A stretch of 64,000 nucleotides of DNA from Candidatus Thiothrix sulfatifontis (GTDB lineage: Bacteria > Pseudomonadota > Gammaproteobacteria > Thiotrichales > Thiotrichaceae): positions 2,790,001 through 2,854,000 of the forward strand of contig CP094685.1 in assembly GCA_022828425.1 (NCBI GenBank). Direction: 5' to 3'. Below are positions 1 to 64,000 of this stretch, piece after piece (within the stretch, counting starts at the first letter, position 1; every line of letters begins with the position of its first letter). A model generated the notes under the pieces. The model saw only the letters and a list, made by a program, of their open reading frames with translations, did not search any database and had not been told where the DNA came from. A program made the position numbers and the translations under genes.

Positions 1-43
1 TTATAAATCCAATATTTGTGATTTTTTCCGACAAATGGCGTGG

Positions 44-655
44 TTAACGGGCGAAGGCTTGTTCCCATTGTGGTGCAAGCTGAAGCAAAAAGTCCCGATT
101 GAGTGCAACCCAAATAATTAATGGTGCAATCATCGGCAGTAGCAAGGTTCCGACTTGGTAGCCCAGCGCAATAAAATCCGCTTCAGTGGGTGAAATGCTC
201 TGTTGTGTTTGAAATGCTGCCCCAACGTCAAAAGTCAGTGTTTTCAATACGCTGAATGTCATGCTGAAGATTTCAGTGGGTAGGATCAAAAGGATACCCC
301 ACAATAAATTCGACCATTTGTGCGGGCTTGGGGTGGCGAGTATTAATGCCATCAACAGCGGCAAACTGTAGCTGTAAATCAGCGGGTTAAGCTGGAACCC
401 CAAGACGTCATCACCGACGGGGGGCGAGACGATCATCCCAGTGCTATCGTGTCCAAAGTTAGAGGCTAACACCAGCATGTGCCCGTCTAAACGTAGCCAC
501 ATGAGCGCTTCAGGCACAACGATGCTCACGAGTTTGCCGGTTATCAACGTGATAGGGGCAAGGTGGTAGGTGGCACTGGCATACCACAGGAAAAACGTGA
601 GTGGAAAAAAAATCAGTACGCCCAACATAAAGCGGTGCAGGGGCTTGTGTGTCAT
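44..655 (-). CDS. Exosortase H-associated membrane protein
   Basis: A 203-residue, very hydrophobic protein with about five membrane segments (for example LGVLIFFPLTFFLWYA near the N-terminus and LLLPMIAPLIIWVAL near the C-terminus). The reading frame is open further upstream, but the ATG at 655 is chosen because it overlaps the exosortase stop codon in an ATGA arrangement, which implies translational coupling. A membrane protein of this size next to exosortase H is a known pairing, and its role is presumed to be helping the transpeptidase handle IPTLxxWG-tailed proteins. The family call rests mainly on position, size and hydrophobicity. No catalytic motif is visible. Confidence 0.7.
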   Translation of the reverse strand: MTHKPLHRFMLGVLIFFPLTFFLWYASATYHLAPITLITGKLVSIVVPEALMWLRLDGHMLVLASNFGHDSTGMIVSPPVGDDVLGFQLNPLIYSYSLPLLMALILATPSPHKWSNLLWGILLILPTEIFSMTFSVLKTLTFDVGAAFQTQQSISPTEADFIALGYQVGTLLLPMIAPLIIWVALNRDFLLQLAPQWEQAFAR

Positions 656-1164
656 GCCACTGCCTCGGCTGATTGTGTTTGGCGCTGCTGCCCCGGCAAA
701 TAACGAATCCACACCAAAAAGACGATAAGGGCATCCAGCATAATCAGGGCTTGCCAAATGTACAGATGCGCCCAATCAAACAGTGCCTGACTCCATTGTC
801 CAAGGTAAAATAAACTAATGATTCGCAACAGATTCATGCCTTGAATGGCAATGAAGCCCCACAATAACCCCGTCAGTTTGTACAAGAAGGGGGCAGGGAA
901 TGCCATAATTGCTGCCAGCAATACAATCATCGCCTCAACCCCATTGCACCCCGGCTCAATCGATACCGCAAAGCCATTCACCGTGCTGCGCACGACTTTA
1001 CCGGCGGTAGCTACATTGGGGTCGAACGCGGTCATTAACCAACCGCTCACGTCAGCTAACACGCTCGTCCACGGCAGGATAACAGCGGTTTGCACGGGTT
1101 GAAGCATTTCTACCCCAAACAAAACGCCTTGCACCAATAGAAACAACAGAAGGAAACGTACCAT
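652..1164 (-). CDS. xrtH: Exosortase H (XrtH)
   Basis: A 170-residue polytopic inner-membrane cysteine protease/transpeptidase. The exosortase catalytic residues are visible: Cys73 in EPGCNGVEAM, Arg114 in GMNLLRI and His133 in DWAHLYIWQ, each near a hydrophobic segment. The short length and absence of an EpsI domain fit the H subtype, which by family knowledge processes IPTLxxWG C-terminal signals. The start at 1164 has an AAGTGAG-like ribosome-binding site. The gene runs directly into its membrane partner. No protein with an IPTL-type tail is seen in this window, so its substrates lie elsewhere. Confidence 0.85.
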   Translation of the reverse strand: MVRFLLLFLLVQGVLFGVEMLQPVQTAVILPWTSVLADVSGWLMTAFDPNVATAGKVVRSTVNGFAVSIEPGCNGVEAMIVLLAAIMAFPAPFLYKLTGLLWGFIAIQGMNLLRIISLFYLGQWSQALFDWAHLYIWQALIMLDALIVFLVWIRYLPGQQRQTQSAEAVA

Positions 1165-1231
1165 AGCTCACTTTCTTGTATTTTTTATAACGCTATCATT
1201 TTAGCTGATGTTAGAGCGGATGGGTAGCGCT

Positions 1232-2119
1232 TCACGTTAAAGAACTTCCCGTGTTACGCCGTTGCGATATTTCATGCAAAAGTTGTACGGCTGTTTCGAC
1301 TGACTGTAGCCTGTTTTCAGGGAACTTCGCCAATAAGCCGTTAATTAACGGTTGGTAAGCAGACAAGTTATCCGGTAAGGATGGTATGGGGGCAAGTGCA
1401 TGTTTTTTCAATAGTTCCGCTAATGTGGTCGATTCGTAGGGCTTGCGACCCACTAGCAATTCATAAAGTATCACCCCCAAGGCGTACAAATCGGTACGTT
1501 CATCCGGTGGGTCGCCAATAATGCGCTCGGGGCTAATATAGTAGGGCGTACAGTAAATTTCATCTTCACGCAAAAAGCCACTGGCGACCAACAAACGGGT
1601 TTCTAAACCAAAATCCAGCAAGGCCAATGATTGGTCGTGGCGCACAATAATATTGGAGGTTTTAAGGTCTTGATGCAGCAGCCCGATGCCGTGAATCACG
1701 CCCAGCGCAAGCGCAATTTCTTCAAACCATTGCAACGCTTGCGCTGATGAGGGGTTGCCCGATGCCGCTAAGTGCCGCCGCAAAGTAGTGCCGGGCACAT
1801 ATTCCATAATCATGTACAAGGTGCCAGAGCTGATGCCCGCATCCAGCGGCTGCACCAGCCCAGGGTGCGCAAGCAGTGCCAAGGCTTTGCTTTCCAAAAT
1901 GAATTCGTCAATTAAATCTTGTGCCAAGTGACTGGCATCAAATTTGAAACGTTTAATCACCACCGCTGCGCCGTCGGTCTTTCGCGCCAACAGAATGATG
2001 GCATTGTCGCTTTCATGCAACGTCTCGATTTGCTGATAGCCCGGTAATGCCAGCGGATACTGCGCCAATAAAGGGTGTTTCACGCCGCTGTTCCTGTGTA
2101 CTTGTTCATTAGCCCTCAT
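1232..2119 (-). CDS. Serine/threonine protein kinase (Hanks type)
   Basis: A 295-residue soluble kinase that is little more than the catalytic domain. Visible motifs are the ATP-anchoring lysine in VVIKRF, the catalytic loop HQDLKTSN (HQD rather than HRD), the metal-binding DFG in LLDFGLE, an SPE motif in place of APE, and the DLYALGVILYELLVG helix. There is no transmembrane segment or PASTA/sensor domain, so its signal is unknown. It sits 67 bp upstream of, and on the same strand as, the exosortase gene, so co-transcription is possible. No ribosome-binding site is obvious at the chosen ATG. Confidence 0.88.
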   Translation of the reverse strand: MRANEQVHRNSGVKHPLLAQYPLALPGYQQIETLHESDNAIILLARKTDGAAVVIKRFKFDASHLAQDLIDEFILESKALALLAHPGLVQPLDAGISSGTLYMIMEYVPGTTLRRHLAASGNPSSAQALQWFEEIALALGVIHGIGLLHQDLKTSNIIVRHDQSLALLDFGLETRLLVASGFLREDEIYCTPYYISPERIIGDPPDERTDLYALGVILYELLVGRKPYESTTLAELLKKHALAPIPSLPDNLSAYQPLINGLLAKFPENRLQSVETAVQLLHEISQRRNTGSSLT

Positions 2120-2225
2120 TCATAAAATGTTGGTGTGGTAATCGACCGCTGTAAATAGTGTAGGACATTGGCGACGGGTATGTCGTCTCACCTAGTATCA
2201 ACAAGGAAATCGGGTGCAATCGGAA

Positions 2226-2254
2226 TTGACAAACGGGGCGGAGTCACCCATAAT
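2226..2254 (+). promoter_or_regulatory. Sigma-70 promoter of the rpsF operon
   Basis: A consensus -35 hexamer TTGACA (2226-2231) is followed after exactly 17 bp by CATAAT (2249-2254). It lies about 75 bp upstream of rpsF, leaving a leader that contains a small GGGC/GCCC hairpin. S6-S18 autoregulatory elements are known in leaders of this operon. I cannot show one here beyond a CCG near the ribosome-binding site. Confidence 0.8.
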
Positions 2255-2334
2255 TCCGCGCTTTTCTATGGGCATCTGCCCAAGATCCTTGCCTCACCAT
2301 TCATGGGAGGCTTTTAACCCGAAAGGAAACTGTC

Positions 2335-2727
2335 ATGAGACATTATGAAATTGTCTTTCTGGTCCACCCGGATCAGAGTGAACAAGTACCTGCGATGGTA
2401 GAACGCTACCGTAGTATGGTGCAAGAAAGCGGTGGCGCAATCCACCGTTTGGAAGATTGGGGCCGTCGCCAATTGGCTTACCCGATCAATAAGCTGCATA
2501 AAGCACACTATGTGCTGATGAATATCGAATGCGGCGCGGAAACACTGGCTGAACTGGAAAGCATTTTCCGCTTCAACGACGCGGTTATCCGTAATGTCAC
2601 CATGCGCATGGATAAGGCTGTCACTGAGCCATCCCCGTTGAGAAAAGACGCGGAAGGCAAGCCTGCTAGACGTATGCGTGAAGAGCCTGTGTCAGATGAT
2701 GATTACTCATCATCCGATGACGAATAA
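2335..2727 (+). CDS. rpsF: 30S ribosomal protein S6
   Basis: A 130-residue S6 protein of the small ribosomal subunit, where it pairs with S18. The N-terminus [19 protein letters not shown] and the [20 protein letters not shown] segment are characteristic. The C-terminus carries an acidic, serine-rich tail ([11 protein letters not shown]), as in many gammaproteobacterial S6 proteins. The start has a strong AAAGGAA ribosome-binding site. It is the first gene of rpsF-rpsR-rplI. No priB lies between rpsF and rpsR, unlike E. coli. Confidence 0.97.
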
Positions 2728-2751
2728 TTACGGTTGATCTGGAGCTAATAT

Positions 2752-2979
2752 ATGTCACGTCAATTCCGCCGCAAAAAATACTGCCGTTTCACGGCTGAAA
2801 AGATCACCGAGATTGATTACAAAGATCTCGAAATCCTGAAGAGCTTTATCACCGAAACCGGCAAAATCGTACCCAGCCGCATTACAGGTACTAAAGCGAT
2901 TTATCAGCGTCAACTGGCAACCGCTATCAAGCGGGCGCGTTTCCTCGCGTTGCTGGCATACACTGATCAGCACAAGTAA
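2752..2979 (+). CDS. rpsR: 30S ribosomal protein S18
   Basis: A 75-residue, strongly basic protein of the small subunit platform. The segments [24 protein letters not shown] and [11 protein letters not shown] are typical of S18, and the length matches the family. It lies 24 bp after rpsF and 12 bp before rplI in one operon. Confidence 0.98.
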
Positions 2980-2991
2980 AAGGTGAGTACG

Positions 2992-3438
2992 ATGCAAGTT
3001 ATTCTTTTGAAAAAAGTGGAAAACCTTGGCACGCTCGGCAATGTTGTGTCAGTGCGCCCTGGTTATGCCCGCAACTTCCTTGTTCCACAAGGCAAGGCGC
3101 AAATGGCAACTAAAGCCAATTTAGCTGCTTTTGAAGTCCGTCGCGCTGAATTAGAAGCCGAAGCCGAAGCGATTCTGGCAGCCGCACAAGCGCGTCGTGA
3201 CCAACTGGCTGAGATGGTGTTGACCATCAAAGGCAAAGCGGGTAACGAAGGCAAATTGTTCGGTTCGGTATCCAATATTGAAATCGCGGAAGCGATTCAA
3301 GCTGCTGGTATCGAAATCGAACGCCGTGAAATCCGTATGCCGGATGGCGCTATCCGCCATTTGGGTGAATTTGAAATCGGCGTACATTTGCACGCCGAAG
3401 TCGATACCACCATCAAGGTTGTCGTTGAAGCAGAATAA
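2992..3438 (+). CDS. rplI: 50S ribosomal protein L9
   Basis: A 148-residue L9 with the usual two-domain layout: MQVILLKKVENLGTLGNVV and GYARNFLVPQGKA at the N-terminus, a long alanine/glutamate-rich connecting helix, and a C-terminal rRNA-binding domain (GNEGKLFGSVSN). An in-frame GTG lies three codons upstream. The ATG at 2992 is preferred because an AAGGTGAG ribosome-binding site sits just before it and the protein then begins like other L9 proteins. A strong terminator follows. Confidence 0.97.
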   Translation: MQVILLKKVENLGTLGNVVSVRPGYARNFLVPQGKAQMATKANLAAFEVRRAELEAEAEAILAAAQARRDQLAEMVLTIKGKAGNEGKLFGSVSNIEIAEAIQAAGIEIERREIRMPDGAIRHLGEFEIGVHLHAEVDTTIKVVVEAE

Positions 3439-3469
3439 TTTCTGATTTAACAATATCTTGTGAAAAATG

Positions 3470-3509
3470 CCCCGCCATGCTTGATCGTGTGGCGGGGTAT
3501 TTTTATTTA
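3470..3509 (+). terminator. Rho-independent terminator after rplI
   Basis: A perfect 8-bp stem, CCCCGCCA (3470-3477) with TGGCGGGG (3490-3497), is followed by TATTTTTATTT. The A-run before the stem makes it symmetrical. It ends the rpsF-rpsR-rplI unit, so dnaB needs its own promoter. Confidence 0.9.
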
Positions 3510-3571
3510 TCCACAGTTTTCCCACTGTTCTATCCCTAACGTTTACCGCTAATTTTCGTTAAACTGCACCC

Positions 3572-6500
3572 ATGGCAGACTCATACGAATCCCTCAAAAT
3601 CCCCCCCCACTCCATCGAAGCCGAACAATCTGTTCTGGGCGGCTTGTTGTTGAGTGGCTTAGCTAACGACAGTACCGCGTGGGATACCATTGCGGATAAA
3701 ATAATCGAAAGCGATTTCTATAGGCAAGACCATCGCCTGATTTTCCGCGCTATCGCCGATTTGGTCGAAGACAGCAAACCGCTGGATTTGGTCACGGTGT
3801 CGGAATGGCTCAAGCAGCGTAATGAACTGGAAAATGCCGGTGGCTTTGCTTATTTGGCGACGATGGCGAAAGACACACCCAGCGCTGCCAATATCCGTGC
3901 GTATGCTGACATCGTGCGTGAAAAGTCGGTGCTGCGCCAATTGATTAGCGTGGGGACCGGCATTGCCGATTCCGCCTTCACTGCCCAAGGTCGCCCCAGC
4001 AAAGAATTGCTGGATGAAGCCGAACAAAAGGTTTTCAAGATCGCAGAGCAAGGCACACGGCAAGGCCAAGTATTCAAACCGCTGAAAAGTCTACTTAAAG
4101 TTACTTTGGCGCACATCGAAGAATTAAGCAAACTCGACACCAATATTACCGGCGTTTCCACCGGCTACAGCCAATTGGATGAAATGACCTCAGGCTTGCA
4201 GAAAGGAGATTTGATCATCGTGGCTGGGAGACCATCCATGGGAAAATGCATTGTTACTGGCAGCCGCGTATTGAATCCGCTCACGGGGCGTTTGGAAGTT
4301 ATTGACGATTTGATTGCCCGACAACAAGGTTCGTTGGCTACGCTAAACGCACAGATGCGTTTGCAAGTCGCGCAACCGTCGCAATATGTTGATGATGGTA
4401 TCAAACCCGTTTTCCGGGTACGCACGGCGCTTGGGCGTGAAATCACCACCACGCTGACGCATCCTTTTCTCACGATTGAAGGTTGGAAGCCATTAGCGGA
4501 TATTCAGGTCGGTAAACGCATTGCTGTGCCACGTATTTTACCGTTTTTTGGCAAAGGCACGCTGTCAGAACAGCGCACCAAACTCATTGCTTATTTTTTA
4601 ACTGATGGTGGCTTGACGCAAAGTTGCCCGCAATTCACCAATATTAACCCTCGAATTCGCCAAGATTTTATTGCCGCACTCGACGATTTTCCGGGTGTGC
4701 AATGGCGCTTGGAAGACAGCAAGGGGCAACGCACCCCCAGTATCCGTGTCGCAACCGATACCGTATTTCAGCACGAAGCAAGGCAAGATTTTGCTGCGCG
4801 TTTTAAACACCGCTTGCAAGAACTTTCCTTAAGTTTGAATGCATTGGCGCGACAATTAGGCGTTGCCGTGGCAACGGTACATTATTGGTCAGTAGGTAAA
4901 GCAGTTCCTGCTGGGGATATGTTCGGTATTTTGTGTCGGCAACTTCAGCTAGAACCCTCTGCATTGATGCCACATGGCAGTGCTGCCACTACCCGTTCTG
5001 CGCCAAATCCGGTGACGGAATGGTTACAAACGTTGGGTTTGATGGGCAAAAATGCTTATGAAAAGCGTATACCGGCGCCTGTATATGAATTGCCGCGTGC
5101 GCTGATGGCGGTTTTTTTGAATCGGGCGTTTGCGTGTGATGGCAGTGTTTACGTCCAAAACGGTGTTCAAGCGGGTATTTCCTATAGCACGGTTAGCTAT
5201 GCATTAGCGCGGGATATGCAGCATTTATTGGTACGTTTTGGCATTCTTGCGAAATTACGCCATCGGCAAATACGGTATCAGGGTGAATATCGTGCCGCCT
5301 ATGAATTGCGTATTACACATCAGCAACACGTTCGCCAATTTTTAGAAGAAATTGGCGTGTACGGTAAAGAAGAAGCCGTGCAAAAAGCCTTGACGGTCAG
5401 CCAAGAAAAAACACCCAAAGTCATTTTAGATACGTTACCAAGTGAAACATGGGCAATTGTTGCAGACTGCAAAAGCGATTTGACTTGGGCAGAGTTAGCT
5501 CATCGCATGGGGCGTAAACCCGGACATAATTTCCATGTGGGTAAGCGCGGCATAGGTCGTGAGTTATTGGCAGAAATGGCAGCCGCATTATCGTCCGAGA
5601 CACTTGCTACGCTTGCGCACAGTGATCTTTATTGGGATGAAATTGAATCCATTGATTATTTGGGTGAACAGCAAGTCTATGATTTGAGCGTACCGGATAC
5701 GCACAATTTTGTTGCTGATGATGTGTTGGTGCATAACACTACTTTTTCGATGAATATCGCCGAATATGCCGCTGCGCACAAAAAACTCCCGACCGCTGTA
5801 TTCAGCATGGAGATGCCCGCCGAACAGCTCACTTTGCGTTTGCTGTCTTCGATGGGACGGGTAGATCAACACCGCATTCGGACGGGCAAACTCACCGATG
5901 AAGATTGGCCGCGCATTGCCACGGCGGTGAAAATTTTTGCCGATGTTCCCATGTTCATCGACGACAGCCCTGCGCTTTCCCCGACCGAAGTTCGCGCCCG
6001 CGCCCGCCGCTTAATGCGTGAACACGGGCAACTCGGCTTGATTGTGTTGGACTACTTGCAATTGATGCAAACTGGCACGAGCACCGACAACCGCACTGCG
6101 GAAATTTCCGAAATCTCACGCGGTTTGAAGTCGTTGGCAAAAGAACTCGCGGTTCCCGTGATTGCCCTGTCACAGCTTAATCGCAGCTTGGAACAACGCC
6201 CCAATAAGCGCCCAGTGATGTCGGATTTACGTGAATGCGTTACCGGCGATACCTTAGTTATGTTGGCAGATGGGCGGCGCGTACCTATCCGTGATTTGGT
6301 TGGGCAAACGCCTAGCGTTGTGTCGGTGAATGCTGCTGGACAATTGGAAACTGCCGTTACGGATTTAGTGTGGTCAGTTGGTAAGAAAGAAACCGTGCGT
6401 GTTAGCTTTGCCAGTGGGCGAACGATTTGTTGTTCCAAAGAGCACCGTTTACGCGCCTTGTGGGATTGGCAATATGCTGGAGAATTGCAACCCGGCGACC

Positions 6501-7699
6501 GTATTGCATTGGCACATCATTTACCAGAACCAGCACAGCCGCAGCCATGGCCTGAGCATGAAATTATTTTACTGGCGCATTTGGTGGGTGATGGTAGCTA
6601 CATTAAACACCAACCCTTACGCTATACCACCGCCTGTGAAGCAAACAGCCAAGCCGTCACACAAGCTGCCGAAGCACTGGGTTCTACCGTGACTCGTTAT
6701 CCCGGCAAAGGTAATTGGCATCAGCTTGTGATTAGCGGAAATGGCAACCGTTGGCATCCGCAAGGGGTAGGCAAGTGGCTAAAAGACTTGGGTATATTCG
6801 GGCAACGTTCGCGTGAAAAATATTTGCCAGCGGGTGTGTTTCAATTACCTAATGCGCAATTGGCACTATTTCTGCGTCATTTGTGGGCGACCGATGGCAG
6901 TATTCATGTGGGGAAAACTAAATGCCGCATTTATTTTGCCACTGCCAGTGAACTGCTGATTCGGGATGTTGCGGCTTTGTTGCTACGTTTCGGGATTGTG
7001 GCACGTATCAAACATATCACTACTGCGGAAAGTATAGAGGGTTGGTTTACTGCCGATGTTTCTGGTGTAACCCAGCAACGCCTCTTTATGCGTGAGATTG
7101 GGGCATTTGGGTCACGTGCGGATAATAGCGACGAACTCATGTGCTTGCTGAACAGTACCGTTGATAATACCAATGTGGATACCTTGCCAGAAAGCGTGTT
7201 TGACTATGTTCGTGCGCAGATGCAGCAACAAGGGATTACGCATCGCCGCATGGCAAGTTTGCGTGGCACGGCTTATGGTGGCAATGCGCATTTTAACTTT
7301 GCCCCGTCACGCGATACTTTGAGTAGTTATGCTGAGATTTTGAATGATGATGCCTTGCGCACATTGGTGAGTGACGGTTTATTTTGGGATAGAGTGGTCG
7401 CAGTTGAACCAGCGGGTGAAGCTGAAGTCTTTGATTTAACTGTTCCGGGTAATGCCTGTTGGTTGGCGGATGGGATTGTGAGCCACAATTCGGGCGCGAT
7501 TGAACAAGATGCTGACTTAATCATCTTTATCTATCGCGATGAAGTCTACAACCCCGAATCCCCCGACAAAGGCACAGCAGAAATCATCATTGCCAAGCAG
7601 CGTAATGGGCCGATTGGCAGTCTGCGTTTAACCTTCCTCGGTAAATACACCCGTTTTGAGAATTATACCCCTGACATTTATACCCCAGGATTTGAATAA
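3572..7699 (+). CDS. dnaB: Replicative DNA helicase DnaB with two inteins
   Basis: The 1375-residue reading frame is a DnaB helicase of 460 residues once two inteins are removed. Extein 1 (residues 1-225) holds the N-terminal DnaB domain and ends inside the Walker A motif GRPSMGK. Extein 2 (723-888) begins TTFSMNIAEY and holds Walker B (LIVLDYLQLM). Extein 3 (1307-1375) begins SGAIEQDADLI. Intein 1 is residues 226-722 and intein 2 is residues 889-1306. Without splicing the ATP site is broken, so splicing must be efficient for the hexameric replication-fork helicase to work. The frame is uninterrupted throughout. The gene lies in the usual place before alr. No good ribosome-binding site is seen at the ATG. 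Confidence 0.97.
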   Translation: MADSYESLKIPPHSIEAEQSVLGGLLLSGLANDSTAWDTIADKIIESDFYRQDHRLIFRAIADLVEDSKPLDLVTVSEWLKQRNELENAGGFAYLATMAKDTPSAANIRAYADIVREKSVLRQLISVGTGIADSAFTAQGRPSKELLDEAEQKVFKIAEQGTRQGQVFKPLKSLLKVTLAHIEELSKLDTNITGVSTGYSQLDEMTSGLQKGDLIIVAGRPSMGKCIVTGSRVLNPLTGRLEVIDDLIARQQGSLATLNAQMRLQVAQPSQYVDDGIKPVFRVRTALGREITTTLTHPFLTIEGWKPLADIQVGKRIAVPRILPFFGKGTLSEQRTKLIAYFLTDGGLTQSCPQFTNINPRIRQDFIAALDDFPGVQWRLEDSKGQRTPSIRVATDTVFQHEARQDFAARFKHRLQELSLSLNALARQLGVAVATVHYWSVGKAVPAGDMFGILCRQLQLEPSALMPHGSAATTRSAPNPVTEWLQTLGLMGKNAYEKRIPAPVYELPRALMAVFLNRAFACDGSVYVQNGVQAGISYSTVSYALARDMQHLLVRFGILAKLRHRQIRYQGEYRAAYELRITHQQHVRQFLEEIGVYGKEEAVQKALTVSQEKTPKVILDTLPSETWAIVADCKSDLTWAELAHRMGRKPGHNFHVGKRGIGRELLAEMAAALSSETLATLAHSDLYWDEIESIDYLGEQQVYDLSVPDTHNFVADDVLVHNTTFSMNIAEYAAAHKKLPTAVFSMEMPAEQLTLRLLSSMGRVDQHRIRTGKLTDEDWPRIATAVKIFADVPMFIDDSPALSPTEVRARARRLMREHGQLGLIVLDYLQLMQTGTSTDNRTAEISEISRGLKSLAKELAVPVIALSQLNRSLEQRPNKRPVMSDLRECVTGDTLVMLADGRRVPIRDLVGQTPSVVSVNAAGQLETAVTDLVWSVGKKETVRVSFASGRTICCSKEHRLRALWDWQYAGELQPGDRIALAHHLPEPAQPQPWPEHEIILLAHLVGDGSYIKHQPLRYTTACEANSQAVTQAAEALGSTVTRYPGKGNWHQLVISGNGNRWHPQGVGKWLKDLGIFGQRSREKYLPAGVFQLPNAQLALFLRHLWATDGSIHVGKTKCRIYFATASELLIRDVAALLLRFGIVARIKHITTAESIEGWFTADVSGVTQQRLFMREIGAFGSRADNSDELMCLLNSTVDNTNVDTLPESVFDYVRAQMQQQGITHRRMASLRGTAYGGNAHFNFAPSRDTLSSYAEILNDDALRTLVSDGLFWDRVVAVEPAGEAEVFDLTVPGNACWLADGIVSHNSGAIEQDADLIIFIYRDEVYNPESPDKGTAEIIIAKQRNGPIGSLRLTFLGKYTRFENYTPDIYTPGFE
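4247..5737 (+). other. Intein 1 of DnaB, in the Walker A motif, with LAGLIDADG endonuclease
   Basis: This 497-residue intein (DnaB residues 226-722) is inserted between GK and TT of GRPSMGK|TT. It starts with Cys (CIVTGSRVLN), has block B TLTHPF, and ends VLVHN before a +1 Thr, so it is a standard class 1 intein with all splicing residues present. Two LAGLIDADG-type motifs are visible: LIAYFLTDGG near residue 337 and FLNRAFACDGS near residue 515. Between them, about residues 409-468, is a helix-turn-helix-like segment (LNALARQLGVAVATVHYW). Both the splicing domain and the endonuclease look intact. Confidence 0.95.
6236..7489 (+). other. Intein 2 of DnaB, at the DLRE/SGAIEQD site, with LAGLIDADG endonuclease
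   Basis: This 418-residue intein (DnaB residues 889-1306) lies between DLRE and SGAIEQDAD, the site used by the well-known cyanobacterial (Ssp) DnaB intein. It begins CVTGDTLVMLADG, has block B SKEHRL, block F VFDLTVPGNACWLADG, and ends IVSHN before a +1 Ser. The endonuclease motifs are LLAHLVGDGS near residue 1000 and FLRHLWATDGS near residue 1100. All splicing residues are present. The sequence differs widely from intein 1, so the two are independent insertions and not a recent duplication. Confidence 0.95.
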
Positions 7700-7725
7700 T
7701 TGTTACAAACCGCTACACTGCCTGC

Positions 7726-8799
7726 ATGAAACGATCTGCACGCGCCATTATTGATACTGCTGCACTGCGGCATAACCTTGCACGCTGCCGCGAAGTCGCG
7801 CCGAATAGTTTGGCAATGGCGGTGATTAAGGCCAATGCTTACGGACACAATATGCTCAAAGCTGCCGAAACCCTCAGCAATGCTAACGGTTTCGCGGTCT
7901 CATGTTTGTCGGAAGCGACCGAATTGCGCCAAGCCCGCTTTATCCACCCGATTTTGGTGTTGCAAGGTTTCAATCATTTGCAAGGCATGAAAACTGCCGC
8001 CGAACACCGTTTTCGCGTGGTGCTGCACGATCTTTCCCAACTGGAATTGCTCGATAATGCGCCCGCCTCGGTCAAAGTGGATGTCGCGCTGAAACTGGAT
8101 ACCGGAATGCACCGTCTGGGCTTTCCAGTAGAGCAAGCGCCGCACTTATTTGAGCGCTTGCAGAAGCACCCGAACGTCAAGCCCAACCCGTGGTTGATGA
8201 CACACATGGCGTGTGCCGACGACTTGGATAGCGACAAAACTCCGCAACAACTGGAACGCTTTGCCAAATACACCGCTGGATTGCAGGCACCGCGTAGCAT
8301 TGGCAATTCCGCCAGTATTCTAGGCTGGCCGCAAACCCATGTGAATTGGGTACGCCCCGGCATTATGTTGTATGGCTCTTCCCCGTTTGTGAATGGCGAT
8401 GCTAAGCGTGACGGGTTGCAGCCGGTGATGAGCTTGGTTGCACCGCTGATTTCGATTCACACCATTCCGCAAGGCGAAAGCATTGGCTACGGGGCAAGTT
8501 GGGTATGCCCAGAAGACACCCGTACTGGTGTAGTGGCGATTGGTTATGCCGACGGCTACCCACGCCATGCGCCAACGGGTACGCCAGTTTGGATCAATGG
8601 CAAGCAAACCCGTCTGCTAGGGCGCGTGTCGATGGATATGATCGTAATCGACCTCACCGCCATTGAAGCGCGGGTGGGTGATCAGGTGGAATTGTGGGGC
8701 AAACACCTGTCTGTCGACCGGGTTGCGCAAGCCGCTGGGACGATCAGTTATGAGATTTTGTGTAACGCAGGCAATCTTTGCAAGCATGAATATCTTTGA
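7726..8799 (+). CDS. alr: Alanine racemase
   Basis: A 357-residue fold-type III PLP enzyme that interconverts L- and D-alanine for peptidoglycan. The PLP lysine is Lys35 in MAVIKANAYGHN. The second catalytic base is Tyr255 in SIGYGASW. GYADGYPR and GRVSMDMIVIDL are further family motifs. The length is normal. It begins 27 bp after dnaB, the usual gammaproteobacterial neighbour, and is probably co-transcribed with it. Confidence 0.97.
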   Translation: MKRSARAIIDTAALRHNLARCREVAPNSLAMAVIKANAYGHNMLKAAETLSNANGFAVSCLSEATELRQARFIHPILVLQGFNHLQGMKTAAEHRFRVVLHDLSQLELLDNAPASVKVDVALKLDTGMHRLGFPVEQAPHLFERLQKHPNVKPNPWLMTHMACADDLDSDKTPQQLERFAKYTAGLQAPRSIGNSASILGWPQTHVNWVRPGIMLYGSSPFVNGDAKRDGLQPVMSLVAPLISIHTIPQGESIGYGASWVCPEDTRTGVVAIGYADGYPRHAPTGTPVWINGKQTRLLGRVSMDMIVIDLTAIEARVGDQVELWGKHLSVDRVAQAAGTISYEILCNAGNLCKHEYL

Positions 8800-8875
8800 T
8801 GGAATAAATATTTTTTTGTTGCTGATAATTAAATAAGAATTTGCTATCCTATTTTTTGTACAGATTAATCAAATC

Positions 8876-9577
8876 ATGGATGGGCTTGGAATGGCAACAG
8901 CAGTATACGCGGTGAAAAATGGTCGCCGCGAACAAATGAAACGTGAATTGATCGGCTTGGTGATTGGTACTACGTTGTTGATGGCGGGCATGGCTTTTCT
9001 GTTTTCGCAAAGCATTGTTGCCAGCAACGCCAGTAATACCGTTACCCAAACCATTGAAGCGCCACGCGTAGACAAGGTTCCAGAGCCGCAAGCAATTGCA
9101 GCGGCTTTAGAGCCTGAACCTGAACTCACCCCCGCTATTCCTGCAAGCAGTCCAACTGTTGCCATTGCTGCTGATCAAGCGGAACCAGAGACAACGGCTG
9201 TCACGGTTCCAGCGTTAGCCGCACTCACGGAAACACCCCCGGAAATGCCAGAAAATACCCCTGCTGCTCCCGTTGAAGTATCAGAAAAAATAATTGAGCC
9301 ACCCGCTGCTACGGGTTGGATTTATGCCGGACAATTTGCTAATGGCAAGTGGTCGGAGCAAGGTTTGAAAATTGGCGCGGAATTGCCCGTCAGTGGCGCT
9401 AAGTATGCATTAACGTGGGGCGCTACTGTGCGTGAAAATCCCCCCGGCAAGCGTAGCGAAGGCGGCAAGTTAAGCAAGTCGCTTGGCAACGTAGCCCCCG
9501 GTCGTGAAATTGAAGTGGTGCAAGTTAAAAAATCGGGCAGCAAAGGCCATATTTGGCTGGAAATTAAATACCAATAA
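8876..9577 (+). CDS. Single-pass membrane protein with C-terminal SH3-like domain
   Basis: A protein of up to 233 residues. After a short basic cytoplasmic end there is one membrane helix (about residues 25-48, LIGLVIGTTLLMAGMAFLF). A Pro/Ala/Glu-rich, low-complexity linker follows, then a globular end from about residue 148 (WIYAGQFANGKW through ATVRENPPG to IEVVQVKKSG) that resembles bacterial SH3 domains. The periplasmic SH3-like end suggests binding to cell wall or a protein partner. In-frame ATGs at codons 6 and 21 are alternative starts. AT-rich sequence upstream suggests its own promoter. Exact function unknown. Confidence 0.7.
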   Translation: MDGLGMATAVYAVKNGRREQMKRELIGLVIGTTLLMAGMAFLFSQSIVASNASNTVTQTIEAPRVDKVPEPQAIAAALEPEPELTPAIPASSPTVAIAADQAEPETTAVTVPALAALTETPPEMPENTPAAPVEVSEKIIEPPAATGWIYAGQFANGKWSEQGLKIGAELPVSGAKYALTWGATVRENPPGKRSEGGKLSKSLGNVAPGREIEVVQVKKSGSKGHIWLEIKYQ

Positions 9578-9647
9578 TAACCAGCGCTGATACGTATGGT
9601 GCTAGACTTGCAACTATTCTTGAGTTGCCGTTGTCTCTATTTGCATC

Positions 9648-11114
9648 ATGATATTAAGTATTCGCACCAAACTGTTTATGGCTATCTTCCTTGCCTGCCT
9701 GCTGATTGCGGGCGGGTTGGGTGGCATTTTGCAATACCGGCTCAATCGCAGCTTTCTGGATTATCTCAATGAACAGGAAAATCGTTCGCTAACGCAATTG
9801 GAAAGCCGTTTAGTGGACGTCTACGAAGCCCGTGGCAGTTGGGAAGAACTTGAACAAAATCCCCAACTCTGGACATCCATCCTCCTATCAGCGGTACGCA
9901 GCAGCTTTTTTCCGGTGAATGGCGACAAGTTTGGTGCTGAACCGCCCCCCCCTCTCCTGCGTGAACGTGACCATGAATCAGGCAGAATGCCTCCGCCACG
10001 GGTGCACATTGCGCAACGCATGGAGCGCTTTGTCGGGCGCATTGTGTTATTGGATGCCAAACGCGCCGTGGTGAAAGGCAGCAGCCGCTTGGGTATGCCA
10101 GACAATTTGCTGGAGCTAAAGTCAGCGGGTAAAACCATTGGCTATTTGGGAATGCACCGCCGCCAAAGTCTGACCGAAAAAGTGGACGTGGACTTTGCGG
10201 AGCGTTTGCAACGCACGGTGTGGCTGGTGGTGTTGCTACTCGCACTGCCCATGGCGGGGCTGCTATCGTTTTTATTGGCGCGGCATTTGGGCAAGCCGAT
10301 TCAAGCTTTGCGTAAGGGGACGCGCCAACTCACTGACGGCAATTACAGTTTGCGCATGACACCGCAAGGGCGTGATGAGCTGGGCTTGCTGACCCGCGAT
10401 TTCAACCAATTAGCGGAACGTTTGCAGCAAAATGAGACCTCGCGCAAGCAGTGGATTGCCGATATTGCGCATGAATTGCGTACCCCGCTGGCGATTTTGC
10501 GCGGCGAAATTGAAGCGCTGCAAGATGGCATTAATCAGCCGGATACCGCTACCCTGGCTTCGTTGCATCAGGAAGTGAGCCATTTACAGCGCTTGGTCAG
10601 TGACCTTTATGACCTTTCGATGTCAGACAGCGGGGCGCTCAGTTATCACAAGGAAACGCTTGATATTGTTGCGTTATTGCGTGAAACCCTGACTTTGCAC
10701 CATACCGTTTTGCAAGAACAGGGGCTACAGGTGCAAACCCAAGGTTTGGCGCAGCAAGCCGTACTGGTGCAAGGCGATCCGCAACGTTTGCAACAATTGT
10801 TCAAAAATTTGTTGGAAAATAGCCTGCGCTATACCGATAAGCCGGGGCAATTACACATCAGCAGCCAGTTGCAGGCAGAATGGATGGATATTTTGTTTGA
10901 AGATTCTGCGCCGGGTGTGCCAAACGAAGCGCTGCCCCAATTGTTTGAACGTTTATTCCGTGTGGAAAGTTCGCGCAACCGTGCGACGGGCGGCGCTGGT
11001 TTGGGCTTGAGCATTTGCCGTAATATCGTTGAAGCGCACGGTGGCACGATTAGCGCCGCTCATGCAACACTGGGTGGGCTGCAAATTCGTGTTCACTTAC
11101 CGCTGCATCGCTAA
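9648..11114 (+). CDS. baeS: Sensor histidine kinase, BaeS-like
   Basis: A 488-residue inner-membrane sensor kinase. A first membrane helix (about residues 9-28) and a second (about 190-212) flank a periplasmic sensor domain. A HAMP domain follows, then the H-box ADIAHELRTPLAIL with phosphoacceptor His275, then the ATPase boxes NLLENSLRY and GGAGLGLSICRNIVEAHGG. The order is that of BaeS. The BaeS call is supported by the closely BaeR-like partner, whose ATG overlaps this gene's stop (TAATG), and by Spy-like genes downstream. A histidine/arginine/proline-rich stretch in the sensor domain (PPPPLLRERDHESGRMPPPRVH) is unusual. Confidence 0.88.
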   Translation: MILSIRTKLFMAIFLACLLIAGGLGGILQYRLNRSFLDYLNEQENRSLTQLESRLVDVYEARGSWEELEQNPQLWTSILLSAVRSSFFPVNGDKFGAEPPPPLLRERDHESGRMPPPRVHIAQRMERFVGRIVLLDAKRAVVKGSSRLGMPDNLLELKSAGKTIGYLGMHRRQSLTEKVDVDFAERLQRTVWLVVLLLALPMAGLLSFLLARHLGKPIQALRKGTRQLTDGNYSLRMTPQGRDELGLLTRDFNQLAERLQQNETSRKQWIADIAHELRTPLAILRGEIEALQDGINQPDTATLASLHQEVSHLQRLVSDLYDLSMSDSGALSYHKETLDIVALLRETLTLHHTVLQEQGLQVQTQGLAQQAVLVQGDPQRLQQLFKNLLENSLRYTDKPGQLHISSQLQAEWMDILFEDSAPGVPNEALPQLFERLFRVESSRNRATGGAGLGLSICRNIVEAHGGTISAAHATLGGLQIRVHLPLHR

Positions 11115-11830
11115 TGGATAAAGGCATGGAACCGATGGAACAGATTCTGATTGTCGAAGATGAACCCAAAATTGCCGATTTGCTGCAAAAATACCTGCAA
11201 AACGCCAATTATCGCACCCATTGGCTTAATAGTGGGGTGGGAGTGGGGGATTGGGTACGCCAAACGCCGCCCAGCCTCATTTTGTTGGATCTCATGCTAC
11301 CCGGCAAAGATGGCTTGGAAGTGTGTAAGGAAATTCGCCAGTTTTCGCTGCTGCCGATCATTATGCTAACGGCGCGGGTCGAGGAAATTGACCGCTTATT
11401 GGGCTTAGAACTCGGTGCCGATGACTATATTTGCAAGCCGTTTAGCCCGCGTGAAGTGGTGGCACGGGTCAAAGCGGTGCTACGACGCTGGCAGATTATG
11501 CCCAGCGATACCCCTAGCATGGCTATCCATTCCAGCCCTAAGACGGCTTTGCTGGCATTGGATCGCGACCGTTTATTGGTCATGGCTGGGCAACAGGAAA
11601 TCACCCTAACGTTGGTGGAATTTGAATTGCTGGCAACCTTGCAACAACAACCGGGCAGAATCTTCGGGCGTGATCAACTAATGAATAAGGTGTACACCGA
11701 TAATCGCATTGTGTCTGATCGCACGATTGACAGCCATATCAAAAAGTTACGTAAAAAACTGTCAGAAATATTGCCGGATCACGAACTCATCCACTCGGTC
11801 TACTCGGTGGGCTACAAGTTCGAGGTGTGA
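11114..11830 (+). CDS. baeR: Response regulator, BaeR-like (OmpR family)
   Basis: A 238-residue receiver plus winged-helix DNA-binding protein. The receiver has ILIVEDEP, phosphoacceptor Asp59 in LILLDLMLPG, and the run IDRLLGLELGADDYICKPFSP, which is nearly identical to E. coli BaeR as I recall it. The C-terminal domain ends VYSVGYKFEV. The first ATG overlaps the kinase stop. In-frame ATGs at codons 5 and 8 are possible, and AAGG lies just before the second. The regulator probably activates the two Spy-like genes immediately downstream, matching the BaeR-spy link known in E. coli. Confidence 0.9.
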   Translation: MDKGMEPMEQILIVEDEPKIADLLQKYLQNANYRTHWLNSGVGVGDWVRQTPPSLILLDLMLPGKDGLEVCKEIRQFSLLPIIMLTARVEEIDRLLGLELGADDYICKPFSPREVVARVKAVLRRWQIMPSDTPSMAIHSSPKTALLALDRDRLLVMAGQQEITLTLVEFELLATLQQQPGRIFGRDQLMNKVYTDNRIVSDRTIDSHIKKLRKKLSEILPDHELIHSVYSVGYKFEV

Positions 11831-11936
11831 TCTCGCCGTGTGACTTCCGCATTGTTTGCACAATTGCAGCAAATTTGATGCGCAATTCACCCGTACTATG
11901 TTCCTCATCAACCAAGTCACACAAAAGGGACATAAC

Positions 11937-12353
11937 ATGAAAAAAGTATTAATGGCAGCAGCATTGATTGGCGCACTGGGCGTTTCCGTGGCATTTGCGG
12001 ATCACGGTTTCGGCGGCGGTAAAGGCGCTTGTGGTGGCAAAGGCGGGCATGGCGGCTTCGGCGGGCGCGGCGCGATGATGGGCGAAATGCTCACTGAAAA
12101 GCTGAAGTTGGATGACGCTCAAAAAGCCCAGTTTGATACCATCAAGCAAGAGCAACGTGCCAAAATGGAAGCCCTGCGCACCCAAATGCAAGCGCAAATG
12201 CAGGCACTGCAAACCGAAAACGAAACCAAGATAGCGGCAATTCTGACCCCAGAACAGGCAACAACGTTCAAGCAAATGCAAGAGGAACGTCAAAAACGCC
12301 AACAAGAGCGCTTGGAAGCGGTCAAAAAGCGTCTTGAAAGCAACACTTTCTAA
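11937..12353 (+). CDS. Spy/CpxP-like periplasmic chaperone 1
   Basis: A 138-residue protein with a signal peptide (MKKVLMAAALIGALGVSVAFA), a Gly/His-rich start to the mature chain (HGFGGGKGACGGKGGHGG), and a helical, Met/Gln/Lys-rich body ending in a LTPEQ motif, as in the Spy/CpxP LTXXQ family. Spy-type proteins act as ATP-independent periplasmic chaperones. The frame is open further upstream from a TTG, but the ATG at 11937 has an AAAAGGGA ribosome-binding site and starts the signal peptide. It lies about 106 bp after baeR. Confidence 0.85.
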   Translation: MKKVLMAAALIGALGVSVAFADHGFGGGKGACGGKGGHGGFGGRGAMMGEMLTEKLKLDDAQKAQFDTIKQEQRAKMEALRTQMQAQMQALQTENETKIAAILTPEQATTFKQMQEERQKRQQERLEAVKKRLESNTF

Positions 12354-12391
12354 ATAACTCAATACCATTAACAAAATAGGAAACACTACTC

Positions 12392-12748
12392 ATGAAAAAA
12401 GCATTAATCATCACGTCTTTGGCTGCCTTGTTAGGCACGTCTGTTGCGATGGCTGACTACGGTTTTGGCGGCGGCAAAGGCATGGATCGCATGAAAACAT
12501 TCCTCGGTCTGAGCGACACCCAAGCGGCGCAAGTGGATAGCATTATGCAAGAGCAGCAAGCCAGAATGCAGGCATTGCGCGATGAAACCAACCAGCGCAT
12601 TCAGGCACTGTTGACACCGGAACAAGCGGCTAAATTCCAAGAAATGGAACAGCAACGCGGCGAACGCAAAGGCAATCGCATGGGCGGTTTTCAAGGCAAT
12701 GCACCAGCACCAGCCGCACCTGCTGCGGGTAATTGGGGCGGTTTTTAA
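12392..12748 (+). CDS. Spy/CpxP-like periplasmic chaperone 2
   Basis: A 118-residue paralogue of the preceding gene. It has a signal peptide (MKKALIITSLAALLGTSVAMA), the same GFGGGKG start to the mature chain, a helical core with LLTPEQAAKFQEM, and a Pro/Ala/Gly-rich tail. The two genes are 38 bp apart and share motifs in the same order, so a tandem duplication is likely. A strong terminator follows, closing the baeSR-spy-spy unit. Confidence 0.85.
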   Translation: MKKALIITSLAALLGTSVAMADYGFGGGKGMDRMKTFLGLSDTQAAQVDSIMQEQQARMQALRDETNQRIQALLTPEQAAKFQEMEQQRGERKGNRMGGFQGNAPAPAAPAAGNWGGF

Positions 12749-12801
12749 GTTGGTTTGATTTTTTCGCTGGTCTTAATTTGAGTCATATTTCACCTCGCTT
12801 C

Positions 12802-12831
12802 GGGCAGTCTATGGACTGCCCATTTTTTTGT
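12802..12831 (+). terminator. Rho-independent terminator after the spy-like pair
   Basis: A perfect 8-bp stem, GGGCAGTC (12802-12809) and GACTGCCC (12814-12821), with a TATG loop and an ATTTTTTTG tail. The 180 bp from here to the next gene are AT-rich and hold no gene I can support. Confidence 0.92.
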
Positions 12832-13011
12832 TATCGAAAAAATTTATTTATTTTAATGATTTATAAAATAAATTCAATAAAGCTAATTCACTAAAAATTT
12901 CTTTAATAAGTGTCTGTTGCTGATTAAATTGCGTTAAAAAATCTGTCTATCTGAAAAAGTTGACTAGAATTAGCGTAACACATTTCAGAACAGTCAACAG
13001 GGAAGGTGAAT

Positions 13012-13701
13012 ATGTTGGACAGTACCGCAGATAATGATGACCTGACACCGCTGCAAGAATACGTGATTGCCGGTGTGGTTATCCTATTGTTTGGCTTGCT
13101 TTATTGGTTTTTGAATCATGGCGACAGTGATGAAGCGGCTTTGATGGCGGCTAATACTTCAACGCCGCAAGTGGTCATGCTGGCAGCACCACAAACACCT
13201 GTGGCAACAGCAACAGCGGAAGTTAATGACGCAAACGTAGCGCCGGATGCCAAAAAAACTGACGGTGGTAGCGCAACGCTAAGCGCTAAAACCGCGCCAG
13301 CACCGCTTCAAAACACACCAGTCTCCGTGCCTGATATATCGGCAACGCCTGCTGTTACCACACCCACAGCAGCCACATTAGAAGCAGGGCCGGTTGGTTC
13401 CGCGAGTGCCAATGCAGGGCTGGCGTTTCGCGATGCCATTATTCAGCGAGAACTTAATAAGCCGATTATTTTTGACGAAATTAAATTTGATTCGGGTTCG
13501 AGCAAACCGAATAACCAATCCAGCACGCAGATTCAGCAAGTGGTGGCATTGTTGCATGCGAACCCCGACATCAAATTATTAATTCGCGGACATACTGACG
13601 AGGTTGGCACTGCTAAAAATAATACCGAGTTATCGTTGATTCGCGCTAATGAAGTCGGCGTTGCGTTGGTTCAAGCCATCTCCTTATACACAAGTCCCTA
13701 A
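13012..13701 (+). pseudogene. OmpA-family membrane protein, 3' end removed by insertion sequence
   Basis: The gene encodes an N-terminal membrane helix (EYVIAGVVILLFGLLYWFL), a long Ala/Thr/Pro-rich linker and an OmpA-type peptidoglycan-binding domain starting PIIFDEIKFDSGSS. The domain includes LLIRGHTDEVGTAKNN and the start of the following helix (RANEVGVALVQ), then runs into the left end of the insertion sequence at 13677. Its last eight or so residues (AISLYTSP) come from the element. Roughly the final 40 residues of an OmpA domain, including the usual GxGE and NRRVE region, are missing. The ATG at 13012 is chosen because GGAAGG precedes it. A GTG two codons upstream is also possible. Function is probably lost. 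Confidence 0.85.
13677..13695 (+). repeat. Left terminal inverted repeat of the insertion sequence
   Basis: A 19-bp end in which 13 bases are the same as the Tn5 outside end. It is fused in frame to the truncated OmpA-family gene. Confidence 0.9.
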
Positions 13702-13729
13702 GCTGATGTAGGATAAGCAATTTTCACCC

Positions 13730-15064
13730 ATGAACTGGTCATCTACCGAACTCACCGATCTTGATTTGGGAGACAAGCGTCTCGAAACACGCGCTGCCCA
13801 TATCCTCAACGCCATGCTAAAAGCCCCCCAATCGAGCATCCCGAAAGCTTGTCAAAGTTGGTCAAGCACCTTGGCGACGTACCGTTTCTTCTGGAATGAA
13901 GCGGTGAGCCATGATGCTTTGATGGCATCCCACTTTGAAGCGACCGAGTGTCGAATCCGTCAGCAAGATTCGCGGATTATCCTGTGTATTCAAGACACCA
14001 CCGAACTGGATTTCAATGGGCAGGAAACCGAGGGTTTGGGGCGTTTATCCTACGATAAGCAACGCGGGATGTACCTGCATCCGACCTTGTGTATCACCCC
14101 AGACCGTCTGCCATTGGGGATCACCGATACGTGGATGTGGTCACGGGGCTTGAGCAAAGCGGCGGATCTTGCCAACCCCGGCATCAAAGAAAGCCGTCGC
14201 TGGATTGAAGGGTATGAACGGGTAGCCGAACTGGCGGCACGCTGCCCTGAACACCGCCTCATCTATACGGGCGACCGTGAAAGCGACTTTTATGACTTAC
14301 TCAAACGGGCGCAAGCCTTGGATTACCCGGCTGACCTGCTGATACGGGCGCAACATAACCGCGCCTTGGGGGATGACCTCAAACTGTGGGATGCCATTGA
14401 TCAACAACAGGCGTTGACTCGTATCACCTTTACCAAACCGCGCAAGCAGGGTGAAAAGCCTCGCAAAGTGGTACAAGAAATCAAGGTGTTACGTTATACC
14501 CTGCGTCCCAAAAGTAAGCATCCAATGCTATTGACCTTGGTTCAAGCCAAAGAAATCAACCCACCCGCCGGAAAATCGTCCCTCATTTGGCGTTTAGTCA
14601 CCAACCGTTGTGTAGAGACCGCCGATGCCGCCTGTGAACTCATCGACTGGTATCGGGCGCGTTGGGAAATCGAGATGTTTTTTGATGTCCTGAAAGTCGG
14701 CTGTCGCGTCGAAAAACTGCAACTGGACACTAAAGAGCGCATCGAAAAAGCCCTCGCGCTCTACATCATGGTGGCCTGGCGGATTATGTTTCTGATGCGG
14801 TTGGGGCGTACCTGCCCAGAACTTCCGGCTGATCTGGTGTTTGACCCGCTGGAATGGAAAGTATCTTTCCGGCTCGGCAAAAAAGCACTACCCGATGGCA
14901 TACCCACCCTCAATCAAGTGATCCGCAATCTGGCAGAACTGGGGGGCTTTTTGGGCAGAAAATGCGATGGCGAACCGGGGGCTAAAAGTATCTGGCTTGG
15001 CTACTCAAGGGTGCTGGACTGTATTTATGGGATTCAGATGGCTAGTGAGTTGGGGGAGGACTGA
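13730..15064 (+). CDS. IS4-family transposase (Tn5/IS50 group)
   Basis: A 444-residue DDE transposase. The N-terminal DNA-binding part has the Tn5-like LTDLDLGDKRLETRA. Catalytic residues are in IQDTTELDF (first Asp), YTGDRESDFYD (second Asp) and the exact YREK signature Y-RA-R-WEI-E-MFFDVL-K that carries the catalytic Glu. The length is usual for the family and the frame is intact, so the element may still be active. The gene fills nearly the whole element. Confidence 0.95.
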   Translation: MNWSSTELTDLDLGDKRLETRAAHILNAMLKAPQSSIPKACQSWSSTLATYRFFWNEAVSHDALMASHFEATECRIRQQDSRIILCIQDTTELDFNGQETEGLGRLSYDKQRGMYLHPTLCITPDRLPLGITDTWMWSRGLSKAADLANPGIKESRRWIEGYERVAELAARCPEHRLIYTGDRESDFYDLLKRAQALDYPADLLIRAQHNRALGDDLKLWDAIDQQQALTRITFTKPRKQGEKPRKVVQEIKVLRYTLRPKSKHPMLLTLVQAKEINPPAGKSSLIWRLVTNRCVETADAACELIDWYRARWEIEMFFDVLKVGCRVEKLQLDTKERIEKALALYIMVAWRIMFLMRLGRTCPELPADLVFDPLEWKVSFRLGKKALPDGIPTLNQVIRNLAELGGFLGRKCDGEPGAKSIWLGYSRVLDCIYGIQMASELGED

Positions 15065-16247
15065 TTTGTGTATAAAGAGATGCACTAAACCCTGTCTGCT
15101 GCTGAATTTGGGCGGCTTGCCGTTGTTGCTGCTTGCTCCCTTGCCAAAAATAGCGGCGAATATCCGCCACCGTGAGCGTTTCCGGGCTGATGCGTAACAA
15201 ATAATGCGTCGGGTCATCGTCATCGCGGCTGAGAATGCCGTAATTGACCAAATCGTCCAACGATTCTTCCAACAGCAAACGGGATACCGGAATCGCATGG
15301 CTCAGCGCATCCAATGACGGCGGTGCTTGCTTGCTGATGAAGCGTTGCCCGACTTCGCGCAATACCGCTGCGGCCAATAATTCGCGGGTTTGCGCACTGG
15401 TTTCAGTGGGTTGCTGGGGCAAATACACCGCATCCGGGTGCTGAAAATAATACGCCAATCGTGCCCCAGTCAGCACAATAATCCAGCCCACATATAACCA
15501 TAACATGAATAAAAACAAGCTGGCAAAAATCGAATAAATCGCGGTTTGCTGCCCCGAACTCACCACAAACGCCGCAAACAACCACCCTGCCACTTGCCAC
15601 ACGATGCCAGCAATTAATGCGCCGCCAAATGCTGCCAAGGGCTTGACCCGCGTATTCGGCATAAACAGGTAAATAAAAGTAAACGCCAATACAATCAGCA
15701 AAGTGGGACTCAATTGCACCAATACCGCCAAGCCCGTTTCCAACACCGCCGACGAATGCAACCACGCGGAATTCGCCAACGCCGTCCATAGCCCTAACGC
15801 CGAAAAGATCAATACCGGCCCCACCAGCACCACACTCAGGTAATCCCGAAATTGCAGCAATATCGAGCGTTGACGTTTCACCCGCCACACGTGATTAAAC
15901 GCCTCTTCCACCTTTTGCATCAGCGACACCACGGTGTAGAACAAAATAGCCAAGCCCGCGACACCCAACACCCCCACCTGCAAATTATCGACGAAACCCA
16001 ATACCTGACGGGTTAATTCCTCTGCTTTATCCCCCATTGGCTCTAACAGCGCCAACAACAACGGCTCCATCTGATTGTGCACCCCGAAACCTTTGAGCAC
16101 TGAAAAACTCAGCGCCAACAACGGCACTAAGGACAGCAAGGTGGTGTAGACCAAGCCCATCGCCCGCAGCGTAATGCTCCCCTGATGCATATCATGAAAC
16201 AGGGCGATAGCGAGTGCGCGGGTAAAAATCAGCAATTTCTTGATCAT
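15042..16247 (-). CDS. YihY/BrkB-family inner membrane protein, 3' end inside the insertion sequence
   Basis: A 401-residue protein with about six membrane helices in the first 280 residues (LRAMGLVYTTLLSLVPLLALSFS at the start; LFMLWLYVGWIIVLTGARLAYYF at the end of that part) and a cytoplasmic helical C-terminal extension. This is the YihY family, once wrongly called RNase BN and of uncertain role. The last 12 codons (SLYTQISPPPTH) lie within the right end of the insertion sequence, so the native C-terminus has been replaced. The membrane domain is whole, and the protein may still work. Confidence 0.88.
   Translation of the reverse strand: MIKKLLIFTRALAIALFHDMHQGSITLRAMGLVYTTLLSLVPLLALSFSVLKGFGVHNQMEPLLLALLEPMGDKAEELTRQVLGFVDNLQVGVLGVAGLAILFYTVVSLMQKVEEAFNHVWRVKRQRSILLQFRDYLSVVLVGPVLIFSALGLWTALANSAWLHSSAVLETGLAVLVQLSPTLLIVLAFTFIYLFMPNTRVKPLAAFGGALIAGIVWQVAGWLFAAFVVSSGQQTAIYSIFASLFLFMLWLYVGWIIVLTGARLAYYFQHPDAVYLPQQPTETSAQTRELLAAAVLREVGQRFISKQAPPSLDALSHAIPVSRLLLEESLDDLVNYGILSRDDDDPTHYLLRISPETLTVADIRRYFWQGSKQQQRQAAQIQQQTGFSASLYTQISPPPTH
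15064..15082 (-). repeat. Right terminal inverted repeat of the insertion sequence
   Basis: A 19-bp end matching the left end at 17 of 19 positions. It supplies codons for the last residues of the adjoining yihY-type gene. Confidence 0.9.
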
Positions 16248-16344
16248 TCCGGTGGTATATCAGTAGAAACTTATGGAAAATTCGGCTTTGCCGCACACTG
16301 CTGCTACAGTTACGCAACTCCCCCATTTTAGAAGGCACTCGCAC

Positions 16345-17031
16345 ATGAACGCACCTGTTTTCCTGCAAGAACTCAAAGAACGGGTCAATAACCACCCGTT
16401 CCTGCGCCATCCGTTCCTGCAACAGTTTTCGACACAAGCGCTGACGTTTCAACAAGCCCGCACCTTCGCGCTGTTGTATTACCCGCATATTTTACGCACC
16501 CGCCTGTATCAGGCAAATGCGCTGGGTGTGACCCCCGATGAGCGCATTCAAGCAGTGCTGGCGGATATTTTGTACGATGAATACGGCAATGGCGACCCGT
16601 CAAAATCACACATGGAAGTTTACCGCAAGCTGCTACGCGCAGTGGATTGCAGCCCAGAAGAGATTGCCAACCCGCCGATCACGCCCGAACAGCAAGGTTA
16701 CATTGACACCATGATGCGCCTTACCCAAGGCACTGACTGGCTGGCCGCCGTCGGGGTGGCAGGCATTGCCGGTGAATGGCCGATTCCACCGTATTATCGC
16801 CTGTTGTTGACGGGTTTGCGTACCGTACCGGGTTTGGATGACGATGCGCTTGAATTGTTCGTCGGGCATATTGGGCTGGATATTGAACATTCACGCATGA
16901 TTGAAGAAGCCATTATGCCGCATTTGGAAACCCGCGAAGGGCAAGATTCTTTATGGCGCGGCATTAATCTCAACCTGAATGCGCGGATCGTGCAATTAAA
17001 TGGGTTACAACGCGAAGTGTTTGCTAAATAA
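16345..17031 (+). CDS. TenA/PqqC-fold iron-containing redox enzyme family protein
   Basis: A 228-residue all-helical protein of the heme-oxygenase-like fold. Likely metal-ligand motifs are DILYDEYGNGDPSKSHMEVY, an inner VAGIAGEW helix and VGHIGLDIEHSRM near the C-terminus, with Glu, His and Asp residues spaced as in di-iron members. These enzymes act on small molecules, but the substrate cannot be read from sequence. The frame is open to 16273. The ATG at 16345 is preferred because GAAGG lies nine bases upstream. The gene stands alone between two genes on the other strand. Confidence 0.75.
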   Translation: MNAPVFLQELKERVNNHPFLRHPFLQQFSTQALTFQQARTFALLYYPHILRTRLYQANALGVTPDERIQAVLADILYDEYGNGDPSKSHMEVYRKLLRAVDCSPEEIANPPITPEQQGYIDTMMRLTQGTDWLAAVGVAGIAGEWPIPPYYRLLLTGLRTVPGLDDDALELFVGHIGLDIEHSRMIEEAIMPHLETREGQDSLWRGINLNLNARIVQLNGLQREVFAK

Positions 17032-17079
17032 TACCGCTACAGCCGTTAATACCGTAGCGGTCTGTAGCCTATTAATCGG

Positions 17080-17820
17080 TTATTGCGGTGACGTGAAAGG
17101 GACGGCGGGTACCGTCAACGCCTCGCTGCTAATAACGTCGCTATTGCTTGACTCAGGCACTTGAGTGTTGCGTACTGCTTGATTGGCTTCAGCGGCGATA
17201 TTCCCCGGCATACACAAGCGGATATAACCTTGCAACGCATTAAAAGCACTAATGCGATTGGTGTATTGGTTGAAATCCAAATCTTTAACGTATTGCTGTT
17301 GCGCGGTGTGCACAACACTGCGCACGGCAGAAGCTTCTAACCCCGCCAACGGATCTTGATTCAAGGTATTAAAACCAACACTGGTAGCGCCAAAGGCGGC
17401 GGCTGTCAGTGCTAAATCGCGAGCACTGGCATCCGTAATGCCCATGACCCCGTTAGTGAACGTACCAACCTGACCCAGCAAATTGCTATCACGCTGCCGA
17501 CCTTGCTTCGCCCAATCCACTGCTTCTAAATAGTTTTCGCATTTCTGATTGGAATACTGCACGCCAGCCATAATGACTTGACCCCATTCATCGGTTGTTG
17601 CTGGTTGTCCGGGGAGACCCGCTAAACTCAATAGGGCTTGATACACGGCTTCTTGATTAGCGGCATAATCCGCAATGTCACCGGCACTGAGTGCGGTACT
17701 TGTGGTATTATTATTCAAATTGCGCATATTATCCAAAGAAGAGCAACCTGCTAACGCTGACAGGCTGACCAGCAGTAAACCAGTCATGCGCGTTATTGAT
17801 TGGCACTGTTTATTATCCAT
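17080..17820 (-). CDS. Lipoprotein of unknown function
   Basis: A 246-residue protein with a lipoprotein signal peptide (GLLLVSLSALAGC, then SSLDN). The mature part is mostly helical and rich in Ala, Asn and Gln, with no motif I recognise. It has few Cys apart from the lipobox (QKCENY and RLCMPG), which might pair. The residue after the lipobox Cys is Ser, consistent with outer-membrane sorting. It is followed at a distance, on the same strand, by no obvious partner. The upstream gene on that strand is the repeat-containing lipoprotein. Confidence 0.7.
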   Translation of the reverse strand: MDNKQCQSITRMTGLLLVSLSALAGCSSLDNMRNLNNNTTSTALSAGDIADYAANQEAVYQALLSLAGLPGQPATTDEWGQVIMAGVQYSNQKCENYLEAVDWAKQGRQRDSNLLGQVGTFTNGVMGITDASARDLALTAAAFGATSVGFNTLNQDPLAGLEASAVRSVVHTAQQQYVKDLDFNQYTNRISAFNALQGYIRLCMPGNIAAEANQAVRNTQVPESSNSDVISSEALTVPAVPFTSPQ

Positions 17821-17961
17821 AAACCTAATATCCTTATTAATCAGTAATGAAATTAACCTCGCGCATTATTTATAGCACAGTCTTTCGTATTACTTTAAAT
17901 AGATTGAATAAGCTGGTAGTGGATTTGATTTATCAGCCTGATAGATTTTTCTCACGAAATA

Positions 17962-17997
17962 GTGTTGGAGTCTGGATTAAACCATTAACTCCAACAC
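17962..17997. terminator. Hairpin between the two lipoprotein genes, possible terminator
   Basis: A perfect 10-bp stem, GTGTTGGAGT (17962-17971) and ACTCCAACAC (17988-17997), with a 16-base loop. It lies just downstream of the stop codon of the minus-strand repeat lipoprotein. The plus side is followed by ATTTTT. The minus side, where a terminator is needed, has only a weak T-run, so its job is uncertain. The rest of 17821-18028 is AT-rich, with no gene seen. Confidence 0.5.
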
Positions 17998-18028
17998 ATT
18001 TTTCATCAAAATTATTATTAGTTAATTA

Positions 18029-19282
18029 TTAATAGCTAACCGCCAATACCCGGCACTGAAAATCGTAATCTGACATGTTCACTTTTAAAGCATCCAGCAA
18101 CTCAGTCCCTTCAGGGATCTGCATACCAAAATGAATGCCTTGATAATGACCGGGGTTTGATTTCGCAATGCAGTAAGGTAAATCGGTATTGAAGTTCGGG
18201 AAAGCCGCTAAATTAATATGCGGTGGTTCAGAATGCGGTTCACCTACGCCACTCATTTGAACGTCGGTCGGTAAATGCCAATCAGTTTTACCGCAAACGC
18301 CATAAGTATTTAAGGCTTCAATGTATGAAATTGGATTGCACGCATAAATACCCGTACAAGGATACTCAGTCCCGACGGGCATCAAACCAGATGAGCCATT
18401 GTATTGATAGCGCCAGTCTTTATCACGCAAACCGCCATCATTGGTTTTGACTTCCCAGATCAAGCCAGTTTTGGTGTCCAGAATACAGCTCCACACATCG
18501 GCGTCGGCTGGTAATTCACTGCCATCAACGTCCAACTTAACAAATGAAGAAGGAAAGCCGGTGGTGCCTGTTCCTGTTGTGCCTGTTCCTGTTGTGCCTG
18601 TTCCTGTTGTGCCTGTTCCTGTTGTGCCTGTTCCTGTTGTGCCTGTTCCTGTTGTGCCTGTTCCTGTTGTGCCTGTTCCTGTTGTGCCTGTTCCTGTGGT
18701 ACCTGTTCCGGTGGTGCCTGTTCCGGTGGTGCCTGTTCCTGTCGTGCCTGTTCCTGTCGTGCCTGTTCCTGTCGTGCCTGTTCCTGTGGTACCTGTTCCG
18801 GTGGTGCCTGTTCCGGTGTTGCCTGTTCCGGTGGTGCCTGTTCCGGTGGTGCCTGTTCCGGTGGTGCCTGTTCCGGTGGTGCCTGTTCCGGTGGTGCCTG
18901 TTCCGGTGGTGCCTGTTCCGGTGGTACCTGTTCCGGTGGTGCCTGTTCCGGTGGTGCCTGTTCCGGTGGTGCCTGTTCCGGTGGTGCCTGTTCCGGTGGT
19001 ACCTGTTCCGGTGGTGCCTGTTCCGGTGGTGCCTGTTCCGGTGGTGCCTGTTCCGGTGGTGCCTGTTCCGGTGGTGCCTGTTCCGGTGGTGCCTGTTCCG
19101 GTGGTGCCTGTTCCGGTGGTGCCTGTTGTTGTGCCGGTACCGTCGCTCGCTTCAGAACCACCATTGTTACCGCTGCAAGCGCCTAATATGGTTGATAACA
19201 ATACACACGATACGGCAATACTCATTCTCTTAACGATGAGTCCATCATTATTGAATTGGCTATAGATAGAAATAATTGACAT
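18029..19282 (-). CDS. Lipoprotein with (GTGTT)n repeat stalk and DUF1566 domain
   Basis: About 417 residues. After a long n-region comes a lipobox, STILGAC (SGNNGG follows). About 190 residues then consist of the pentapeptide GTGTT repeated about 38 times, with a single GTGNT variant. From about residue 240 there is a DUF1566/Lcl-type domain (LDTKTGLIWEVKTNDGGLRDKDW, then TDWHLPTD). Such domains are found in secreted, often adhesive, proteins. The Gly/Thr run probably makes a flexible stalk holding the domain away from the outer membrane. The ATG at 19282 is chosen because GGGAG lies seven bases upstream. An ATG at 19225 would give a shorter signal peptide. Confidence 0.82.
   Translation of the reverse strand: MSIISIYSQFNNDGLIVKRMSIAVSCVLLSTILGACSGNNGGSEASDGTGTTTGTTGTGTTGTGTTGTGTTGTGTTGTGTTGTGTTGTGTTGTGTTGTGTTGTGTTGTGTTGTGTTGTGTTGTGTTGTGTTGTGTTGTGTTGTGTTGTGTTGTGNTGTGTTGTGTTGTGTTGTGTTGTGTTGTGTTGTGTTGTGTTGTGTTGTGTTGTGTTGTGTTGTGTTGTGTTGTGTTGTGTTGTGTTGFPSSFVKLDVDGSELPADADVWSCILDTKTGLIWEVKTNDGGLRDKDWRYQYNGSSGLMPVGTEYPCTGIYACNPISYIEALNTYGVCGKTDWHLPTDVQMSGVGEPHSEPPHINLAAFPNFNTDLPYCIAKSNPGHYQGIHFGMQIPEGTELLDALKVNMSDYDFQCRVLAVSY
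18561..19130 (-). repeat. Tandem array of a 15-bp repeat (about 38 copies)
   Basis: The plus-strand unit is GTGGTGCCTGTTCCG and close variants, exactly in phase for 570 bp with one degenerate last unit. Variant units occur in blocks: a run of units with GTTGTGCCTGTTCCT at the left, three consecutive GTCGTGCCTGTTCCT units in the middle, and nearly uniform GTGGTGCCTGTTCCG units at the right with occasional GTGGTACCT. This pattern is expected from repeated local expansion by slippage or unequal exchange. Because 15 is divisible by three and the unit has no stop, four reading frames stay open across it. Only the GTGTT frame has a signal peptide and a domain. Confidence 0.95.
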
Positions 19283-19440
19283 AAACAATCTCCCGTCGCT
19301 TTATCGAGTTAATATTAATATTCAAAAATATTATAAACGCAATCTTATTTAGAAATACAGCGGCAAGTCATGAATACATCATCCAATTTAATTATGAATA
19401 ATGTTAAAAACTAATTAAAAACAATATTAATATATAAATT

Positions 19441-20742
19441 TTATAGCAAGTTTAAACCTTCCAAAATAATACCATACGCCTGTTTCAGCTCCGCTTCGGT
19501 TACACAATACGGTGGCAACACATACACCACATTCCCCAGCGGGCGCAATAATAAGCCGCGCTCATGGAAAAACGCTTTGAGTTGCGTCCCAATCGCCGAG
19601 GTATAACCCGCATCCTCTGTCACCACGTCGAACGCTGCAATCGTTCCCATCACCCGCACGCGTTGCACCAACGGATGCCCTGCCAAGGTTGCCAGCCCTT
19701 GCCGTTGCCAGCATTCGATTTGCGGCAATTTTGCCAGCGTCTGTTCATCGGCAAACACTTGTAAGGATGCCAACGCTGCCGCACAACCCAAGGGATTCGC
19801 GGTGAAAGAATGCCCATGCACCAACGCTCGATCAAAGCTTTCCCCCAAAAATGCCGCGTAAATGGCTTCGCTGGCTACTGTCACCGACATGGGCAAAAAC
19901 CCGGCTGTCAGCCCTTTCGACAGGCAAATAATATCCGGTGTCACTTGTGCTTTGAGGGAGGCGAACAGCGCACCCGTGCGCCCAAAACCCGTCATTACTT
20001 CGTCAAAAATCAGTAAGATACCGGCTTTACGCAAACGGGTAGCTACGGCTTGCAAAAATTCGGGGCGGCACATGCGCATCCCAGCGGAACCTTGCACCAA
20101 CGGCTCCATGATAACGGCTGCGAGGGTATCGCCCTGGTCAGCAAGGTAGGTGTCGAGTTGTGTTAAAGCGGCTTGCTCTTTGGCGACTACCGCCGCATCG
20201 CCATCCCACGTTGCGGGAAAAGGCAACAAACCGACTTCAAACAACAGGCTGCCGTAAGTGTCAAAAAATCCGCAACCTTTACCCGCCGACATCGCCCCCA
20301 CCGTGTCGCCATGATAGCCGCCTTCAAAGGCGAGAAAACGGGTACGCTGGGTTTCACCGTGATTGCGCCAGTATTGCAGCGCCATTTTCAACGCCACCTC
20401 CACCGCTGTGGAGCCGTCATCGCTGAAAAACACGCGAGTAAGGCCAACCGGCAAGCGTTGCACCAGTTCGTATGCCAATTGCGCGGCGGGTTGGTGCGTG
20501 AATCCGGCGAAAATCACCTGTTCCAGCGTGTGCGCTTGGCGGGCAATCGCGGCGGCAATCGTGGGGTGAGCGTGTCCGTGAATATTCACCCACCAAGAGG
20601 AAATCAGGTCGAGGAATTCGCGCCCGTCTTCGGCGTAAAGACGAATACCCTGCGCGGACGCAATCGGAATGGGGTCAGGCGCGGTTTGGGCTTGCGTGAA
20701 AGGATGCCAGACGTGGCGGCGGTCGAGGTCAAGGATATTCAT
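19441..20742 (-). CDS. bioA: Adenosylmethionine-8-amino-7-oxononanoate aminotransferase
   Basis: A 433-residue class III aminotransferase that makes 7,8-diaminopelargonic acid in biotin synthesis, using S-adenosylmethionine as amino donor. HVWHPFTQ near the start and SSWWVNIHGHAHP are typical of BioA. The PLP lysine is Lys276 in CLSKGLTAGFLPM, and the cofactor Asp is in LLIFDEVMTGFGRTG. The length is normal. It is a single gene here, with no other bio genes in the window. The 158 bp between it and the repeat lipoprotein are very AT-rich and look empty. Confidence 0.95.
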   Translation of the reverse strand: MNILDLDRRHVWHPFTQAQTAPDPIPIASAQGIRLYAEDGREFLDLISSWWVNIHGHAHPTIAAAIARQAHTLEQVIFAGFTHQPAAQLAYELVQRLPVGLTRVFFSDDGSTAVEVALKMALQYWRNHGETQRTRFLAFEGGYHGDTVGAMSAGKGCGFFDTYGSLLFEVGLLPFPATWDGDAAVVAKEQAALTQLDTYLADQGDTLAAVIMEPLVQGSAGMRMCRPEFLQAVATRLRKAGILLIFDEVMTGFGRTGALFASLKAQVTPDIICLSKGLTAGFLPMSVTVASEAIYAAFLGESFDRALVHGHSFTANPLGCAAALASLQVFADEQTLAKLPQIECWQRQGLATLAGHPLVQRVRVMGTIAAFDVVTEDAGYTSAIGTQLKAFFHERGLLLRPLGNVVYVLPPYCVTEAELKQAYGIILEGLNLL

Positions 20743-20883
20743 ACAAATTTACCGTGCTTTTTGTTCCTATTAAGGTGAGCATACTGTACTCGACTATTCA
20801 GAACCCACACAAACCCTGTTCCCCACCACCATTCTAGGCTATGATCTTCGGCGTGTCTTTTCAGTAGTGTGTACAATTTGTCT

Positions 20884-21501
20884 ATGAAACTAGAACAGTT
20901 CTTCGCGCACCTCGTTGTGTGCATAATATTGCTGGGCGTGTCGACCAGTAGCCTTGCGGGATCATGTGACCAACAGCATGTGAACGTGTTACGTCAGAAA
21001 GCCCAAATTTACGACGAAGCCATTACCAACTCCGCAATGCGCTACCGCATCAACCCTGCCCTGATCACTGCGGTAATCACCGCCGAAAGTTGCTTCCGCA
21101 ATGATGCACAATCTCACAAAGGCGCAGGCGGTTTAATGCAACTGATCCCCGCTACCGCGAAACGCTTTGGAGTGAACGACCGCTTTAACCCGGCAGAAAA
21201 CATTGACGGTGGCACGCGCTATTTGCGTTGGTTATTAAACCGTTACAACGGCAGCATCCCGCACGCGATTGCCGCCTATAACGCCGGGGAAGGCCGAGTC
21301 GACCGCTACGGCGCGAACGTCCCCATCGCTGAAACCGCTGTATACACTCGCCGGGTACTCAACGCCTACGGCAAATTAGCCAGTAACGGTAAACGCCCCC
21401 AAGCTCGCGTCGTGCAACCACAGGTTATTAGAGCCAGCTATATCGTCAAACCACAACCCAAGCCAGAACAACGCTTCAAATGGGATGAATTCAGCGATTA
21501 A
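20884..21501 (+). CDS. Lytic transglycosylase, SLT family
   Basis: A 205-residue secreted enzyme that cleaves peptidoglycan glycan strands, leaving 1,6-anhydromuramic ends. It has a signal peptide (VVCIILLGVSTSSLAG) and the SLT domain with catalytic Glu68 in VITAESCF, then KGAGGLMQLIPATAKRFGV, GTRYLRWLLNRYNG and IAAYNAGEGRVDRYG. A short basic, proline-rich tail follows. The ATG at 20884 starts the signal peptide. A GTG five codons upstream is an alternative. It converges with the 2OG-oxygenase gene, overlapping by four bases. Confidence 0.92.
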   Translation: MKLEQFFAHLVVCIILLGVSTSSLAGSCDQQHVNVLRQKAQIYDEAITNSAMRYRINPALITAVITAESCFRNDAQSHKGAGGLMQLIPATAKRFGVNDRFNPAENIDGGTRYLRWLLNRYNGSIPHAIAAYNAGEGRVDRYGANVPIAETAVYTRRVLNAYGKLASNGKRPQARVVQPQVIRASYIVKPQPKPEQRFKWDEFSD

Positions 21502-22103
21502 ACAACGTCCCCACGACGACGCAGCCACCCCGTCAAGCTAAAGCGCTCCCGCGTCGCCGGGAGCACTTCGTGCCAAAACACATCACTGCGGAATAACACC
21601 AACTGTCCAGCATGGGGAAATATATCCACGTATTCCTCCCTAGCGTCACCACGGGTATACAAGCGCAATTGCCCGCCATCCGCTTCCGCCCATGCCTCGT
21701 TCAAATACAACACCGCGCTAATAATCCGTGCTGACGTACCCCGAAAATTATCCAGATGTTGCTGATAACACGCGCCCGGCGGATACACTGCCAAATGCGC
21801 TTCAAATTCCGCCAAACCCAAATACAACGCCTGATTCAAATTCACCCGCAAGCTTTCGATGAAACCTTGATAATCCGCCAATGCGCCCGTCTCAGCCTGC
21901 TCCAACCACAACACCTCATCCCCGCGAATCGCCTCATTCACCTTCAAGCCTTGCCCACGTCCAATCCCCGCCGCGTGAAACGCACCCGCTGCCCGATTCG
22001 CCTGCGCTTGCTCACGCAATTCACGGCACTGCGCCACTGACAGCAAATCTGGCAATACCACCCAGCCGCGTTCAACCAAGCCATCCACTACCGCATCCAT
22101 CAT
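21498..22103 (-). CDS. 2OG-Fe(II) oxygenase
   Basis: About 201 residues, a prolyl-hydroxylase-like dioxygenase. The iron ligands are in QQHLDNFRGT (HxD) and FWHEVLPA (distal His), and the 2-oxoglutarate-binding Arg is in RERFSLTGWLRRR. The substrate is unknown. The start is placed where ATG overlaps the ubiH stop. An adjacent second ATG would shorten it by one residue. It is translationally coupled to ubiH, which suggests joint regulation. Confidence 0.87.
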   Translation of the reverse strand: MMDAVVDGLVERGWVVLPDLLSVAQCRELREQAQANRAAGAFHAAGIGRGQGLKVNEAIRGDEVLWLEQAETGALADYQGFIESLRVNLNQALYLGLAEFEAHLAVYPPGACYQQHLDNFRGTSARIISAVLYLNEAWAEADGGQLRLYTRGDAREEYVDIFPHAGQLVLFRSDVFWHEVLPATRERFSLTGWLRRRGDVV

Positions 22104-23314
22104 ACCCGCAACCCTAAACCCCGCGACAACCGCGCTTGCTGATGATTCAAGCCCATGCTTTGACGCGTAATCCACTGCCGCAACGCCGGTATCCGATCCA
22201 CCGCCAACAAGCCCCCGGCACGCGCATGACCCAACGGTGCAAAATCGTTAGAAAACACCCGCACCAGCGTATCGGTATAGCGCACGACCGCCGCGTAATC
22301 CGGCTGCCGCCGCTGCTCATACGCACTCAGCAACACCGCATTGCCGGGGTCTGCACCCGTTTGCGCCGCCGCCGCCAGCAAATCTGCCAAGGTTGCCACA
22401 TCGCGCAACCCAAGATTCAAGCCCTGCCCCGCCACCGGATGCAGCGCGTGGGAGGCATTGCCAATCAACACCGCTCGCCCCGCCACTTCACACACCGATT
22501 TCTGCAACACCAACGGGTAAGCAGAGCGCTGCCCTACCCTGACAAATTCGCCTTGCCGATAGCCAAATTCCGCCTGGAGTTTGCGCAAGAATGCTGCGTC
22601 ATCCAATGCCATCGTAGCCGCAACATCCTTTTCATCGTGCGTCCACACCAGCGAATAGCGCCCTTGCGTCAAGGGCAACAATGCCAGAGGGCCATGCGGG
22701 GTAAAGCGTTCGTAAGCGGTGTGGCGATGCGGTTCTGCCGTGGTGACATTCGCAATGACCGCCGTCTGCTGGTATTCACGCCGCGTCACCGCAATGCCCA
22801 GCATCTCGCGCACGTTAGAATTCACCCCATCCGACACCACCAGCAAACGGGTTTTTAACGTATCTACCACACCATCGCGCTCGATACGCACCGTCACGCC
22901 ATCCGCATCCTGTTCCACCGCAAACACGCTGGCGGGAACGTATTGCGCAATGTCACCCGCCGCCAATTCGTCATACAGCAAGCGCCCCAATACCCGACTT
23001 TCCACCACATAACCCAAGGCAGGCACACGCGCTTGCACCGCTGACAAACGGGTTGCGCCAAAATGCCCGCGATCCGAAATATGGATGTGCTGAATCGCCT
23101 CCACCCCCGAATGCAGCTTGTGCCACAAGCCCATCCCCTGATACAAGCGGCTCGAACCATACGCCAACGCAATCGAACGGTCGTCGTAACTCGGCTGTTC
23201 TGCCGCCCCGAAAGGGAATGCTTCGATCAACCCCACCTGCAACTTCAAGGGCTGAAGTGCCACGGCTAAACTTGCCCCTACCATCCCACCGCCGACAATC
23301 AAAATATCCAACAT
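22100..23314 (-). CDS. ubiH: 2-octaprenyl-6-methoxyphenol hydroxylase UbiH
   Basis: A 404-residue FAD monooxygenase of ubiquinone synthesis. The N-terminal dinucleotide fold is LDILIVGGGMVGASLAVAL. The second FAD motif is VLIGNASHALHPVAGQGLNLGLRD, and DDRSIALAYGS is typical of the UbiH/UbiI group. The frame is open to 23425, but the ATG at 23314 places the FAD fold at the N-terminus as in the family. In E. coli the order is ygfB-pepP-ubiH-ubiI. Here a metalloprotease on the other strand separates pepP and ubiH, and no second hydroxylase gene follows. Confidence 0.93.
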   Translation of the reverse strand: MLDILIVGGGMVGASLAVALQPLKLQVGLIEAFPFGAAEQPSYDDRSIALAYGSSRLYQGMGLWHKLHSGVEAIQHIHISDRGHFGATRLSAVQARVPALGYVVESRVLGRLLYDELAAGDIAQYVPASVFAVEQDADGVTVRIERDGVVDTLKTRLLVVSDGVNSNVREMLGIAVTRREYQQTAVIANVTTAEPHRHTAYERFTPHGPLALLPLTQGRYSLVWTHDEKDVAATMALDDAAFLRKLQAEFGYRQGEFVRVGQRSAYPLVLQKSVCEVAGRAVLIGNASHALHPVAGQGLNLGLRDVATLADLLAAAAQTGADPGNAVLLSAYEQRRQPDYAAVVRYTDTLVRVFSNDFAPLGHARAGGLLAVDRIPALRQWITRQSMGLNHQQARLSRGLGLRV

Positions 23315-23507
23315 AACGCTGCTCACTGGCTGAAATCGTACTGCAATCCTTGAACAAAGCAGATACGCTGTCAAGAAATGCCAACTTACTGAAAACCGCC
23401 TATACTCTAAGCAAAGGGGCAACACGATAAGCCTGCTTATTCCAGCAGAGGGGCTGCGAAATAATACCTTTCACGTCATCCATTTAATGAGCGAGAAGGA
23501 GTACATC

Positions 23508-25349
23508 ATGACCACCAAACCCATGGGGATGCTATTGCAAGACCCATCCGCACCTGACTTGTATCAAGACTACGAATTCCCCCTAGAAACCGATTTTCTG
23601 GCGGGGATGAGTTCCGGCAAACTAAGCCTACAAGACACCGACGAATACGGTTCACGGCTCTACCAAGGGCTGGATTGGGCGACCGCCGACCTGTCCTTTG
23701 CCACCCTGAACAAAAAGGGTGATTTCATCGACAACCCGCAATTTCACCAAGTCAATACCTTTGCAGTGACAGCCTACTCGCTCAATCTGGTGGAAAATGC
23801 CATTGGGCGCGAAATGAAATGGAAACACGATGCCCAGCTCATTCTGCGCCCACACGCCTTCGACGGCCCTAACGCTTATTACGACCCGATGTCGCCGTCG
23901 CTCAACTTTGGCTCTTTCACCTCGCCATTCCGCCGAGCGCCCATCTGGACGTGTTTATCCCACGACATTGTGTCGCATGAACTCGGTCATGCCATCCTCG
24001 ATTCGTTCCGCCCGCAGTACGTCTACTCGGAAGAAGTCGACACTGGCGCTATTCATGAATCCGTCGGCGACATGATGTCGATGTTCACCGCCCTCAGCCA
24101 CAAACCCGTGGTCGAACATTTGTACCGCGAATCCGGCGGCGACATGATGAACCCGAACCTAGCCAGCGGGTTGGCAGAAGAATTCGGTATCGGCTTGTGG
24201 GGCGTTAGCTTCCCGTTCCTACGCTCCGCGTTGAGTGGCCCAAACTACGACCAAGCTTCTTCTCAAGTTCATGCCCGCTCCACGGTCTGGACTGCCGCCA
24301 TTTACGAGATTCTCGCCACCTTGGTTGCCGAGGCCATCAGCCCCGCCGTCAAAGCCACCTTGGAAAATGCCCCCAGCAGCGGCAAACCATCAGCGCCAAT
24401 GAATCCCGTACAGCAAATGACCATTCAGCAACACGACCCCGTGTTTGAGGATTACTATGCTGAACCGGAAAATCATGACAACTTTGCAGCATTCTTCGAC
24501 GCTATCGTCTCCGCCAGTACCCGCGTCAAAGGCATGATGTTGCGGGCGCTGCAAGACATTCCGCCCACTGGCGTAACAATGCTCACCTTGGCGCGGGTAT
24601 TCTATAACGCTGACGAACGGCTGTTCCCCGCCGACCCACACCCGCGTGAGCTGGCTAAAACCGTATTCCAACGCCGCATGTTATGGATCGAAGAACTTGA
24701 CCTAAGCGCTCCCGGCATTGGCTCCCACTTTGAAGAAGCTTTCTACAGCGGCAGTAATGTCGCGTTGCTGAAAACGGTGTATGACAATGCCGAAGCCTTA
24801 CGCATTCCCATGGGTCAAGGCGCACGCATTCTCAATGCACGCATCAGCACCGTTACCCGCACGATTGATGCAGGCAGCGAACAGCGAGGCGGTAGCACCA
24901 AAACGGTCACGGAACGCTACCTGTATTTCACCTACGAAACAGTGGTAGAAATCTGCCCCGAATGGGGTCAATTCATGAACATCACCAAAGGCGGCACGTT
25001 GGTCATTGATGAAAACTGGCATGACCTGCAACTCACCACCGACCCCGACACCTACCTCCCGGTTGAAGGTGGCGAAAATGGCGAAGGCGCTGGTGAACCC
25101 GTTGGGGCGCGGATGTTACGCATGGCGAAGGAACGCTTCACCCGCATCCACCACCGCTCACTGCGGGCATTTCGCGACGGGTTAGTCGATGCGCACGGTC
25201 ATCTACCGAGCGGGGAACATGCCCTGCCGTTCAAAATCGCCAAACAATCCAGCGGTGCAACGCGCCCCGTTCGCCACCGCTGCAACCTGAAAGAGCATTT
25301 GTTGGGAATAGCAGGTAAACACGCAAGCTTCCCGTTTGATGTGGATTAA
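23508..25349 (+). CDS. Zinc metalloprotease of gluzincin type, unusual large family
   Basis: A 613-residue protein with HELGH at residues 157-161 (SHELGHAILDSF) and a likely third zinc ligand, Glu184, in HESVGDMMSMF. This is the thermolysin-like HExxH plus ExxxD arrangement. No signal peptide or membrane segment is visible, so it may act in the cytoplasm or leave by another route. The C-terminal 300 residues have no recognised domain. The ATG at 23508 has an ideal AAGGAG six bases before it. An ATG at 23487 lacks one. It is inserted, on the opposite strand, between ubiH and pepP, and its stop overlaps that of pepP by four bases. Confidence 0.75.
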   Translation: MTTKPMGMLLQDPSAPDLYQDYEFPLETDFLAGMSSGKLSLQDTDEYGSRLYQGLDWATADLSFATLNKKGDFIDNPQFHQVNTFAVTAYSLNLVENAIGREMKWKHDAQLILRPHAFDGPNAYYDPMSPSLNFGSFTSPFRRAPIWTCLSHDIVSHELGHAILDSFRPQYVYSEEVDTGAIHESVGDMMSMFTALSHKPVVEHLYRESGGDMMNPNLASGLAEEFGIGLWGVSFPFLRSALSGPNYDQASSQVHARSTVWTAAIYEILATLVAEAISPAVKATLENAPSSGKPSAPMNPVQQMTIQQHDPVFEDYYAEPENHDNFAAFFDAIVSASTRVKGMMLRALQDIPPTGVTMLTLARVFYNADERLFPADPHPRELAKTVFQRRMLWIEELDLSAPGIGSHFEEAFYSGSNVALLKTVYDNAEALRIPMGQGARILNARISTVTRTIDAGSEQRGGSTKTVTERYLYFTYETVVEICPEWGQFMNITKGGTLVIDENWHDLQLTTDPDTYLPVEGGENGEGAGEPVGARMLRMAKERFTRIHHRSLRAFRDGLVDAHGHLPSGEHALPFKIAKQSSGATRPVRHRCNLKEHLLGIAGKHASFPFDVD

Positions 25350-26698
25350 CGCTGCATCAATGCTTCAATCGCGTCAATATCTTTGACAACCGCCGCCGAC
25401 AGCACCTCGTTGCCGTCGGCGGTGATTAGCACATCATCCTCAATCCGAATCCCGATATTCCACCATTGCGGATCGACATTATCGGCGGGGGAAATGTACA
25501 GCCCCGGCTCCACCGTCAACACCATGCCCGGCTGTAAGGTGCGCCATTCCTCGCCGTGCTTGTAATCGCCCACGTCATGGACATCCATCCCCAGCCAATG
25601 CCCGGTTTTGTGCATGTAAAACTGGCGGTAAGGCTCTTCGGGGGCGGGTTCTTCGAGATTCGTCACCTCAGGCTTTTTCAACACCTCTTCCAGCGTGCCG
25701 CTCAATATGCCCAAATCGAGTAAACCTTGCGCCAACACCTTCACAGCCGCTTGGTGCGGGTCATCCCACGTATTGCCCGGAATCGCGACAGCAATCGCCG
25801 CCTGTTGCGCATCCAGCACCAATTGATACAAGGCCCGTTGTGCGGGGCTAAATTTGCCATTCACCGGAAACGTGCGGGTAATATCGCTGGCGTAGCATTC
25901 GTGTTCTGCGCCCGCATCAATCAGCAGCAAATCACCGTCATGCAACACCTCACGGTTTTCGATGTAGTGCAAAATACAGGCATTTTTACCGCCGCCCACA
26001 ATCGAGGTATACGCGGGTTCCATCCCCATGCGCCGGAATTCGTGCAGCAATTCGGCTTCGACTTCGTACTCGTATGTCCCCGGCTGACAGATTTGCATCG
26101 CACGGGTATGCGCCCGTGCAGCGATTTGCGCGGCATAACGCATCACCGCCACTTCTGCCGCTGATTTAAACAGGCGCATTTCGTGCAGAATCCGATCCAG
26201 CATCACAATGCTGTGCGGCGCACGTATCCCCGCCCGCGCTCTGGCACGCAAGTGATTCACCCAACGAATCAGGTGCAAATCAAACTCAGGGTTTGCGCCC
26301 AAATCGTAATGCACTTGATCACGCCCGATCAGCAATTCCGGCATCAGCTTGTTTAAATCACCAATCGGGTGCGCATCATCCGCGCCATGCCAATGTTTTG
26401 CGCCTTCCAAACCGGCACGAGTGCCTGACCAGCGTTCCGCTAATTCGTTTTTTTCGCGGCAAAACAACACGTATTCGCCTTGCTCACGCCCCGGCACAAA
26501 CACCGCCACGGCTTCCGGCTCGTTAAAACCCGTCAAGTAATGAAAATCGCTGTCTTGGCGAAACGGGTATTCCGCATCACGATTACGCAATTTCAAGCCG
26601 CCAGACGGCACGACTGCCACCGCATCCTGACCCAATTGCGCCAACAACTGCCGCCGCCGTGCGGCGTACTCTTCCTTCGGAATCATCGGTTTTTGCAT
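25346..26698 (-). CDS. pepP: Xaa-Pro aminopeptidase PepP
   Basis: A 450-residue M24B metallopeptidase that removes an N-terminal residue before proline. The creatinase-type N-terminal domain has FRQDSDFHYLTGF. The metal ligands of the pita-bread domain are in LLLIDAGAEHECYASDITRTF (two Asp), HKTGHWLGMDVHDVG (His), TVEPGLYI (Glu) and GIRIEDDVLI (Glu). The ribosome-binding site GAGGAG is clear. It lies 10 bp after the UPF0149 gene, as in E. coli. Confidence 0.96.
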   Translation of the reverse strand: MQKPMIPKEEYAARRRQLLAQLGQDAVAVVPSGGLKLRNRDAEYPFRQDSDFHYLTGFNEPEAVAVFVPGREQGEYVLFCREKNELAERWSGTRAGLEGAKHWHGADDAHPIGDLNKLMPELLIGRDQVHYDLGANPEFDLHLIRWVNHLRARARAGIRAPHSIVMLDRILHEMRLFKSAAEVAVMRYAAQIAARAHTRAMQICQPGTYEYEVEAELLHEFRRMGMEPAYTSIVGGGKNACILHYIENREVLHDGDLLLIDAGAEHECYASDITRTFPVNGKFSPAQRALYQLVLDAQQAAIAVAIPGNTWDDPHQAAVKVLAQGLLDLGILSGTLEEVLKKPEVTNLEEPAPEEPYRQFYMHKTGHWLGMDVHDVGDYKHGEEWRTLQPGMVLTVEPGLYISPADNVDPQWWNIGIRIEDDVLITADGNEVLSAAVVKDIDAIEALMQR

Positions 26699-26708
26699 GA
26701 TTGTCTCC

Positions 26709-27263
26709 TCAATGAATGTGTGGCGCTGCTTTCATCGGTTGCAGTTCTTCGTTCATCATCAACACGCCGACGCGCAGGTACTCGATAATTTCCGCGAGTG
26801 ATTCTTCACCCTCTTCCTCGTCTTCCATTTCTAGCTCGCCGGAACTGCCGATACGTACCACGTCTTCCGCCCATTCACGCGAATCGTCCGGCAAGGTGCG
26901 CATGTCTTTCACCCCCGCCAGAGCCAACCCGAAACTGAAGCCCTGACACCAGTCTTGCATCGCTTCCACACGGGTTTCCAAGGCATCGTCTTCGGGTAAA
27001 AATAATTCAAACGCCATCTCTGCATCATTTAATTGCTGGCGGGTCGCGCTAAACAGGTCTTTCAGCAAGCCGCGAGCTTCTTGCACATGAAAATCCTGCG
27101 GGTTGCCCTCCAACGCCTGCGCTAACCAGGTTTCTGGTGGCGTTGCCTGATCAACCACCAATAAACCGCACGCCATCCCATGAATTTCTGCACTCGAAAA
27201 ATCCACGTTGGCACGCCCTAATGCCCGCTCTACGCCTACATAATCCGGTAATTCGCTCTTCAA
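26709..27263 (-). CDS. ygfB: UPF0149 family protein (YgfB/YecA type)
   Basis: A 184-residue acidic helical protein with the family segments SSAEIHGMACGLL, MQDWCQGFSFGLAL and LAEIIEYLRVGVLMM. An acidic run (MEDEEEGEESL) lies before the last helix. The biochemical role is not settled. Its place just upstream of pepP and divergent from the zapA pair is conserved in gammaproteobacteria. Confidence 0.9.
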   Translation of the reverse strand: MKSELPDYVGVERALGRANVDFSSAEIHGMACGLLVVDQATPPETWLAQALEGNPQDFHVQEARGLLKDLFSATRQQLNDAEMAFELFLPEDDALETRVEAMQDWCQGFSFGLALAGVKDMRTLPDDSREWAEDVVRIGSSGELEMEDEEEGEESLAEIIEYLRVGVLMMNEELQPMKAAPHIH

Positions 27264-27337
27264 AATTATCTTCTCCCTGACAAAGCACTATTATGAGATG
27301 ATTGACGCGGTTTCGCACTCTTTACTACCATTAGCGT

Positions 27338-27577
27338 ATGAATACAAAAGCCCCTGACTTGACACTGCAAACTCAACTGGATGCCATCGAACAACGCATG
27401 GAACGCCTATTGAGCCTCGTTGAAAAATTGGCGACTGAAAATGCTGACCTGAAAAAGCAAGAAAAAACCCTTGCCCAAGAATGTCAGGCATTGCGTAACC
27501 GTCACGACAAAGCCAGCGGTCAATTAGAAGCCCTGATACAGCGCCTGAAAACCCAACCAACCGCAACCGGGGCATAA
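27338..27577 (+). CDS. Small coiled-coil protein, TIGR02449-like
   Basis: A 79-residue protein predicted to be one long coiled coil (LDAIEQRMERLLSLVEKLATENADLKKQEK). Short coiled-coil proteins of this type commonly precede zapA in gammaproteobacteria and recall the division factor ZapB, but the function is not established. It is five bases upstream of zapA. Confidence 0.82.
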   Translation: MNTKAPDLTLQTQLDAIEQRMERLLSLVEKLATENADLKKQEKTLAQECQALRNRHDKASGQLEALIQRLKTQPTATGA

Positions 27578-27582
27578 ACCAC

Positions 27583-27891
27583 ATGGAAAAAGCTATCCAA
27601 CCCGTCAATATTCGCATTCTCGACAAAGATTATATGGTTGCCTGCCCCGTGGGTGAACAAGATGCCTTGATTGCTTCTTCACGCCGCGTCGACCGCGAAA
27701 TGCGCAAAATCCGCGATGCTGGCAAAGTCTTAGGCAGCGACCGCATTGCTGTCGTGGTTGCCCTCAATCTTGCCCACGAATTAATGCACGGCAAACACCA
27801 CCACAACACAGCAGCCGACCCTGCCACACTGGAACACTTGCAAAAAATGCAGCAACGCTTGGATGCGGTACTGGATAAGCACAAAGCTTGA
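27583..27891 (+). CDS. zapA: Cell division protein ZapA
   Basis: A 102-residue FtsZ-associated protein that bundles FtsZ filaments at the division ring. The N-terminal fold is VNIRILDKDYMVACPVGEQDAL. The helix DRIAVVVALNLAHELMHGKHH and a C-terminal coiled coil follow, matching ZapA in order and length. It is directly followed by 6S RNA, as in E. coli. Confidence 0.93.
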   Translation: MEKAIQPVNIRILDKDYMVACPVGEQDALIASSRRVDREMRKIRDAGKVLGSDRIAVVVALNLAHELMHGKHHHNTAADPATLEHLQKMQQRLDAVLDKHKA

Positions 27892-27931
27892 GCATTTGTC
27901 AATTCTTCCCCTTATCCAATAATTGTAATAG

Positions 27932-27937
27932 TATGAT
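27932..27937 (+). promoter_or_regulatory. -10 element of the 6S RNA promoter
   Basis: TATGAT, six bases before the likely 5' end of 6S RNA. No convincing -35 hexamer is seen at the right distance. Confidence 0.6.
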
Positions 27938-27942
27938 CAATA

Positions 27943-28129
27943 AGAGCACCTCTGGGGGACTCGTGAGAAGATGGGTATTATCCTTGAGCCTAATTTCTTA
28001 CCCCGGGAGTGGTTGTAATGATTTGGTGTGCACGACCGCTCGACGGTAAGCCTGAAAAACATTCGCCGCACCCACTTGAACCATTGGTTCAAGGTCGAAG
28101 TCTTCCACGATTTTCTGGAGCGTGCTCCT
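27943..28129 (+). ncRNA. ssrS: 6S RNA
   Basis: About 187 nt. By recall it matches E. coli 6S RNA in several places and in order: CCTTGAGCC with ATTTC soon after, AAGCCT, and CTTGAACC and GGTTCAAGG as a self-complementary pair. The closing stem pairs GAGCAC near 27944 with GTGCTC near 28122, and the large central bubble that mimics an open promoter lies between. 6S RNA binds the sigma-70 RNA polymerase holoenzyme and lowers transcription in stationary phase. The position right after zapA is the conserved one. The usual next gene (ygfA/fau) is absent. The ends are estimates. Confidence 0.95.
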
Positions 28130-28230
28130 ACCTATCTATTCGTCGCTATTTCACTGTTATTTTGTGTTTTCTCAAACCTTGCTGAACGCCATTTGCTATA
28201 GTGTTCAAACCGTTAGGAGGAAACTAAAAC

Positions 28231-28692
28231 ATGACATTAACCCCGTTTCTCGCTGCCAGCATGGTAGCGCTCATGCTAGTAAATACACCGTTCTCACCTG
28301 TCATCGCCGCAGATGCTGCTGCCGAAACCGCCAGTAGCCAAACACACCGTTTGGTCATTCAAGTCAATCAGCGCGAAGAGGCATTTCAAGATCACGTCTT
28401 GTCCAATATCGTTAATCTGCAAAAGCATTACGGCATCGACAATATCGAAATGGAAGTGGTCGCCTATGGCCCCGGCATTTGGCTCATCACGGATAAAAGC
28501 CCATTCGTCAAACGCATTGAAAGCTTAATGATGCAAAACGTCACGTTTACCGCTTGTGGCAATACCCTCGATACCGTGCAAGAAACCAGTGGCAAACGCC
28601 CCACCCTCATTGACGGCATCGAGGAAACCCAAGCGGGCATTGCGAGAATCATTGACCTGCAAGAACAAGGCTGGAGCTACCTTAGCCCGTAA
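28231..28692 (+). CDS. Secreted DsrE-like protein
   Basis: A 153-residue protein with a signal peptide (LAASMVALMLVNTPFSPVIAA) and a DsrE/DsrF-like fold: RLVIQVNQREEAFQDHVLSNIVNLQKHYG, IEMEVVAYGPGIWLIT, and FTACGNTL. The single Cys in VTFTACGNTL sits where many family members carry a reactive cysteine. DsrE-type proteins handle sulfur in sulfur oxidisers, but this one is secreted and its partner is unknown. A consensus AGGAGG precedes the ATG by 10 bases. Confidence 0.8.
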   Translation: MTLTPFLAASMVALMLVNTPFSPVIAADAAAETASSQTHRLVIQVNQREEAFQDHVLSNIVNLQKHYGIDNIEMEVVAYGPGIWLITDKSPFVKRIESLMMQNVTFTACGNTLDTVQETSGKRPTLIDGIEETQAGIARIIDLQEQGWSYLSP

Positions 28693-29098
28693 TACATGCC
28701 GGATACGTGCAGTTGATTCCCTGACATTCACACGCCGTTTGCGCGGACTGCACAATCAAGCTCGGCATTAAACCCGATACCCCTAAGTAAGGAGCCATAC
28801 GAATCTTTACTTGCGGGTTCTCGCGTTGTTTCGCCTGCACCAATTCCGGCACATCCGTCACCACGTGGCGACCGGCTGATAGGAAAAAGGGCATGATGGT
28901 GATTACCGTTGCACCTTGATCAATGCATTGCTGAATACCGTCGGGGATCGACGGCTCTGCCAACTCCAGAAAAGCACTGCCCACGTAAGCGTAATCCGCG
29001 TCAGGTTGTTCCCCGACTTTAGCAGCAAGGGCGCGAATTTCATCGTTGGATTGCACACGGCGACTGCCGTGCGCCACAATAAGTAAAGCTTGCATCAT
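28682..29098 (-). CDS. Sirohydrochlorin chelatase-like protein (small CbiX type)
   Basis: About 138 residues, a single chelatase domain. ALLIVAHGSRR carries the metal-binding His, and TIMPFFLSAGRHVVTDVPE carries the second. Members insert cobalt, iron or nickel into sirohydrochlorin, which here could serve siroheme for sulfite or nitrite reductases. The C-terminus has four Cys in CECQGINCTYPAC, which may bind metal and is unusual. The frame runs to 29158, but the ATG at 29098 (or the next codon) starts the domain. It converges with the DsrE-like gene, overlapping by 11 bases. Confidence 0.83.
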   Translation of the reverse strand: MMQALLIVAHGSRRVQSNDEIRALAAKVGEQPDADYAYVGSAFLELAEPSIPDGIQQCIDQGATVITIMPFFLSAGRHVVTDVPELVQAKQRENPQVKIRMAPYLGVSGLMPSLIVQSAQTACECQGINCTYPACITG

Positions 29099-29179
29099 GA
29101 ATCCTTGGGTAAACCCTGTATCAACAAAGGGCGAATGTAGTAGAGTATTCAGTGTCACAACAGAGGAGAGGTAAATAGT

Positions 29180-29248
29180 ATGGGTTTACTCGCAACCATC
29201 GTGGCGGTACAAGAATGGAAAGACAGCCAACACCATGAACGCCATTGA
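29180..29248 (+). CDS. Small open reading frame (22 codons) coupled to the Nudix gene
   Basis: ATG at 29180, preceded by AGAGGAGAGGT, encodes MGLLATIVAVQEWKDSQHHE and two further residues before TGA. It ends 14 bases inside the start of the Nudix gene, whose own ATG (29235) has no clear ribosome-binding site. This arrangement fits a leader peptide that couples translation. The peptide itself could be meaningless. It is a different frame from the Nudix protein. Confidence 0.45.
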   Translation: MGLLATIVAVQEWKDSQHHERH

Positions 29249-29825
29249 TCAACTGACCCCAACCGACATTATGCAGCGCTTACAACAACGCGGCGCAGCG
29301 ACGCATGATGTCGCGCTGGATGCGTGTCGCGAAGCCGGGGTGTTAGTACCGTTTGTGCGCATGGATAATGCTTGGCATTTGCTGTTTATTCGCCGCCCCA
29401 AGTCGGTGCGCGATTATCACAGTGGGCAAGTCGCTTTTGCTGGGGGCAAACGTGACCCTGAAGATGCTGACCTGACCGCTACCGCTTTGCGCGAAGCACA
29501 CGAAGAAATCGGTATTTTGCCGCACGATGTGGCCATTCTAGGGCAACTCAGCCCGCATCACAGCGTGAGCCGCTTTCAAATTGTGCCAACCGTTGCCCAC
29601 GTACCTTGGCCTTATGAACTGATACTTAGCCCGCAAGAAGTCGCCCGCGCGTTCACCATTCCGCTGCATTGGCTGGCACAACCGCAACACCACCAAATAG
29701 ATTATCGCCAGTTAGCTGACGTAACAGAGCCGATACCGATGGTGTACTTTCAAGAATACGATGGTGAAGTTTTATGGGGTGCGACAGCTAGAATCACGCT
29801 ATCATTGCTGGCTTGCTTGCAATAG
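29235..29825 (+). CDS. nudL: CoA pyrophosphatase-like Nudix hydrolase
   Basis: A 196-residue protein. The Nudix box is GGKRDPEDADLTATALREAH followed by EEIGI, matching GX5EX7REUXEEXGU. The preceding RRPKSVRDYHSGQVAFAGG is typical of the NudL/YeaB group that hydrolyses coenzyme A and related nucleotides. The start is in frame with the domain and lies within the small upstream reading frame, suggesting coupling. The gene symbol follows the closest group and is not proven. Confidence 0.85.
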   Translation: MNAIDQLTPTDIMQRLQQRGAATHDVALDACREAGVLVPFVRMDNAWHLLFIRRPKSVRDYHSGQVAFAGGKRDPEDADLTATALREAHEEIGILPHDVAILGQLSPHHSVSRFQIVPTVAHVPWPYELILSPQEVARAFTIPLHWLAQPQHHQIDYRQLADVTEPIPMVYFQEYDGEVLWGATARITLSLLACLQ

Positions 29826-29840
29826 GTATCTTAAAAGATA

Positions 29841-29961
29841 CGCCCACAGCAAGAACACGAGGAGAGAGAGGAGGAGGAGAGAAATCCCTCAATGTCCGTG
29901 CGCTGTGGGCGCTTGCAAATGATTCAGAAGCTAGGAGGAGGAGGAGAGAAACCCTGAATCA
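29841..29961 (+). ncRNA. Candidate small RNA with two GGA-rich hairpin loops
   Basis: Two hairpins lie side by side after the Nudix gene. The first has a perfect 10-bp stem (CGCCCACAGC 29841-29850 with GCTGTGGGCG 29902-29911). The second has a perfect 8-bp stem (TGATTCAG 29920-29927 with CTGAATCA 29954-29961). Both loops contain the identical 16-mer AGGAGGAGGAGAGAAA (29869-29884 and 29936-29951), while the stems are unrelated. Repeated GGA in exposed loops is the hallmark of CsrA/RsmA-binding small RNAs. A short GTATCT/AGATAC hairpin precedes. No clear promoter or terminator is seen, so it could be a processed 3' UTR. The 236 bp between the neighbouring convergent genes hold no supported protein gene. 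Confidence 0.5.
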
Positions 29962-30061
29962 CTCATGTTGCAATGCAATAAATAATAGGGATTTTTGCCT
30001 AAACGAACAAGCTATAATTTCTCAACGCACTGGTTAGGAAAACTAACCCACACCTTGGCAT

Positions 30062-30805
30062 TCAATGTGACAATATTTTCGCCAAAAATGCTTGGGTACG
30101 CGCGTTGCGTGGACGATTAAAAAAATCGTGCGGGTTGTTTTCTTCCACAATCTGCCCGGCATCCATGAAGATCACCCGATCGGCTACCGATTTAGCGAAA
30201 CCCATTTCGTGCGTCACACACAGCATGGTGATGCCCTGCTCGGCTAATTCGCTCATCACCTCCAACACTTCTTTGATCATTTCCGGGTCAAGGGCAGAAG
30301 TGGGTTCGTCGAAAAGCAAAACTTGTGGCGTTAAACACAACGCGCGGGCAATCGCAACGCGCTGTTGTTGCCCGCCGGAGAGTTGCAGTGGGTATTTGTG
30401 TGCTTGTTCCGCGATCTGCACGCGCTGTAGTTGTGCCATAGCACGTTCTTCTGCGGCGGTTTTGGAGAATTTATTCACCTGAATCGGCGCGAGGGTGAGG
30501 TTTTCTAACACGGTCAAATGCGGGAACAAGTTGAATTGCTGGAAGACCATGCCGACTTTGCGGCGGACTTCGTGCAGCACTTTCACGTCATCGCTGAGTT
30601 CCAGCCCATCAACCGTGAGCTTGCCTTGTTGATGGGCTTCCAAGCGGTTAATGCAGCGGATTAAAGTGGATTTGCCGGAACCGGAAGGGCCGCAAATGAC
30701 AATGCGTTCGCCCTTGCGAACCTGCAAGTCGATGTCGCGCAGGGCGTGGAACTGGTTGCCGTACCATTTATTAACTTTGGCGAATTCGATCATGTAATCG
30801 GACAT
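30062..30805 (-). CDS. aapP: General amino-acid ABC transporter, ATP-binding protein AapP
   Basis: About 247 residues, the ATPase of a polar amino-acid importer. Walker A is GPSGSGKST, the Q-loop is [17 protein letters not shown], the signature is [15 protein letters not shown], Walker B is [14 protein letters not shown], and the H-loop is CVTHEMGFA. The start may be ATG 30805 or an earlier GTG at 30817. It is the last gene of the aap cluster, separated from the permease aapM by a beta-helix gene. Confidence 0.92.
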
Positions 30806-30834
30806 TAATGCACTCACTTATCCGTTTGTATGGT

Positions 30835-32265
30835 CTAACGATACAAAAAAAGGTTCTTCAACTTGTTACCTGTCACCCCTATTTTAGCGGCTGCTATATA
30901 CATATTACTAGGAGCATCCGCAAAAAACGTATTGTTACTCAATTTCTGAGTCTCCAGAATCGCCACAATATCAAAGTTCTGCTTATCTTCTTCTTTGCTG
31001 GAAATAGCCACCGTATTACCACTGAACGTAATACGTTTACCACGCAAAAACAATCGATACCATGTATGACTACTGGGCGCATCCAGTTTAAACTGGCAAC
31101 CGGATACCTGCACATTGGGAGTATCCCCAACCATCAACAACACCGCCTGTGCAGACTGAGAAGATTTGAACTGACACTTGCTGACTTTCGTCAACGTTGC
31201 ATCTTCACTATAAGTATAGCTAGGCCACAACGCCACTTCGTCGAAATAACAACCGGTGAACGTGATATTAGTAGCGGCAGGCACAACAGCCGCATCCGCT
31301 TTCTTACTATTTTTAAACAAACAATTGCTCAATTGTACGGGGTTTTGGGTGGAATACTTGTCGGTGGCGACGAACTCAAACCCTTCATTATCCACAAAGC
31401 GGCAATTGTCAAAGGTAATATTACCGGTCGAATGATCACCTTTAATCGTCCCTGACGGATCATCATGCCGGTAATTTGGCTCAATATCGACACCCGCAGC
31501 AGGTGAATGCGACCCATACAGCCCCGTATCCCCGGTATTGCTGAACGTACAATTGCGAAACGTCGCATAACGCAACTGGATAATACTCACACCTTGGCGG
31601 GCATTGCGGTCAAATACGCAATTTGTCACTGTCAGGTATTGGGTAACTTTAAAGTTGTTGATCTTACCGGCTTCCTGTACATACAAGCCATCAGTACAAC
31701 AATGGTGAAGGTTAATATTGGTCAGTGCCACTTTATAGCAGCCGCTCAGGGAAATGCCACAAGATGCGCCTTCTGCGGTAGCCTGCTTGGTAATAGTACC
31801 AGCACCACCATCCAAGGTCAGTCCATCAATACTGAGGTTTTTGCAGCTAGTAAACGTCAATCCGACACTATCATGATAAGAATAGCTAAAACCTTCATAC
31901 TCCCAATCAGCGGTTCTCACCCATCCCCCGTCGCAAACAATCTGGGCGTTCTGCCCGGAAATGGATACGTTGGTGCAATTGCTAAGCGTCAAATCCGTCA
32001 CCTTATTGGCAAACTGCCCGTCAGATACCTTGTGTACCCCAATCCGATAAACACCGGGCGGAAAATATAAGACGCCTGTACGTTGCTTATTGATCTGAGC
32101 GAACGCCCGCTGCAAGGCAAGATAATCATCGGTTATCCCATTCCCCAACGCACCGTATTGTTTGACATTGACTACCGGTAATTTTGCCGCAGATGCCGCC
32201 TGAGCATCGCTCAACAAACCCGCCAAACCTAAACCAGCATACAGATGAAATGTTCGTCTATGCAT
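30835..32265 (-). CDS. Secreted right-handed beta-helix protein (pectate-lyase-3 type)
   Basis: A 476-residue protein. An N-terminal signal-like segment (TFHLYAGLGLAGLLSDAQAASA) has a basic MHRRT start that recalls Tat or Sec export. The mature part opens VNVKQYGALGNGITDDYLALQ, the usual entry to pectate-lyase-3/GH28-like beta-helices. Many short turns with Asn and Cys ladders follow (LTLSNCTNVSISG, FRNCTFSNTGDTG). Such folds bind or cleave polysaccharides, and no catalytic triad can be assigned. The ATG has GGGGGAG nearby. It sits between aapM and aapP on the same strand with short gaps (27 and about 29 bp), so it is probably co-transcribed with the transporter. Confidence 0.8.
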   Translation of the reverse strand: MHRRTFHLYAGLGLAGLLSDAQAASAAKLPVVNVKQYGALGNGITDDYLALQRAFAQINKQRTGVLYFPPGVYRIGVHKVSDGQFANKVTDLTLSNCTNVSISGQNAQIVCDGGWVRTADWEYEGFSYSYHDSVGLTFTSCKNLSIDGLTLDGGAGTITKQATAEGASCGISLSGCYKVALTNINLHHCCTDGLYVQEAGKINNFKVTQYLTVTNCVFDRNARQGVSIIQLRYATFRNCTFSNTGDTGLYGSHSPAAGVDIEPNYRHDDPSGTIKGDHSTGNITFDNCRFVDNEGFEFVATDKYSTQNPVQLSNCLFKNSKKADAAVVPAATNITFTGCYFDEVALWPSYTYSEDATLTKVSKCQFKSSQSAQAVLLMVGDTPNVQVSGCQFKLDAPSSHTWYRLFLRGKRITFSGNTVAISSKEEDKQNFDIVAILETQKLSNNTFFADAPSNMYIAAAKIGVTGNKLKNLFLYR

Positions 32266-32292
32266 AACTCCCCCAATTATTAATCAATAGTT

Positions 32293-33345
32293 TTATTGCG
32301 CCGTCCCCCGATTCACCTGCCGCTCGACCCACTGGCTATAACGTGACAAGCTGAAACAGAACCCAAAATAAATCGCCGCAATAAACAAATACCCTTCCAG
32401 CTTATACGCCATCCAATTGGAATCACTGTTCACGGCGAGATCCAGCGAGCCAGTCAGTTCGTACAGGCTCACAATCGTCACCAGCGAGGTATCTTTGAAG
32501 GTGGAAATGAAGTTATTCATGATCCCCGGCACAACCGTTGCCAAGGCTTGCGGCAAAATAATCTTGCGTTGCATCTGCCAATACGTCAGCCCCAACGAGG
32601 ATGCCGCCTCGTATTGCCCACGCGGAATCGCCTGCAAACCACCGCGAATCACTTCCGCCAAATACGCCGCCGCAAACAAAATCATTGCCACCAATACGCG
32701 CAGCAATACATCAATCGAAAAACCTTCCGGCATAAACAGCGGAAACAGGAAAGATGCCATAAACAACACCGAAATCAGCGGCACACCGCGAATTAATTCC
32801 ACATAAACCGTGCACAGCGTTCTGATAATCGGTAAAGCTGACATGCGCCCCAATGCCAGCAAGATCGACAATGGAAATGCCCCCACCACCGATAATGATG
32901 CCAGCAAAATAGTCAATGGCAAACCGCCCCATTGATCGGTTGTCACCACACTCAAGCCGAAGACACCACCGTGCATCAGGGTGAAAAATACCGCTAATAC
33001 CCCAAGCCACAACGCCGCCAACCACGGCTTCCAAAATAGACGCATACAACTTGCCAGCAATAATGCCATCAGCAACAACGTCGCCGCGAAGGGTCGCCAC
33101 TGCTCTACAAACGGGTAACGCCCGAAAATAATCACACGATACTTTTCTGTGATCACGCCCCAGCACGCGCCCGTACCACGCGCTGCGTTGCACTGTTCTG
33201 CATCGGCTGCCCACACCGCATGATGGATACCCCAACCCCATGCTTGAGTGAAGGCATACCACAATAATGCGCCCAATAACAGCGTAACAGTGCTATTAAA
33301 CACATTATTGAAGAGGTTAATACGAATAATATTAATAAAAGCCAT
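32293..33345 (-). CDS. aapM: General amino-acid ABC transporter, permease AapM
   Basis: A 350-residue inner-membrane permease with about eight membrane helices. The large periplasmic insertion after the first helix (residues about 36-75, with Cys pairs) and the EAA loop GQYEAASSLGLTYWQMQRKIILPQA are typical of AapM. It pairs with AapQ, and AapP energises uptake. Its start is six bases after the stop of the SUMF1-fold gene. Confidence 0.92.
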   Translation of the reverse strand: MAFINIIRINLFNNVFNSTVTLLLGALLWYAFTQAWGWGIHHAVWAADAEQCNAARGTGACWGVITEKYRVIIFGRYPFVEQWRPFAATLLLMALLLASCMRLFWKPWLAALWLGVLAVFFTLMHGGVFGLSVVTTDQWGGLPLTILLASLSVVGAFPLSILLALGRMSALPIIRTLCTVYVELIRGVPLISVLFMASFLFPLFMPEGFSIDVLLRVLVAMILFAAAYLAEVIRGGLQAIPRGQYEAASSLGLTYWQMQRKIILPQALATVVPGIMNNFISTFKDTSLVTIVSLYELTGSLDLAVNSDSNWMAYKLEGYLFIAAIYFGFCFSLSRYSQWVERQVNRGTAQ

Positions 33346-33351
33346 GCAATT

Positions 33352-34170
33352 TCACTTTAATGCGGGCGAAACAACCATGCGAAACCCGACGTGGCAGGAA
33401 CGGTCTTCGGACGCGCCATAGTCACGACCGGCAGAACGCAACCCGAACGGCGAGCTGAACCACGAGCCACCACGCACCACACGGCGGCTACAGTTGCCAC
33501 CGTACCATGCCGAACCGTCTGTAGGCGCATTGGCATAATTATCCCAACAATCTTGACACCACTCCCACACATTGCCGTGCATTTGATACAACGCCCACGG
33601 GTTAGGTGAAAACGCCTTCACCGGAACCGTCGTTTGCCGGTATTCGCCCGTGCTACCGCCACCGGCATAAGCGTAATTGCCATCGTAATTGGCTTGATCG
33701 GTTGAAATACCGTCTCCAAACGAAAATACACTGCGGGTACCGGCACGGCAAGCGTATTCCCATTCCGCTTCACTGGGTAAACGCACCACCATTTCTACCA
33801 AAAAATGATTCGCACGTTGTAGAAAAATTTGCACATCATCCCAGCTAACACGTTCGACAGGTTTTTCCAGATCGTCAGTAAAGTTCGCGGGGTTAGCGCC
33901 CATTACTGCCAACCATAAGGCTTGGGTGCACGCAGTATCCGCGATCCAAAAACCTTGCTGAAAAGTAACGCTGTGCTGAGTTTCATCACGGCTACGCTCC
34001 GCTTCAGATTCAGGTGACCCCATCAAAAAATTTCCTGATGGCAAAAATCGAAAACGTTGTTTCACGCCATGCAGCACCAAGTCAGCGTAACGACCGTAAT
34101 AATCTTGCCCTGTTTGCCCTGCCCAAGTGATTTGATTAGCATCCGCACTGTTAGTTAATTCATCATTCAT
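33352..34170 (-). CDS. SUMF1/formylglycine-generating-enzyme-fold protein without the FGE cysteines
   Basis: A 272-residue protein of the SUMF1 (FGE-sulfatase) fold: FLMGSPESEAERSRDETQHSV, then RVSWDDVQIFLQRAN, LPSEAEWEYACRAGT, YQMHGNVWEWCQDCWDNY, RRVVRGGSWFSSPFGLRSAGR and HVGFRMVV. True formylglycine-generating enzymes use two Cys in the segment after RGGSW. Here both places are other residues (SSPFG), so formylglycine synthesis is unlikely. No signal peptide is visible. Related proteins are partners of other enzymes or iron-dependent sulfoxide synthases, but the iron-binding HX3HXE of EgtB is not seen. No sulfatase gene is in the window. It lies inside the aap cluster. Confidence 0.85.
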   Translation of the reverse strand: MNDELTNSADANQITWAGQTGQDYYGRYADLVLHGVKQRFRFLPSGNFLMGSPESEAERSRDETQHSVTFQQGFWIADTACTQALWLAVMGANPANFTDDLEKPVERVSWDDVQIFLQRANHFLVEMVVRLPSEAEWEYACRAGTRSVFSFGDGISTDQANYDGNYAYAGGGSTGEYRQTTVPVKAFSPNPWALYQMHGNVWEWCQDCWDNYANAPTDGSAWYGGNCSRRVVRGGSWFSSPFGLRSAGRDYGASEDRSCHVGFRMVVSPALK

Positions 34171-34262
34171 GAGCAGCCTTGTTAATATGGAACAACAAAA
34201 GCTTGTATAGCAGAATGTGGGGTGGAAAAACAGAGCTTATCTACTGAGGCACAAGTGACGCG

Positions 34263-35216
34263 TCAACGCTCCTTAATCGCCGCATGACGGTTATAAGCAT
34301 TCATCAACAGCGACGTGAGCAGGGAAAGTGTTAAGTAAACCGCCATAATTACTGCAATGCACTCCACCGCCCGCCCGGTCTGGTTGAGCGAGGTATTCGC
34401 AATCGACACCAGTTCCGGATAACCCACCGCCACTGCCAGCGAAGAGTTTTTGGTCAGATTCAAATACTGATTGGTCAACGGCGGAATAATCACCCGCAAC
34501 GCTTGCGGCAACTGAATCAAACGCATGGATTGAGTCCGACTCAAGCCCAATGCCATTGCCGCCTCATGCTGTCCACGCGGCACAGAAGCAATGCCACTGC
34601 GCACGATTTCCGCAATATATGACGCGGTATAAATCACCAACCCCAACAATAACGCCAGAAATTCCGGCGAGACATTAATCCCGCCTTTAATGCCAAATCC
34701 TGCTTTGAGCGGCATGTCTCCAAACCACGGCAAAGTTAAGCCTGCTTTAGTGAGAAACATGCCAAGAAAAGGTTCGGCTTCCCGCGCAGTTGGCAAAAAC
34801 TCGACCAACAACAGATACCACATCAACAATTGCAGCAGCAGCGGAACATTGCGGAAGATTTCCACATACGTCAGGCACAAACCACGAATCAGAATATTTT
34901 GGGAAAAACGCCCTACCCCCAGCAATACACCGAGGATGGTGGTGAGAATAATGCCAACGAGAGCAACTTTTAGGGTATTACCCAAGCCGGTGAGGAAAGC
35001 TTTCCAATAAGGTTGCGTCGACTCAAACCCGAACAGGCTTTCGCTAATATCAAATCCGGCAGGTTGCGCGAGAAAACCGAAACCGCTTTGGATACCACGG
35101 GTACGCATGTTTTCCAGCGTATTGTCGGCGAGGATAGCAACGCATAACGCCACTAGCAGCAACGCGGCAAGCTGGTAAAACCAACCGCGTATTTTTTGAT
35201 TGCGCCAGAGGGTCAT
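34263..35216 (-). CDS. aapQ: General amino-acid ABC transporter, permease AapQ
   Basis: A 317-residue inner-membrane permease. The N-terminal WRNQKIRGWFYQ and the periplasmic segment NTLENMRTRGIQSGFGFL are hallmarks of AapQ, and the EAA loop is GQHEAAMALGLSRTQSMRLIQLPQA. It is shorter than some AapQ proteins (about 400 residues by recall). The frame runs to 35267 inside aapJ. The ATG at 35216 is chosen because it starts the conserved N-terminus eight bases after the aapJ stop. Confidence 0.92.
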   Translation of the reverse strand: MTLWRNQKIRGWFYQLAALLLVALCVAILADNTLENMRTRGIQSGFGFLAQPAGFDISESLFGFESTQPYWKAFLTGLGNTLKVALVGIILTTILGVLLGVGRFSQNILIRGLCLTYVEIFRNVPLLLQLLMWYLLLVEFLPTAREAEPFLGMFLTKAGLTLPWFGDMPLKAGFGIKGGINVSPEFLALLLGLVIYTASYIAEIVRSGIASVPRGQHEAAMALGLSRTQSMRLIQLPQALRVIIPPLTNQYLNLTKNSSLAVAVGYPELVSIANTSLNQTGRAVECIAVIMAVYLTLSLLTSLLMNAYNRHAAIKER

Positions 35217-35224
35217 TAACACGT

Positions 35225-36256
35225 TTAACGAATCGGTGGCGCGTACAAAATCCCGCCCTGATTCCACAACTTATTCAAGCCGCGATCCAATTTCAGTGGG
35301 GAGTTCTTACCGACGTTGCGCTCGAAGATTTCTCCGTAGTTACCCGTCGCCTTCAGCGCTCGGTACGCCCATCCCTTATCCAAGCCCAGCAATGCGCCCA
35401 TGTCTTCCGCCGTACCCAGAATACGCTGGATATTTGGATCATCGCTGGTTTTCTTTTCATCCAAATTCGTTTGGGTAAGCCCGTATTCTTCACCCTCAAT
35501 CAGCGCATTCAGCACCCACTTGCTGATCGCAAAAAACTCATCATCGCCACGCCGTACCAGCGGCCCCAGCGGTTCTTTGGAAATGATTTCCGGCAAGATC
35601 ATGTGTTCATCGGGATTTTTCGCAATGGTACGTTCCGCCGCCAAACCCGACGCATCCGTGGTATACGCCTCGCAACGCCCGCTGTGATAAGCACCTGTTG
35701 CCGCTTCGTTCTTCTCAAACACCAGCGGTTTAATGTCCAGCTTATTGGCGCGGGCAAAATCGGTCAGGTTCTTTTCAGTCGTCGTGCCGGACTGGACGCA
35801 CACTGTCGCGCCATTCAAATCTTTCGCACTGGCGACTTTCAGCTCCTTTTTCACCATGAAACCTTGCCCGTCGTAATAAATCGTGCCGACGAAATTCGCC
35901 CCCAGCGACGCATCACGGGTCAACGTCCAGGTCGTATTGCGTGACAGTATGTCGATTTCACCCGATTGCAACGCAGTGAAACGCTGTTGCGCATTCAACG
36001 GCACGTATTTCACTTTACTGGAATCACTAAGAATGGCGGCGGCTAAGGCTTTGCAGTAATCCACATCCATCCCGCTCCACTTGCCTTCGCTATCGGCAGC
36101 GGAAAAACCTGCCAGCGCCACATTCACGCCGCACACCAGTTGCCCGCGTGATTTAATGGTATCGAGGGTTTTACCCGCCTGGGCAGGCAAGCTAACGACG
36201 CCAGTGGCACACAGGGCAACACCTGCGAGGGTGCGGGAAAAGGTGTTTTTTAACAT
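35225..36256 (-). CDS. aapJ: General amino-acid ABC transporter, periplasmic binding protein AapJ
   Basis: A 343-residue substrate-binding protein with a signal peptide (TLAGVALCATGVVSLPAQA) and AapJ-type motifs: LDTIKSRGQLVCGVN, GFSAADSEGKWSGMDVDYCKALAAA, RNTTWTLTRD, CVQSGTTTEKNL and GVL-like end motifs (LDKGWAYRALKATGNYGEIFERN). It captures polar amino acids for AapQM/P. It begins 14 bases after lnt, so it may share the upstream transcript. In E. coli the glutamate/aspartate transporter gltIJKL lies at the same place. Confidence 0.94.
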   Translation of the reverse strand: MLKNTFSRTLAGVALCATGVVSLPAQAGKTLDTIKSRGQLVCGVNVALAGFSAADSEGKWSGMDVDYCKALAAAILSDSSKVKYVPLNAQQRFTALQSGEIDILSRNTTWTLTRDASLGANFVGTIYYDGQGFMVKKELKVASAKDLNGATVCVQSGTTTEKNLTDFARANKLDIKPLVFEKNEAATGAYHSGRCEAYTTDASGLAAERTIAKNPDEHMILPEIISKEPLGPLVRRGDDEFFAISKWVLNALIEGEEYGLTQTNLDEKKTSDDPNIQRILGTAEDMGALLGLDKGWAYRALKATGNYGEIFERNVGKNSPLKLDRGLNKLWNQGGILYAPPIR

Positions 36257-36270
36257 GGGTATTCCTTATC

Positions 36271-37827
36271 TTAATCAAACTTGCCGCGTCTCATCAGCAG
36301 CGCAATACCCAGCAGTATAAACATCAATGGAATAATCAGCCAGTTACCCACACGCACATACGGCGTTGCACCTTGCATCGGGGTCGCATAACCGCTAATC
36401 ACTGTCGCTATTTGCGGCGCTGCGGTGGCGGTCACGTTACCTTTGTCATCAATAATCGCACTGACCCCGTTATTGGTGGCGCGTAATAGGTAACGCCCGG
36501 TTTCCAACGCCCGCATCCGCGCAATTTCAGCGTGTTGTGCCGGTTCAATCGAGCCGGTAAACCAGCCATCGTTACTGACGTTTACCAACATGGTCGCTTC
36601 TGGCAATCCTGCAATCATTTCTTCCGCATACGCATCTTCGTAACACACCGACAGGCGCATCGGCTGACCCGCTACCATCAGGGTATTCGTGCCTTTCCAC
36701 GCTGTCACATTGTCATACGGCAAACGAATAATCTGTTCCAAAAACCGCAGGTATTTCAGCAAAGGAATGTATTCGCTGAATGGCACAAGGTGTTGCTTCG
36801 CATACACATGTTCGCCGGTATTGACGGAAACTTCCACATCGCGTTCGCCGCCCACTGTCATCACCGCGTTGTACACCGCTTCGGTTTCCCGGTTGACGTG
36901 AAAACCACCGACCAATACATCAGCTTTCGCTTCACGCGCCCAATCCTGTAACGGCAACATCACATCCATGGACTGCGGAAAAAAATCAGCGAGCGCCGTT
37001 TCCGGCCAAATCACCACATGCGAAGATTCAACATTAGGGTATTTATCCCCATCCATTAAATTCAAATACGCTTGAATATTATCATTGCGGAATTCACGTG
37101 ACCACTTGGTCAATTGATCAACATTTCCTTGCAACATACTGACAAACAGAGGTTCGCCAGCGGGTTCTGTCCAACGCACCTGCCCTAAGCCAAAACCGCC
37201 TGCCGCCGTCACCACGGCTAATACACCGGCAATAATCCGTTCACGCGGCGTGCCTATCGCCAATAAAACCAATAAACCAGCCCCCAAAGCGACCAACCAA
37301 CTGACGCCTAGCACCCCCATAATCGGTGCATAATGTGCCAGCCAAGTATCAATCTGACTGTTACCCAGTTGCAACCACGGAAACCCCGTCAAAAACCAAC
37401 CGCGAAACCACTCGTTCAATACCCAAATAGCCGGAAACGCTACCAACAAACGCACGGCCTGCGGCAAACGCGTGGTATATCCCGCCAACCAGCCGAACAC
37501 CAGCAAAAACAGCGCCATAATCACCACAAAAATGGCGACCATGAAGGCTGCAATAAAGGAATTTGCGCCGCCAAAAAAGTGGATGCTGACATAAATCCAG
37601 TGCGCACCGCCCGCAAACATCCCCACCCCGAAAGTCCAAGCCAAGCGCAACCGTTGCTTAGTTGGCATCGGTTTCAGATTCAGCCAAAACAATACAGCGG
37701 GGGCAAAAAAGGCAAATACACGCCACTCCAGCGGCGCAAATGACAGCGCCATGGACGCACCTGCCAGCAGAGCCAGCAGGTAATCGGACAGCGAAAGGGA
37801 GTCGTTGGGATTACGGAAAGACAACAT
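36271..37827 (-). CDS. lnt: Apolipoprotein N-acyltransferase
   Basis: A 518-residue inner-membrane enzyme that adds the third acyl chain to the N-terminal Cys of lipoproteins. Six or so N-terminal membrane helices precede the nitrilase-like periplasmic domain. Catalytic residues are in VVIWPETALADF (Glu), the segment after VGGFHVN up to the following Lys-containing loop (VYAKQHLVPFSEY), and LSVCYEDAYAEE (Cys). A last helix ends in RRGKFD. It completes the conserved phoH-ybeY-corC-lnt set. Confidence 0.94.
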   Translation of the reverse strand: MLSFRNPNDSLSLSDYLLALLAGASMALSFAPLEWRVFAFFAPAVLFWLNLKPMPTKQRLRLAWTFGVGMFAGGAHWIYVSIHFFGGANSFIAAFMVAIFVVIMALFLLVFGWLAGYTTRLPQAVRLLVAFPAIWVLNEWFRGWFLTGFPWLQLGNSQIDTWLAHYAPIMGVLGVSWLVALGAGLLVLLAIGTPRERIIAGVLAVVTAAGGFGLGQVRWTEPAGEPLFVSMLQGNVDQLTKWSREFRNDNIQAYLNLMDGDKYPNVESSHVVIWPETALADFFPQSMDVMLPLQDWAREAKADVLVGGFHVNRETEAVYNAVMTVGGERDVEVSVNTGEHVYAKQHLVPFSEYIPLLKYLRFLEQIIRLPYDNVTAWKGTNTLMVAGQPMRLSVCYEDAYAEEMIAGLPEATMLVNVSNDGWFTGSIEPAQHAEIARMRALETGRYLLRATNNGVSAIIDDKGNVTATAAPQIATVISGYATPMQGATPYVRVGNWLIIPLMFILLGIALLMRRGKFD

Positions 37828-37862
37828 AATCAGAATATCCAGCGCAACAAAATGTGAGCGGA

Positions 37863-38735
37863 TTATAGCGCAGGCATTTGCTCAGAACATGAATTTTCGG
37901 TGTGAGGCAACACTTCCATCTGTAAAATACGCCGCGAATCGCTGAGCAACACCCGAAACAACCAGCCCATCAACACCACTTCCTCACCTTGACGTGGAAT
38001 TTTGCCAAATTCATGAATCACAATGCCCGCAATCGTATCGAACGCTTCAGTATCAAATGTTGTGCCGACGGTCTCGTTGAATTCATCAATCGGGGTCATG
38101 GCTTCCACAATGAAACGTCCGTCGTCTTGCGGTTGTATGTTGGTGGAAACGTCTTCCTCATCGTCGTGCTCATCATCGATTTCACCGACAATTTGCTCCA
38201 ACACGTCTTCAAACGTTACCAGCCCGGAAATACCGGCGTACTCATCAATCACCACCGCCATGTGGTTGCGGGTTTTACGAAATTCAGTGAGTAATCGATT
38301 CAAGCGTTGGCTTTCGGGAACAATTAAGGCAGGACGAATAATATCGTCAATTTTAAATTCTTGTTCGCGCCCACTGTATTTGAGTAAATCTTTTGCCAGC
38401 AGCACCCCCACCAAATCATCACGGTCTTCATCCACCACGGGATAGCGCGAATGTTCGGTTGCGGCAATACGAGCAAGAATTTCAGTAAAATTATTTTCGT
38501 GGTAAATGAAATTGATTTGGGAACGTGGCACCATAATATCGCGTACTTGGAGCGCACCAAATTCCAGCACGCCTTGCAACATCCCCACCGTTTCCCCCGG
38601 CAGGAGGTTTTTTTCGTTAGCCCGTTGTAAATCGTCCATCAAATCTTCCCGACTTTGGGAAGTAAGATCGAGTTTGTTAATTAACCATTGTTTCCATCGC
38701 GGTCGAGGTCGCGAGTCACCTATGTCAGTTTTCAT
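37863..38735 (-). CDS. corC: CorC/HlyC-family CBS-domain protein (YbeX)
   Basis: A 290-residue cytoplasmic protein without membrane helices. Two CBS domains (VRDIMVPRSQINFIYHENN and the region up to RNHMAVVIDEYAGISGLVTFEDVLEQIVGEIDDEHD) are followed by a CorC_HlyC domain (VGTTFDTEAFDTIAGIVIHEFGKIPRQGEEV). It is linked to Mg/Co handling and ribosome homeostasis in E. coli. It is 14 bases downstream of ybeY. Confidence 0.93.
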   Translation of the reverse strand: MKTDIGDSRPRPRWKQWLINKLDLTSQSREDLMDDLQRANEKNLLPGETVGMLQGVLEFGALQVRDIMVPRSQINFIYHENNFTEILARIAATEHSRYPVVDEDRDDLVGVLLAKDLLKYSGREQEFKIDDIIRPALIVPESQRLNRLLTEFRKTRNHMAVVIDEYAGISGLVTFEDVLEQIVGEIDDEHDDEEDVSTNIQPQDDGRFIVEAMTPIDEFNETVGTTFDTEAFDTIAGIVIHEFGKIPRQGEEVVLMGWLFRVLLSDSRRILQMEVLPHTENSCSEQMPAL

Positions 38736-38749
38736 TGGTCCTCTGGGGA

Positions 38750-39208
38750 TTAGTGATAAGGGTCGGGAAAGCCGAGTTTCAGCAGCAAAGCGGTTTCTAA
38801 ACTTTCCATCTCTTCTGCTTCGGTGTCCGTTATATGGTCATAACCTTGTAAATGCAACAAGCCATGTATCAGCAAATGCGCCCAATGTTGGGTAACGGTT
38901 TTGCCCTGTTCGGTGGCTTCACGCTCGACCACCGGCAGACAAATGACGAGATCACCGAGGTATTCGATGTCATCGTCATCCTCTGGAATCGAGGGCGCAT
39001 CGTAAGGAAACGACAATACGTTCGTCGGGTAGTCTTTGTCCCGGTAAGCGCGATTGAGTTCCTGACTTTCGGCCTCATTGACGATGCGTACCACCACACC
39101 GGCTTCGGCTTCTTCGTGCCATGCCGCTTGCGCCCAGCGTGACAAATCGGCTTCGGCAGGAACCGTCGCGTAAGCTTCCGGGTTTTGAATATCGAGTTCC
39201 AAGCTCAT
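38750..39208 (-). CDS. ybeY: Endoribonuclease YbeY
   Basis: A 152-residue zinc-dependent RNase involved in 16S rRNA maturation and ribosome quality control. The metal site is [15 protein letters not shown] (HGxxHxxGxDH type). [18 protein letters not shown] is the other signature. The start overlaps the phoH stop by four bases, so translation is coupled. Confidence 0.96.
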
Positions 39209-40215
39209 GAGGCGCGATTCCGCTCAAAACCCTCATACGCTGCCACAATTTTTTGCACCAGTTTGTGTCGCACCACGTCACGCCCGCTGAACCAGTTAAA
39301 GCTGATGCCTTTAACATCTTCAAGAATTTCAGCCGCTTGGCGCAAGCCGGACGTTTGATGGCGCGGCAAGTCAATCTGGGTAATATCACCCGTAATCACA
39401 GCGGAAGAGCCAAACCCTAAGCGGGTCAGGAACATTTTCATTTGTTCCGTGGTGGTATTTTGCGCTTCATCCAGCAAGATAAACGCATCATTCAAAGTAC
39501 GCCCGCGCATGTAAGCCAACGGCGCGACTTCAATGACATTGCGCTCAATCAGCTTATTGACTTTTTCGACGCCTATCATTTCGTACAAAGCGTCATACAT
39601 GGGGCGCAAATACGGGTCAATTTTTTGTGATAAATCACCCGGCAAGAAACCCAACCGTTCCCCCGCTTCCACCGCTGGACGTACCAGCACCAAACGCCGC
39701 ACTTCGTCACGCTCCAACGCTTCGACCGCGCACGCCACTGCCAGCCAAGTTTTGCCGGTACCCGCAGGGCCAATACCAAACGTGACATCGTGGGTGCGGA
39801 TATTTTGGATGTACTGACTTTGCGCTGAACCTTTGGGTTTGATGTAACCGCGCTTGGTGCGAATGCGTACATCGTCGCCAGTATTGGCTTGCACCTTGTC
39901 GAGATTGGCTTCTTGCAGAAACAGATGGATGCTTTCCGGGCTGAGAACGGTTTCAACCGTTTCACGATAAAGGTCGTGCAATAGGTTGATGGTTAATTGT
40001 GTGGTCAGCGGGGTTCCGGTAATCTGAAACAAATTGCCACGATTGCTCAGTTCAACGCCGAGACGGTGCTCTAGCTGACGCAGATGTTGGTCAAATTGAC
40101 CACACAAGTTCATTAAACGCTCGGTATTGGCAGGTTCAAGCTCGAACTGAACGGTGTGCCTGTCACTTTCCGTTGCAGCAGTAGTTGTAGTAGTCAAGAA
40201 GGCCGTGAATTCCAT
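39205..40215 (-). CDS. ybeZ: PhoH-family ATPase (YbeZ)
   Basis: A 336-residue RNA-binding ATPase/helicase-like protein. Walker A is [12 protein letters not shown], Walker B is [13 protein letters not shown], and [21 protein letters not shown] is a family motif. An N-terminal extension contains a threonine-rich run ([12 protein letters not shown]). It works with YbeY in rRNA processing. It is the first gene of the ten-gene minus-strand run. Despite the name PhoH there is no sign that it belongs to the Pho sites at 55-56 kb. Confidence 0.94.
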
Positions 40216-40362
40216 AGAGATAATAAAGAAAGTATAGCCATAGCCTTATCTAGGTTCAACCGTTCCGACAAATGGTAGGGTAATCATGGGCAAGCTTATG
40301 ATATTATTTTAGTCAAATAGAATAGATTAAAATAATACAATGCACATCCGGGGGAAACGACC

Positions 40363-41505
40363 GTGCAAGTTACATTAAGCTTTTTTACACAGGCGACAGG
40401 TTGGTACAAACCCTTGCCTGAAGTTGATTCACCCCAAACATTGGTGCTGATATTTAGCCCTCCCGATAGCAAACAGTATCAAACCGCTATAAAACAGTTA
40501 CATGATCATTATCCGCTGTCAGTGATCGCAGGTTGTTCCACCATTGCCGGTATTTTCAATGAGCATCTGCTTGAAAACGCCTTGGTGGTAGGCGTTATTC
40601 GCTTTAAGACGACGCGCCTAGCCTTTGCCAGTGCTGAATTGCCGCATATAGACCACTCTTTTCAAGCGGGTCAGCAAATTGCCACTGACCTAAATGCACC
40701 GGATCTTAAAGGTATTTTCGTTCTGACCGATGGTCTTAACACCAATGGCAGCGAATTAATTCGTGGCTTGGCTTCGGTTGTTGATGAAGCCAACGTTACC
40801 ATCGTCGGTGGCTTAGCCAGTGACAATATGCAGTTTTTATCCACATGGATCTTGTACCAAGGGCAAGCTACCTCAATGCGTGTTTCTGGCGTTGGTTTTT
40901 ATGGCAAAGAACTGGTCTTTACCAGCTACGCACGTGACGGCTTCAAGCCTTTTGGCCCTGAGCGCATAATTACCCGCTCAGCAGGCAATACCTTGTATGA
41001 AATTGACGGTCGTCCTGCCCTACAGCTTTATAAAGAATACCTTGGGGGACACGCTGACAACCTACCCGCGACCGCCTTGCACTTCCCGTTGGCTATCTGG
41101 AACCACACCAAAGATCATTACGTGGTGCGTACCGTGGTGTCAATCAATGAAGCCGATAATAGCTTAGGGTTTGTAGCAGATATTCCACAGGGTTATAGCG
41201 CTCAATTGATGTATGGCAGTTTTGACAATTTGCTGGATGGTGCAGAAATAGCCTCGCGCAGCTTAGCCAATCGACTACCGCCCAAAACCCCTGTATTCGC
41301 GCTCACCATCAGTTGCTCAGGACGCAAGCTCATCATGGGCGATGATACTGATCAAGAATTGGAAGCCACGTTGGAGAACTTGCCCACGGGCAGTCAACAG
41401 CTTGGCTTTTACTCTTATGGTGAATTAGCGCCCACAGCATTCGGCGGGCATTGCTGCCTGCACAATGAAACCATGACCTTAACGGTGATGCATGAAGGAA
41501 GTTAA
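40363..41505 (+). CDS. FIST-domain sensor protein
   Basis: A 380-residue soluble protein with a FIST_N domain (VIAGCSTIAGIFNEHLLENALVVGV, GIFVLTDGLNTNGSEL, TIVGGLASDN) followed by a FIST_C domain (VFALTISCSGRKLIMGDD, LGFYSYGELAPTAFGGHCCLHNETMTL). FIST proteins are thought to bind small ligands such as amino acids and pass the signal to partner kinases. It starts with GTG, supported by GGGGGA seven bases before. The next gene's ATG overlaps its end by 14 bases, so sensor and kinase are translated together. Confidence 0.88.
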   Translation: MQVTLSFFTQATGWYKPLPEVDSPQTLVLIFSPPDSKQYQTAIKQLHDHYPLSVIAGCSTIAGIFNEHLLENALVVGVIRFKTTRLAFASAELPHIDHSFQAGQQIATDLNAPDLKGIFVLTDGLNTNGSELIRGLASVVDEANVTIVGGLASDNMQFLSTWILYQGQATSMRVSGVGFYGKELVFTSYARDGFKPFGPERIITRSAGNTLYEIDGRPALQLYKEYLGGHADNLPATALHFPLAIWNHTKDHYVVRTVVSINEADNSLGFVADIPQGYSAQLMYGSFDNLLDGAEIASRSLANRLPPKTPVFALTISCSGRKLIMGDDTDQELEATLENLPTGSQQLGFYSYGELAPTAFGGHCCLHNETMTLTVMHEGS

Positions 41506-43309
41506 ACCTCTCCACAAGCGCTTACAAAAACAATTAAAGCGCAGCGGCTTGCTCCAACACGGTTTGCCAGACGATCCAAACAAATGGCAGCATTTTCTGC
41601 ACCAGATCGATCTTTCCTACACTGGCACCAGCGACGCACAATATTTATTGGAACGTTCCTTGGAGGTATCGTCGCAGGAAATGCGCAAACTGTACGACGA
41701 TCTCAAAGCTGAAACCGAACAACGCATCGATGCCTTGCACAAATCCGAACAAAAAACCCGCTTCATGGCGAACATGAGTCATGAATTACGCACACCGATA
41801 CACGGTATTTTGGGTTCATTGGAAATCGTGAAAGACACGACACTGGATCCGCGTCAGAAATTATTTGTGGATACTGCGTATGCCTCCTGCGAAGTCATGC
41901 TGGATGTGATTAACAATATTTTGGATTTTTCCAAACTCAAAGCGGGCGGTATTGAGTTGGAAATTATCGAATTTTCCCCGCGCGAATTGGTAGAAAATAT
42001 CAGCAGCATTATGTCTACCATGGCGCAGGAGAAAAATCTCGAAGTTCAGTGCTACATTCCCGAAAACATCCCCGAACGTGTTAAAGGCGACCCGGCTCGC
42101 TTACGGCAAATGTTGATGAATCTGGTGGGCAATGCCGTCAAATTTACCGAACGCGGCGAAGTGTACACGGGCTTGGAATTGCTGGAAATCCGCAATGACA
42201 AAGCCTTGCTACGCTTTGAAGTTCGTGATACTGGCATTGGCATTCCGCTCGCTATGCAAAAAAGCGTGTTTGAATCGTTCGTACAAGTCGATGCTTCCAT
42301 CAACCGGCGTTACGGTGGCACCGGCTTGGGTTTGACGATTGTACGCGAATTCGCCGAAATGATGGGCGGGAGGCTTGGACTAGAAAGCGTTCCCGGTCAG
42401 GGCACCACGTTCTGGTTTGAAATCGCCTTCCCTGTCACCGAAAATCATGCATTCGGCAGCGCTCAGCACCACTTGGAAGGCCGCCGGATCTTGGTCGTGG
42501 ATGACAATGAAACCAATCGACGTATTCTGGAAAATTACCTGCAAGCTTGGAAAGCCGAAGCCATTATCGTCAGCAATGGGCATGATGCTTTGCACAAACT
42601 GGAAGAATCCATCACCCAACAACGACCAATCGACCTCATGTTGCTGGACTGGTTTATGCCGCAAATGGACGGTATCGCCCTAGCCAAAGCCATCCGCAGT
42701 GATAACCGCCATGAGCAAACCCCGATTGTGATGCTTACCTCTTACGGCATTTCACTAGAAAAACAACAACAAGCGGGCGTGCAGGCCGCCGTTACCAAAC
42801 CCGTGCGTTCCATCACTTTACGGGATGTATTGCTGGATACGTTACGGCGTCATGCGCTTGATCATCAATCCACATCAAAATCCACAACTGCGCCACCTTT
42901 CCCGAATATCGTCTTGAAATCAGTCGCATCGGTCGAGCCTGCGATTTTGTTAGCCGAAGACAACCCAGTCAACGCGCTGATCGCTGTCACCATGTTAGAA
43001 AAGCTCGATATTCACGTGGATCACGTCACCACCGGCAAATCGGCACTCAAAGCCCTGCGCAATCGCCCTTACCAACTGGTGCTGATGGATATCAATATGC
43101 CGGAAATGGATGGCTACACCGCGACCCGCTACATCCGCAAATGGGAAAAAGAGGGCATCATCAAGCAGCATATTCCGGTGATTGCCATGACTGCCAACGC
43201 ACTCAAAGGTGATCGCGAACGCTGCCTAAAAATGGGCATGGATGATTATTTGGCAAAACCCGTCAAACAAGACGAACTGCTCAAAGTTGTCGAGCAGTGG
43301 TTGAAATAA
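41492..43309 (+). CDS. Hybrid histidine kinase with two receiver domains
   Basis: A 605-residue cytoplasmic kinase. An N-terminal helical region leads to the H-box ANMSHELRTPIHGIL with His97. The ATPase domain has LMNLVGNAVKFTERGE, DTGIGIP and RYGGTGLGLTIVREF. Receiver 1 follows (ILVVDDNETNRR; Asp386 in LLDWFMPQMDG), then receiver 2 (ILLAEDNPVNA; Asp533 in LMDINMPEMDG; LAKPVK). There is no membrane helix or own sensor domain, so the FIST protein encoded just upstream is the likely sensor. No HPt or DNA-binding output is present in the protein, so phosphate must pass on elsewhere. Confidence 0.92.
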   Translation: MKEVKPLHKRLQKQLKRSGLLQHGLPDDPNKWQHFLHQIDLSYTGTSDAQYLLERSLEVSSQEMRKLYDDLKAETEQRIDALHKSEQKTRFMANMSHELRTPIHGILGSLEIVKDTTLDPRQKLFVDTAYASCEVMLDVINNILDFSKLKAGGIELEIIEFSPRELVENISSIMSTMAQEKNLEVQCYIPENIPERVKGDPARLRQMLMNLVGNAVKFTERGEVYTGLELLEIRNDKALLRFEVRDTGIGIPLAMQKSVFESFVQVDASINRRYGGTGLGLTIVREFAEMMGGRLGLESVPGQGTTFWFEIAFPVTENHAFGSAQHHLEGRRILVVDDNETNRRILENYLQAWKAEAIIVSNGHDALHKLEESITQQRPIDLMLLDWFMPQMDGIALAKAIRSDNRHEQTPIVMLTSYGISLEKQQQAGVQAAVTKPVRSITLRDVLLDTLRRHALDHQSTSKSTTAPPFPNIVLKSVASVEPAILLAEDNPVNALIAVTMLEKLDIHVDHVTTGKSALKALRNRPYQLVLMDINMPEMDGYTATRYIRKWEKEGIIKQHIPVIAMTANALKGDRERCLKMGMDDYLAKPVKQDELLKVVEQWLK

Positions 43310-43331
43310 GGGCGTACACGGTTTCGCCCTT
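43308..43331. terminator. Short hairpin between convergent genes, possible terminator
   Basis: AAGGGCG (43308-43314) and CGCCCTT (43325-43331) can pair across the gap between the hybrid kinase and murB, overlapping both stop regions. There is no strong T-run on either side, so termination would be weak or Rho-assisted. Confidence 0.4.
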
Positions 43332-44340
43332 AACGAATCACCCGTGGTTCAGGCTCTAAGGTAATCCCGAATTTATCCTGCACCGACGCAATAATCGCTT
43401 GGGCAAAATCCCACACCTCAGCGCCCGTGGCATTGCCGTGATTCACCAATACCAATGCATGTTTGGCGTAAGTACCGGCATCACCGCTGCGCTTGCCTTT
43501 CCAGCCGCATTGATCAATCAGCCAACCCGCTGATGTTTTCACCTGATCGTACTGCGGCCAACCCGGTATATCAGGAAATTGTGCTTTGAGTGCCACCCAT
43601 TGCGCTGTCGCAATCAACGGGTTCTTGAAAAAACTGCCAGCGTTACCGATTTCGGCGGGGTTAGGCAATTTGCTTTGACGAATCTGAATGATAGCGTCAC
43701 TAATCAAACGCGCATTTAAGGTTTTACCGTCCAATAATTCTTTGACCCCGGCATAATCAATTTTCCATTGCGGCTGACGCGGTAAACGGAATACCACAGC
43801 CACAATCAACCAGCGCTCCGGTTCTACCGATTTGAAATAGCTATCACGGTACGCAAAACGGCATTCTTCGGCACTAAAATCGCGGATTTCGGCGGTGCGC
43901 CAGTCCAAGGCTTGCACTTCATACACGTGGTCTTTCAGCTCGACGCCATACGCCCCAATGTTCTGCATTGGCGCAGCCCCGACGGTTCCCGGAATTAACG
44001 ATAAATTTTCCAGCCCTGCAAAGCCTTGTGCAATCGTCCATTGCACAAATTCGTGCCAGTTATTGCCCGCTCCGGCGCGTACATAATGGTAATTGTCGTC
44101 CTGCCCTAATACTTCCAAGGTTTCCAAGCGCACTTGCACCACTAAACCGGGGTAATCATTGACGAACAGCATATTGCTGCCGCCCCCCAGAAACAACAGG
44201 GGCAAATCCGGGTGTTCCTGTTGCCAAGCCATGAGCGTGCGCACCCCACTCAATGTATGCAAGGTACAGAAATAACGGGTTTTTGCCGCCAAGCCAAACG
44301 TATTGAGTGCTTGCAGGGAATAATTTTCGCGAATCTTCAT
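43330..44340 (-). CDS. murB: UDP-N-acetylenolpyruvoylglucosamine reductase
   Basis: A 336-residue FAD enzyme that makes UDP-N-acetylmuramic acid in peptidoglycan synthesis. NYSLQALNTFGLAAK, FLGGGSNMLF, GLENLSLIPGTVGAAPMQNIGAYG and GNAGSFFKNP (catalytic Ser) show a type I MurB. SAGWLIDQCGWKG and the terminal EPRVI complete the fold. The gene is isolated from other mur genes here. Confidence 0.95.
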   Translation of the reverse strand: MKIRENYSLQALNTFGLAAKTRYFCTLHTLSGVRTLMAWQQEHPDLPLLFLGGGSNMLFVNDYPGLVVQVRLETLEVLGQDDNYHYVRAGAGNNWHEFVQWTIAQGFAGLENLSLIPGTVGAAPMQNIGAYGVELKDHVYEVQALDWRTAEIRDFSAEECRFAYRDSYFKSVEPERWLIVAVVFRLPRQPQWKIDYAGVKELLDGKTLNARLISDAIIQIRQSKLPNPAEIGNAGSFFKNPLIATAQWVALKAQFPDIPGWPQYDQVKTSAGWLIDQCGWKGKRSGDAGTYAKHALVLVNHGNATGAEVWDFAQAIIASVQDKFGITLEPEPRVIR

Positions 44341-44386
44341 GAGGAAACCGCTTGTGTATCCGTTTGTTTATTAACAGTTCATAACG

Positions 44387-44412
44387 CAAAAAGGCCGGAA
44401 CAAATCCGGCCT
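44387..44412 (-). terminator. Rho-independent terminator of the cco operon
   Basis: Read on the minus strand, an 8-bp perfect stem (AGGCCGGA/TCCGGCCT, plus positions 44392-44399 and 44405-44412) is followed by TTTTTGCG. It lies 26 bases after the ccoP stop. Confidence 0.9.
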
Positions 44413-44437
44413 CTAGCGTACATGAAAACAGCTTGCC

Positions 44438-45388
44438 TTACTGTGCGCCAACGCCACCAGACATCTGTTGCAGGTAAGCAACCAATACCTTAATTTCAGT
44501 GTCAGACAAGTTGCGACCGTCTTTACCGAATACTGGCATTTGACGTTTCACGCCGTTGTGCACCAGCGTTTTAATCGCTTGCAATTTAGCTTCAGGCGTT
44601 TCTGCGGCTGGTACATTAGCAATTGTCCAAACTTTGTCAGTCAAGTTAGCAGAACCTTGCGCGTGCATTCCTTTGCCTTCTTTGGTGTGGCACATGTAGC
44701 ACCCACCCGTATTGCCTTGGAAAATCTTCTCGCCTTCAGCAGCGGCTGTTACATCCACCGCTGGCTCGCCAGACAACGTTAATACGTAATTTGCCACTTG
44801 ATTTAACTGTGTTTCGTCAAACGTCTTGCTGTACGCGGGCATGTAACCCATGCGCCCATAACGCAATGTATTCTCGATGGTGGTAGTGTCACCACCCCAC
44901 AACCAATCGTCATCCACCAGATTCGGGTACATCCCAACAACGCCTTGACCACCAGACTGATGGCAAGCCGCACAGTTGTCACCGAACATCCCTACACCGT
45001 AAGAACGCACGAAAGAAGACATATCCGGGTCTTGCGCAATCTGTTGGTAAGATGCCGCACCAACTTTAGCAAGGTATTCTTGCTGCTTGATCGCTTCCGT
45101 GCCATTTTGCATGTCATGAGCCAGTAGCGCACGCATGTTCCAATGGGTCGTTTTTTCTTCGCCAGCATCAGTCTTATAGGTAATGTCATTACCAATGCCC
45201 TTCAGGTAAGTTTTACCGATTGGCCAAGACGGGTACATGATCCAATAAACAATTGTAAAAATGATCGTGCCGTAGAATGTCCACAACCACCAGCGTGGCA
45301 GCGGATTATTGAATTCTTGCAACGAATCATCCCAAACGTGACCAGTCGTTTCTGCGCCAGTCAAGGGGTCTTTAACAGGAGTAGCCAT
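44438..45388 (-). CDS. ccoP: cbb3-type cytochrome c oxidase subunit III (CcoP)
   Basis: A 316-residue di-heme cytochrome c anchored by one helix (LWTFYGTIIFTIVYWIMYPSWP, residues about 35-56). Heme c motifs are CAACH (139-143) and CYMCH (230-234), with downstream Met ligands such as GYMPAYS and RQMPVFG. It passes electrons to CcoO/CcoN in the high-affinity terminal oxidase. Three bases separate it from ccoQ. Confidence 0.96.
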   Translation of the reverse strand: MATPVKDPLTGAETTGHVWDDSLQEFNNPLPRWWLWTFYGTIIFTIVYWIMYPSWPIGKTYLKGIGNDITYKTDAGEEKTTHWNMRALLAHDMQNGTEAIKQQEYLAKVGAASYQQIAQDPDMSSFVRSYGVGMFGDNCAACHQSGGQGVVGMYPNLVDDDWLWGGDTTTIENTLRYGRMGYMPAYSKTFDETQLNQVANYVLTLSGEPAVDVTAAAEGEKIFQGNTGGCYMCHTKEGKGMHAQGSANLTDKVWTIANVPAAETPEAKLQAIKTLVHNGVKRQMPVFGKDGRNLSDTEIKVLVAYLQQMSGGVGAQ

Positions 45389-45390
45389 AA

Positions 45391-45618
45391 CTATTTCTCA
45401 CCTTTTGCTTGGGAAGCCGCCTCTGCTGCTTTAACGCGCTTATCTGCTTCATCTTCATCCATCAGCGGCAGGTAGCGATAAGACTCAAGTCTTTCGCCCC
45501 GTCTGCGGCTGGAGTAGTTGTAGATGACAATGCCAACAAACGTCGTAAAAAAGATCAGTAATGCAACGGTCTTGCTATTACCCATATCCAATATCCACGT
45601 CCAAAAATCTGTCAGCAT
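45391..45618 (-). CDS. ccoQ: cbb3-type cytochrome oxidase subunit CcoQ
   Basis: A 75-residue protein with one membrane helix (KTVALLIFFTTFVGIVIYNYS) followed by a charged cytoplasmic tail, as in CcoQ/FixQ. It helps to stabilise the oxidase. The position between ccoO and ccoP is diagnostic. Confidence 0.9.
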   Translation of the reverse strand: MLTDFWTWILDMGNSKTVALLIFFTTFVGIVIYNYSSRRRGERLESYRYLPLMDEDEADKRVKAAEAASQAKGEK

Positions 45619-45667
45619 TTGATCCTCACCTTAGTCAACAGAGGCTACTATCCAGTAGCACAGAAAA

Positions 45668-46426
45668 TTAACGGAATTGAATGAAGTGGTCTTCATCAAA
45701 CTTTTTAAAGTCAACCATCGTACCCAGCACTTGCAAGTAAGCAACTAAGGCATCCATCTCACTGATGTTAGAAGAATTGCCGTCGTAGTTACCTGCTTGC
45801 GCTTGCGCGATCAAGTTAGCTTCTGCTTGATTGAGATCGAGTTTCTTAGCGACCTCTTCACCAAAGCGCTTCACGTTATCTTCGTATTCAACCGTGGTCT
45901 GTGAGTAGGGCACACCCACCCGCTTCAACGCCACCATGCGGTCTTGAAGATCGGACAAATCCAAATCCGTCTCTTTCAGCCAAGGGTAATTAGGCATAAT
46001 CGACTCAGGCACGACTGAACGCGGTGCGGTTAAATGCTGAACCTGCCATTCGTTAGAATACTTACCACCCACACGCGCCAGATCAGGGCCAGTACGCTTG
46101 GAACCCCATTGGAATGGATGATCGTATTTAGATTCAGCCGCCAATGAGTAGTGACCATAGCGCAAGTCTTCATCACGGAACGGGCGCACCATCTGCGAAT
46201 GGCAAAGGTAGCAACCTTCACGCACGTAAACGTCACGACCACGTTGTTCCAGTGGCGTGTAAGGACGTACCACTTCCAAACCCGTCTGTGGATCCTTCAC
46301 ATCCTCCACAGTCTCATTGATGTAATGCAACGGGACGATTTCCACCAAACCACCAATACTGATGGCAACCAGGGTCAGAACAATCAATAGCCCTGAATTG
46401 GTTTCGATACTTTCATGTTTAAACAT
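45668..46426 (-). CDS. ccoO: cbb3-type cytochrome c oxidase subunit II (CcoO)
   Basis: A 252-residue mono-heme cytochrome c with an N-terminal anchor ([21 protein letters not shown]), [15 protein letters not shown] holding the heme motif (72-76), and [17 protein letters not shown], all typical of CcoO. It lies 17 bases after ccoN. Confidence 0.96.
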
Positions 46427-46443
46427 ATCTCAACTCTCCCCGA

Positions 46444-47889
46444 TTATGCTTGAGCAGCAGCAGTAGCAGGAACACCTTCTTCCTGTTTCGCACGTGCAAT
46501 GGTCATATACATGTTGTAAGCCATCAACAACATACCCGACAAGAAGAACAAGCCGCCGACTGCACGCGCTACATACGGGCCATGCATGAACGCTACCGTC
46601 TCAACGAAGGTATACGCCAAATTGCCGTATTCATCGAAAGCACGCAACATCAAACCTTGACCGATACCGGATACCCACAGCGCAGTGATGTACAGAATGG
46701 TACCAATGGTTGCCAAGAAGAAATGCGTATAAACCAATTGCACGCTGTACAAGGTGGTGTTCCACAGACGCGGTACCATGTGATAGAACGAAGCAAAAGT
46801 GATCATAGCTACCCAACCCAACGCGCCGGAATGCACGTGACCAACTGTCCAGTCGGTATAATGTGACAGCGCATTAACGCTCTTCAATGACATCATCGGA
46901 CCTTCAAACGTGGACATGCCGTAGAAAGACAATGCGGTAATCATGAACATCATGATCGGGTCAGTACGCAGTTTGTCCCATGCACCAGAAAGGGTCATGA
47001 TACCGTTGATCATACCGCCCCAAGATGGCATTAACAGCATGATAGAGAAAGTCGCAGCCAGCGTAGACGTCCAGTCAGGGATTGCGGTCCAATGCAGATG
47101 GTGAGTACCTACCCACATGTACATGAAGCTCAACGCCCAAAAGTGGATGATGGACAAACGGTAGGAGTAAACCGGACGACCTGCTTGCTTAGGCACGAAG
47201 TAATACATCATTCCCAAAAATGCTGCTGTCAGGAAGAAGCCTACCGCATTGTGACCGTACCACCACTGTGTCATAGCATCTTGCGCACCGGAGAACAAAC
47301 TGTAAGAAACCGGAGAAGTCAAGCTGATGGGCACTGCCAAGTTATTGAAAATATGCAATAACGCCGTCGCCAGAATGAATGACATAAAGAACCAGTTAGC
47401 CACATAAATGTGTGGTTGGTTACGTTTCATCAGGGTAACAGTGTAAATCAAGAAGTAAGTCACCCAAACCACGGTGATCGCGAGGTCAACGAACCAAACA
47501 GGCTCAGCGTATTCACGGGCTTGTGTGAAACCTTGCAAATAGAGCAAACCGGCAACCAAAACCGACACATTCCAACCCCAGAAGGTGAAGTTCGGCCAGA
47601 ATGTGCCACCCGCCAGACGCGCCTGACAAGTACGTTGTACGATGTAGTAAGAAGTTGCAAACAGCGCATTACCACCGAAACCGAAGATAACACCGCTGGT
47701 GTGTAGCGGACGTAAACGCCCGAAAGTGATCTGGGCAATATCGAAGTTCAGAAACGGCCAAGCCAGTTCTGACGCGATATACACACCGGCAGTCATGCCG
47801 AGGATACCCCAGATAATTGAAGCTATCGCGAATTTCTTCACGATATCATAGTTGTATTGCTCTGAAGAGAGTGCAGCACTATGAGCCAT
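46444..47889 (-). CDS. ccoN: cbb3-type cytochrome c oxidase subunit I (CcoN)
   Basis: A 481-residue catalytic subunit with about twelve membrane helices. Heme and copper ligands lie in [54 protein letters not shown] and [17 protein letters not shown]. It reduces oxygen to water at low oxygen tension and pumps protons. It is the first gene of ccoNOQP and has an FNR-type box about 145 bp upstream. Confidence 0.97.
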
Positions 47890-48034
47890 CGTTTGCCCTC
47901 TGTATTAACAAGATTGAAAAAATAAAAACACTGTAATGTAATATAAGCATACAGTAAAAAACGGGATAAGAAAACGTTGATACTGTGTGAAAACGCGCAC
48001 TTCAGCGGGGCATGGTGCGCCTAATGCACTCAAA

Positions 48035-48048
48035 TTGACTTAGATCAA
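48035..48048 (-). promoter_or_regulatory. FNR/ANR-type box upstream of ccoN
   Basis: TTGACTTAGATCAA fits TTGAT-N4-ATCAA with one mismatch. It overlaps the 3' end of dgkA and lies about 145 bp before ccoN, which is often induced by FNR/ANR at low oxygen. No -10 element at the ideal distance is clear. Confidence 0.65.
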
Positions 48049-48404
48049 GAAAGCATGAATCCCCAAGTGATAATGACATTGAAAATCGCAATCGTTACCG
48101 CCGCCGACCCCATGTCCTTCGCCCGCCCAGAGAGCTTATGACGCTCCATGCCGGTACGATCGACCACCGCCTCCACAGCAGAATTCAGCAATTCCACAAT
48201 TAATAGCAGTAAAACACTGCCTATCATTAAAGCTTTTTCCACCCCGTTTTCACCGAACGATAACGCCAATGGAAAAGCCAGTGCCATAACCCACACTTCT
48301 TGGCGGAATGCTTCTTCATGCTTATAAGCCGCACAGAAACCTTGCCACGAATATTGCGCTGCTTTGATAATCCGAGTAAGCCCGGTGTTACCACTGTAAG
48401 CCAT
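48045..48404 (-). CDS. dgkA: Diacylglycerol kinase
   Basis: A 119-residue inner-membrane enzyme with three membrane helices. The signature ELLNSAVEAVVDRTGMERHKLSGRAKDMGSAAV holds the active-site Glu and Asn. It turns diacylglycerol back to phosphatidic acid. Twelve bases separate it from the DUF1186 gene upstream. Confidence 0.94.
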   Translation of the reverse strand: MAYSGNTGLTRIIKAAQYSWQGFCAAYKHEEAFRQEVWVMALAFPLALSFGENGVEKALMIGSVLLLLIVELLNSAVEAVVDRTGMERHKLSGRAKDMGSAAVTIAIFNVIITWGFMLS

Positions 48405-48416
48405 TCTTATAGTCCC

Positions 48417-49220
48417 CTATTGCATACAACACTTTTTATACTTCTTGCCGCTCCCGCACGGGCACGGCTCGTTCCGTCCAATCTTCGGCTCGGCACGAAT
48501 CACCTGTTCCACCAGCGGCGCATCATCCTCGTCTTCATCATCATCATTGTCGTCCTCTTCCACCTTATAGCTAGGGCGCGGCGTATCGCGTTTAGTACGC
48601 AAGCCCATGCCCAGCTCCACGTCTTCCAAGTCACCGCTGACCGTCCAATCCACCTGATCTTCCGCAAACGCCACCCGAATCGCAGGCATCGCCTCCACCG
48701 CTCGCAACGCCACCAACTCCGCCACGATCAGCCCGCGCAAACCGTAATCCCGCGCTGCCGAATGCTGCAAGGCATACACCAGCCGCTCAATCACCGGCTT
48801 ACGCAACTTGCTGTGGCGCTTGCCGGTTTCCACCAAACACTGCAACGCCAGCGGAATCGCAAACTCATCGTTACGCTTATCCAACACATAATCCAACAGC
48901 GGATCCAGTGCCGCATCACAAGCAGCCGCCACGACCATTGGAATTTCATCCAGTGCCCAATCGTCTTCCGCCACCACGTCAAAAATGCCAATCAGCTCAT
49001 GCAAGCCCGCAGGCATCAAATGCAGCAACGCCCGCCAGGAATGCAACGGCACCCAATAATCCGCGCCCTCGCTTTCCACAAAACTGTTATCCGCCACCAA
49101 CTCCACCAGCGTCGGCGCATCCGCCGCCGTCAGCCCGTAACCAGAATAATCGCGCCAAGGGCGGTTATCGGTGGGTTCGCCCAATACCGCAAAAATCTTC
49201 ACAATGCGTTGCTTATCCAC
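48417..49220 (-). CDS. DUF1186 protein with C-terminal SEC-C zinc motif
   Basis: A 267-residue protein. A helical repeat-like body (DUF1186 type, with [18 protein letters not shown]) is followed by an acidic linker ([17 protein letters not shown]) and the SEC-C motif [18 protein letters not shown] at the very end. SEC-C binds zinc and, in SecA, contacts SecB and ribosomes. The role of this protein is unknown. One base separates it from the upstream exporter gene. Confidence 0.85.
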
Positions 49221-49221
49221 A

Positions 49222-50121
49222 TCAAATCCTTTTCTTGTTTGCCAGCAAAATCCCAGCAGCTACCAATATCATCCCGATTGCATGGTAAAACTGCAAGCGT
49301 TCCCCCAACAACAGCGTCGCCAACAAAATTCCGAACACCGGCATCAAATGGCTAAACTGCCCGGTACGGTTCACACCCAAGCGTTGCGTGGCATGATTCC
49401 AAAACATATACGACAACAACGACGGAAACACCGCCACATACGCAACACTCGCCACACTCAACGTCGTGAATGGCATGGTCTGAAACGTCATGCTTTCATA
49501 CATATACAGCGGCAAAATCACCAACGCACCCAGACTCACCGTAAACCCCAAAATCGGCATCCCCTTCAAACCATTGGGCAATTTACGCAGCAACACGGTG
49601 TACAACGACCAATCTAACGTCGCCAACACAATCCACATATCACCGCGATTAAATGCCAACTGCTGCACCACCTGCCAATCGGCCTTGGTAATAATCACCA
49701 ACACACCCACCAACGATACCCCGATACCCAACCACTGCCACACGTTACTTTTCTCATGCAACACCAAGCCCGCCAGCAAAATCATCGTGATCGGCGTAAC
49801 CGATTGCAGCAACACCCCATTGGTCGCCGTCGTCGTTTGCAAACCGACATACACCAAACTGTTAAAACCCGCGATACCCAACGTTGCCAACGCCAGCACC
49901 AACCGCCAGTGCGTTCGCGCTAATGGCAACGCCCCGCGCATCGCCGACCACGCAAACGGCAACAAAATCAACGCCGCCACCGCCCAACGCCAAAACGACA
50001 AGCCCAACGGCGGCACATCGGCATGGATAGCCCGCGCCAAATTAAAATTACCTGCCCAGAACAGAATCGTCAGTACCAGCAGTAAATAGGGGGAAAACCG
50101 ATCAAGAAATGAATGTTGCAT
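49222..50121 (-). CDS. EamA/DMT-family exporter
   Basis: A 299-residue protein with ten predicted membrane helices in two EamA halves ([21 protein letters not shown] starts the first; [23 protein letters not shown] starts the second). Members export amino acids or other metabolites, and the substrate cannot be read here. It starts 12 bases after the end of the large DUF11 protein gene on the same strand. Confidence 0.88.
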
Positions 50122-50133
50122 CGCCGCAGTATA

Positions 50134-53100
50134 TCACCGCACTTGCGCCGTAATCTGCAACTGCCTGCTATCCTTCGCCGCCAACCACCCCACATTCCAC
50201 GCCCCCGTCAGCGGATCGTATTCCCCCAACGGACTCGCACTTTGAAACGCCAAACCAGCAGGCAACAAATCGTGAATTTGCACCCCATTTGCGTCATGCG
50301 CCCCCGTATTGTTCACCACCAACGTATACACCACCGCCTCACCCCGCTTTACCGCTGGCTTATCCATGCTTTTACTCAAACTCAAATCGGTTTGCTGAGG
50401 CAAAGTTAAACCCAAATCCCACGAATTCGCGTTTGCGCCCGCCACCAACGCAAACACCGGCGTTTTGCCCGCCGCATCCGCATCACTATCGGTTTGCGCA
50501 TTGCCGCTCATGCCACTAGCCGTCGGCACATATCCCGCAGGAAACCCACTAAACACCAAGTAATAATCACCGGGCAATACGGACTCAAACACATACAGCC
50601 CCGCCGCATTCGTCTGCGTACTCGCCACCAACGCCCCATCAGCAGAATGCAACGCCACCGTTACCCCCGCCACTCCCGTTTCAGCGGCATCCTGCACCCC
50701 ATCACCGTTGGCATCCAACCACACCCTATCACCCAACGATGCAGGCAGCGTAACACCCAAATCATAATCCGCCGTCATACTCCCCGCCGCGCCCGAACCC
50801 GCTTCCGCAATGCCTTGCGACGCTATTCCTGCCAGCGGATTACCTGCCAAATAATCATCCGGCTTATCCAGTGCAATGCGGTAAACCGTATCAGGCGACA
50901 AACCCCAAATAGCGTAATACCCAGCAGCATCCGTCACCGTTTCCGCCACCAACGTTGCGCCGTCATACACCCGCACGGTCACACCTTCGATTGCTGCTTC
51001 ATCCGCTGTTTTTTGCTTATCGCCGTTGTCATCAAACCACACCGTGCCGCTCAAGCCTGCCACCGCTGCGGTATCCACCATCACCAAGCCCACTTTGGGT
51101 GGCTCCGTGGTTAATAAGGTTTCAGTGGTCTTGGTAACGGTATCGTAATAACTCGCTGCATAGGCAAAGCTATTCCACGCAATGCTGCCACTTATGGGTG
51201 TTGATTCACTCGCCAATTGACGCACCGGCACAGTGATGCGCAACTTTTCTCCCGGCTGCAACCCACCGCTTGGCACAGCCGTAAACTGAAATTCCGCATT
51301 ATTTGCCGCGTATTGCATCCCAGCAGGCACTTCACCCGCCGTCAATGCCATCACCGCACCGTCACTGGCAACCCGTTGCAAACCAATCTCACCCGCCAAC
51401 ACCAAACTCCACTGCGACCCACGCGCTCCCCCCGTCACCAAGGCGCTATCACCCACGACAGGCAAAACATCGCGCACCTCCACCGCCGTATTGGTCACAT
51501 TGCCAGTATTGCGAATTTCCAGTACATACGTTCCCACCCCGCTCAACCCCGTCTTGCCCGTATTCGGAAAACGGCTCAACGTACTGTCCAGCTCCCCCTG
51601 CACCCATTTCACGCTGTCCAAGGTCGTCAATTGCGGCACATTGAAACTCAGATTGCTGGAACGGCAAAATGCCCGCGCAGTCTTGCCCGCATCCGCACCG
51701 TTCGCGCACGTCACTTGCGGGTAATCGCCCGTCGAAAATTGCGCCACATTGGTCACAACCGTTCCCGCCACGATACCGGGGCGAATTCTGGCACTGAAAT
51801 ACACCGCCATGCCCTTATCTGACAACCCCACTGGCAACTGACAACCGGGAAATTCCCAGCGCAATTTCACCCGCCCATCCGCTTGCACGGTACGGCTGAA
51901 ACGCGGTATCTGACACGCTGTTTGCTCAGTCGTTACCGCATTACTCGGCACCGCAACCCGCCACCAATTGCCAGTCTGCCCTGTGACATAATCCAAACTC
52001 GCAGGCAACACATCTTCCAAAATCGGGTATTGCGTGCCCGTTCCCGATAACTCATCCACCGCCAACGAGACGCGATAGACGTAATCATTGCTGGCGGGTG
52101 CAGGCGCAACAATTGGTTGCCAAGCGGGTACGGTATACACCACCGTCGAACCATCCGGTGACACCACCCCGCCCGTCGGGGTGATTTTGCTAAGGCTCAA
52201 GATCGGCTCACCCTGCCCCACTACCGGCACCAGCGGCGCACAACTCGTGCCATGCAACGACGATTCCACGCAATTGCGCAAACCATCGCCCACATAATCC
52301 GCGTCCACCACCAGGCGCACATCCAACGTTTGTTTGGCAAGATTCGCACTCACCGCCCAACGCAAACGCTTGATGGATGTCACCAGCATCCCCGCTGGCA
52401 AGCGCGTTGCCACACACCCGGTTGGATTTCCCGCTGCATCGTGCAAATCACCCGCCCGACCTGCGGCGAATTCCGCTTCCGCCCAATCCGACACTGGCAA
52501 ATTCAAGGAGTGAAATACACCCGTACCCGTGGCACTGCAATCCACTTCCGGGTAGTTCATCAGTTTAGGGGTATTCGACGCGGTTGCCCGTTCCACCTGC
52601 GTCCCCGCTGGCAACGTTTCCACTACCGTGTAAGCGGTTTCACTGGTGGGCAAATTCACGCTCCAACGTTCCAAACCGCCCGGTTGCACAAAATCGGCGC
52701 TGCCCGTTTTCGCAAAACCGGGGCTGGGTGCGGGTGGTGGCGTTGGGCATGGCGCATCAATCCCCGCAGGCACACTAACATCCGGGGCAATCGACGTGCT
52801 CGTCACACCGCCACTGACCGCGCTTGCCACATTGCTGACAACGGCTGGTGGTGCAGCACTCCCACACGTAGGAAACTTCACTTGCACCTTGAGAATCCCC
52901 GTCGAACCGGCGGCTAAACCATCGGCTGGCACGCCTTCCGGCAAACTTTCAAACGGGGTGGCTAAGCGCCAACTTACGGTTTTATCGACCATTGAAACTG
53001 CCGCGACACTGCCTCCCATCGGCGTATAACTGACTATTTTCAAGGGAGCAGGCACGCTGTCGGTAAGCGTCGGGGTCGCACAATACAGCTCGGTGATACT

Positions 53101-53304
53101 CGCGCACCGATAACGCAAGGTATAAGTGAACGTTTCACCCGCCCCTGGCGTGGTAGTGCTCACCTGCTTGCTAATCAATAAATCCGAACCCGCCGCGAAT
53201 ACCGGCGGAATGCCCAACAACAAGAACAAGATTAACGTCCCTAACCACGACCATCCTGCGACCGTAATAACAGAAATATTATAATTACACACAAACAAGC
53301 CCAC
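50134..53304 (-). CDS. Large secreted SdrD_B/DUF11-domain surface protein
   Basis: A 1056-residue protein with a signal sequence (WLGTLILFLLLGIPPVFAAG). DUF11-like Ig modules begin at about residue 42 (LLISKQVSTTTPGAGETFTYTLRY), again near 375 and near 545. Two SdrD_B modules follow: LSGTVWFDDNGDKQKTADE at about 755 and LGDRVWLDANGDGVQDAAE at about 855. A final DUF11 module (DLSLSKSMDKPAVKRGEAVV) stops after about 85 residues. Such proteins form repetitive surface structures. No sorting tail of any type is present after the last module, which is odd for this family. It starts with GTG and no obvious ribosome-binding site. Confidence 0.85.
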   Translation of the reverse strand: MGLFVCNYNISVITVAGWSWLGTLILFLLLGIPPVFAAGSDLLISKQVSTTTPGAGETFTYTLRYRCASITELYCATPTLTDSVPAPLKIVSYTPMGGSVAAVSMVDKTVSWRLATPFESLPEGVPADGLAAGSTGILKVQVKFPTCGSAAPPAVVSNVASAVSGGVTSTSIAPDVSVPAGIDAPCPTPPPAPSPGFAKTGSADFVQPGGLERWSVNLPTSETAYTVVETLPAGTQVERATASNTPKLMNYPEVDCSATGTGVFHSLNLPVSDWAEAEFAAGRAGDLHDAAGNPTGCVATRLPAGMLVTSIKRLRWAVSANLAKQTLDVRLVVDADYVGDGLRNCVESSLHGTSCAPLVPVVGQGEPILSLSKITPTGGVVSPDGSTVVYTVPAWQPIVAPAPASNDYVYRVSLAVDELSGTGTQYPILEDVLPASLDYVTGQTGNWWRVAVPSNAVTTEQTACQIPRFSRTVQADGRVKLRWEFPGCQLPVGLSDKGMAVYFSARIRPGIVAGTVVTNVAQFSTGDYPQVTCANGADAGKTARAFCRSSNLSFNVPQLTTLDSVKWVQGELDSTLSRFPNTGKTGLSGVGTYVLEIRNTGNVTNTAVEVRDVLPVVGDSALVTGGARGSQWSLVLAGEIGLQRVASDGAVMALTAGEVPAGMQYAANNAEFQFTAVPSGGLQPGEKLRITVPVRQLASESTPISGSIAWNSFAYAASYYDTVTKTTETLLTTEPPKVGLVMVDTAAVAGLSGTVWFDDNGDKQKTADEAAIEGVTVRVYDGATLVAETVTDAAGYYAIWGLSPDTVYRIALDKPDDYLAGNPLAGIASQGIAEAGSGAAGSMTADYDLGVTLPASLGDRVWLDANGDGVQDAAETGVAGVTVALHSADGALVASTQTNAAGLYVFESVLPGDYYLVFSGFPAGYVPTASGMSGNAQTDSDADAAGKTPVFALVAGANANSWDLGLTLPQQTDLSLSKSMDKPAVKRGEAVVYTLVVNNTGAHDANGVQIHDLLPAGLAFQSASPLGEYDPLTGAWNVGWLAAKDSRQLQITAQVR

Positions 53305-53328
53305 TATTTTTTAATTAAAATTCATTTA

Positions 53329-53334
53329 TATAAT
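53329..53334 (+). promoter_or_regulatory. Possible -10 element for the 53.5-kb small gene
   Basis: TATAAT in very AT-rich sequence, about 190 bp upstream of the small duplicated protein gene. No convincing -35 hexamer is seen at 16-18 bp. Confidence 0.4.
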
Positions 53335-53388
53335 CTTATTTTATGGCAAAAGCAGGCAGAGTGCCACCCATCCATTAAAACGTGTAGA

Positions 53389-53461
53389 CACCTGAGGGGA
53401 AACCCTACGTTTATCCGATTCCAACCGTCATCGGTTCACTGTTATGATAAGTTGCTAGGTG
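53389..53461 (+). other. Possible structured 5' leader
   Basis: CACCT (53389-53393) can pair with AGGTG (53457-53461), enclosing a GAAA-tetraloop hairpin AGGG-GAAA-CCCT (53395-53406) and a second hairpin CCGAT/ATCGG (53415-53419, 53430-53434). This would make a branched structure in the leader of the next gene. It matches no riboswitch I recognise. Short stems make chance possible. Nothing else is seen in 53305-53521. Confidence 0.3.
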
Positions 53462-53521
53462 AAAGCCTGAGCACAATATCCATAATTAAAAACACATGAC
53501 GACTAGGACGAGGAAATACAC

Positions 53522-53761
53522 ATGAGTATCGGCAAAGCTGTTCAAAAAGGTACGTTAATTTATATTTACGACCATAATGGCAAACAAATCACTTCAGTAT
53601 CCGCCCCCGGACGCTGGCCGGAAGACGGTCTCAAGAGCTTCACCGCCAATACCGTCAGCATCCAAAAGGGTTCACTCATCTACCATTACGACGAAAGCGG
53701 TCACTGCGTCGGCAGACCACAGCCCGCCGCGCACCTTGAGCGTCAACCTTGTGCCGCCTAA
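53522..53761 (+). CDS. Small protein with internal duplication, unknown function
   Basis: A 79-residue protein with no signal peptide. It contains two copies of one motif: VQKGTLIYIYDHNGKQITSV (residues 7-26) and IQKGSLIYHYDESGHCVGRP (residues 47-66), joined by a Pro/Gly-rich turn. Each looks like a beta hairpin. The start has GAGGAAA upstream. Function unknown. The internal similarity and the ribosome-binding site argue that it is a real gene. Confidence 0.7.
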   Translation: MSIGKAVQKGTLIYIYDHNGKQITSVSAPGRWPEDGLKSFTANTVSIQKGSLIYHYDESGHCVGRPQPAAHLERQPCAA

Positions 53762-53775
53762 GTGAGAACGTGCCG

Positions 53776-55029
53776 CTACCGACGCGGCACTTTCCACAAC
53801 AGCCAAGCGCCCAACCCAAACAGCAGCAACACTGCCAGTAAACCTAGGCGGGGTGAATTCGTCAATGCCCCGACCCAAGCCACCAACAACGGCCCCAAGA
53901 TCGCCGCAAATTTACCCAACATATTGTAGAAACCGAAAAATTCCGCCGCCTGATCCTGCGGAATCAAACTCGCGTACAAGGAACGGCTCAACGCCTGCAC
54001 CCCACCCTGCACCAACCCAACCGCGCCCGCCAGCAAATAAAATTCCCGCGCCGCCGTCATCTGCGACGCCATCACCGTAATCACAACATAACCTGCCAGC
54101 CCCACCAAAATACCGCGTTTCGCGCCAATCCGATTCCCAAGCCACCCAAACGCCAACGCCGCTGGAAACGCAATAAATTGCGTAATCAACAATGCCGTAA
54201 TCAAACTGTCATCCGCAAATCCCAGCGCCTTCCCGTAATCCACCGACATCAGAATCACCGTATCCACCCCGTCGATGTAAAACCAATACGCCAACAAAAA
54301 CAGCCACACCACCCGCAATTGCCGAATGTGCCGAAACGTCTCCAACAATTGCGTCACCGACTGCCGCAACAAGGTGAATAGCGGCGGACGCACCGCTTGC
54401 GCAGGCGCACGCTCCCGCACCCACCACCACAATGGAATCGAAAACAGCGCCCACCATACCGCCGTCACCCCAAACGCCCAACGCACGGCGGTGATTTTAT
54501 CCGCCAGCCCAAACCAATCCGGTTTCAAGGTCAGCAATACGCATAATGCAAACAATAAGCCGCCTCCCAAATACCCCAAGCCGTAACCCAGTGCCGACAC
54601 ACGGTTAAAATCCTTTTCCTCCGCCACATCCACCAGCAATGCGTCGTAGAAAATATTCGCCCCCAGAAAACCCACCACCGCCAGCACAAACGCAAACATC
54701 GCCCACTGCCACTGGCTTTCCCCCACCAAGGTCAACCCCAAGGTCGCGCACACCCCCAAGGTCACAAAACCCGCCATCATCGGCTTTTTAATCCCGCCTT
54801 GGTCGGCAATTGTCCCCAAAAACGGGGCTAACAACATAATCGACAGACTGGCCAGCGCATTCGCCGAACCCAAATGCAGCGTAATATCCTCCGATGGCAA
54901 GCCATTTGCCCAATACTTACGAAAGAAAATCGGAAAAAACGCCACCATCACCGTGGTGATAAAAGCCGAGTTAGCCCAGTCATAAAAGGCCCAAGCCCAA
55001 CGCTCGCGAGTGGTTGTAATCATCGTCAT
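53776..55029 (-). CDS. MFS transporter, UMF1/Atg22-like
   Basis: A 417-residue membrane protein with about twelve helices. WAFYDWANSAFITTVMVAFFP at the start and GGVQALSRSLYASLIPQDQAAEFFGFYNMLGKFAAILGP late in the chain are typical of the UMF1/Atg22 group. The substrate is unknown, possibly amino acids or sugars. It converges with the small duplicated gene. Confidence 0.88.
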   Translation of the reverse strand: MTMITTTRERWAWAFYDWANSAFITTVMVAFFPIFFRKYWANGLPSEDITLHLGSANALASLSIMLLAPFLGTIADQGGIKKPMMAGFVTLGVCATLGLTLVGESQWQWAMFAFVLAVVGFLGANIFYDALLVDVAEEKDFNRVSALGYGLGYLGGGLLFALCVLLTLKPDWFGLADKITAVRWAFGVTAVWWALFSIPLWWWVRERAPAQAVRPPLFTLLRQSVTQLLETFRHIRQLRVVWLFLLAYWFYIDGVDTVILMSVDYGKALGFADDSLITALLITQFIAFPAALAFGWLGNRIGAKRGILVGLAGYVVITVMASQMTAAREFYLLAGAVGLVQGGVQALSRSLYASLIPQDQAAEFFGFYNMLGKFAAILGPLLVAWVGALTNSPRLGLLAVLLLFGLGAWLLWKVPRR

Positions 55030-55123
55030 GTTTTAGTGCTTCCCTGTTACCTTTATCGGTATAAATCGACTAAACTTACGTTAAACAGTTTTAAACGAAT
55101 AATACCCAAATCGCTAGGAGAAC

Positions 55124-55537
55124 ATGATGAAAAAGGAACAACGGCTCACGTCCGTGGCGCTTACCTGCGCTTGCTTGCTTACCACCAGCTTATCCCCCTT
55201 GGCACTCGCCGCTGATAAAAACGCTTATGCCGGTGAATGGCACAGCCCTGATTTCTCGTTAAATATCACGCCGCAGGCCGCGCAATTCACCATTGACGGT
55301 AAAACCTACACCGACACCACCCCCGAATATTTTTACGGGCAACTCGCCACCTCTCCGTTCCTGTACTTGCAAGATGCGCAACAAGAGCATCGTCTCTACC
55401 TGATTCTCGACGAAGACAACGACCATCACCAAAGCTTGCGCGGCTATCACGATTACGCCAGTGTGTCTTACCCGTTAGAAATTACCCGCGAAGAGTCAAG
55501 AACACCCAATAAAATGCGTACCTTGTCACAAAATTGA
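55124..55537 (+). CDS. Secreted protein of unknown function
   Basis: A 137-residue protein with a signal peptide (SVALTCACLLTTSLSPLALAA). The mature part begins DKNAYAGEWHSPDFSLNITP and looks beta-rich, and it has an acidic/His segment (LDEDNDHHQS). No domain is recognised. TAGGAGAAC precedes the ATG. Its stop codon lies within the Pho-box-like site in front of the phoB-like gene. Confidence 0.65.
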   Translation: MMKKEQRLTSVALTCACLLTTSLSPLALAADKNAYAGEWHSPDFSLNITPQAAQFTIDGKTYTDTTPEYFYGQLATSPFLYLQDAQQEHRLYLILDEDNDHHQSLRGYHDYASVSYPLEITREESRTPNKMRTLSQN

Positions 55538-55540
55538 CAC
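55523..55540 (+). promoter_or_regulatory. Pho-box-like site upstream of the PhoB-type regulator
   Basis: TTGTCACAAAATTGACAC. Two 7-bp direct half-sites (TTGTCAC, TTGACAC) are separated by four A/T bases, resembling CTGTCAT-AWAW-CTGTCAY. It lies about 50 bp before the phoB-like ATG, fitting autoregulation. Confidence 0.55.
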
Positions 55541-55589
55541 ACACCTACGGTTAAATGTGCTTGTAAAAGGAAATTCATACAGGTTTCAC

Positions 55590-56276
55590 ATGAGCAACAT
55601 TTTAATCGTTGAAGACGAGCAGCCGATCCGCAAAATGGTCGGCTTTGCTTTGGGGCGTGCCGGATTCACCCTGCACGAAGCCGAATCCGCCGAACAAGCC
55701 TACACCGCCATTCACCGTCAGCGCCCAGAATTGATCCTAATGGACTGGATGCTGCCCGGCATGAGCGGCATAGAATTGGTCAAACGCCTGCAACGCGACG
55801 GCAATACTCAAGACATTCCGGTCATTATGCTGACCGCCCGCAATGAAGAGGCTGACCGCATTTCCGGCTTTCAGGCGGGCATCGACGATTACATCAGCAA
55901 ACCGTTTTCACCCGCCGAACTGGTGGTGCGAATTCAAGCCGTATTGCGGCGCACCCGCCATTCCCAACCGGCAGAAATGCTCGAATTCGCCGGGCTGACC
56001 CTTGACCCACTCAGCCATCGCGTCACCGCCAGCGGTCAAGAACTCGACTTTGGCCCCACCGAATTTCGTTTGCTAAAATTCTTTATGCAACACCCTGACC
56101 GCGTTTACAGCCGCGAACAATTGCTGGATAACGCCTGGGGTCGCAATGTGTACGTGGAAGAACGTACCGTGGATGTGCACATCCTGCGTTTGCGCAAAAC
56201 ACTGGCAACGCACGGTTTTGAGCATTACATCCAAACCGTGCGCGGGGCTGGCTATCGGTTTTCACCCGCGACATAA
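55590..56276 (+). CDS. phoB: Phosphate regulon response regulator PhoB-like
   Basis: A 228-residue OmpR-family regulator. The receiver has ILIVEDEQPIRKMVGFAL, phosphoacceptor Asp52 in LILMDWMLPG, and DDYISKPFSPAELVVRI. The DNA-binding domain has LDPLSHRV, GPTEFRLLKFFMQHPDRVYS, REQLLDNAWGRNVYVEERTV and QTVRGAGYRFS, which closely follow E. coli PhoB as I recall it. The frame is open to 55557, and the ATG at 55590 gives the family start. No phoR sensor gene is beside it, which is unusual. Nearby Pho-box-like sites support the call. Confidence 0.88.
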   Translation: MSNILIVEDEQPIRKMVGFALGRAGFTLHEAESAEQAYTAIHRQRPELILMDWMLPGMSGIELVKRLQRDGNTQDIPVIMLTARNEEADRISGFQAGIDDYISKPFSPAELVVRIQAVLRRTRHSQPAEMLEFAGLTLDPLSHRVTASGQELDFGPTEFRLLKFFMQHPDRVYSREQLLDNAWGRNVYVEERTVDVHILRLRKTLATHGFEHYIQTVRGAGYRFSPAT

Positions 56277-56297
56277 ATTTTATTACGTTAAATACAA

Positions 56298-56315
56298 CCG
56301 TCACAAAAACGTCAC
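56298..56315 (+). promoter_or_regulatory. Pho-box-like site upstream of glycosyltransferase genes
   Basis: CCGTCACAAAAACGTCAC. Half-sites CCGTCAC and ACGTCAC are separated by AAAA. It agrees with CTGTCAT-AWAW-CTGTCAY at about 14 of 18 positions. It lies 60 bp before the GT4 gene. Confidence 0.6.
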
Positions 56316-56375
56316 TGTCTTGCAGCATTAAACCTGCAAAATCAGTGGAATATTTACCATGAGACGTGTATTTTT

Positions 56376-57578
56376 GTGTCAAACGCCCGCCTTCAACTTG
56401 TTAGCAATCACACCCGCCTGAGCGTCGTCACGGAAACGTGGCCGCCAGAAATCAACGGGGTGGCGCATTCCATTAGCCGCATGGTGGCAGGTTTGCGCAC
56501 GCGCGGTGGCTACAATATTCAGCTAGTTCGCCCCCGCCAAATGGCAAATGAAAAACCGCAACGCGAAGCGCTGTTTCATGAACATCTCGTTAATGGGCTG
56601 ACACTGCCTTTTTACAAGGAAGTCCGTTTGGGCTTCCCGCAATACAACGCGCTGAAAAGCCTGTGGAAAAAACAGCGCCCCGACATCGTACAGATTGTCA
56701 CCGAAGGCCCGCTGGGTTATTCCGCGATGAGGGCTGCCAAAAAGCTTGGCATCCCGGTCATCAGCGATTTTCACACCAATTTTGATCAATACAGCCGCTA
56801 TTACCGTTTGAGTGGATTTTTCAATCTGGCAAAACGTTATTTGCGCCACGTCCACAATCAAACGCTGGTCACGCTGGTGCCCACCCGCGAATTGCAGCAA
56901 CAGCTCAGCGCGAATGGTTATACCAAACTCGGCATTTTGGATCGCGGCATTGACGTGGAACGTTTCAACCCACAACGCCGCAGTGAAACCTTGCGTACCC
57001 AACTGGGCATTCGCCCAGAACAATTACTGGTTACACTGGTGTCGCGCATGTCGCCGGAAAAAAATCTTGATCTGGCCTTCAGTGCGTTTCGCGCCATCCA
57101 AAAACAAGTACCCGATGCGCGTTTCCTGTTGGTTGGCGATGGCCCCGAACGCAAACGCTTGCAAGATGCACACCCTGATTGCCTGTTCGTCGGGATGCAA
57201 ACCGGCATTGCTTTGGCAGAACACTATGCAAGTGGCGACGTATTCCTTTACCCTAGTACCAGCGAAACCTTCGGCAATGTGGTCTTAGAAGCCATGGCAA
57301 GCGGTTTGCCAGTCGTGACGTTTGATTACGCCGCCGCCCGCGAACATTTACGCAGCGGCGTCAATGGCATGGGCATACCGCTCGACGACAACGCCGCCTT
57401 TATCCAAGCAAGCCTTACGCTGGCACTAGACCCCGCATTACGCCAGGTTTTAGGCAAAGCCGCCCACCAAACCGCACTCGGCTTAAGCTGGGAAAAAGTG
57501 GTGGAACGCCTGCATCACACCATTCAAAACGTACTCCGTGAGGTACATCATGAACATGAAGCGCTTGCATCAACTTAA
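56376..57578 (+). CDS. GT4-family glycosyltransferase, candidate glycolipid synthase
   Basis: A 400-residue GT-B enzyme. The acceptor side opens VVTETWPPEINGVAHSISRM. The donor side has VSRMSPEKNLDLAF, LLVGDGPERKRL and STSETFGNVVLEAMASGLPVV, with the EX7E motif. The closest known groups by motif are mannosyl- or glucosyltransferases acting on lipids. The start is GTG at 56376 with no strong ribosome-binding site. It is preceded by a Pho-box-like site and overlaps the PAP2 gene. In other bacteria PhoB-controlled glycosyltransferases make glycolipids that replace phospholipids, and that role is inferred here. Confidence 0.82.
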   Translation: MSNARLQLVSNHTRLSVVTETWPPEINGVAHSISRMVAGLRTRGGYNIQLVRPRQMANEKPQREALFHEHLVNGLTLPFYKEVRLGFPQYNALKSLWKKQRPDIVQIVTEGPLGYSAMRAAKKLGIPVISDFHTNFDQYSRYYRLSGFFNLAKRYLRHVHNQTLVTLVPTRELQQQLSANGYTKLGILDRGIDVERFNPQRRSETLRTQLGIRPEQLLVTLVSRMSPEKNLDLAFSAFRAIQKQVPDARFLLVGDGPERKRLQDAHPDCLFVGMQTGIALAEHYASGDVFLYPSTSETFGNVVLEAMASGLPVVTFDYAAAREHLRSGVNGMGIPLDDNAAFIQASLTLALDPALRQVLGKAAHQTALGLSWEKVVERLHHTIQNVLREVHHEHEALAST

Positions 57579-58089
57579 TGACCGTGAAATTCCATTGTGC
57601 TTATTGTTCAATCGAATTAATCACCTCAAACCCATCAGTTTCTTTTTTGCAATCATCAGCCGCCTCGGTAATGGGGTATTTTGGTATGCATTAATGCTGA
57701 TATTGCCACTGGTTTACGGGCTGGAAGCGTTGAGCGTGTCGGCACACATGGCACTGGTCGGCTTGGCGGCGTTGCTGATTTACAAATGGCTGAAAACGTC
57801 CACCGAACGCGTGCGCCCTTACAACCACGACGACACCATTTTCCAGAATGTCGCGGCACTTGATCAGTTCAGCTTTCCCTCCGGGCACACCTTGCACGCG
57901 GTCGGGTTTAGCTGGGTTTTGCTGCACTATTACCCAGAATGGTACGTACTGGTGGTGCCATTCACCGTACTAGTGGCGTTATCGCGGGTAATTTTAGGGT
58001 TGCATTACCCTAGCGACGTGCTGATCGGCGCATTCTTGGGCGCGGGCTTGGCACAAGGGAGCTTCTGCGTGTTGTCTTGCTTATTGTGA
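57550..58089 (+). CDS. PAP2-family lipid phosphatase
   Basis: A 179-residue membrane protein with the three PAP2 motifs in order: KTSTERVRPY, PSGHTLHA and SRVILGLHYPSDVLIG. These enzymes dephosphorylate phosphatidic acid or undecaprenyl pyrophosphate. Diacylglycerol made from phosphatidic acid is the acceptor for glycolipid synthases, which would fit its neighbours. The ATG at 57550 overlaps the glycosyltransferase gene by 29 bases, implying coupling. An in-frame ATG two codons later is possible. Confidence 0.88.
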   Translation: MNMKRLHQLNDREIPLCLLFNRINHLKPISFFFAIISRLGNGVFWYALMLILPLVYGLEALSVSAHMALVGLAALLIYKWLKTSTERVRPYNHDDTIFQNVAALDQFSFPSGHTLHAVGFSWVLLHYYPEWYVLVVPFTVLVALSRVILGLHYPSDVLIGAFLGAGLAQGSFCVLSCLL

Positions 58090-58104
58090 TGAGGAGTAAC
58101 CACC

Positions 58105-58770
58105 ATGACATTGCAACCTGTCATCTTGGAAGGCCGTTTAATACGCCTTGAACCCCTGACCGCTAATCATATCCCCGACTTATTGCACGCCGCTCGCGAT
58201 GAACGCATCTGGCAATACATGTTCTACGGCAATCTCGCAGAACGTGAACCGATGGAAGCCTTCATCAGCAACGCCATCCGCTTGCGTGATCTGGGCACTG
58301 ACCTGCCATTTGCCGTCATCCACAACGCCACGGGCAACGCGATCGGCAGCACCCGTTTCCGCGACATTTGCCTGAAACACATGAAGCTGGAAATCGGTGG
58401 TACTTGGTATGCCAGCGAATACCAGCGCAGCGGCGTCAATCTGGAATGCAAATACCTGTTGATGCGCCACGCCTTCGAGACCTTTGGCACGTTACGGGTG
58501 CAATTCAAAACCGACATCCGCAACACCCGTTCGCGCCAATCGCTGGAAAAGCTCGGCGCGGTGCAAGAAGGTGTGTTGCGCCGCAGTGCCATTATGCCGG
58601 ATGGTTTGGTGCGCGATACTGCCGTGTACAGCATTCTCGATACCGAATGGGGCATGGTCAAACAAAAGCTGGAAATGCGGATGCAACGTTATGCTAACTG
58701 TTTTGCGGCGCCGGAATCTGCTGATAAAACCCCAGTAACTTTTCCGCTTGCGCCGTATGCGACCAGGTAG
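58105..58770 (+). CDS. GNAT-family N-acetyltransferase
   Basis: A 221-residue protein of the RimJ/RimL-like GNAT group: LIRLEPLTANHIPDLLHAA at the start, IGSTRFRDI, GTWYASEYQRSGVNLECKYLLM and LEKLGAVQEGVLRRSAIMPD. The usual acetyl-CoA binding turn is present in modified form. It follows the PAP2 gene by 15 bases and is probably in the same unit. Its last 25 codons overlap the end of the opposing glycosyltransferase gene. An earlier stop is not available, so the overlap seems real. Confidence 0.82.
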   Translation: MTLQPVILEGRLIRLEPLTANHIPDLLHAARDERIWQYMFYGNLAEREPMEAFISNAIRLRDLGTDLPFAVIHNATGNAIGSTRFRDICLKHMKLEIGGTWYASEYQRSGVNLECKYLLMRHAFETFGTLRVQFKTDIRNTRSRQSLEKLGAVQEGVLRRSAIMPDGLVRDTAVYSILDTEWGMVKQKLEMRMQRYANCFAAPESADKTPVTFPLAPYATR

Positions 58771-59854
58771 CCGCGTAAGCCAATGCCTCTTCAACTTTGT
58801 GCACATGCAGTGCCGTGTCGCTCAGCAAGCGCTCTACTTGAGCAGCAAACGCGGCGGGTTCTTCTGGAGCAATCAAACCGCCCTGCTCCCCTTGCATAAT
58901 ATCCTTGGTGCCTAATACAGCAGTAGACACCACGGGCGTGCCGCACGCCATGGCTTCTAGTAACACCAAGCCTTGGGTTTCGGTACGTGAAGCAAATACA
59001 AACACATCCGCCGCTTTGTAACACGCCTGCAAACCACCATCACGCGGTAAATAACCCACAAACCGCACCTGCTGTTGCAAACTGTAGCGAGCCACTTGCG
59101 CTTGCAAACCCTTCTCAGCCGGGCCTTCACCGGCGATTACCAACAAAATATCCGGGATGCGTTCACGCAACTTGGCGGTCACATCCAGTAAAAAACCAAT
59201 GTTTTTCTCAAACGCCACGCGCCCGACGAACAGAATCATGGGGCGCTTTGGTGCAATTCCATAATGCTGACGAAACGCAACGCCATCACCGCTGGCAAAC
59301 ACGTTCATGTCCAAACCCGTTGGCAACACCGTCAGCGGCGTGGTAATGCCGTAATGGATCAGCACTTGCTGCATTGCGGTCGAAGGCACCACCAATGCAT
59401 CCAAATCCGCGCATTGGGTACGCGAAAAGCGCCGCGCCGCGTAGCGCAACCATTCTTTTGGCAGCCACTTGATGTAGTTATACAAGTATTCTTCAAAAAA
59501 CGTGTGGTACGTCGCCACCACCGGCAACTTCAGTTTGCGTGCCAGTTTCAACCCAGCGTAATGCGCCACGAACGGGGTGTGAATGTGCACAATGTCGTAA
59601 TCCCCCGCCCGCAAAGTATCGGTCAAGCGGTGAATATCACGAATGCGCATCATGCGATCTTCCGGGTCTACAATCACATGGCGCGAACTGATGCGGATAA
59701 TGTCGGTTTCAGTATCTGTCGCAGCGGCGTAAGCCGGGGCAATCAACGTGACGCGATGCCCCGCCGCTTGCAATGCCTGCCGAAATGCTTGGATCGACGT
59801 GGAAACCCCGTTGACGCGCGGAAAATACACGTCGGAAACCATTAATATGTGCAT
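58694..59854 (-). CDS. GT4-family glycosyltransferase, diacylglycerol glycosyltransferase-like
   Basis: A 386-residue GT-B enzyme: MHILMVSDVYFPRVNGVSTS at the start, VHIHTPFVAHYAGLKLARKL, VVATYHTFFEEYLYNYIKWLP, FVGRVAFEKNIGFLLDV and ASRTETQGLVLLEAMACGTPVVS. The N-terminal VNGVSTSI and the YHTFFEEY region recall glycosyl-diacylglycerol synthases (Agt type) induced under phosphate limitation. The enzyme's sugar and acceptor are inferred. It is six bases downstream of the di-heme lipoprotein, and so of phoX, on the same strand. Confidence 0.82.
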   Translation of the reverse strand: MHILMVSDVYFPRVNGVSTSIQAFRQALQAAGHRVTLIAPAYAAATDTETDIIRISSRHVIVDPEDRMMRIRDIHRLTDTLRAGDYDIVHIHTPFVAHYAGLKLARKLKLPVVATYHTFFEEYLYNYIKWLPKEWLRYAARRFSRTQCADLDALVVPSTAMQQVLIHYGITTPLTVLPTGLDMNVFASGDGVAFRQHYGIAPKRPMILFVGRVAFEKNIGFLLDVTAKLRERIPDILLVIAGEGPAEKGLQAQVARYSLQQQVRFVGYLPRDGGLQACYKAADVFVFASRTETQGLVLLEAMACGTPVVSTAVLGTKDIMQGEQGGLIAPEEPAAFAAQVERLLSDTALHVHKVEEALAYAATWSHTAQAEKLLGFYQQIPAPQNS

Positions 59855-59860
59855 TCTTAT

Positions 59861-62551
59861 TTAACCTGAAACCGCCGTGTTGGATGCCAGCTCCAACTCT
59901 TGGAAGTTCACCGGCACATTAATTTCGTCTTTACCCCGTTGCAAAGTCAAGCTCAGTTGAATGGTGCCGGAATATTGTTCCAACAACTTCACGGCCTGTT
60001 CCTCGCTTTCCAAGCGCACCCCGTTGACCGCCAGCAAGACATCCCCGGTTTTCAATCCGGCTTTCACGAATAATGCCGGGTCAGTGCCGGGGCTTAAACG
60101 GTAGCCGGACAATTTACCGCTAACCACCACCGCTTCGGGTTGCACCGCATCAAACAAGCGATACGGGTCAAGCGCCGCATTATCGCGGAATGCTTTCAAA
60201 TCCACAAAAGCTAATTCATCAGCAGACACACTTAACGGCATCGCTGCCAATGCTGCTGGCTGAGAACGCACGCCCAGTTCCAATTTTTCCAAATGCCCGT
60301 CGTCAACGTGTTGCAACAGCGCGTAACGTTCGCCGACTTCCACCAATTTCACGCCTTGATGGGTGTGCAATTCGCGCCCGCTTTGCACCAGAAACTGCCC
60401 GTCTTGGTGTTCAATCACCGCGAAACCTTGCCCGGTGGGTAAGCGTAACATCCCCGACAAGCGCAACGGCAAATCCGTGAGCGGAATCGCATTCCAATCC
60501 GAGCGCTGTTGCACTGCACGCGCTGCTGGCGCAGGCGCAGTTTCAAATTGCAGCGGGAATTTCAGCAGTGGCAAATAAGCCGGGTTGTAATTGCCTTCCG
60601 GGTAAGGTTTGCTGTCGTCAATTTGCGTCGCGGTGTTACCGGCGCGGTAGGTGAAGCTTGCCGGGTTATCCAATTCCACCGCGCGTTCGGTAATAATCTC
60701 GCCGGTTTGGTAAGGCGTGCCATCCACCCGTGTCAACGGCTCAGCCGGGGAACGGAAATGGCGGAACGTGACCGGCGTTTCCGCAAACACGTCTTTGCCC
60801 TTGGTGTAGCGTTGGCTGACCACCACTTGGCGGTAACGGGCTGCCGTCGCCAACGCATCACGCTCTGGCGGGTACAATAAACCGCCTTTGATCGTGCCAT
60901 CCGCTGCCAAATGCCCGCCTTTTGCGGTGAATTCGCGCATCAAGCTTTGGCGCAAGGCTTGTACTTGCTGGAAACGCGCAGCACTGGAGGTATCCAACGC
61001 AGGCCAATCCGCGCTGTAGCCAGCGGCTTTACGAATCGTGCTGGCCAATACCGCCTCAATCGCAGCAGGCATATCGCCGTACAAACTCGCCCCCACCACG
61101 GTTTCCAAGAAATAACGTAATTCGCCTTTACCCAGATCGCGGTTAAGCGGGTCGCCTTGCCGCGCCTTGCCCGGTACGGCGGTGTCGGCACTGTTTTGAT
61201 CGGCTTGATACAGCAAGTAATTCATTTCTTGCCAGCCCAAATCACCGGCAAATTTGCGCGGCATAGCCCAGGTGCTATCCACTGTATTGCCAGAACCGGA
61301 GGTAAACGTCGGGAATTCCGTGCGGGTAATGCCGCTGTGACAACCGATGCACTGCGTCATTTCTTCGCGGGTTTGCGGGCGTAATGCGCCATTTTTGTCT
61401 TCAATGTAACCCGATAATAACCAGCCTGCGCCATTGTCGACCCAACCTTGCTCATCATTGCCGTACACGCTGGTGCCTTCTGCTTTGTCGGCAGGGCGGA
61501 ATTGATCGGGCTGCCAATGCAGGGCTTTGTACATATAACGCACTTCTTTCACCCGCCGACTGCGCGTGCCGGGGAACGGGCTAATGCTGGCATCGGTGCC
61601 GTCAGCGCGTACATCCACGTAATGCAGCGGGTGCGCAAACTCGGTTCCCAAGGGGTACAAACCGCGCTCTACCGTGACCGTATTCGCTTTGCCCAGATAC
61701 ATGGTGCTATCCGTGGGCAACAAACGCCCCTGAATGGCGCGTTCCAATACATCCAAATTTTGCGCGTAAGTGGCAAGGTCAAAACTGCCATCCTCACGCT
61801 GCATAAAGCTTTCCGGCAAGCGCACGTAGATGCCCGAAACCGAACCCGTCATTGGGGTAAAAATGCCATACGGCATGAAATTCAGCGCCCGCCAGCCGGT
61901 GATCCAACCTTGCGCATCACGAAAGAAGCCATTTTTTTCCTGCTGACTGCGCACAAAACCGTCGCTGCTGGCAGGCAAATCCGCCGGATCAAGACCGGGG
62001 AATAACCGAAACGGCGCTTGCACTCCCGCATCCCATTGTTTCGGATCACCGGGGCGTTGCTGATAAGCCGCCTTCCAATTGTCAGTGCGCAAATACGTGC
62101 GCATGTCCCACGCGGCGGTATCAATGCCCATCGCGGCAACCACGGCGCGTAAGTTTTCAGGCTTTAGGGTATTTTCCCAACGGTTCACCGTGGCGAGCGG
62201 CGCAACGGTGTCATACGCAGCAAAGGCGTATTCAAGCTGTAGATTGCCAATGCGGTCTTCCAAACCGGCTTGTGGGTTGTTATTACCCAAACCTTCTTGA
62301 TAAGCGGCATTGGTGTGGCAATATTGGCAGGCGTTTTGGGTGCCGCCGGAAGTTTCGATGTAACACTGCGCTGGCGTGTGCGCGTAAGGGTTTTCAAACA
62401 GCACCGGGTTGGCACGATCACCCCGCAAACCTACGCCGGGTGCGGCGGCAACTGTTGGCTCAAGAGGGCTTGCGGTGGTATTCGCCACCTCATCGCCGCA
62501 ACCTGTCAACGCCAGCAATAATGCCCAAACGGATAACCAATATTTGTTCAT
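59861..62551 (-). CDS. Di-heme cytochrome c lipoprotein with C-terminal PDZ domain
   Basis: An 896-residue protein. A lipoprotein signal ends LLLALTGC (Cys18). Heme c motifs are CQYCH (75-79) and CIGCH (401-405). The large middle part has no recognised domain. The C-terminal 90 residues are a PDZ fold (YRLSPGTDPALFVKAGLKTG, DVLLAVNGVRLESEEQAVKL). It probably carries electrons at the outer face of a membrane and binds partner proteins. The ATG at 62551 starts the signal peptide. An upstream in-frame start at 62566 is less likely. It follows the PhoX-family gene and precedes a glycosyltransferase on the same strand. Confidence 0.82.
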   Translation of the reverse strand: MNKYWLSVWALLLALTGCGDEVANTTASPLEPTVAAAPGVGLRGDRANPVLFENPYAHTPAQCYIETSGGTQNACQYCHTNAAYQEGLGNNNPQAGLEDRIGNLQLEYAFAAYDTVAPLATVNRWENTLKPENLRAVVAAMGIDTAAWDMRTYLRTDNWKAAYQQRPGDPKQWDAGVQAPFRLFPGLDPADLPASSDGFVRSQQEKNGFFRDAQGWITGWRALNFMPYGIFTPMTGSVSGIYVRLPESFMQREDGSFDLATYAQNLDVLERAIQGRLLPTDSTMYLGKANTVTVERGLYPLGTEFAHPLHYVDVRADGTDASISPFPGTRSRRVKEVRYMYKALHWQPDQFRPADKAEGTSVYGNDEQGWVDNGAGWLLSGYIEDKNGALRPQTREEMTQCIGCHSGITRTEFPTFTSGSGNTVDSTWAMPRKFAGDLGWQEMNYLLYQADQNSADTAVPGKARQGDPLNRDLGKGELRYFLETVVGASLYGDMPAAIEAVLASTIRKAAGYSADWPALDTSSAARFQQVQALRQSLMREFTAKGGHLAADGTIKGGLLYPPERDALATAARYRQVVVSQRYTKGKDVFAETPVTFRHFRSPAEPLTRVDGTPYQTGEIITERAVELDNPASFTYRAGNTATQIDDSKPYPEGNYNPAYLPLLKFPLQFETAPAPAARAVQQRSDWNAIPLTDLPLRLSGMLRLPTGQGFAVIEHQDGQFLVQSGRELHTHQGVKLVEVGERYALLQHVDDGHLEKLELGVRSQPAALAAMPLSVSADELAFVDLKAFRDNAALDPYRLFDAVQPEAVVVSGKLSGYRLSPGTDPALFVKAGLKTGDVLLAVNGVRLESEEQAVKLLEQYSGTIQLSLTLQRGKDEINVPVNFQELELASNTAVSG

Positions 62552-62572
62552 AATACCTCGCTCCACACAAAT

Positions 62573-62603
62573 GAAGGCCGATAAGCAGCACTTACCGGCC
62601 TTC
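62573..62603. terminator. Hairpin between the PhoX and di-heme lipoprotein genes
   Basis: GAAGGCCG (62573-62580) pairs with CGGCCTTC (62596-62603), and an inner TAAG/CTTA extends the stem. On the minus strand it is followed only by ATTTGTG, so it may be a weak terminator or an mRNA end that lowers expression of the second gene. Confidence 0.5.
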
Positions 62604-62612
62604 AGACTAGAA

Positions 62613-62629
62613 CTTTACGTTGCGTAAAG
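62613..62629. repeat. Inverted repeat just after the PhoX stop codon
   Basis: CTTTACG-TTG-CGTAAAG, a perfect 7-bp inverted repeat directly next to the PhoX-family stop codon. It could be a second hairpin or a protein-binding site. Confidence 0.45.
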
Positions 62630-62630
62630 C

Positions 62631-64000
62631 TTATTTGATAGCTGGCAGACCGCCAATGTAACCGACGTTAGCGTCGAACTTGTCGATAGCAGCGATAGCT
62701 TTGTCGACTTCAGCGTTCTTACCTGTTGCCCAGTCACCGTGGTGCTGGCTGTTGCTCATGATGTAAGCGTTGCCATTCATATCATCAACGACTTGCAAAC
62801 CTGTGTTCTCAGCACCGACTGGCGCCGTCAGAATGCGGCTCAACGCCTTCGTATCGACGTTGTATGCCCAGACGAAGTTGTTGACGTGTGTACCGGAGTC
62901 TTCGCCCACAAACAAGGTGCGCATTTTCTCAGAGAAGAAAATGTTGTCAGTGTTAGCGATTTTATTAGGGTTAGCAGTGTTGCCCATGGCGTCTACTGCA
63001 ATGTCTTCACCCAACAATGCGGTTTCAACATACATATTGGTGGCAACGTAATCGGAGTTGATTGCTGCACCCGCTGTGTCTTTCTGAGCCGACTTCATGT
63101 CCAGTGTGTAAGTTGCGCCAGCATTCAGCTTTTTCAGCTTAATGTCGTCCGCTGGGCCTTTCGCATCTTCCAACATGCCTTTGTCAACATAAGACATTGC
63201 CATGTACAACTTTTTGTCTTTGTCGTTGACCGCGATACCTTCCATCTTGTTGAACTCGGTAGTTGCGCCCTTGATAGCAGCGTAACGGCGTGTTTCCAAG
63301 AAAGCGGCAGCTTTTTCCTGACCGGCTTTCACAGTCAAGCATTCATCAGCAGTGGAGCCAGCACGGACACGGGTATAACCTGCCGGGCAAGCACCCGCCG
63401 TTGGTGCAACCGCATCAAAAATGCTTGCAAACGTTGCAGTGTCAGCCAGTGCTTTAACTTCTTTGCTGTTAGCACTGCCCAGTTTGATCCACGTCAGGTT
63501 GGCTTTGCCGCCTGCATCGGCTGAGGTTTGCGTCCACTTAGCGGCATACAATGTACCCGCAGACAAGTCACCTGCTTTATCAGCCACGAACATGTTCACG
63601 AAAACGTTCGTGCCGTCGTCACCGAAGTAAGCGGTTTTGCCATCAGCCATGACTTTAGCCATTTCCCACGTACCGCGCCCCATGGCGTAATGCTTGACTA
63701 CGCTGGTGGTGCCGTCTTCTTTCACGGTGACTTCAGGAATGAAACCGTAGTGGTAAGGGTTAGCGGTTTTTTCGTTGTTGAAATACTTTTCAGTCAACGC
63801 TTTTAAGCCAGCCGTGGTAGTGGTGGTGCTGGTTGTGAGTGGGTTGTATTGCAGATCGTAATCTTCTTCAGAACCCAAATGCGTGTTCCAAGGCGTTTGT
63901 GAACCCGCACAAGGAATCCACAAACCATCAACGCTAGAAAAGTCGATAGGACGCTGGGATTTAACCGTCAGCTTGCCATCAGTACCCTGGGTAATGCCAG
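62631..64000 (-). CDS. phoX: PhoX-family (DUF839) alkaline phosphatase-like protein, partial
   Basis: At least 456 residues. The 5' end lies beyond the window, and the frame is open to 64000 (GITQGTDGKLTVKSQRPIDF directly precedes the first residues quoted next). DUF839 motifs include DGLWIPCAGSQTPWNTHLGS followed by EED, MGRGTWEMAKV, YFGDDGTNVFVNMFVADK, EFNKMEGIAVNDKDKKLYMA, IFFSEKMRTLFVGEDSGTHV and NFVWAYNVDTK, which carry the acidic metal ligands of PhoX (Ca and Fe). PhoX enzymes release phosphate from organic esters in the periplasm. Some DUF839 proteins have not been shown to be phosphatases. Two Cys in the C-terminal half (ACPAGY, DECLTV) may pair. Confidence 0.82.
   Translation of the reverse strand, partial: GITQGTDGKLTVKSQRPIDFSSVDGLWIPCAGSQTPWNTHLGSEEDYDLQYNPLTTSTTTTTAGLKALTEKYFNNEKTANPYHYGFIPEVTVKEDGTTSVVKHYAMGRGTWEMAKVMADGKTAYFGDDGTNVFVNMFVADKAGDLSAGTLYAAKWTQTSADAGGKANLTWIKLGSANSKEVKALADTATFASIFDAVAPTAGACPAGYTRVRAGSTADECLTVKAGQEKAAAFLETRRYAAIKGATTEFNKMEGIAVNDKDKKLYMAMSYVDKGMLEDAKGPADDIKLKKLNAGATYTLDMKSAQKDTAGAAINSDYVATNMYVETALLGEDIAVDAMGNTANPNKIANTDNIFFSEKMRTLFVGEDSGTHVNNFVWAYNVDTKALSRILTAPVGAENTGLQVVDDMNGNAYIMSNSQHHGDWATGKNAEVDKAIAAIDKFDANVGYIGGLPAIK

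Follow-up and report, generated by a model that had tools for sequence, protein, structure and literature searches.

Results

Two hairpins enclose the same 16-mer

The window analysed in this study, a stretch of 64,000 nucleotides of the Candidatus Thiothrix sulfatifontis genome (contig CP094685.1, positions 2,790,001 to 2,854,000), carries two perfect stems in which positions 29841-29850 pair with 29902-29911 (10 bp) and positions 29920-29927 pair with 29954-29961 (8 bp), both at 100% complementarity. Each stem encloses one copy of the 16-mer AGGAGGAGGAGAGAAA, which occurs exactly twice in the 3.69-Mb genome, both times at this locus. A sequence-only reading of this DNA had described 10- and 8-bp perfect stems, unrelated to each other, around one identical loop sequence, and these coordinates bear it out. 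The plus strand at 29826-29970 folds better than its shuffles (z -2.56), and its minimum-energy fold does not give the second stem the form drawn in that reading. Over the RNA the minus strand folds at -54.6 kcal/mol against -47.2 kcal/mol for the plus strand, with both hairpins formed and the loops open. Because the hairpin element is conserved across the genus, as described below, it is not a product of chance. The features of the locus are listed in Table 1. The only Rfam family found in the window is 6S RNA (RF00013, 27946-28125, plus strand, 77.4 bits).

Table 1. Features of the hairpin locus, in window coordinates
Feature	Position	Strand	Basis
Predicted small RNA, ~140-150 nt	29832..29975	-	Conserved block in 15/16 genus genomes; covariance model match
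Predicted small RNA ends	5' ~29975, 3' ~29832	-	
Conserved promoter block GTTGARAAATNGTAGCTTGT	30007..30026	-	15-ortholog alignment; pattern scan leads to Thiothrix records
-35-like hexamer TTGTTC	30005..30010	-	TTGTnn conserved, 17 nt before the -10
-10 hexamer TATTAT	29982..29987	-	-10-like hexamer retained among orthologs
Hairpin A, stem TGATTCAG/CTGAATCA, loop with UUUCUCUCCUCCUCCUCCUAGC	29920..29961	-	Covariation and unpaired loop
Hairpin B, terminator stem GCGCCCACAGC/GCTGTGGGCG, loop UUUCUCUCCUCCUCCUCUCUCU	29841..29911	-	Covariation and unpaired loop
U-rich tract TATCTTTT 3' of hairpin B, intrinsic terminator	29833..29840	-	Kept in every ortholog
Anti-Shine-Dalgarno loop of hairpin B (16-mer copy 1, minus-strand reading)	29869..29884	-	
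Anti-Shine-Dalgarno loop of hairpin A (16-mer copy 2, minus-strand reading)	29936..29951	-	
Palindrome GGTTAG-N5-CTAACC (TTA-N7-TAA, LysR-type box)	30032..30048	.	Conserved in genus orthologs

The conserved RNA is the minus strand

Comparison of orthologs reveals promoter-like and terminator-like anatomy on the minus strand, from which an RNA would be transcribed. In the orthologs TTGTnn is followed after about 17 nt by a -10-like hexamer and then by a conserved CATTGC, at constant spacing, and the U-rich tract holds 5-11 T per 12 nt in all 17 listed copies, such as TTTTCTTTTTTTT in L017. The minus strand is taken as the RNA because G-U pairs there exceed A-C pairs (25 vs 2 of the pair cells), as is expected of an RNA strand. 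Folding energy is also stronger on the minus strand in most copies, with L011, L015 and L101 as exceptions. A simple promoter and terminator scan of both strands of the locus found none, those of the minus strand included, so the strand assignment rests on conservation; TTGTTC itself is a weak match to the promoter consensus. Judged by promoter, terminator, G-U asymmetry and folding, the conserved RNA is thus the minus strand, on which the loops read UUUCUCUCCUCCUCCU with the anti-Shine-Dalgarno sequence CUCCUCC and lack GGA. The GGA loops that the sequence-only reading placed on the plus strand are replaced by CU-rich ones. Its alternative suggestion, of loops acting as anti-ribosome-binding-site decoys, came close, as the CU-rich loops are anti-Shine-Dalgarno in sequence.

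A predicted small RNA shared by Thiothrix and a sister genus

Of the 16 genomes of the genus, which named records such as T. caldifontis and Ca. T. singaporensis identify as Thiothrix, 15 proved to carry the RNA element in DNA searches; in the sixteenth, G003, neither DNA search nor covariance model detected a copy. The covariance model matches the window at 29825-29978 on the minus strand, finds the 15 genus copies at E ~1e-25 or better, and adds three further copies in three genomes of a sister genus. The sister-genus copies have wholly different stems (in L100, GACAGGCAAATC/GATTTATCTGTC and CCATTCGCAGCAC/GTGCTGCGGATGG), with CUCCUCC runs kept in both loops and the promoter GTAGCTTGT box and terminator retained. 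Going from family to order level left the set of 63 genomes unchanged, and at class level, where 369 genomes including this one were sampled, the other 368 gave no match at E<=0.001 under strict filters. None of 4227 Rfam families matched the RNA at E<=5, and we found no described small RNA of Thiothrix in the open-access literature.

The gene upstream of the RNA encodes a LysR regulator in 12 of the 15 genomes, an adjacency shared with the AbcR RNAs, and is a glnQ-like ABC gene in this genome, G013 and G014. On the other side, nudL does not adjoin the RNA in G001, G007, G011 and G015, and no nudL match was found in G012. Because the RNA is kept in 15 of 16 genomes while its neighbours change on both sides, it is an independent unit; nor is it a product released from the nudL 3' end, as had been proposed, because it is not adjacent to nudL in several species and has its own minus-strand promoter and terminator. 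The proposal that the locus encodes a small RNA is itself upheld by this conserved unit, its promoter-like and terminator-like anatomy and its covariation. We therefore regard it as a genuine family of small RNAs, new to the literature, that is confined in our sample to Thiothrix and its sister genus.

Stems covary around accessible CU-rich loops

The expectation that relatives would show covarying stems around constant loops was confirmed in the 15 Thiothrix genomes. MAFFT, run with no structural information, was used to align 14 distinct copies; over the 24 pairs of the structure, standard pairs make up 96.7% of pair cells and 15 of the 24 pairs have changes on both sides (6 of 9 in the helix of hairpin A, 9 of 11 in that of hairpin B). 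The covariation score is 0.440, compared with 0.228 for shuffles and at most 0.185 for slid controls. In this genome the unpaired probability is 0.90 for the loop of hairpin A and 0.75 for that of hairpin B, and across all 17 copies examined the probability that the CU runs are unpaired is 0.72-1.0, as in the class of anti-Shine-Dalgarno loop RNAs. Compensatory changes in the stems and retention of the CU loops agree with the earlier view that the stems are variable and that the loop is what matters. The loop sequence is not fixed, with about 2 to 9 CUC units per loop across species. In L007 (G009) the CUC repeat of the hairpin A loop has grown to ~9 units, which suggests strand slippage in the loop.

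A LysR-type palindrome precedes the promoter

In all genus copies measured, the centre of the palindrome precedes CATTGC by 64 or 65 nt, and the left half has one base changed in three copies. TTA-N7-TAA is the classic LysR-type box, as worded in a previous study (PMC7486931). Outside the RNA promoter the exact motif is all but absent from the genus, with one extra site in G006, and a broad regulon for the palindrome was rejected on this ground. The one upstream LysR regulator tested passed the GcvA NCBIfam cut-off (317 vs 288 bits); the window and the sampled stretches of this genome gave only weak matches to a LysR ortholog. The palindrome is likely to be an operator or activator site, and a GcvA-type LysR regulator probably controls the RNA.

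Candidate targets

When the genus was searched for GGAGGAGGA a short distance ahead of ATG and the genes were read, candidates emerged that encode an L-lactate permease, propionyl-CoA synthetase (prpE), 2-methylcitrate synthase (prpC), phosphoribulokinase and a substrate-binding protein. In family searches the permease, prpE and prpC names are the best or near-best family, with prpE and the permease scoring below the curated family cut-offs. The prp clusters of the 16 genomes were then read, with starts chosen by heuristic. The prpE Shine-Dalgarno sequence is complementary to the loops of its own species over 7-14 contiguous nt in 15 of 15 RNA-bearing genomes, and the matching sequences differ between species (TAGGAGGAGGAGA, GAGAGGAGGAG, GAGGAGGAGAGAAA); such conserved, extended complementarity to a target Shine-Dalgarno site is a feature of the anti-Shine-Dalgarno class. 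For prpC it spans 9-11 nt in seven genomes, while prpB, acnD, prpF and the flanking genes reach at most 7 nt, except prpB in G012 at 9 nt. For this genome the match is 11 nt long at both prpE and lldP, and the duplex energy is -23.2 kcal/mol for prpE and -22.7 kcal/mol for lldP. Among 324 genes sampled from the same genome, taken from the window and from 20 stretches of 20 kb each, no match is as long as 9 nt, and duplex energy has its 1st percentile at -17.8 kcal/mol. These figures are to be read with prpE and lldP as partly selected, both having been first noticed by motif search, with the related genomes as non-independent, and with the lldP genes, 94-100% alike, as nearly one observation. 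In G003, where the RNA was not detected, prpE still matches over 10 nt and prpC over only 4, so a long Shine-Dalgarno site may have other causes. The GGAGGAGGA-N-ATG site is missing altogether from G009 and G013, where prpE still matches over 11-12 nt.

The complementarity to prpE is exceptional at the sequence level, which makes prpE the strongest candidate target; prpC and the L-lactate permease gene are likely further targets in several species. The target list as a whole is a predicted one, and any anti-Shine-Dalgarno loop pairs to some degree with many genes. This genome carries the L-lactate permease gene, together with the region upstream of it, in two identical copies 27 kb apart at G000:C1:481729 and 509093 (L103, L104).

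Other CU-rich RNAs

A second CU-rich RNA was met at L106 ~1440-1600, near C1:1343650-1343800 of this genome, and also at L136, L137, L161, L162 and L163. There a sigma-54-like box (TTGGCAC-N5-TTGCAT) is joined by a leader containing GACTCCTCCTCCT and by a terminator with loop TTCCTCCTCC followed by T8; the gene downstream encodes a protein with a twin-arginine-like signal, and the Rfam narK model matches weakly, its 24.9 bits falling short of the cut-off. One possibility is an attenuated leader of a nitrate operon from which an anti-Shine-Dalgarno RNA is released as well. In one species, a terminator-like hairpin that again displays a CUCUCCUCCUCCUCUC loop is present in the 3' UTR of a phasin-like gene (L102 ~1485-1580; G001:C1:61227-61381, minus strand). 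A third supposed CU-loop RNA at L138, L151 and L152 was discarded, because its supposed terminator tail reads like the beginning of a coding sequence.

Discussion

The element described here probably encodes a trans-acting small RNA of Thiothrix that masks Shine-Dalgarno sites, a reading that includes the promoter, LysR control and prpE as a target. The minus-strand RNA would be made from its own sigma-70 type promoter and ended by hairpin B, and each hairpin would show a CUC-repeat loop, CUCCUCCUCC, that pairs with Shine-Dalgarno sequences of the AGGAGGAGG type and blocks translation initiation. A GcvA-like LysR-type regulator would probably act via the palindrome ~65 nt upstream of the start, and the targets would be carbon-use genes with unusually long GA-rich Shine-Dalgarno sites, prpE first, which we infer to be repressed rather than activated.

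The sequence-only reading had instead proposed a plus-strand CsrA/RsmA sponge, perhaps freed from the 3' end of nudL, that titrates CsrA through its GGA loops. The identical GGA-rich loops are indeed there on the plus strand, and the genome does have the csrA homologue for which that reading called (91.7 bits, PF02599). Nothing links CsrA to this RNA, however: the strand that bears the GGA motifs has neither promoter nor terminator conserved, whereas the G-U over A-C asymmetry, the conserved terminator and the promoter all belong to the minus strand, and nudL is not linked to the RNA in several species. The strand with the conserved promoter does not display the several GGA loops of CsrB/RsmY-type RNAs, the Rfam models of CsrB, RsmY and RsmZ gave no match at the locus (E<=5), and the long GGA runs of the sister genus are a mere complement of CU loops. 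The scan also found no plus-strand promoter or terminator, the same scan having missed those of the minus strand. Rejected on the strand evidence, the plus-strand sponge is now scarcely credible. A sponge or decoy on the minus strand, whose CU loops would bind another RNA or a poly-pyrimidine-binding protein rather than Shine-Dalgarno sites of mRNAs, could accommodate the variable CUC repeat number, which a protein ligand might tolerate; it is improbable in view of the exceptional complementarity to prpE, whose sequence differs by species yet always matches.

We give more weight, while still thinking it unlikely, to the explanation that the RNA exists and does act on mRNAs, but on targets other than those proposed, whose long Shine-Dalgarno sites would simply make for strong ribosome binding. 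The 10-nt prpE site of G003 and the absence of the searched motif from G009 and G013 fit this explanation; against it, sites this long are found in none of the sampled background genes. Masking of Shine-Dalgarno sites, with prpE foremost, is still the reading that we prefer. A broader form of it, in which a LysR-controlled small RNA carries a CUC-microsatellite seed on replaceable stems, loop slippage tunes the covering of ribosome-binding sites and other transcripts of the genus make up an anti-Shine-Dalgarno network, seems to us doubtful, a little more so than the explanation by other targets. If it were true, the sigma-54 nitrate-operon leader and the phasin 3' UTR hairpin of one species would share the seed. 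Thiothrix are sulfur-oxidizing filamentous bacteria, and their RNA is a clear, conserved element with a concrete candidate target in prpE; it is also a clean example of drifting stems and fixed loops.

Several known small RNAs resemble the Thiothrix RNA in part. As in the GcvA/GcvB pair of enteric bacteria, the small RNA gene adjoins a GcvA-type LysR regulator; unlike it, GcvB is transcribed divergently from gcvA and has a GU-rich seed, and the Rfam GcvB model gave no match at the locus. The AbcR RNAs of Alphaproteobacteria use a CU-rich single-stranded motif in the first hairpin, M1 CUCCCA, to pair with nutrient-uptake mRNAs, and in Agrobacterium AbcR1 and AbcR2 lie directly downstream of the LysR gene VtlR/LsrB (PMC5461406, PMC7486931), with VtlR activating the adjacent AbcR1 (PMC7486931). 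The likeness extends to the CU-rich unpaired motif and the adjacent LysR gene, the latter in the 12 genomes mentioned above and not in this one. However, the Thiothrix RNA differs in sequence and bacterial class, has two full CUC-repeat loops, did not match AbcR in the Rfam search (4227 families, E<=5), and carries the TTA-N7-TAA palindrome in place of the VtlR box, GCAT-N3-TG-N3-T. The sX13 RNA of Xanthomonas is highly structured, and its apical C-rich loops act on G-rich mRNA motifs near starts (PMC3771888); the Thiothrix RNA is likewise structured, with CU-rich loops predicted to pair with G-rich motifs, but sX13 has three C-rich-motif loops in 115 nt, lies downstream of polA and differs in sequence and structure. 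In Neisseria, NmsRA and NmsRB repress prpB, prpC and TCA-cycle mRNAs at the Shine-Dalgarno sequence through an anti-Shine-Dalgarno UC-rich loop and linker (PMC5362039), and both this type of loop and the prp genes, here as predicted targets, recur in Thiothrix. The NmsR RNAs are tandem siblings with three stem-loops and relA-linked control, whereas the Thiothrix RNA is a single copy with two hairpins and a LysR-type box, and a sequence relation between them was not found. Our comparisons thus do not place the RNA in the AbcR, NmsR or sX13 families, of which NmsR provides a precedent and AbcR and sX13 a resemblance. By its loops and their complementarity, the RNA probably belongs to the known functional class of anti-Shine-Dalgarno loop RNAs, and would be another independent case, after Neisseria and rhizobia, in which such loops control propionate or nutrient use.
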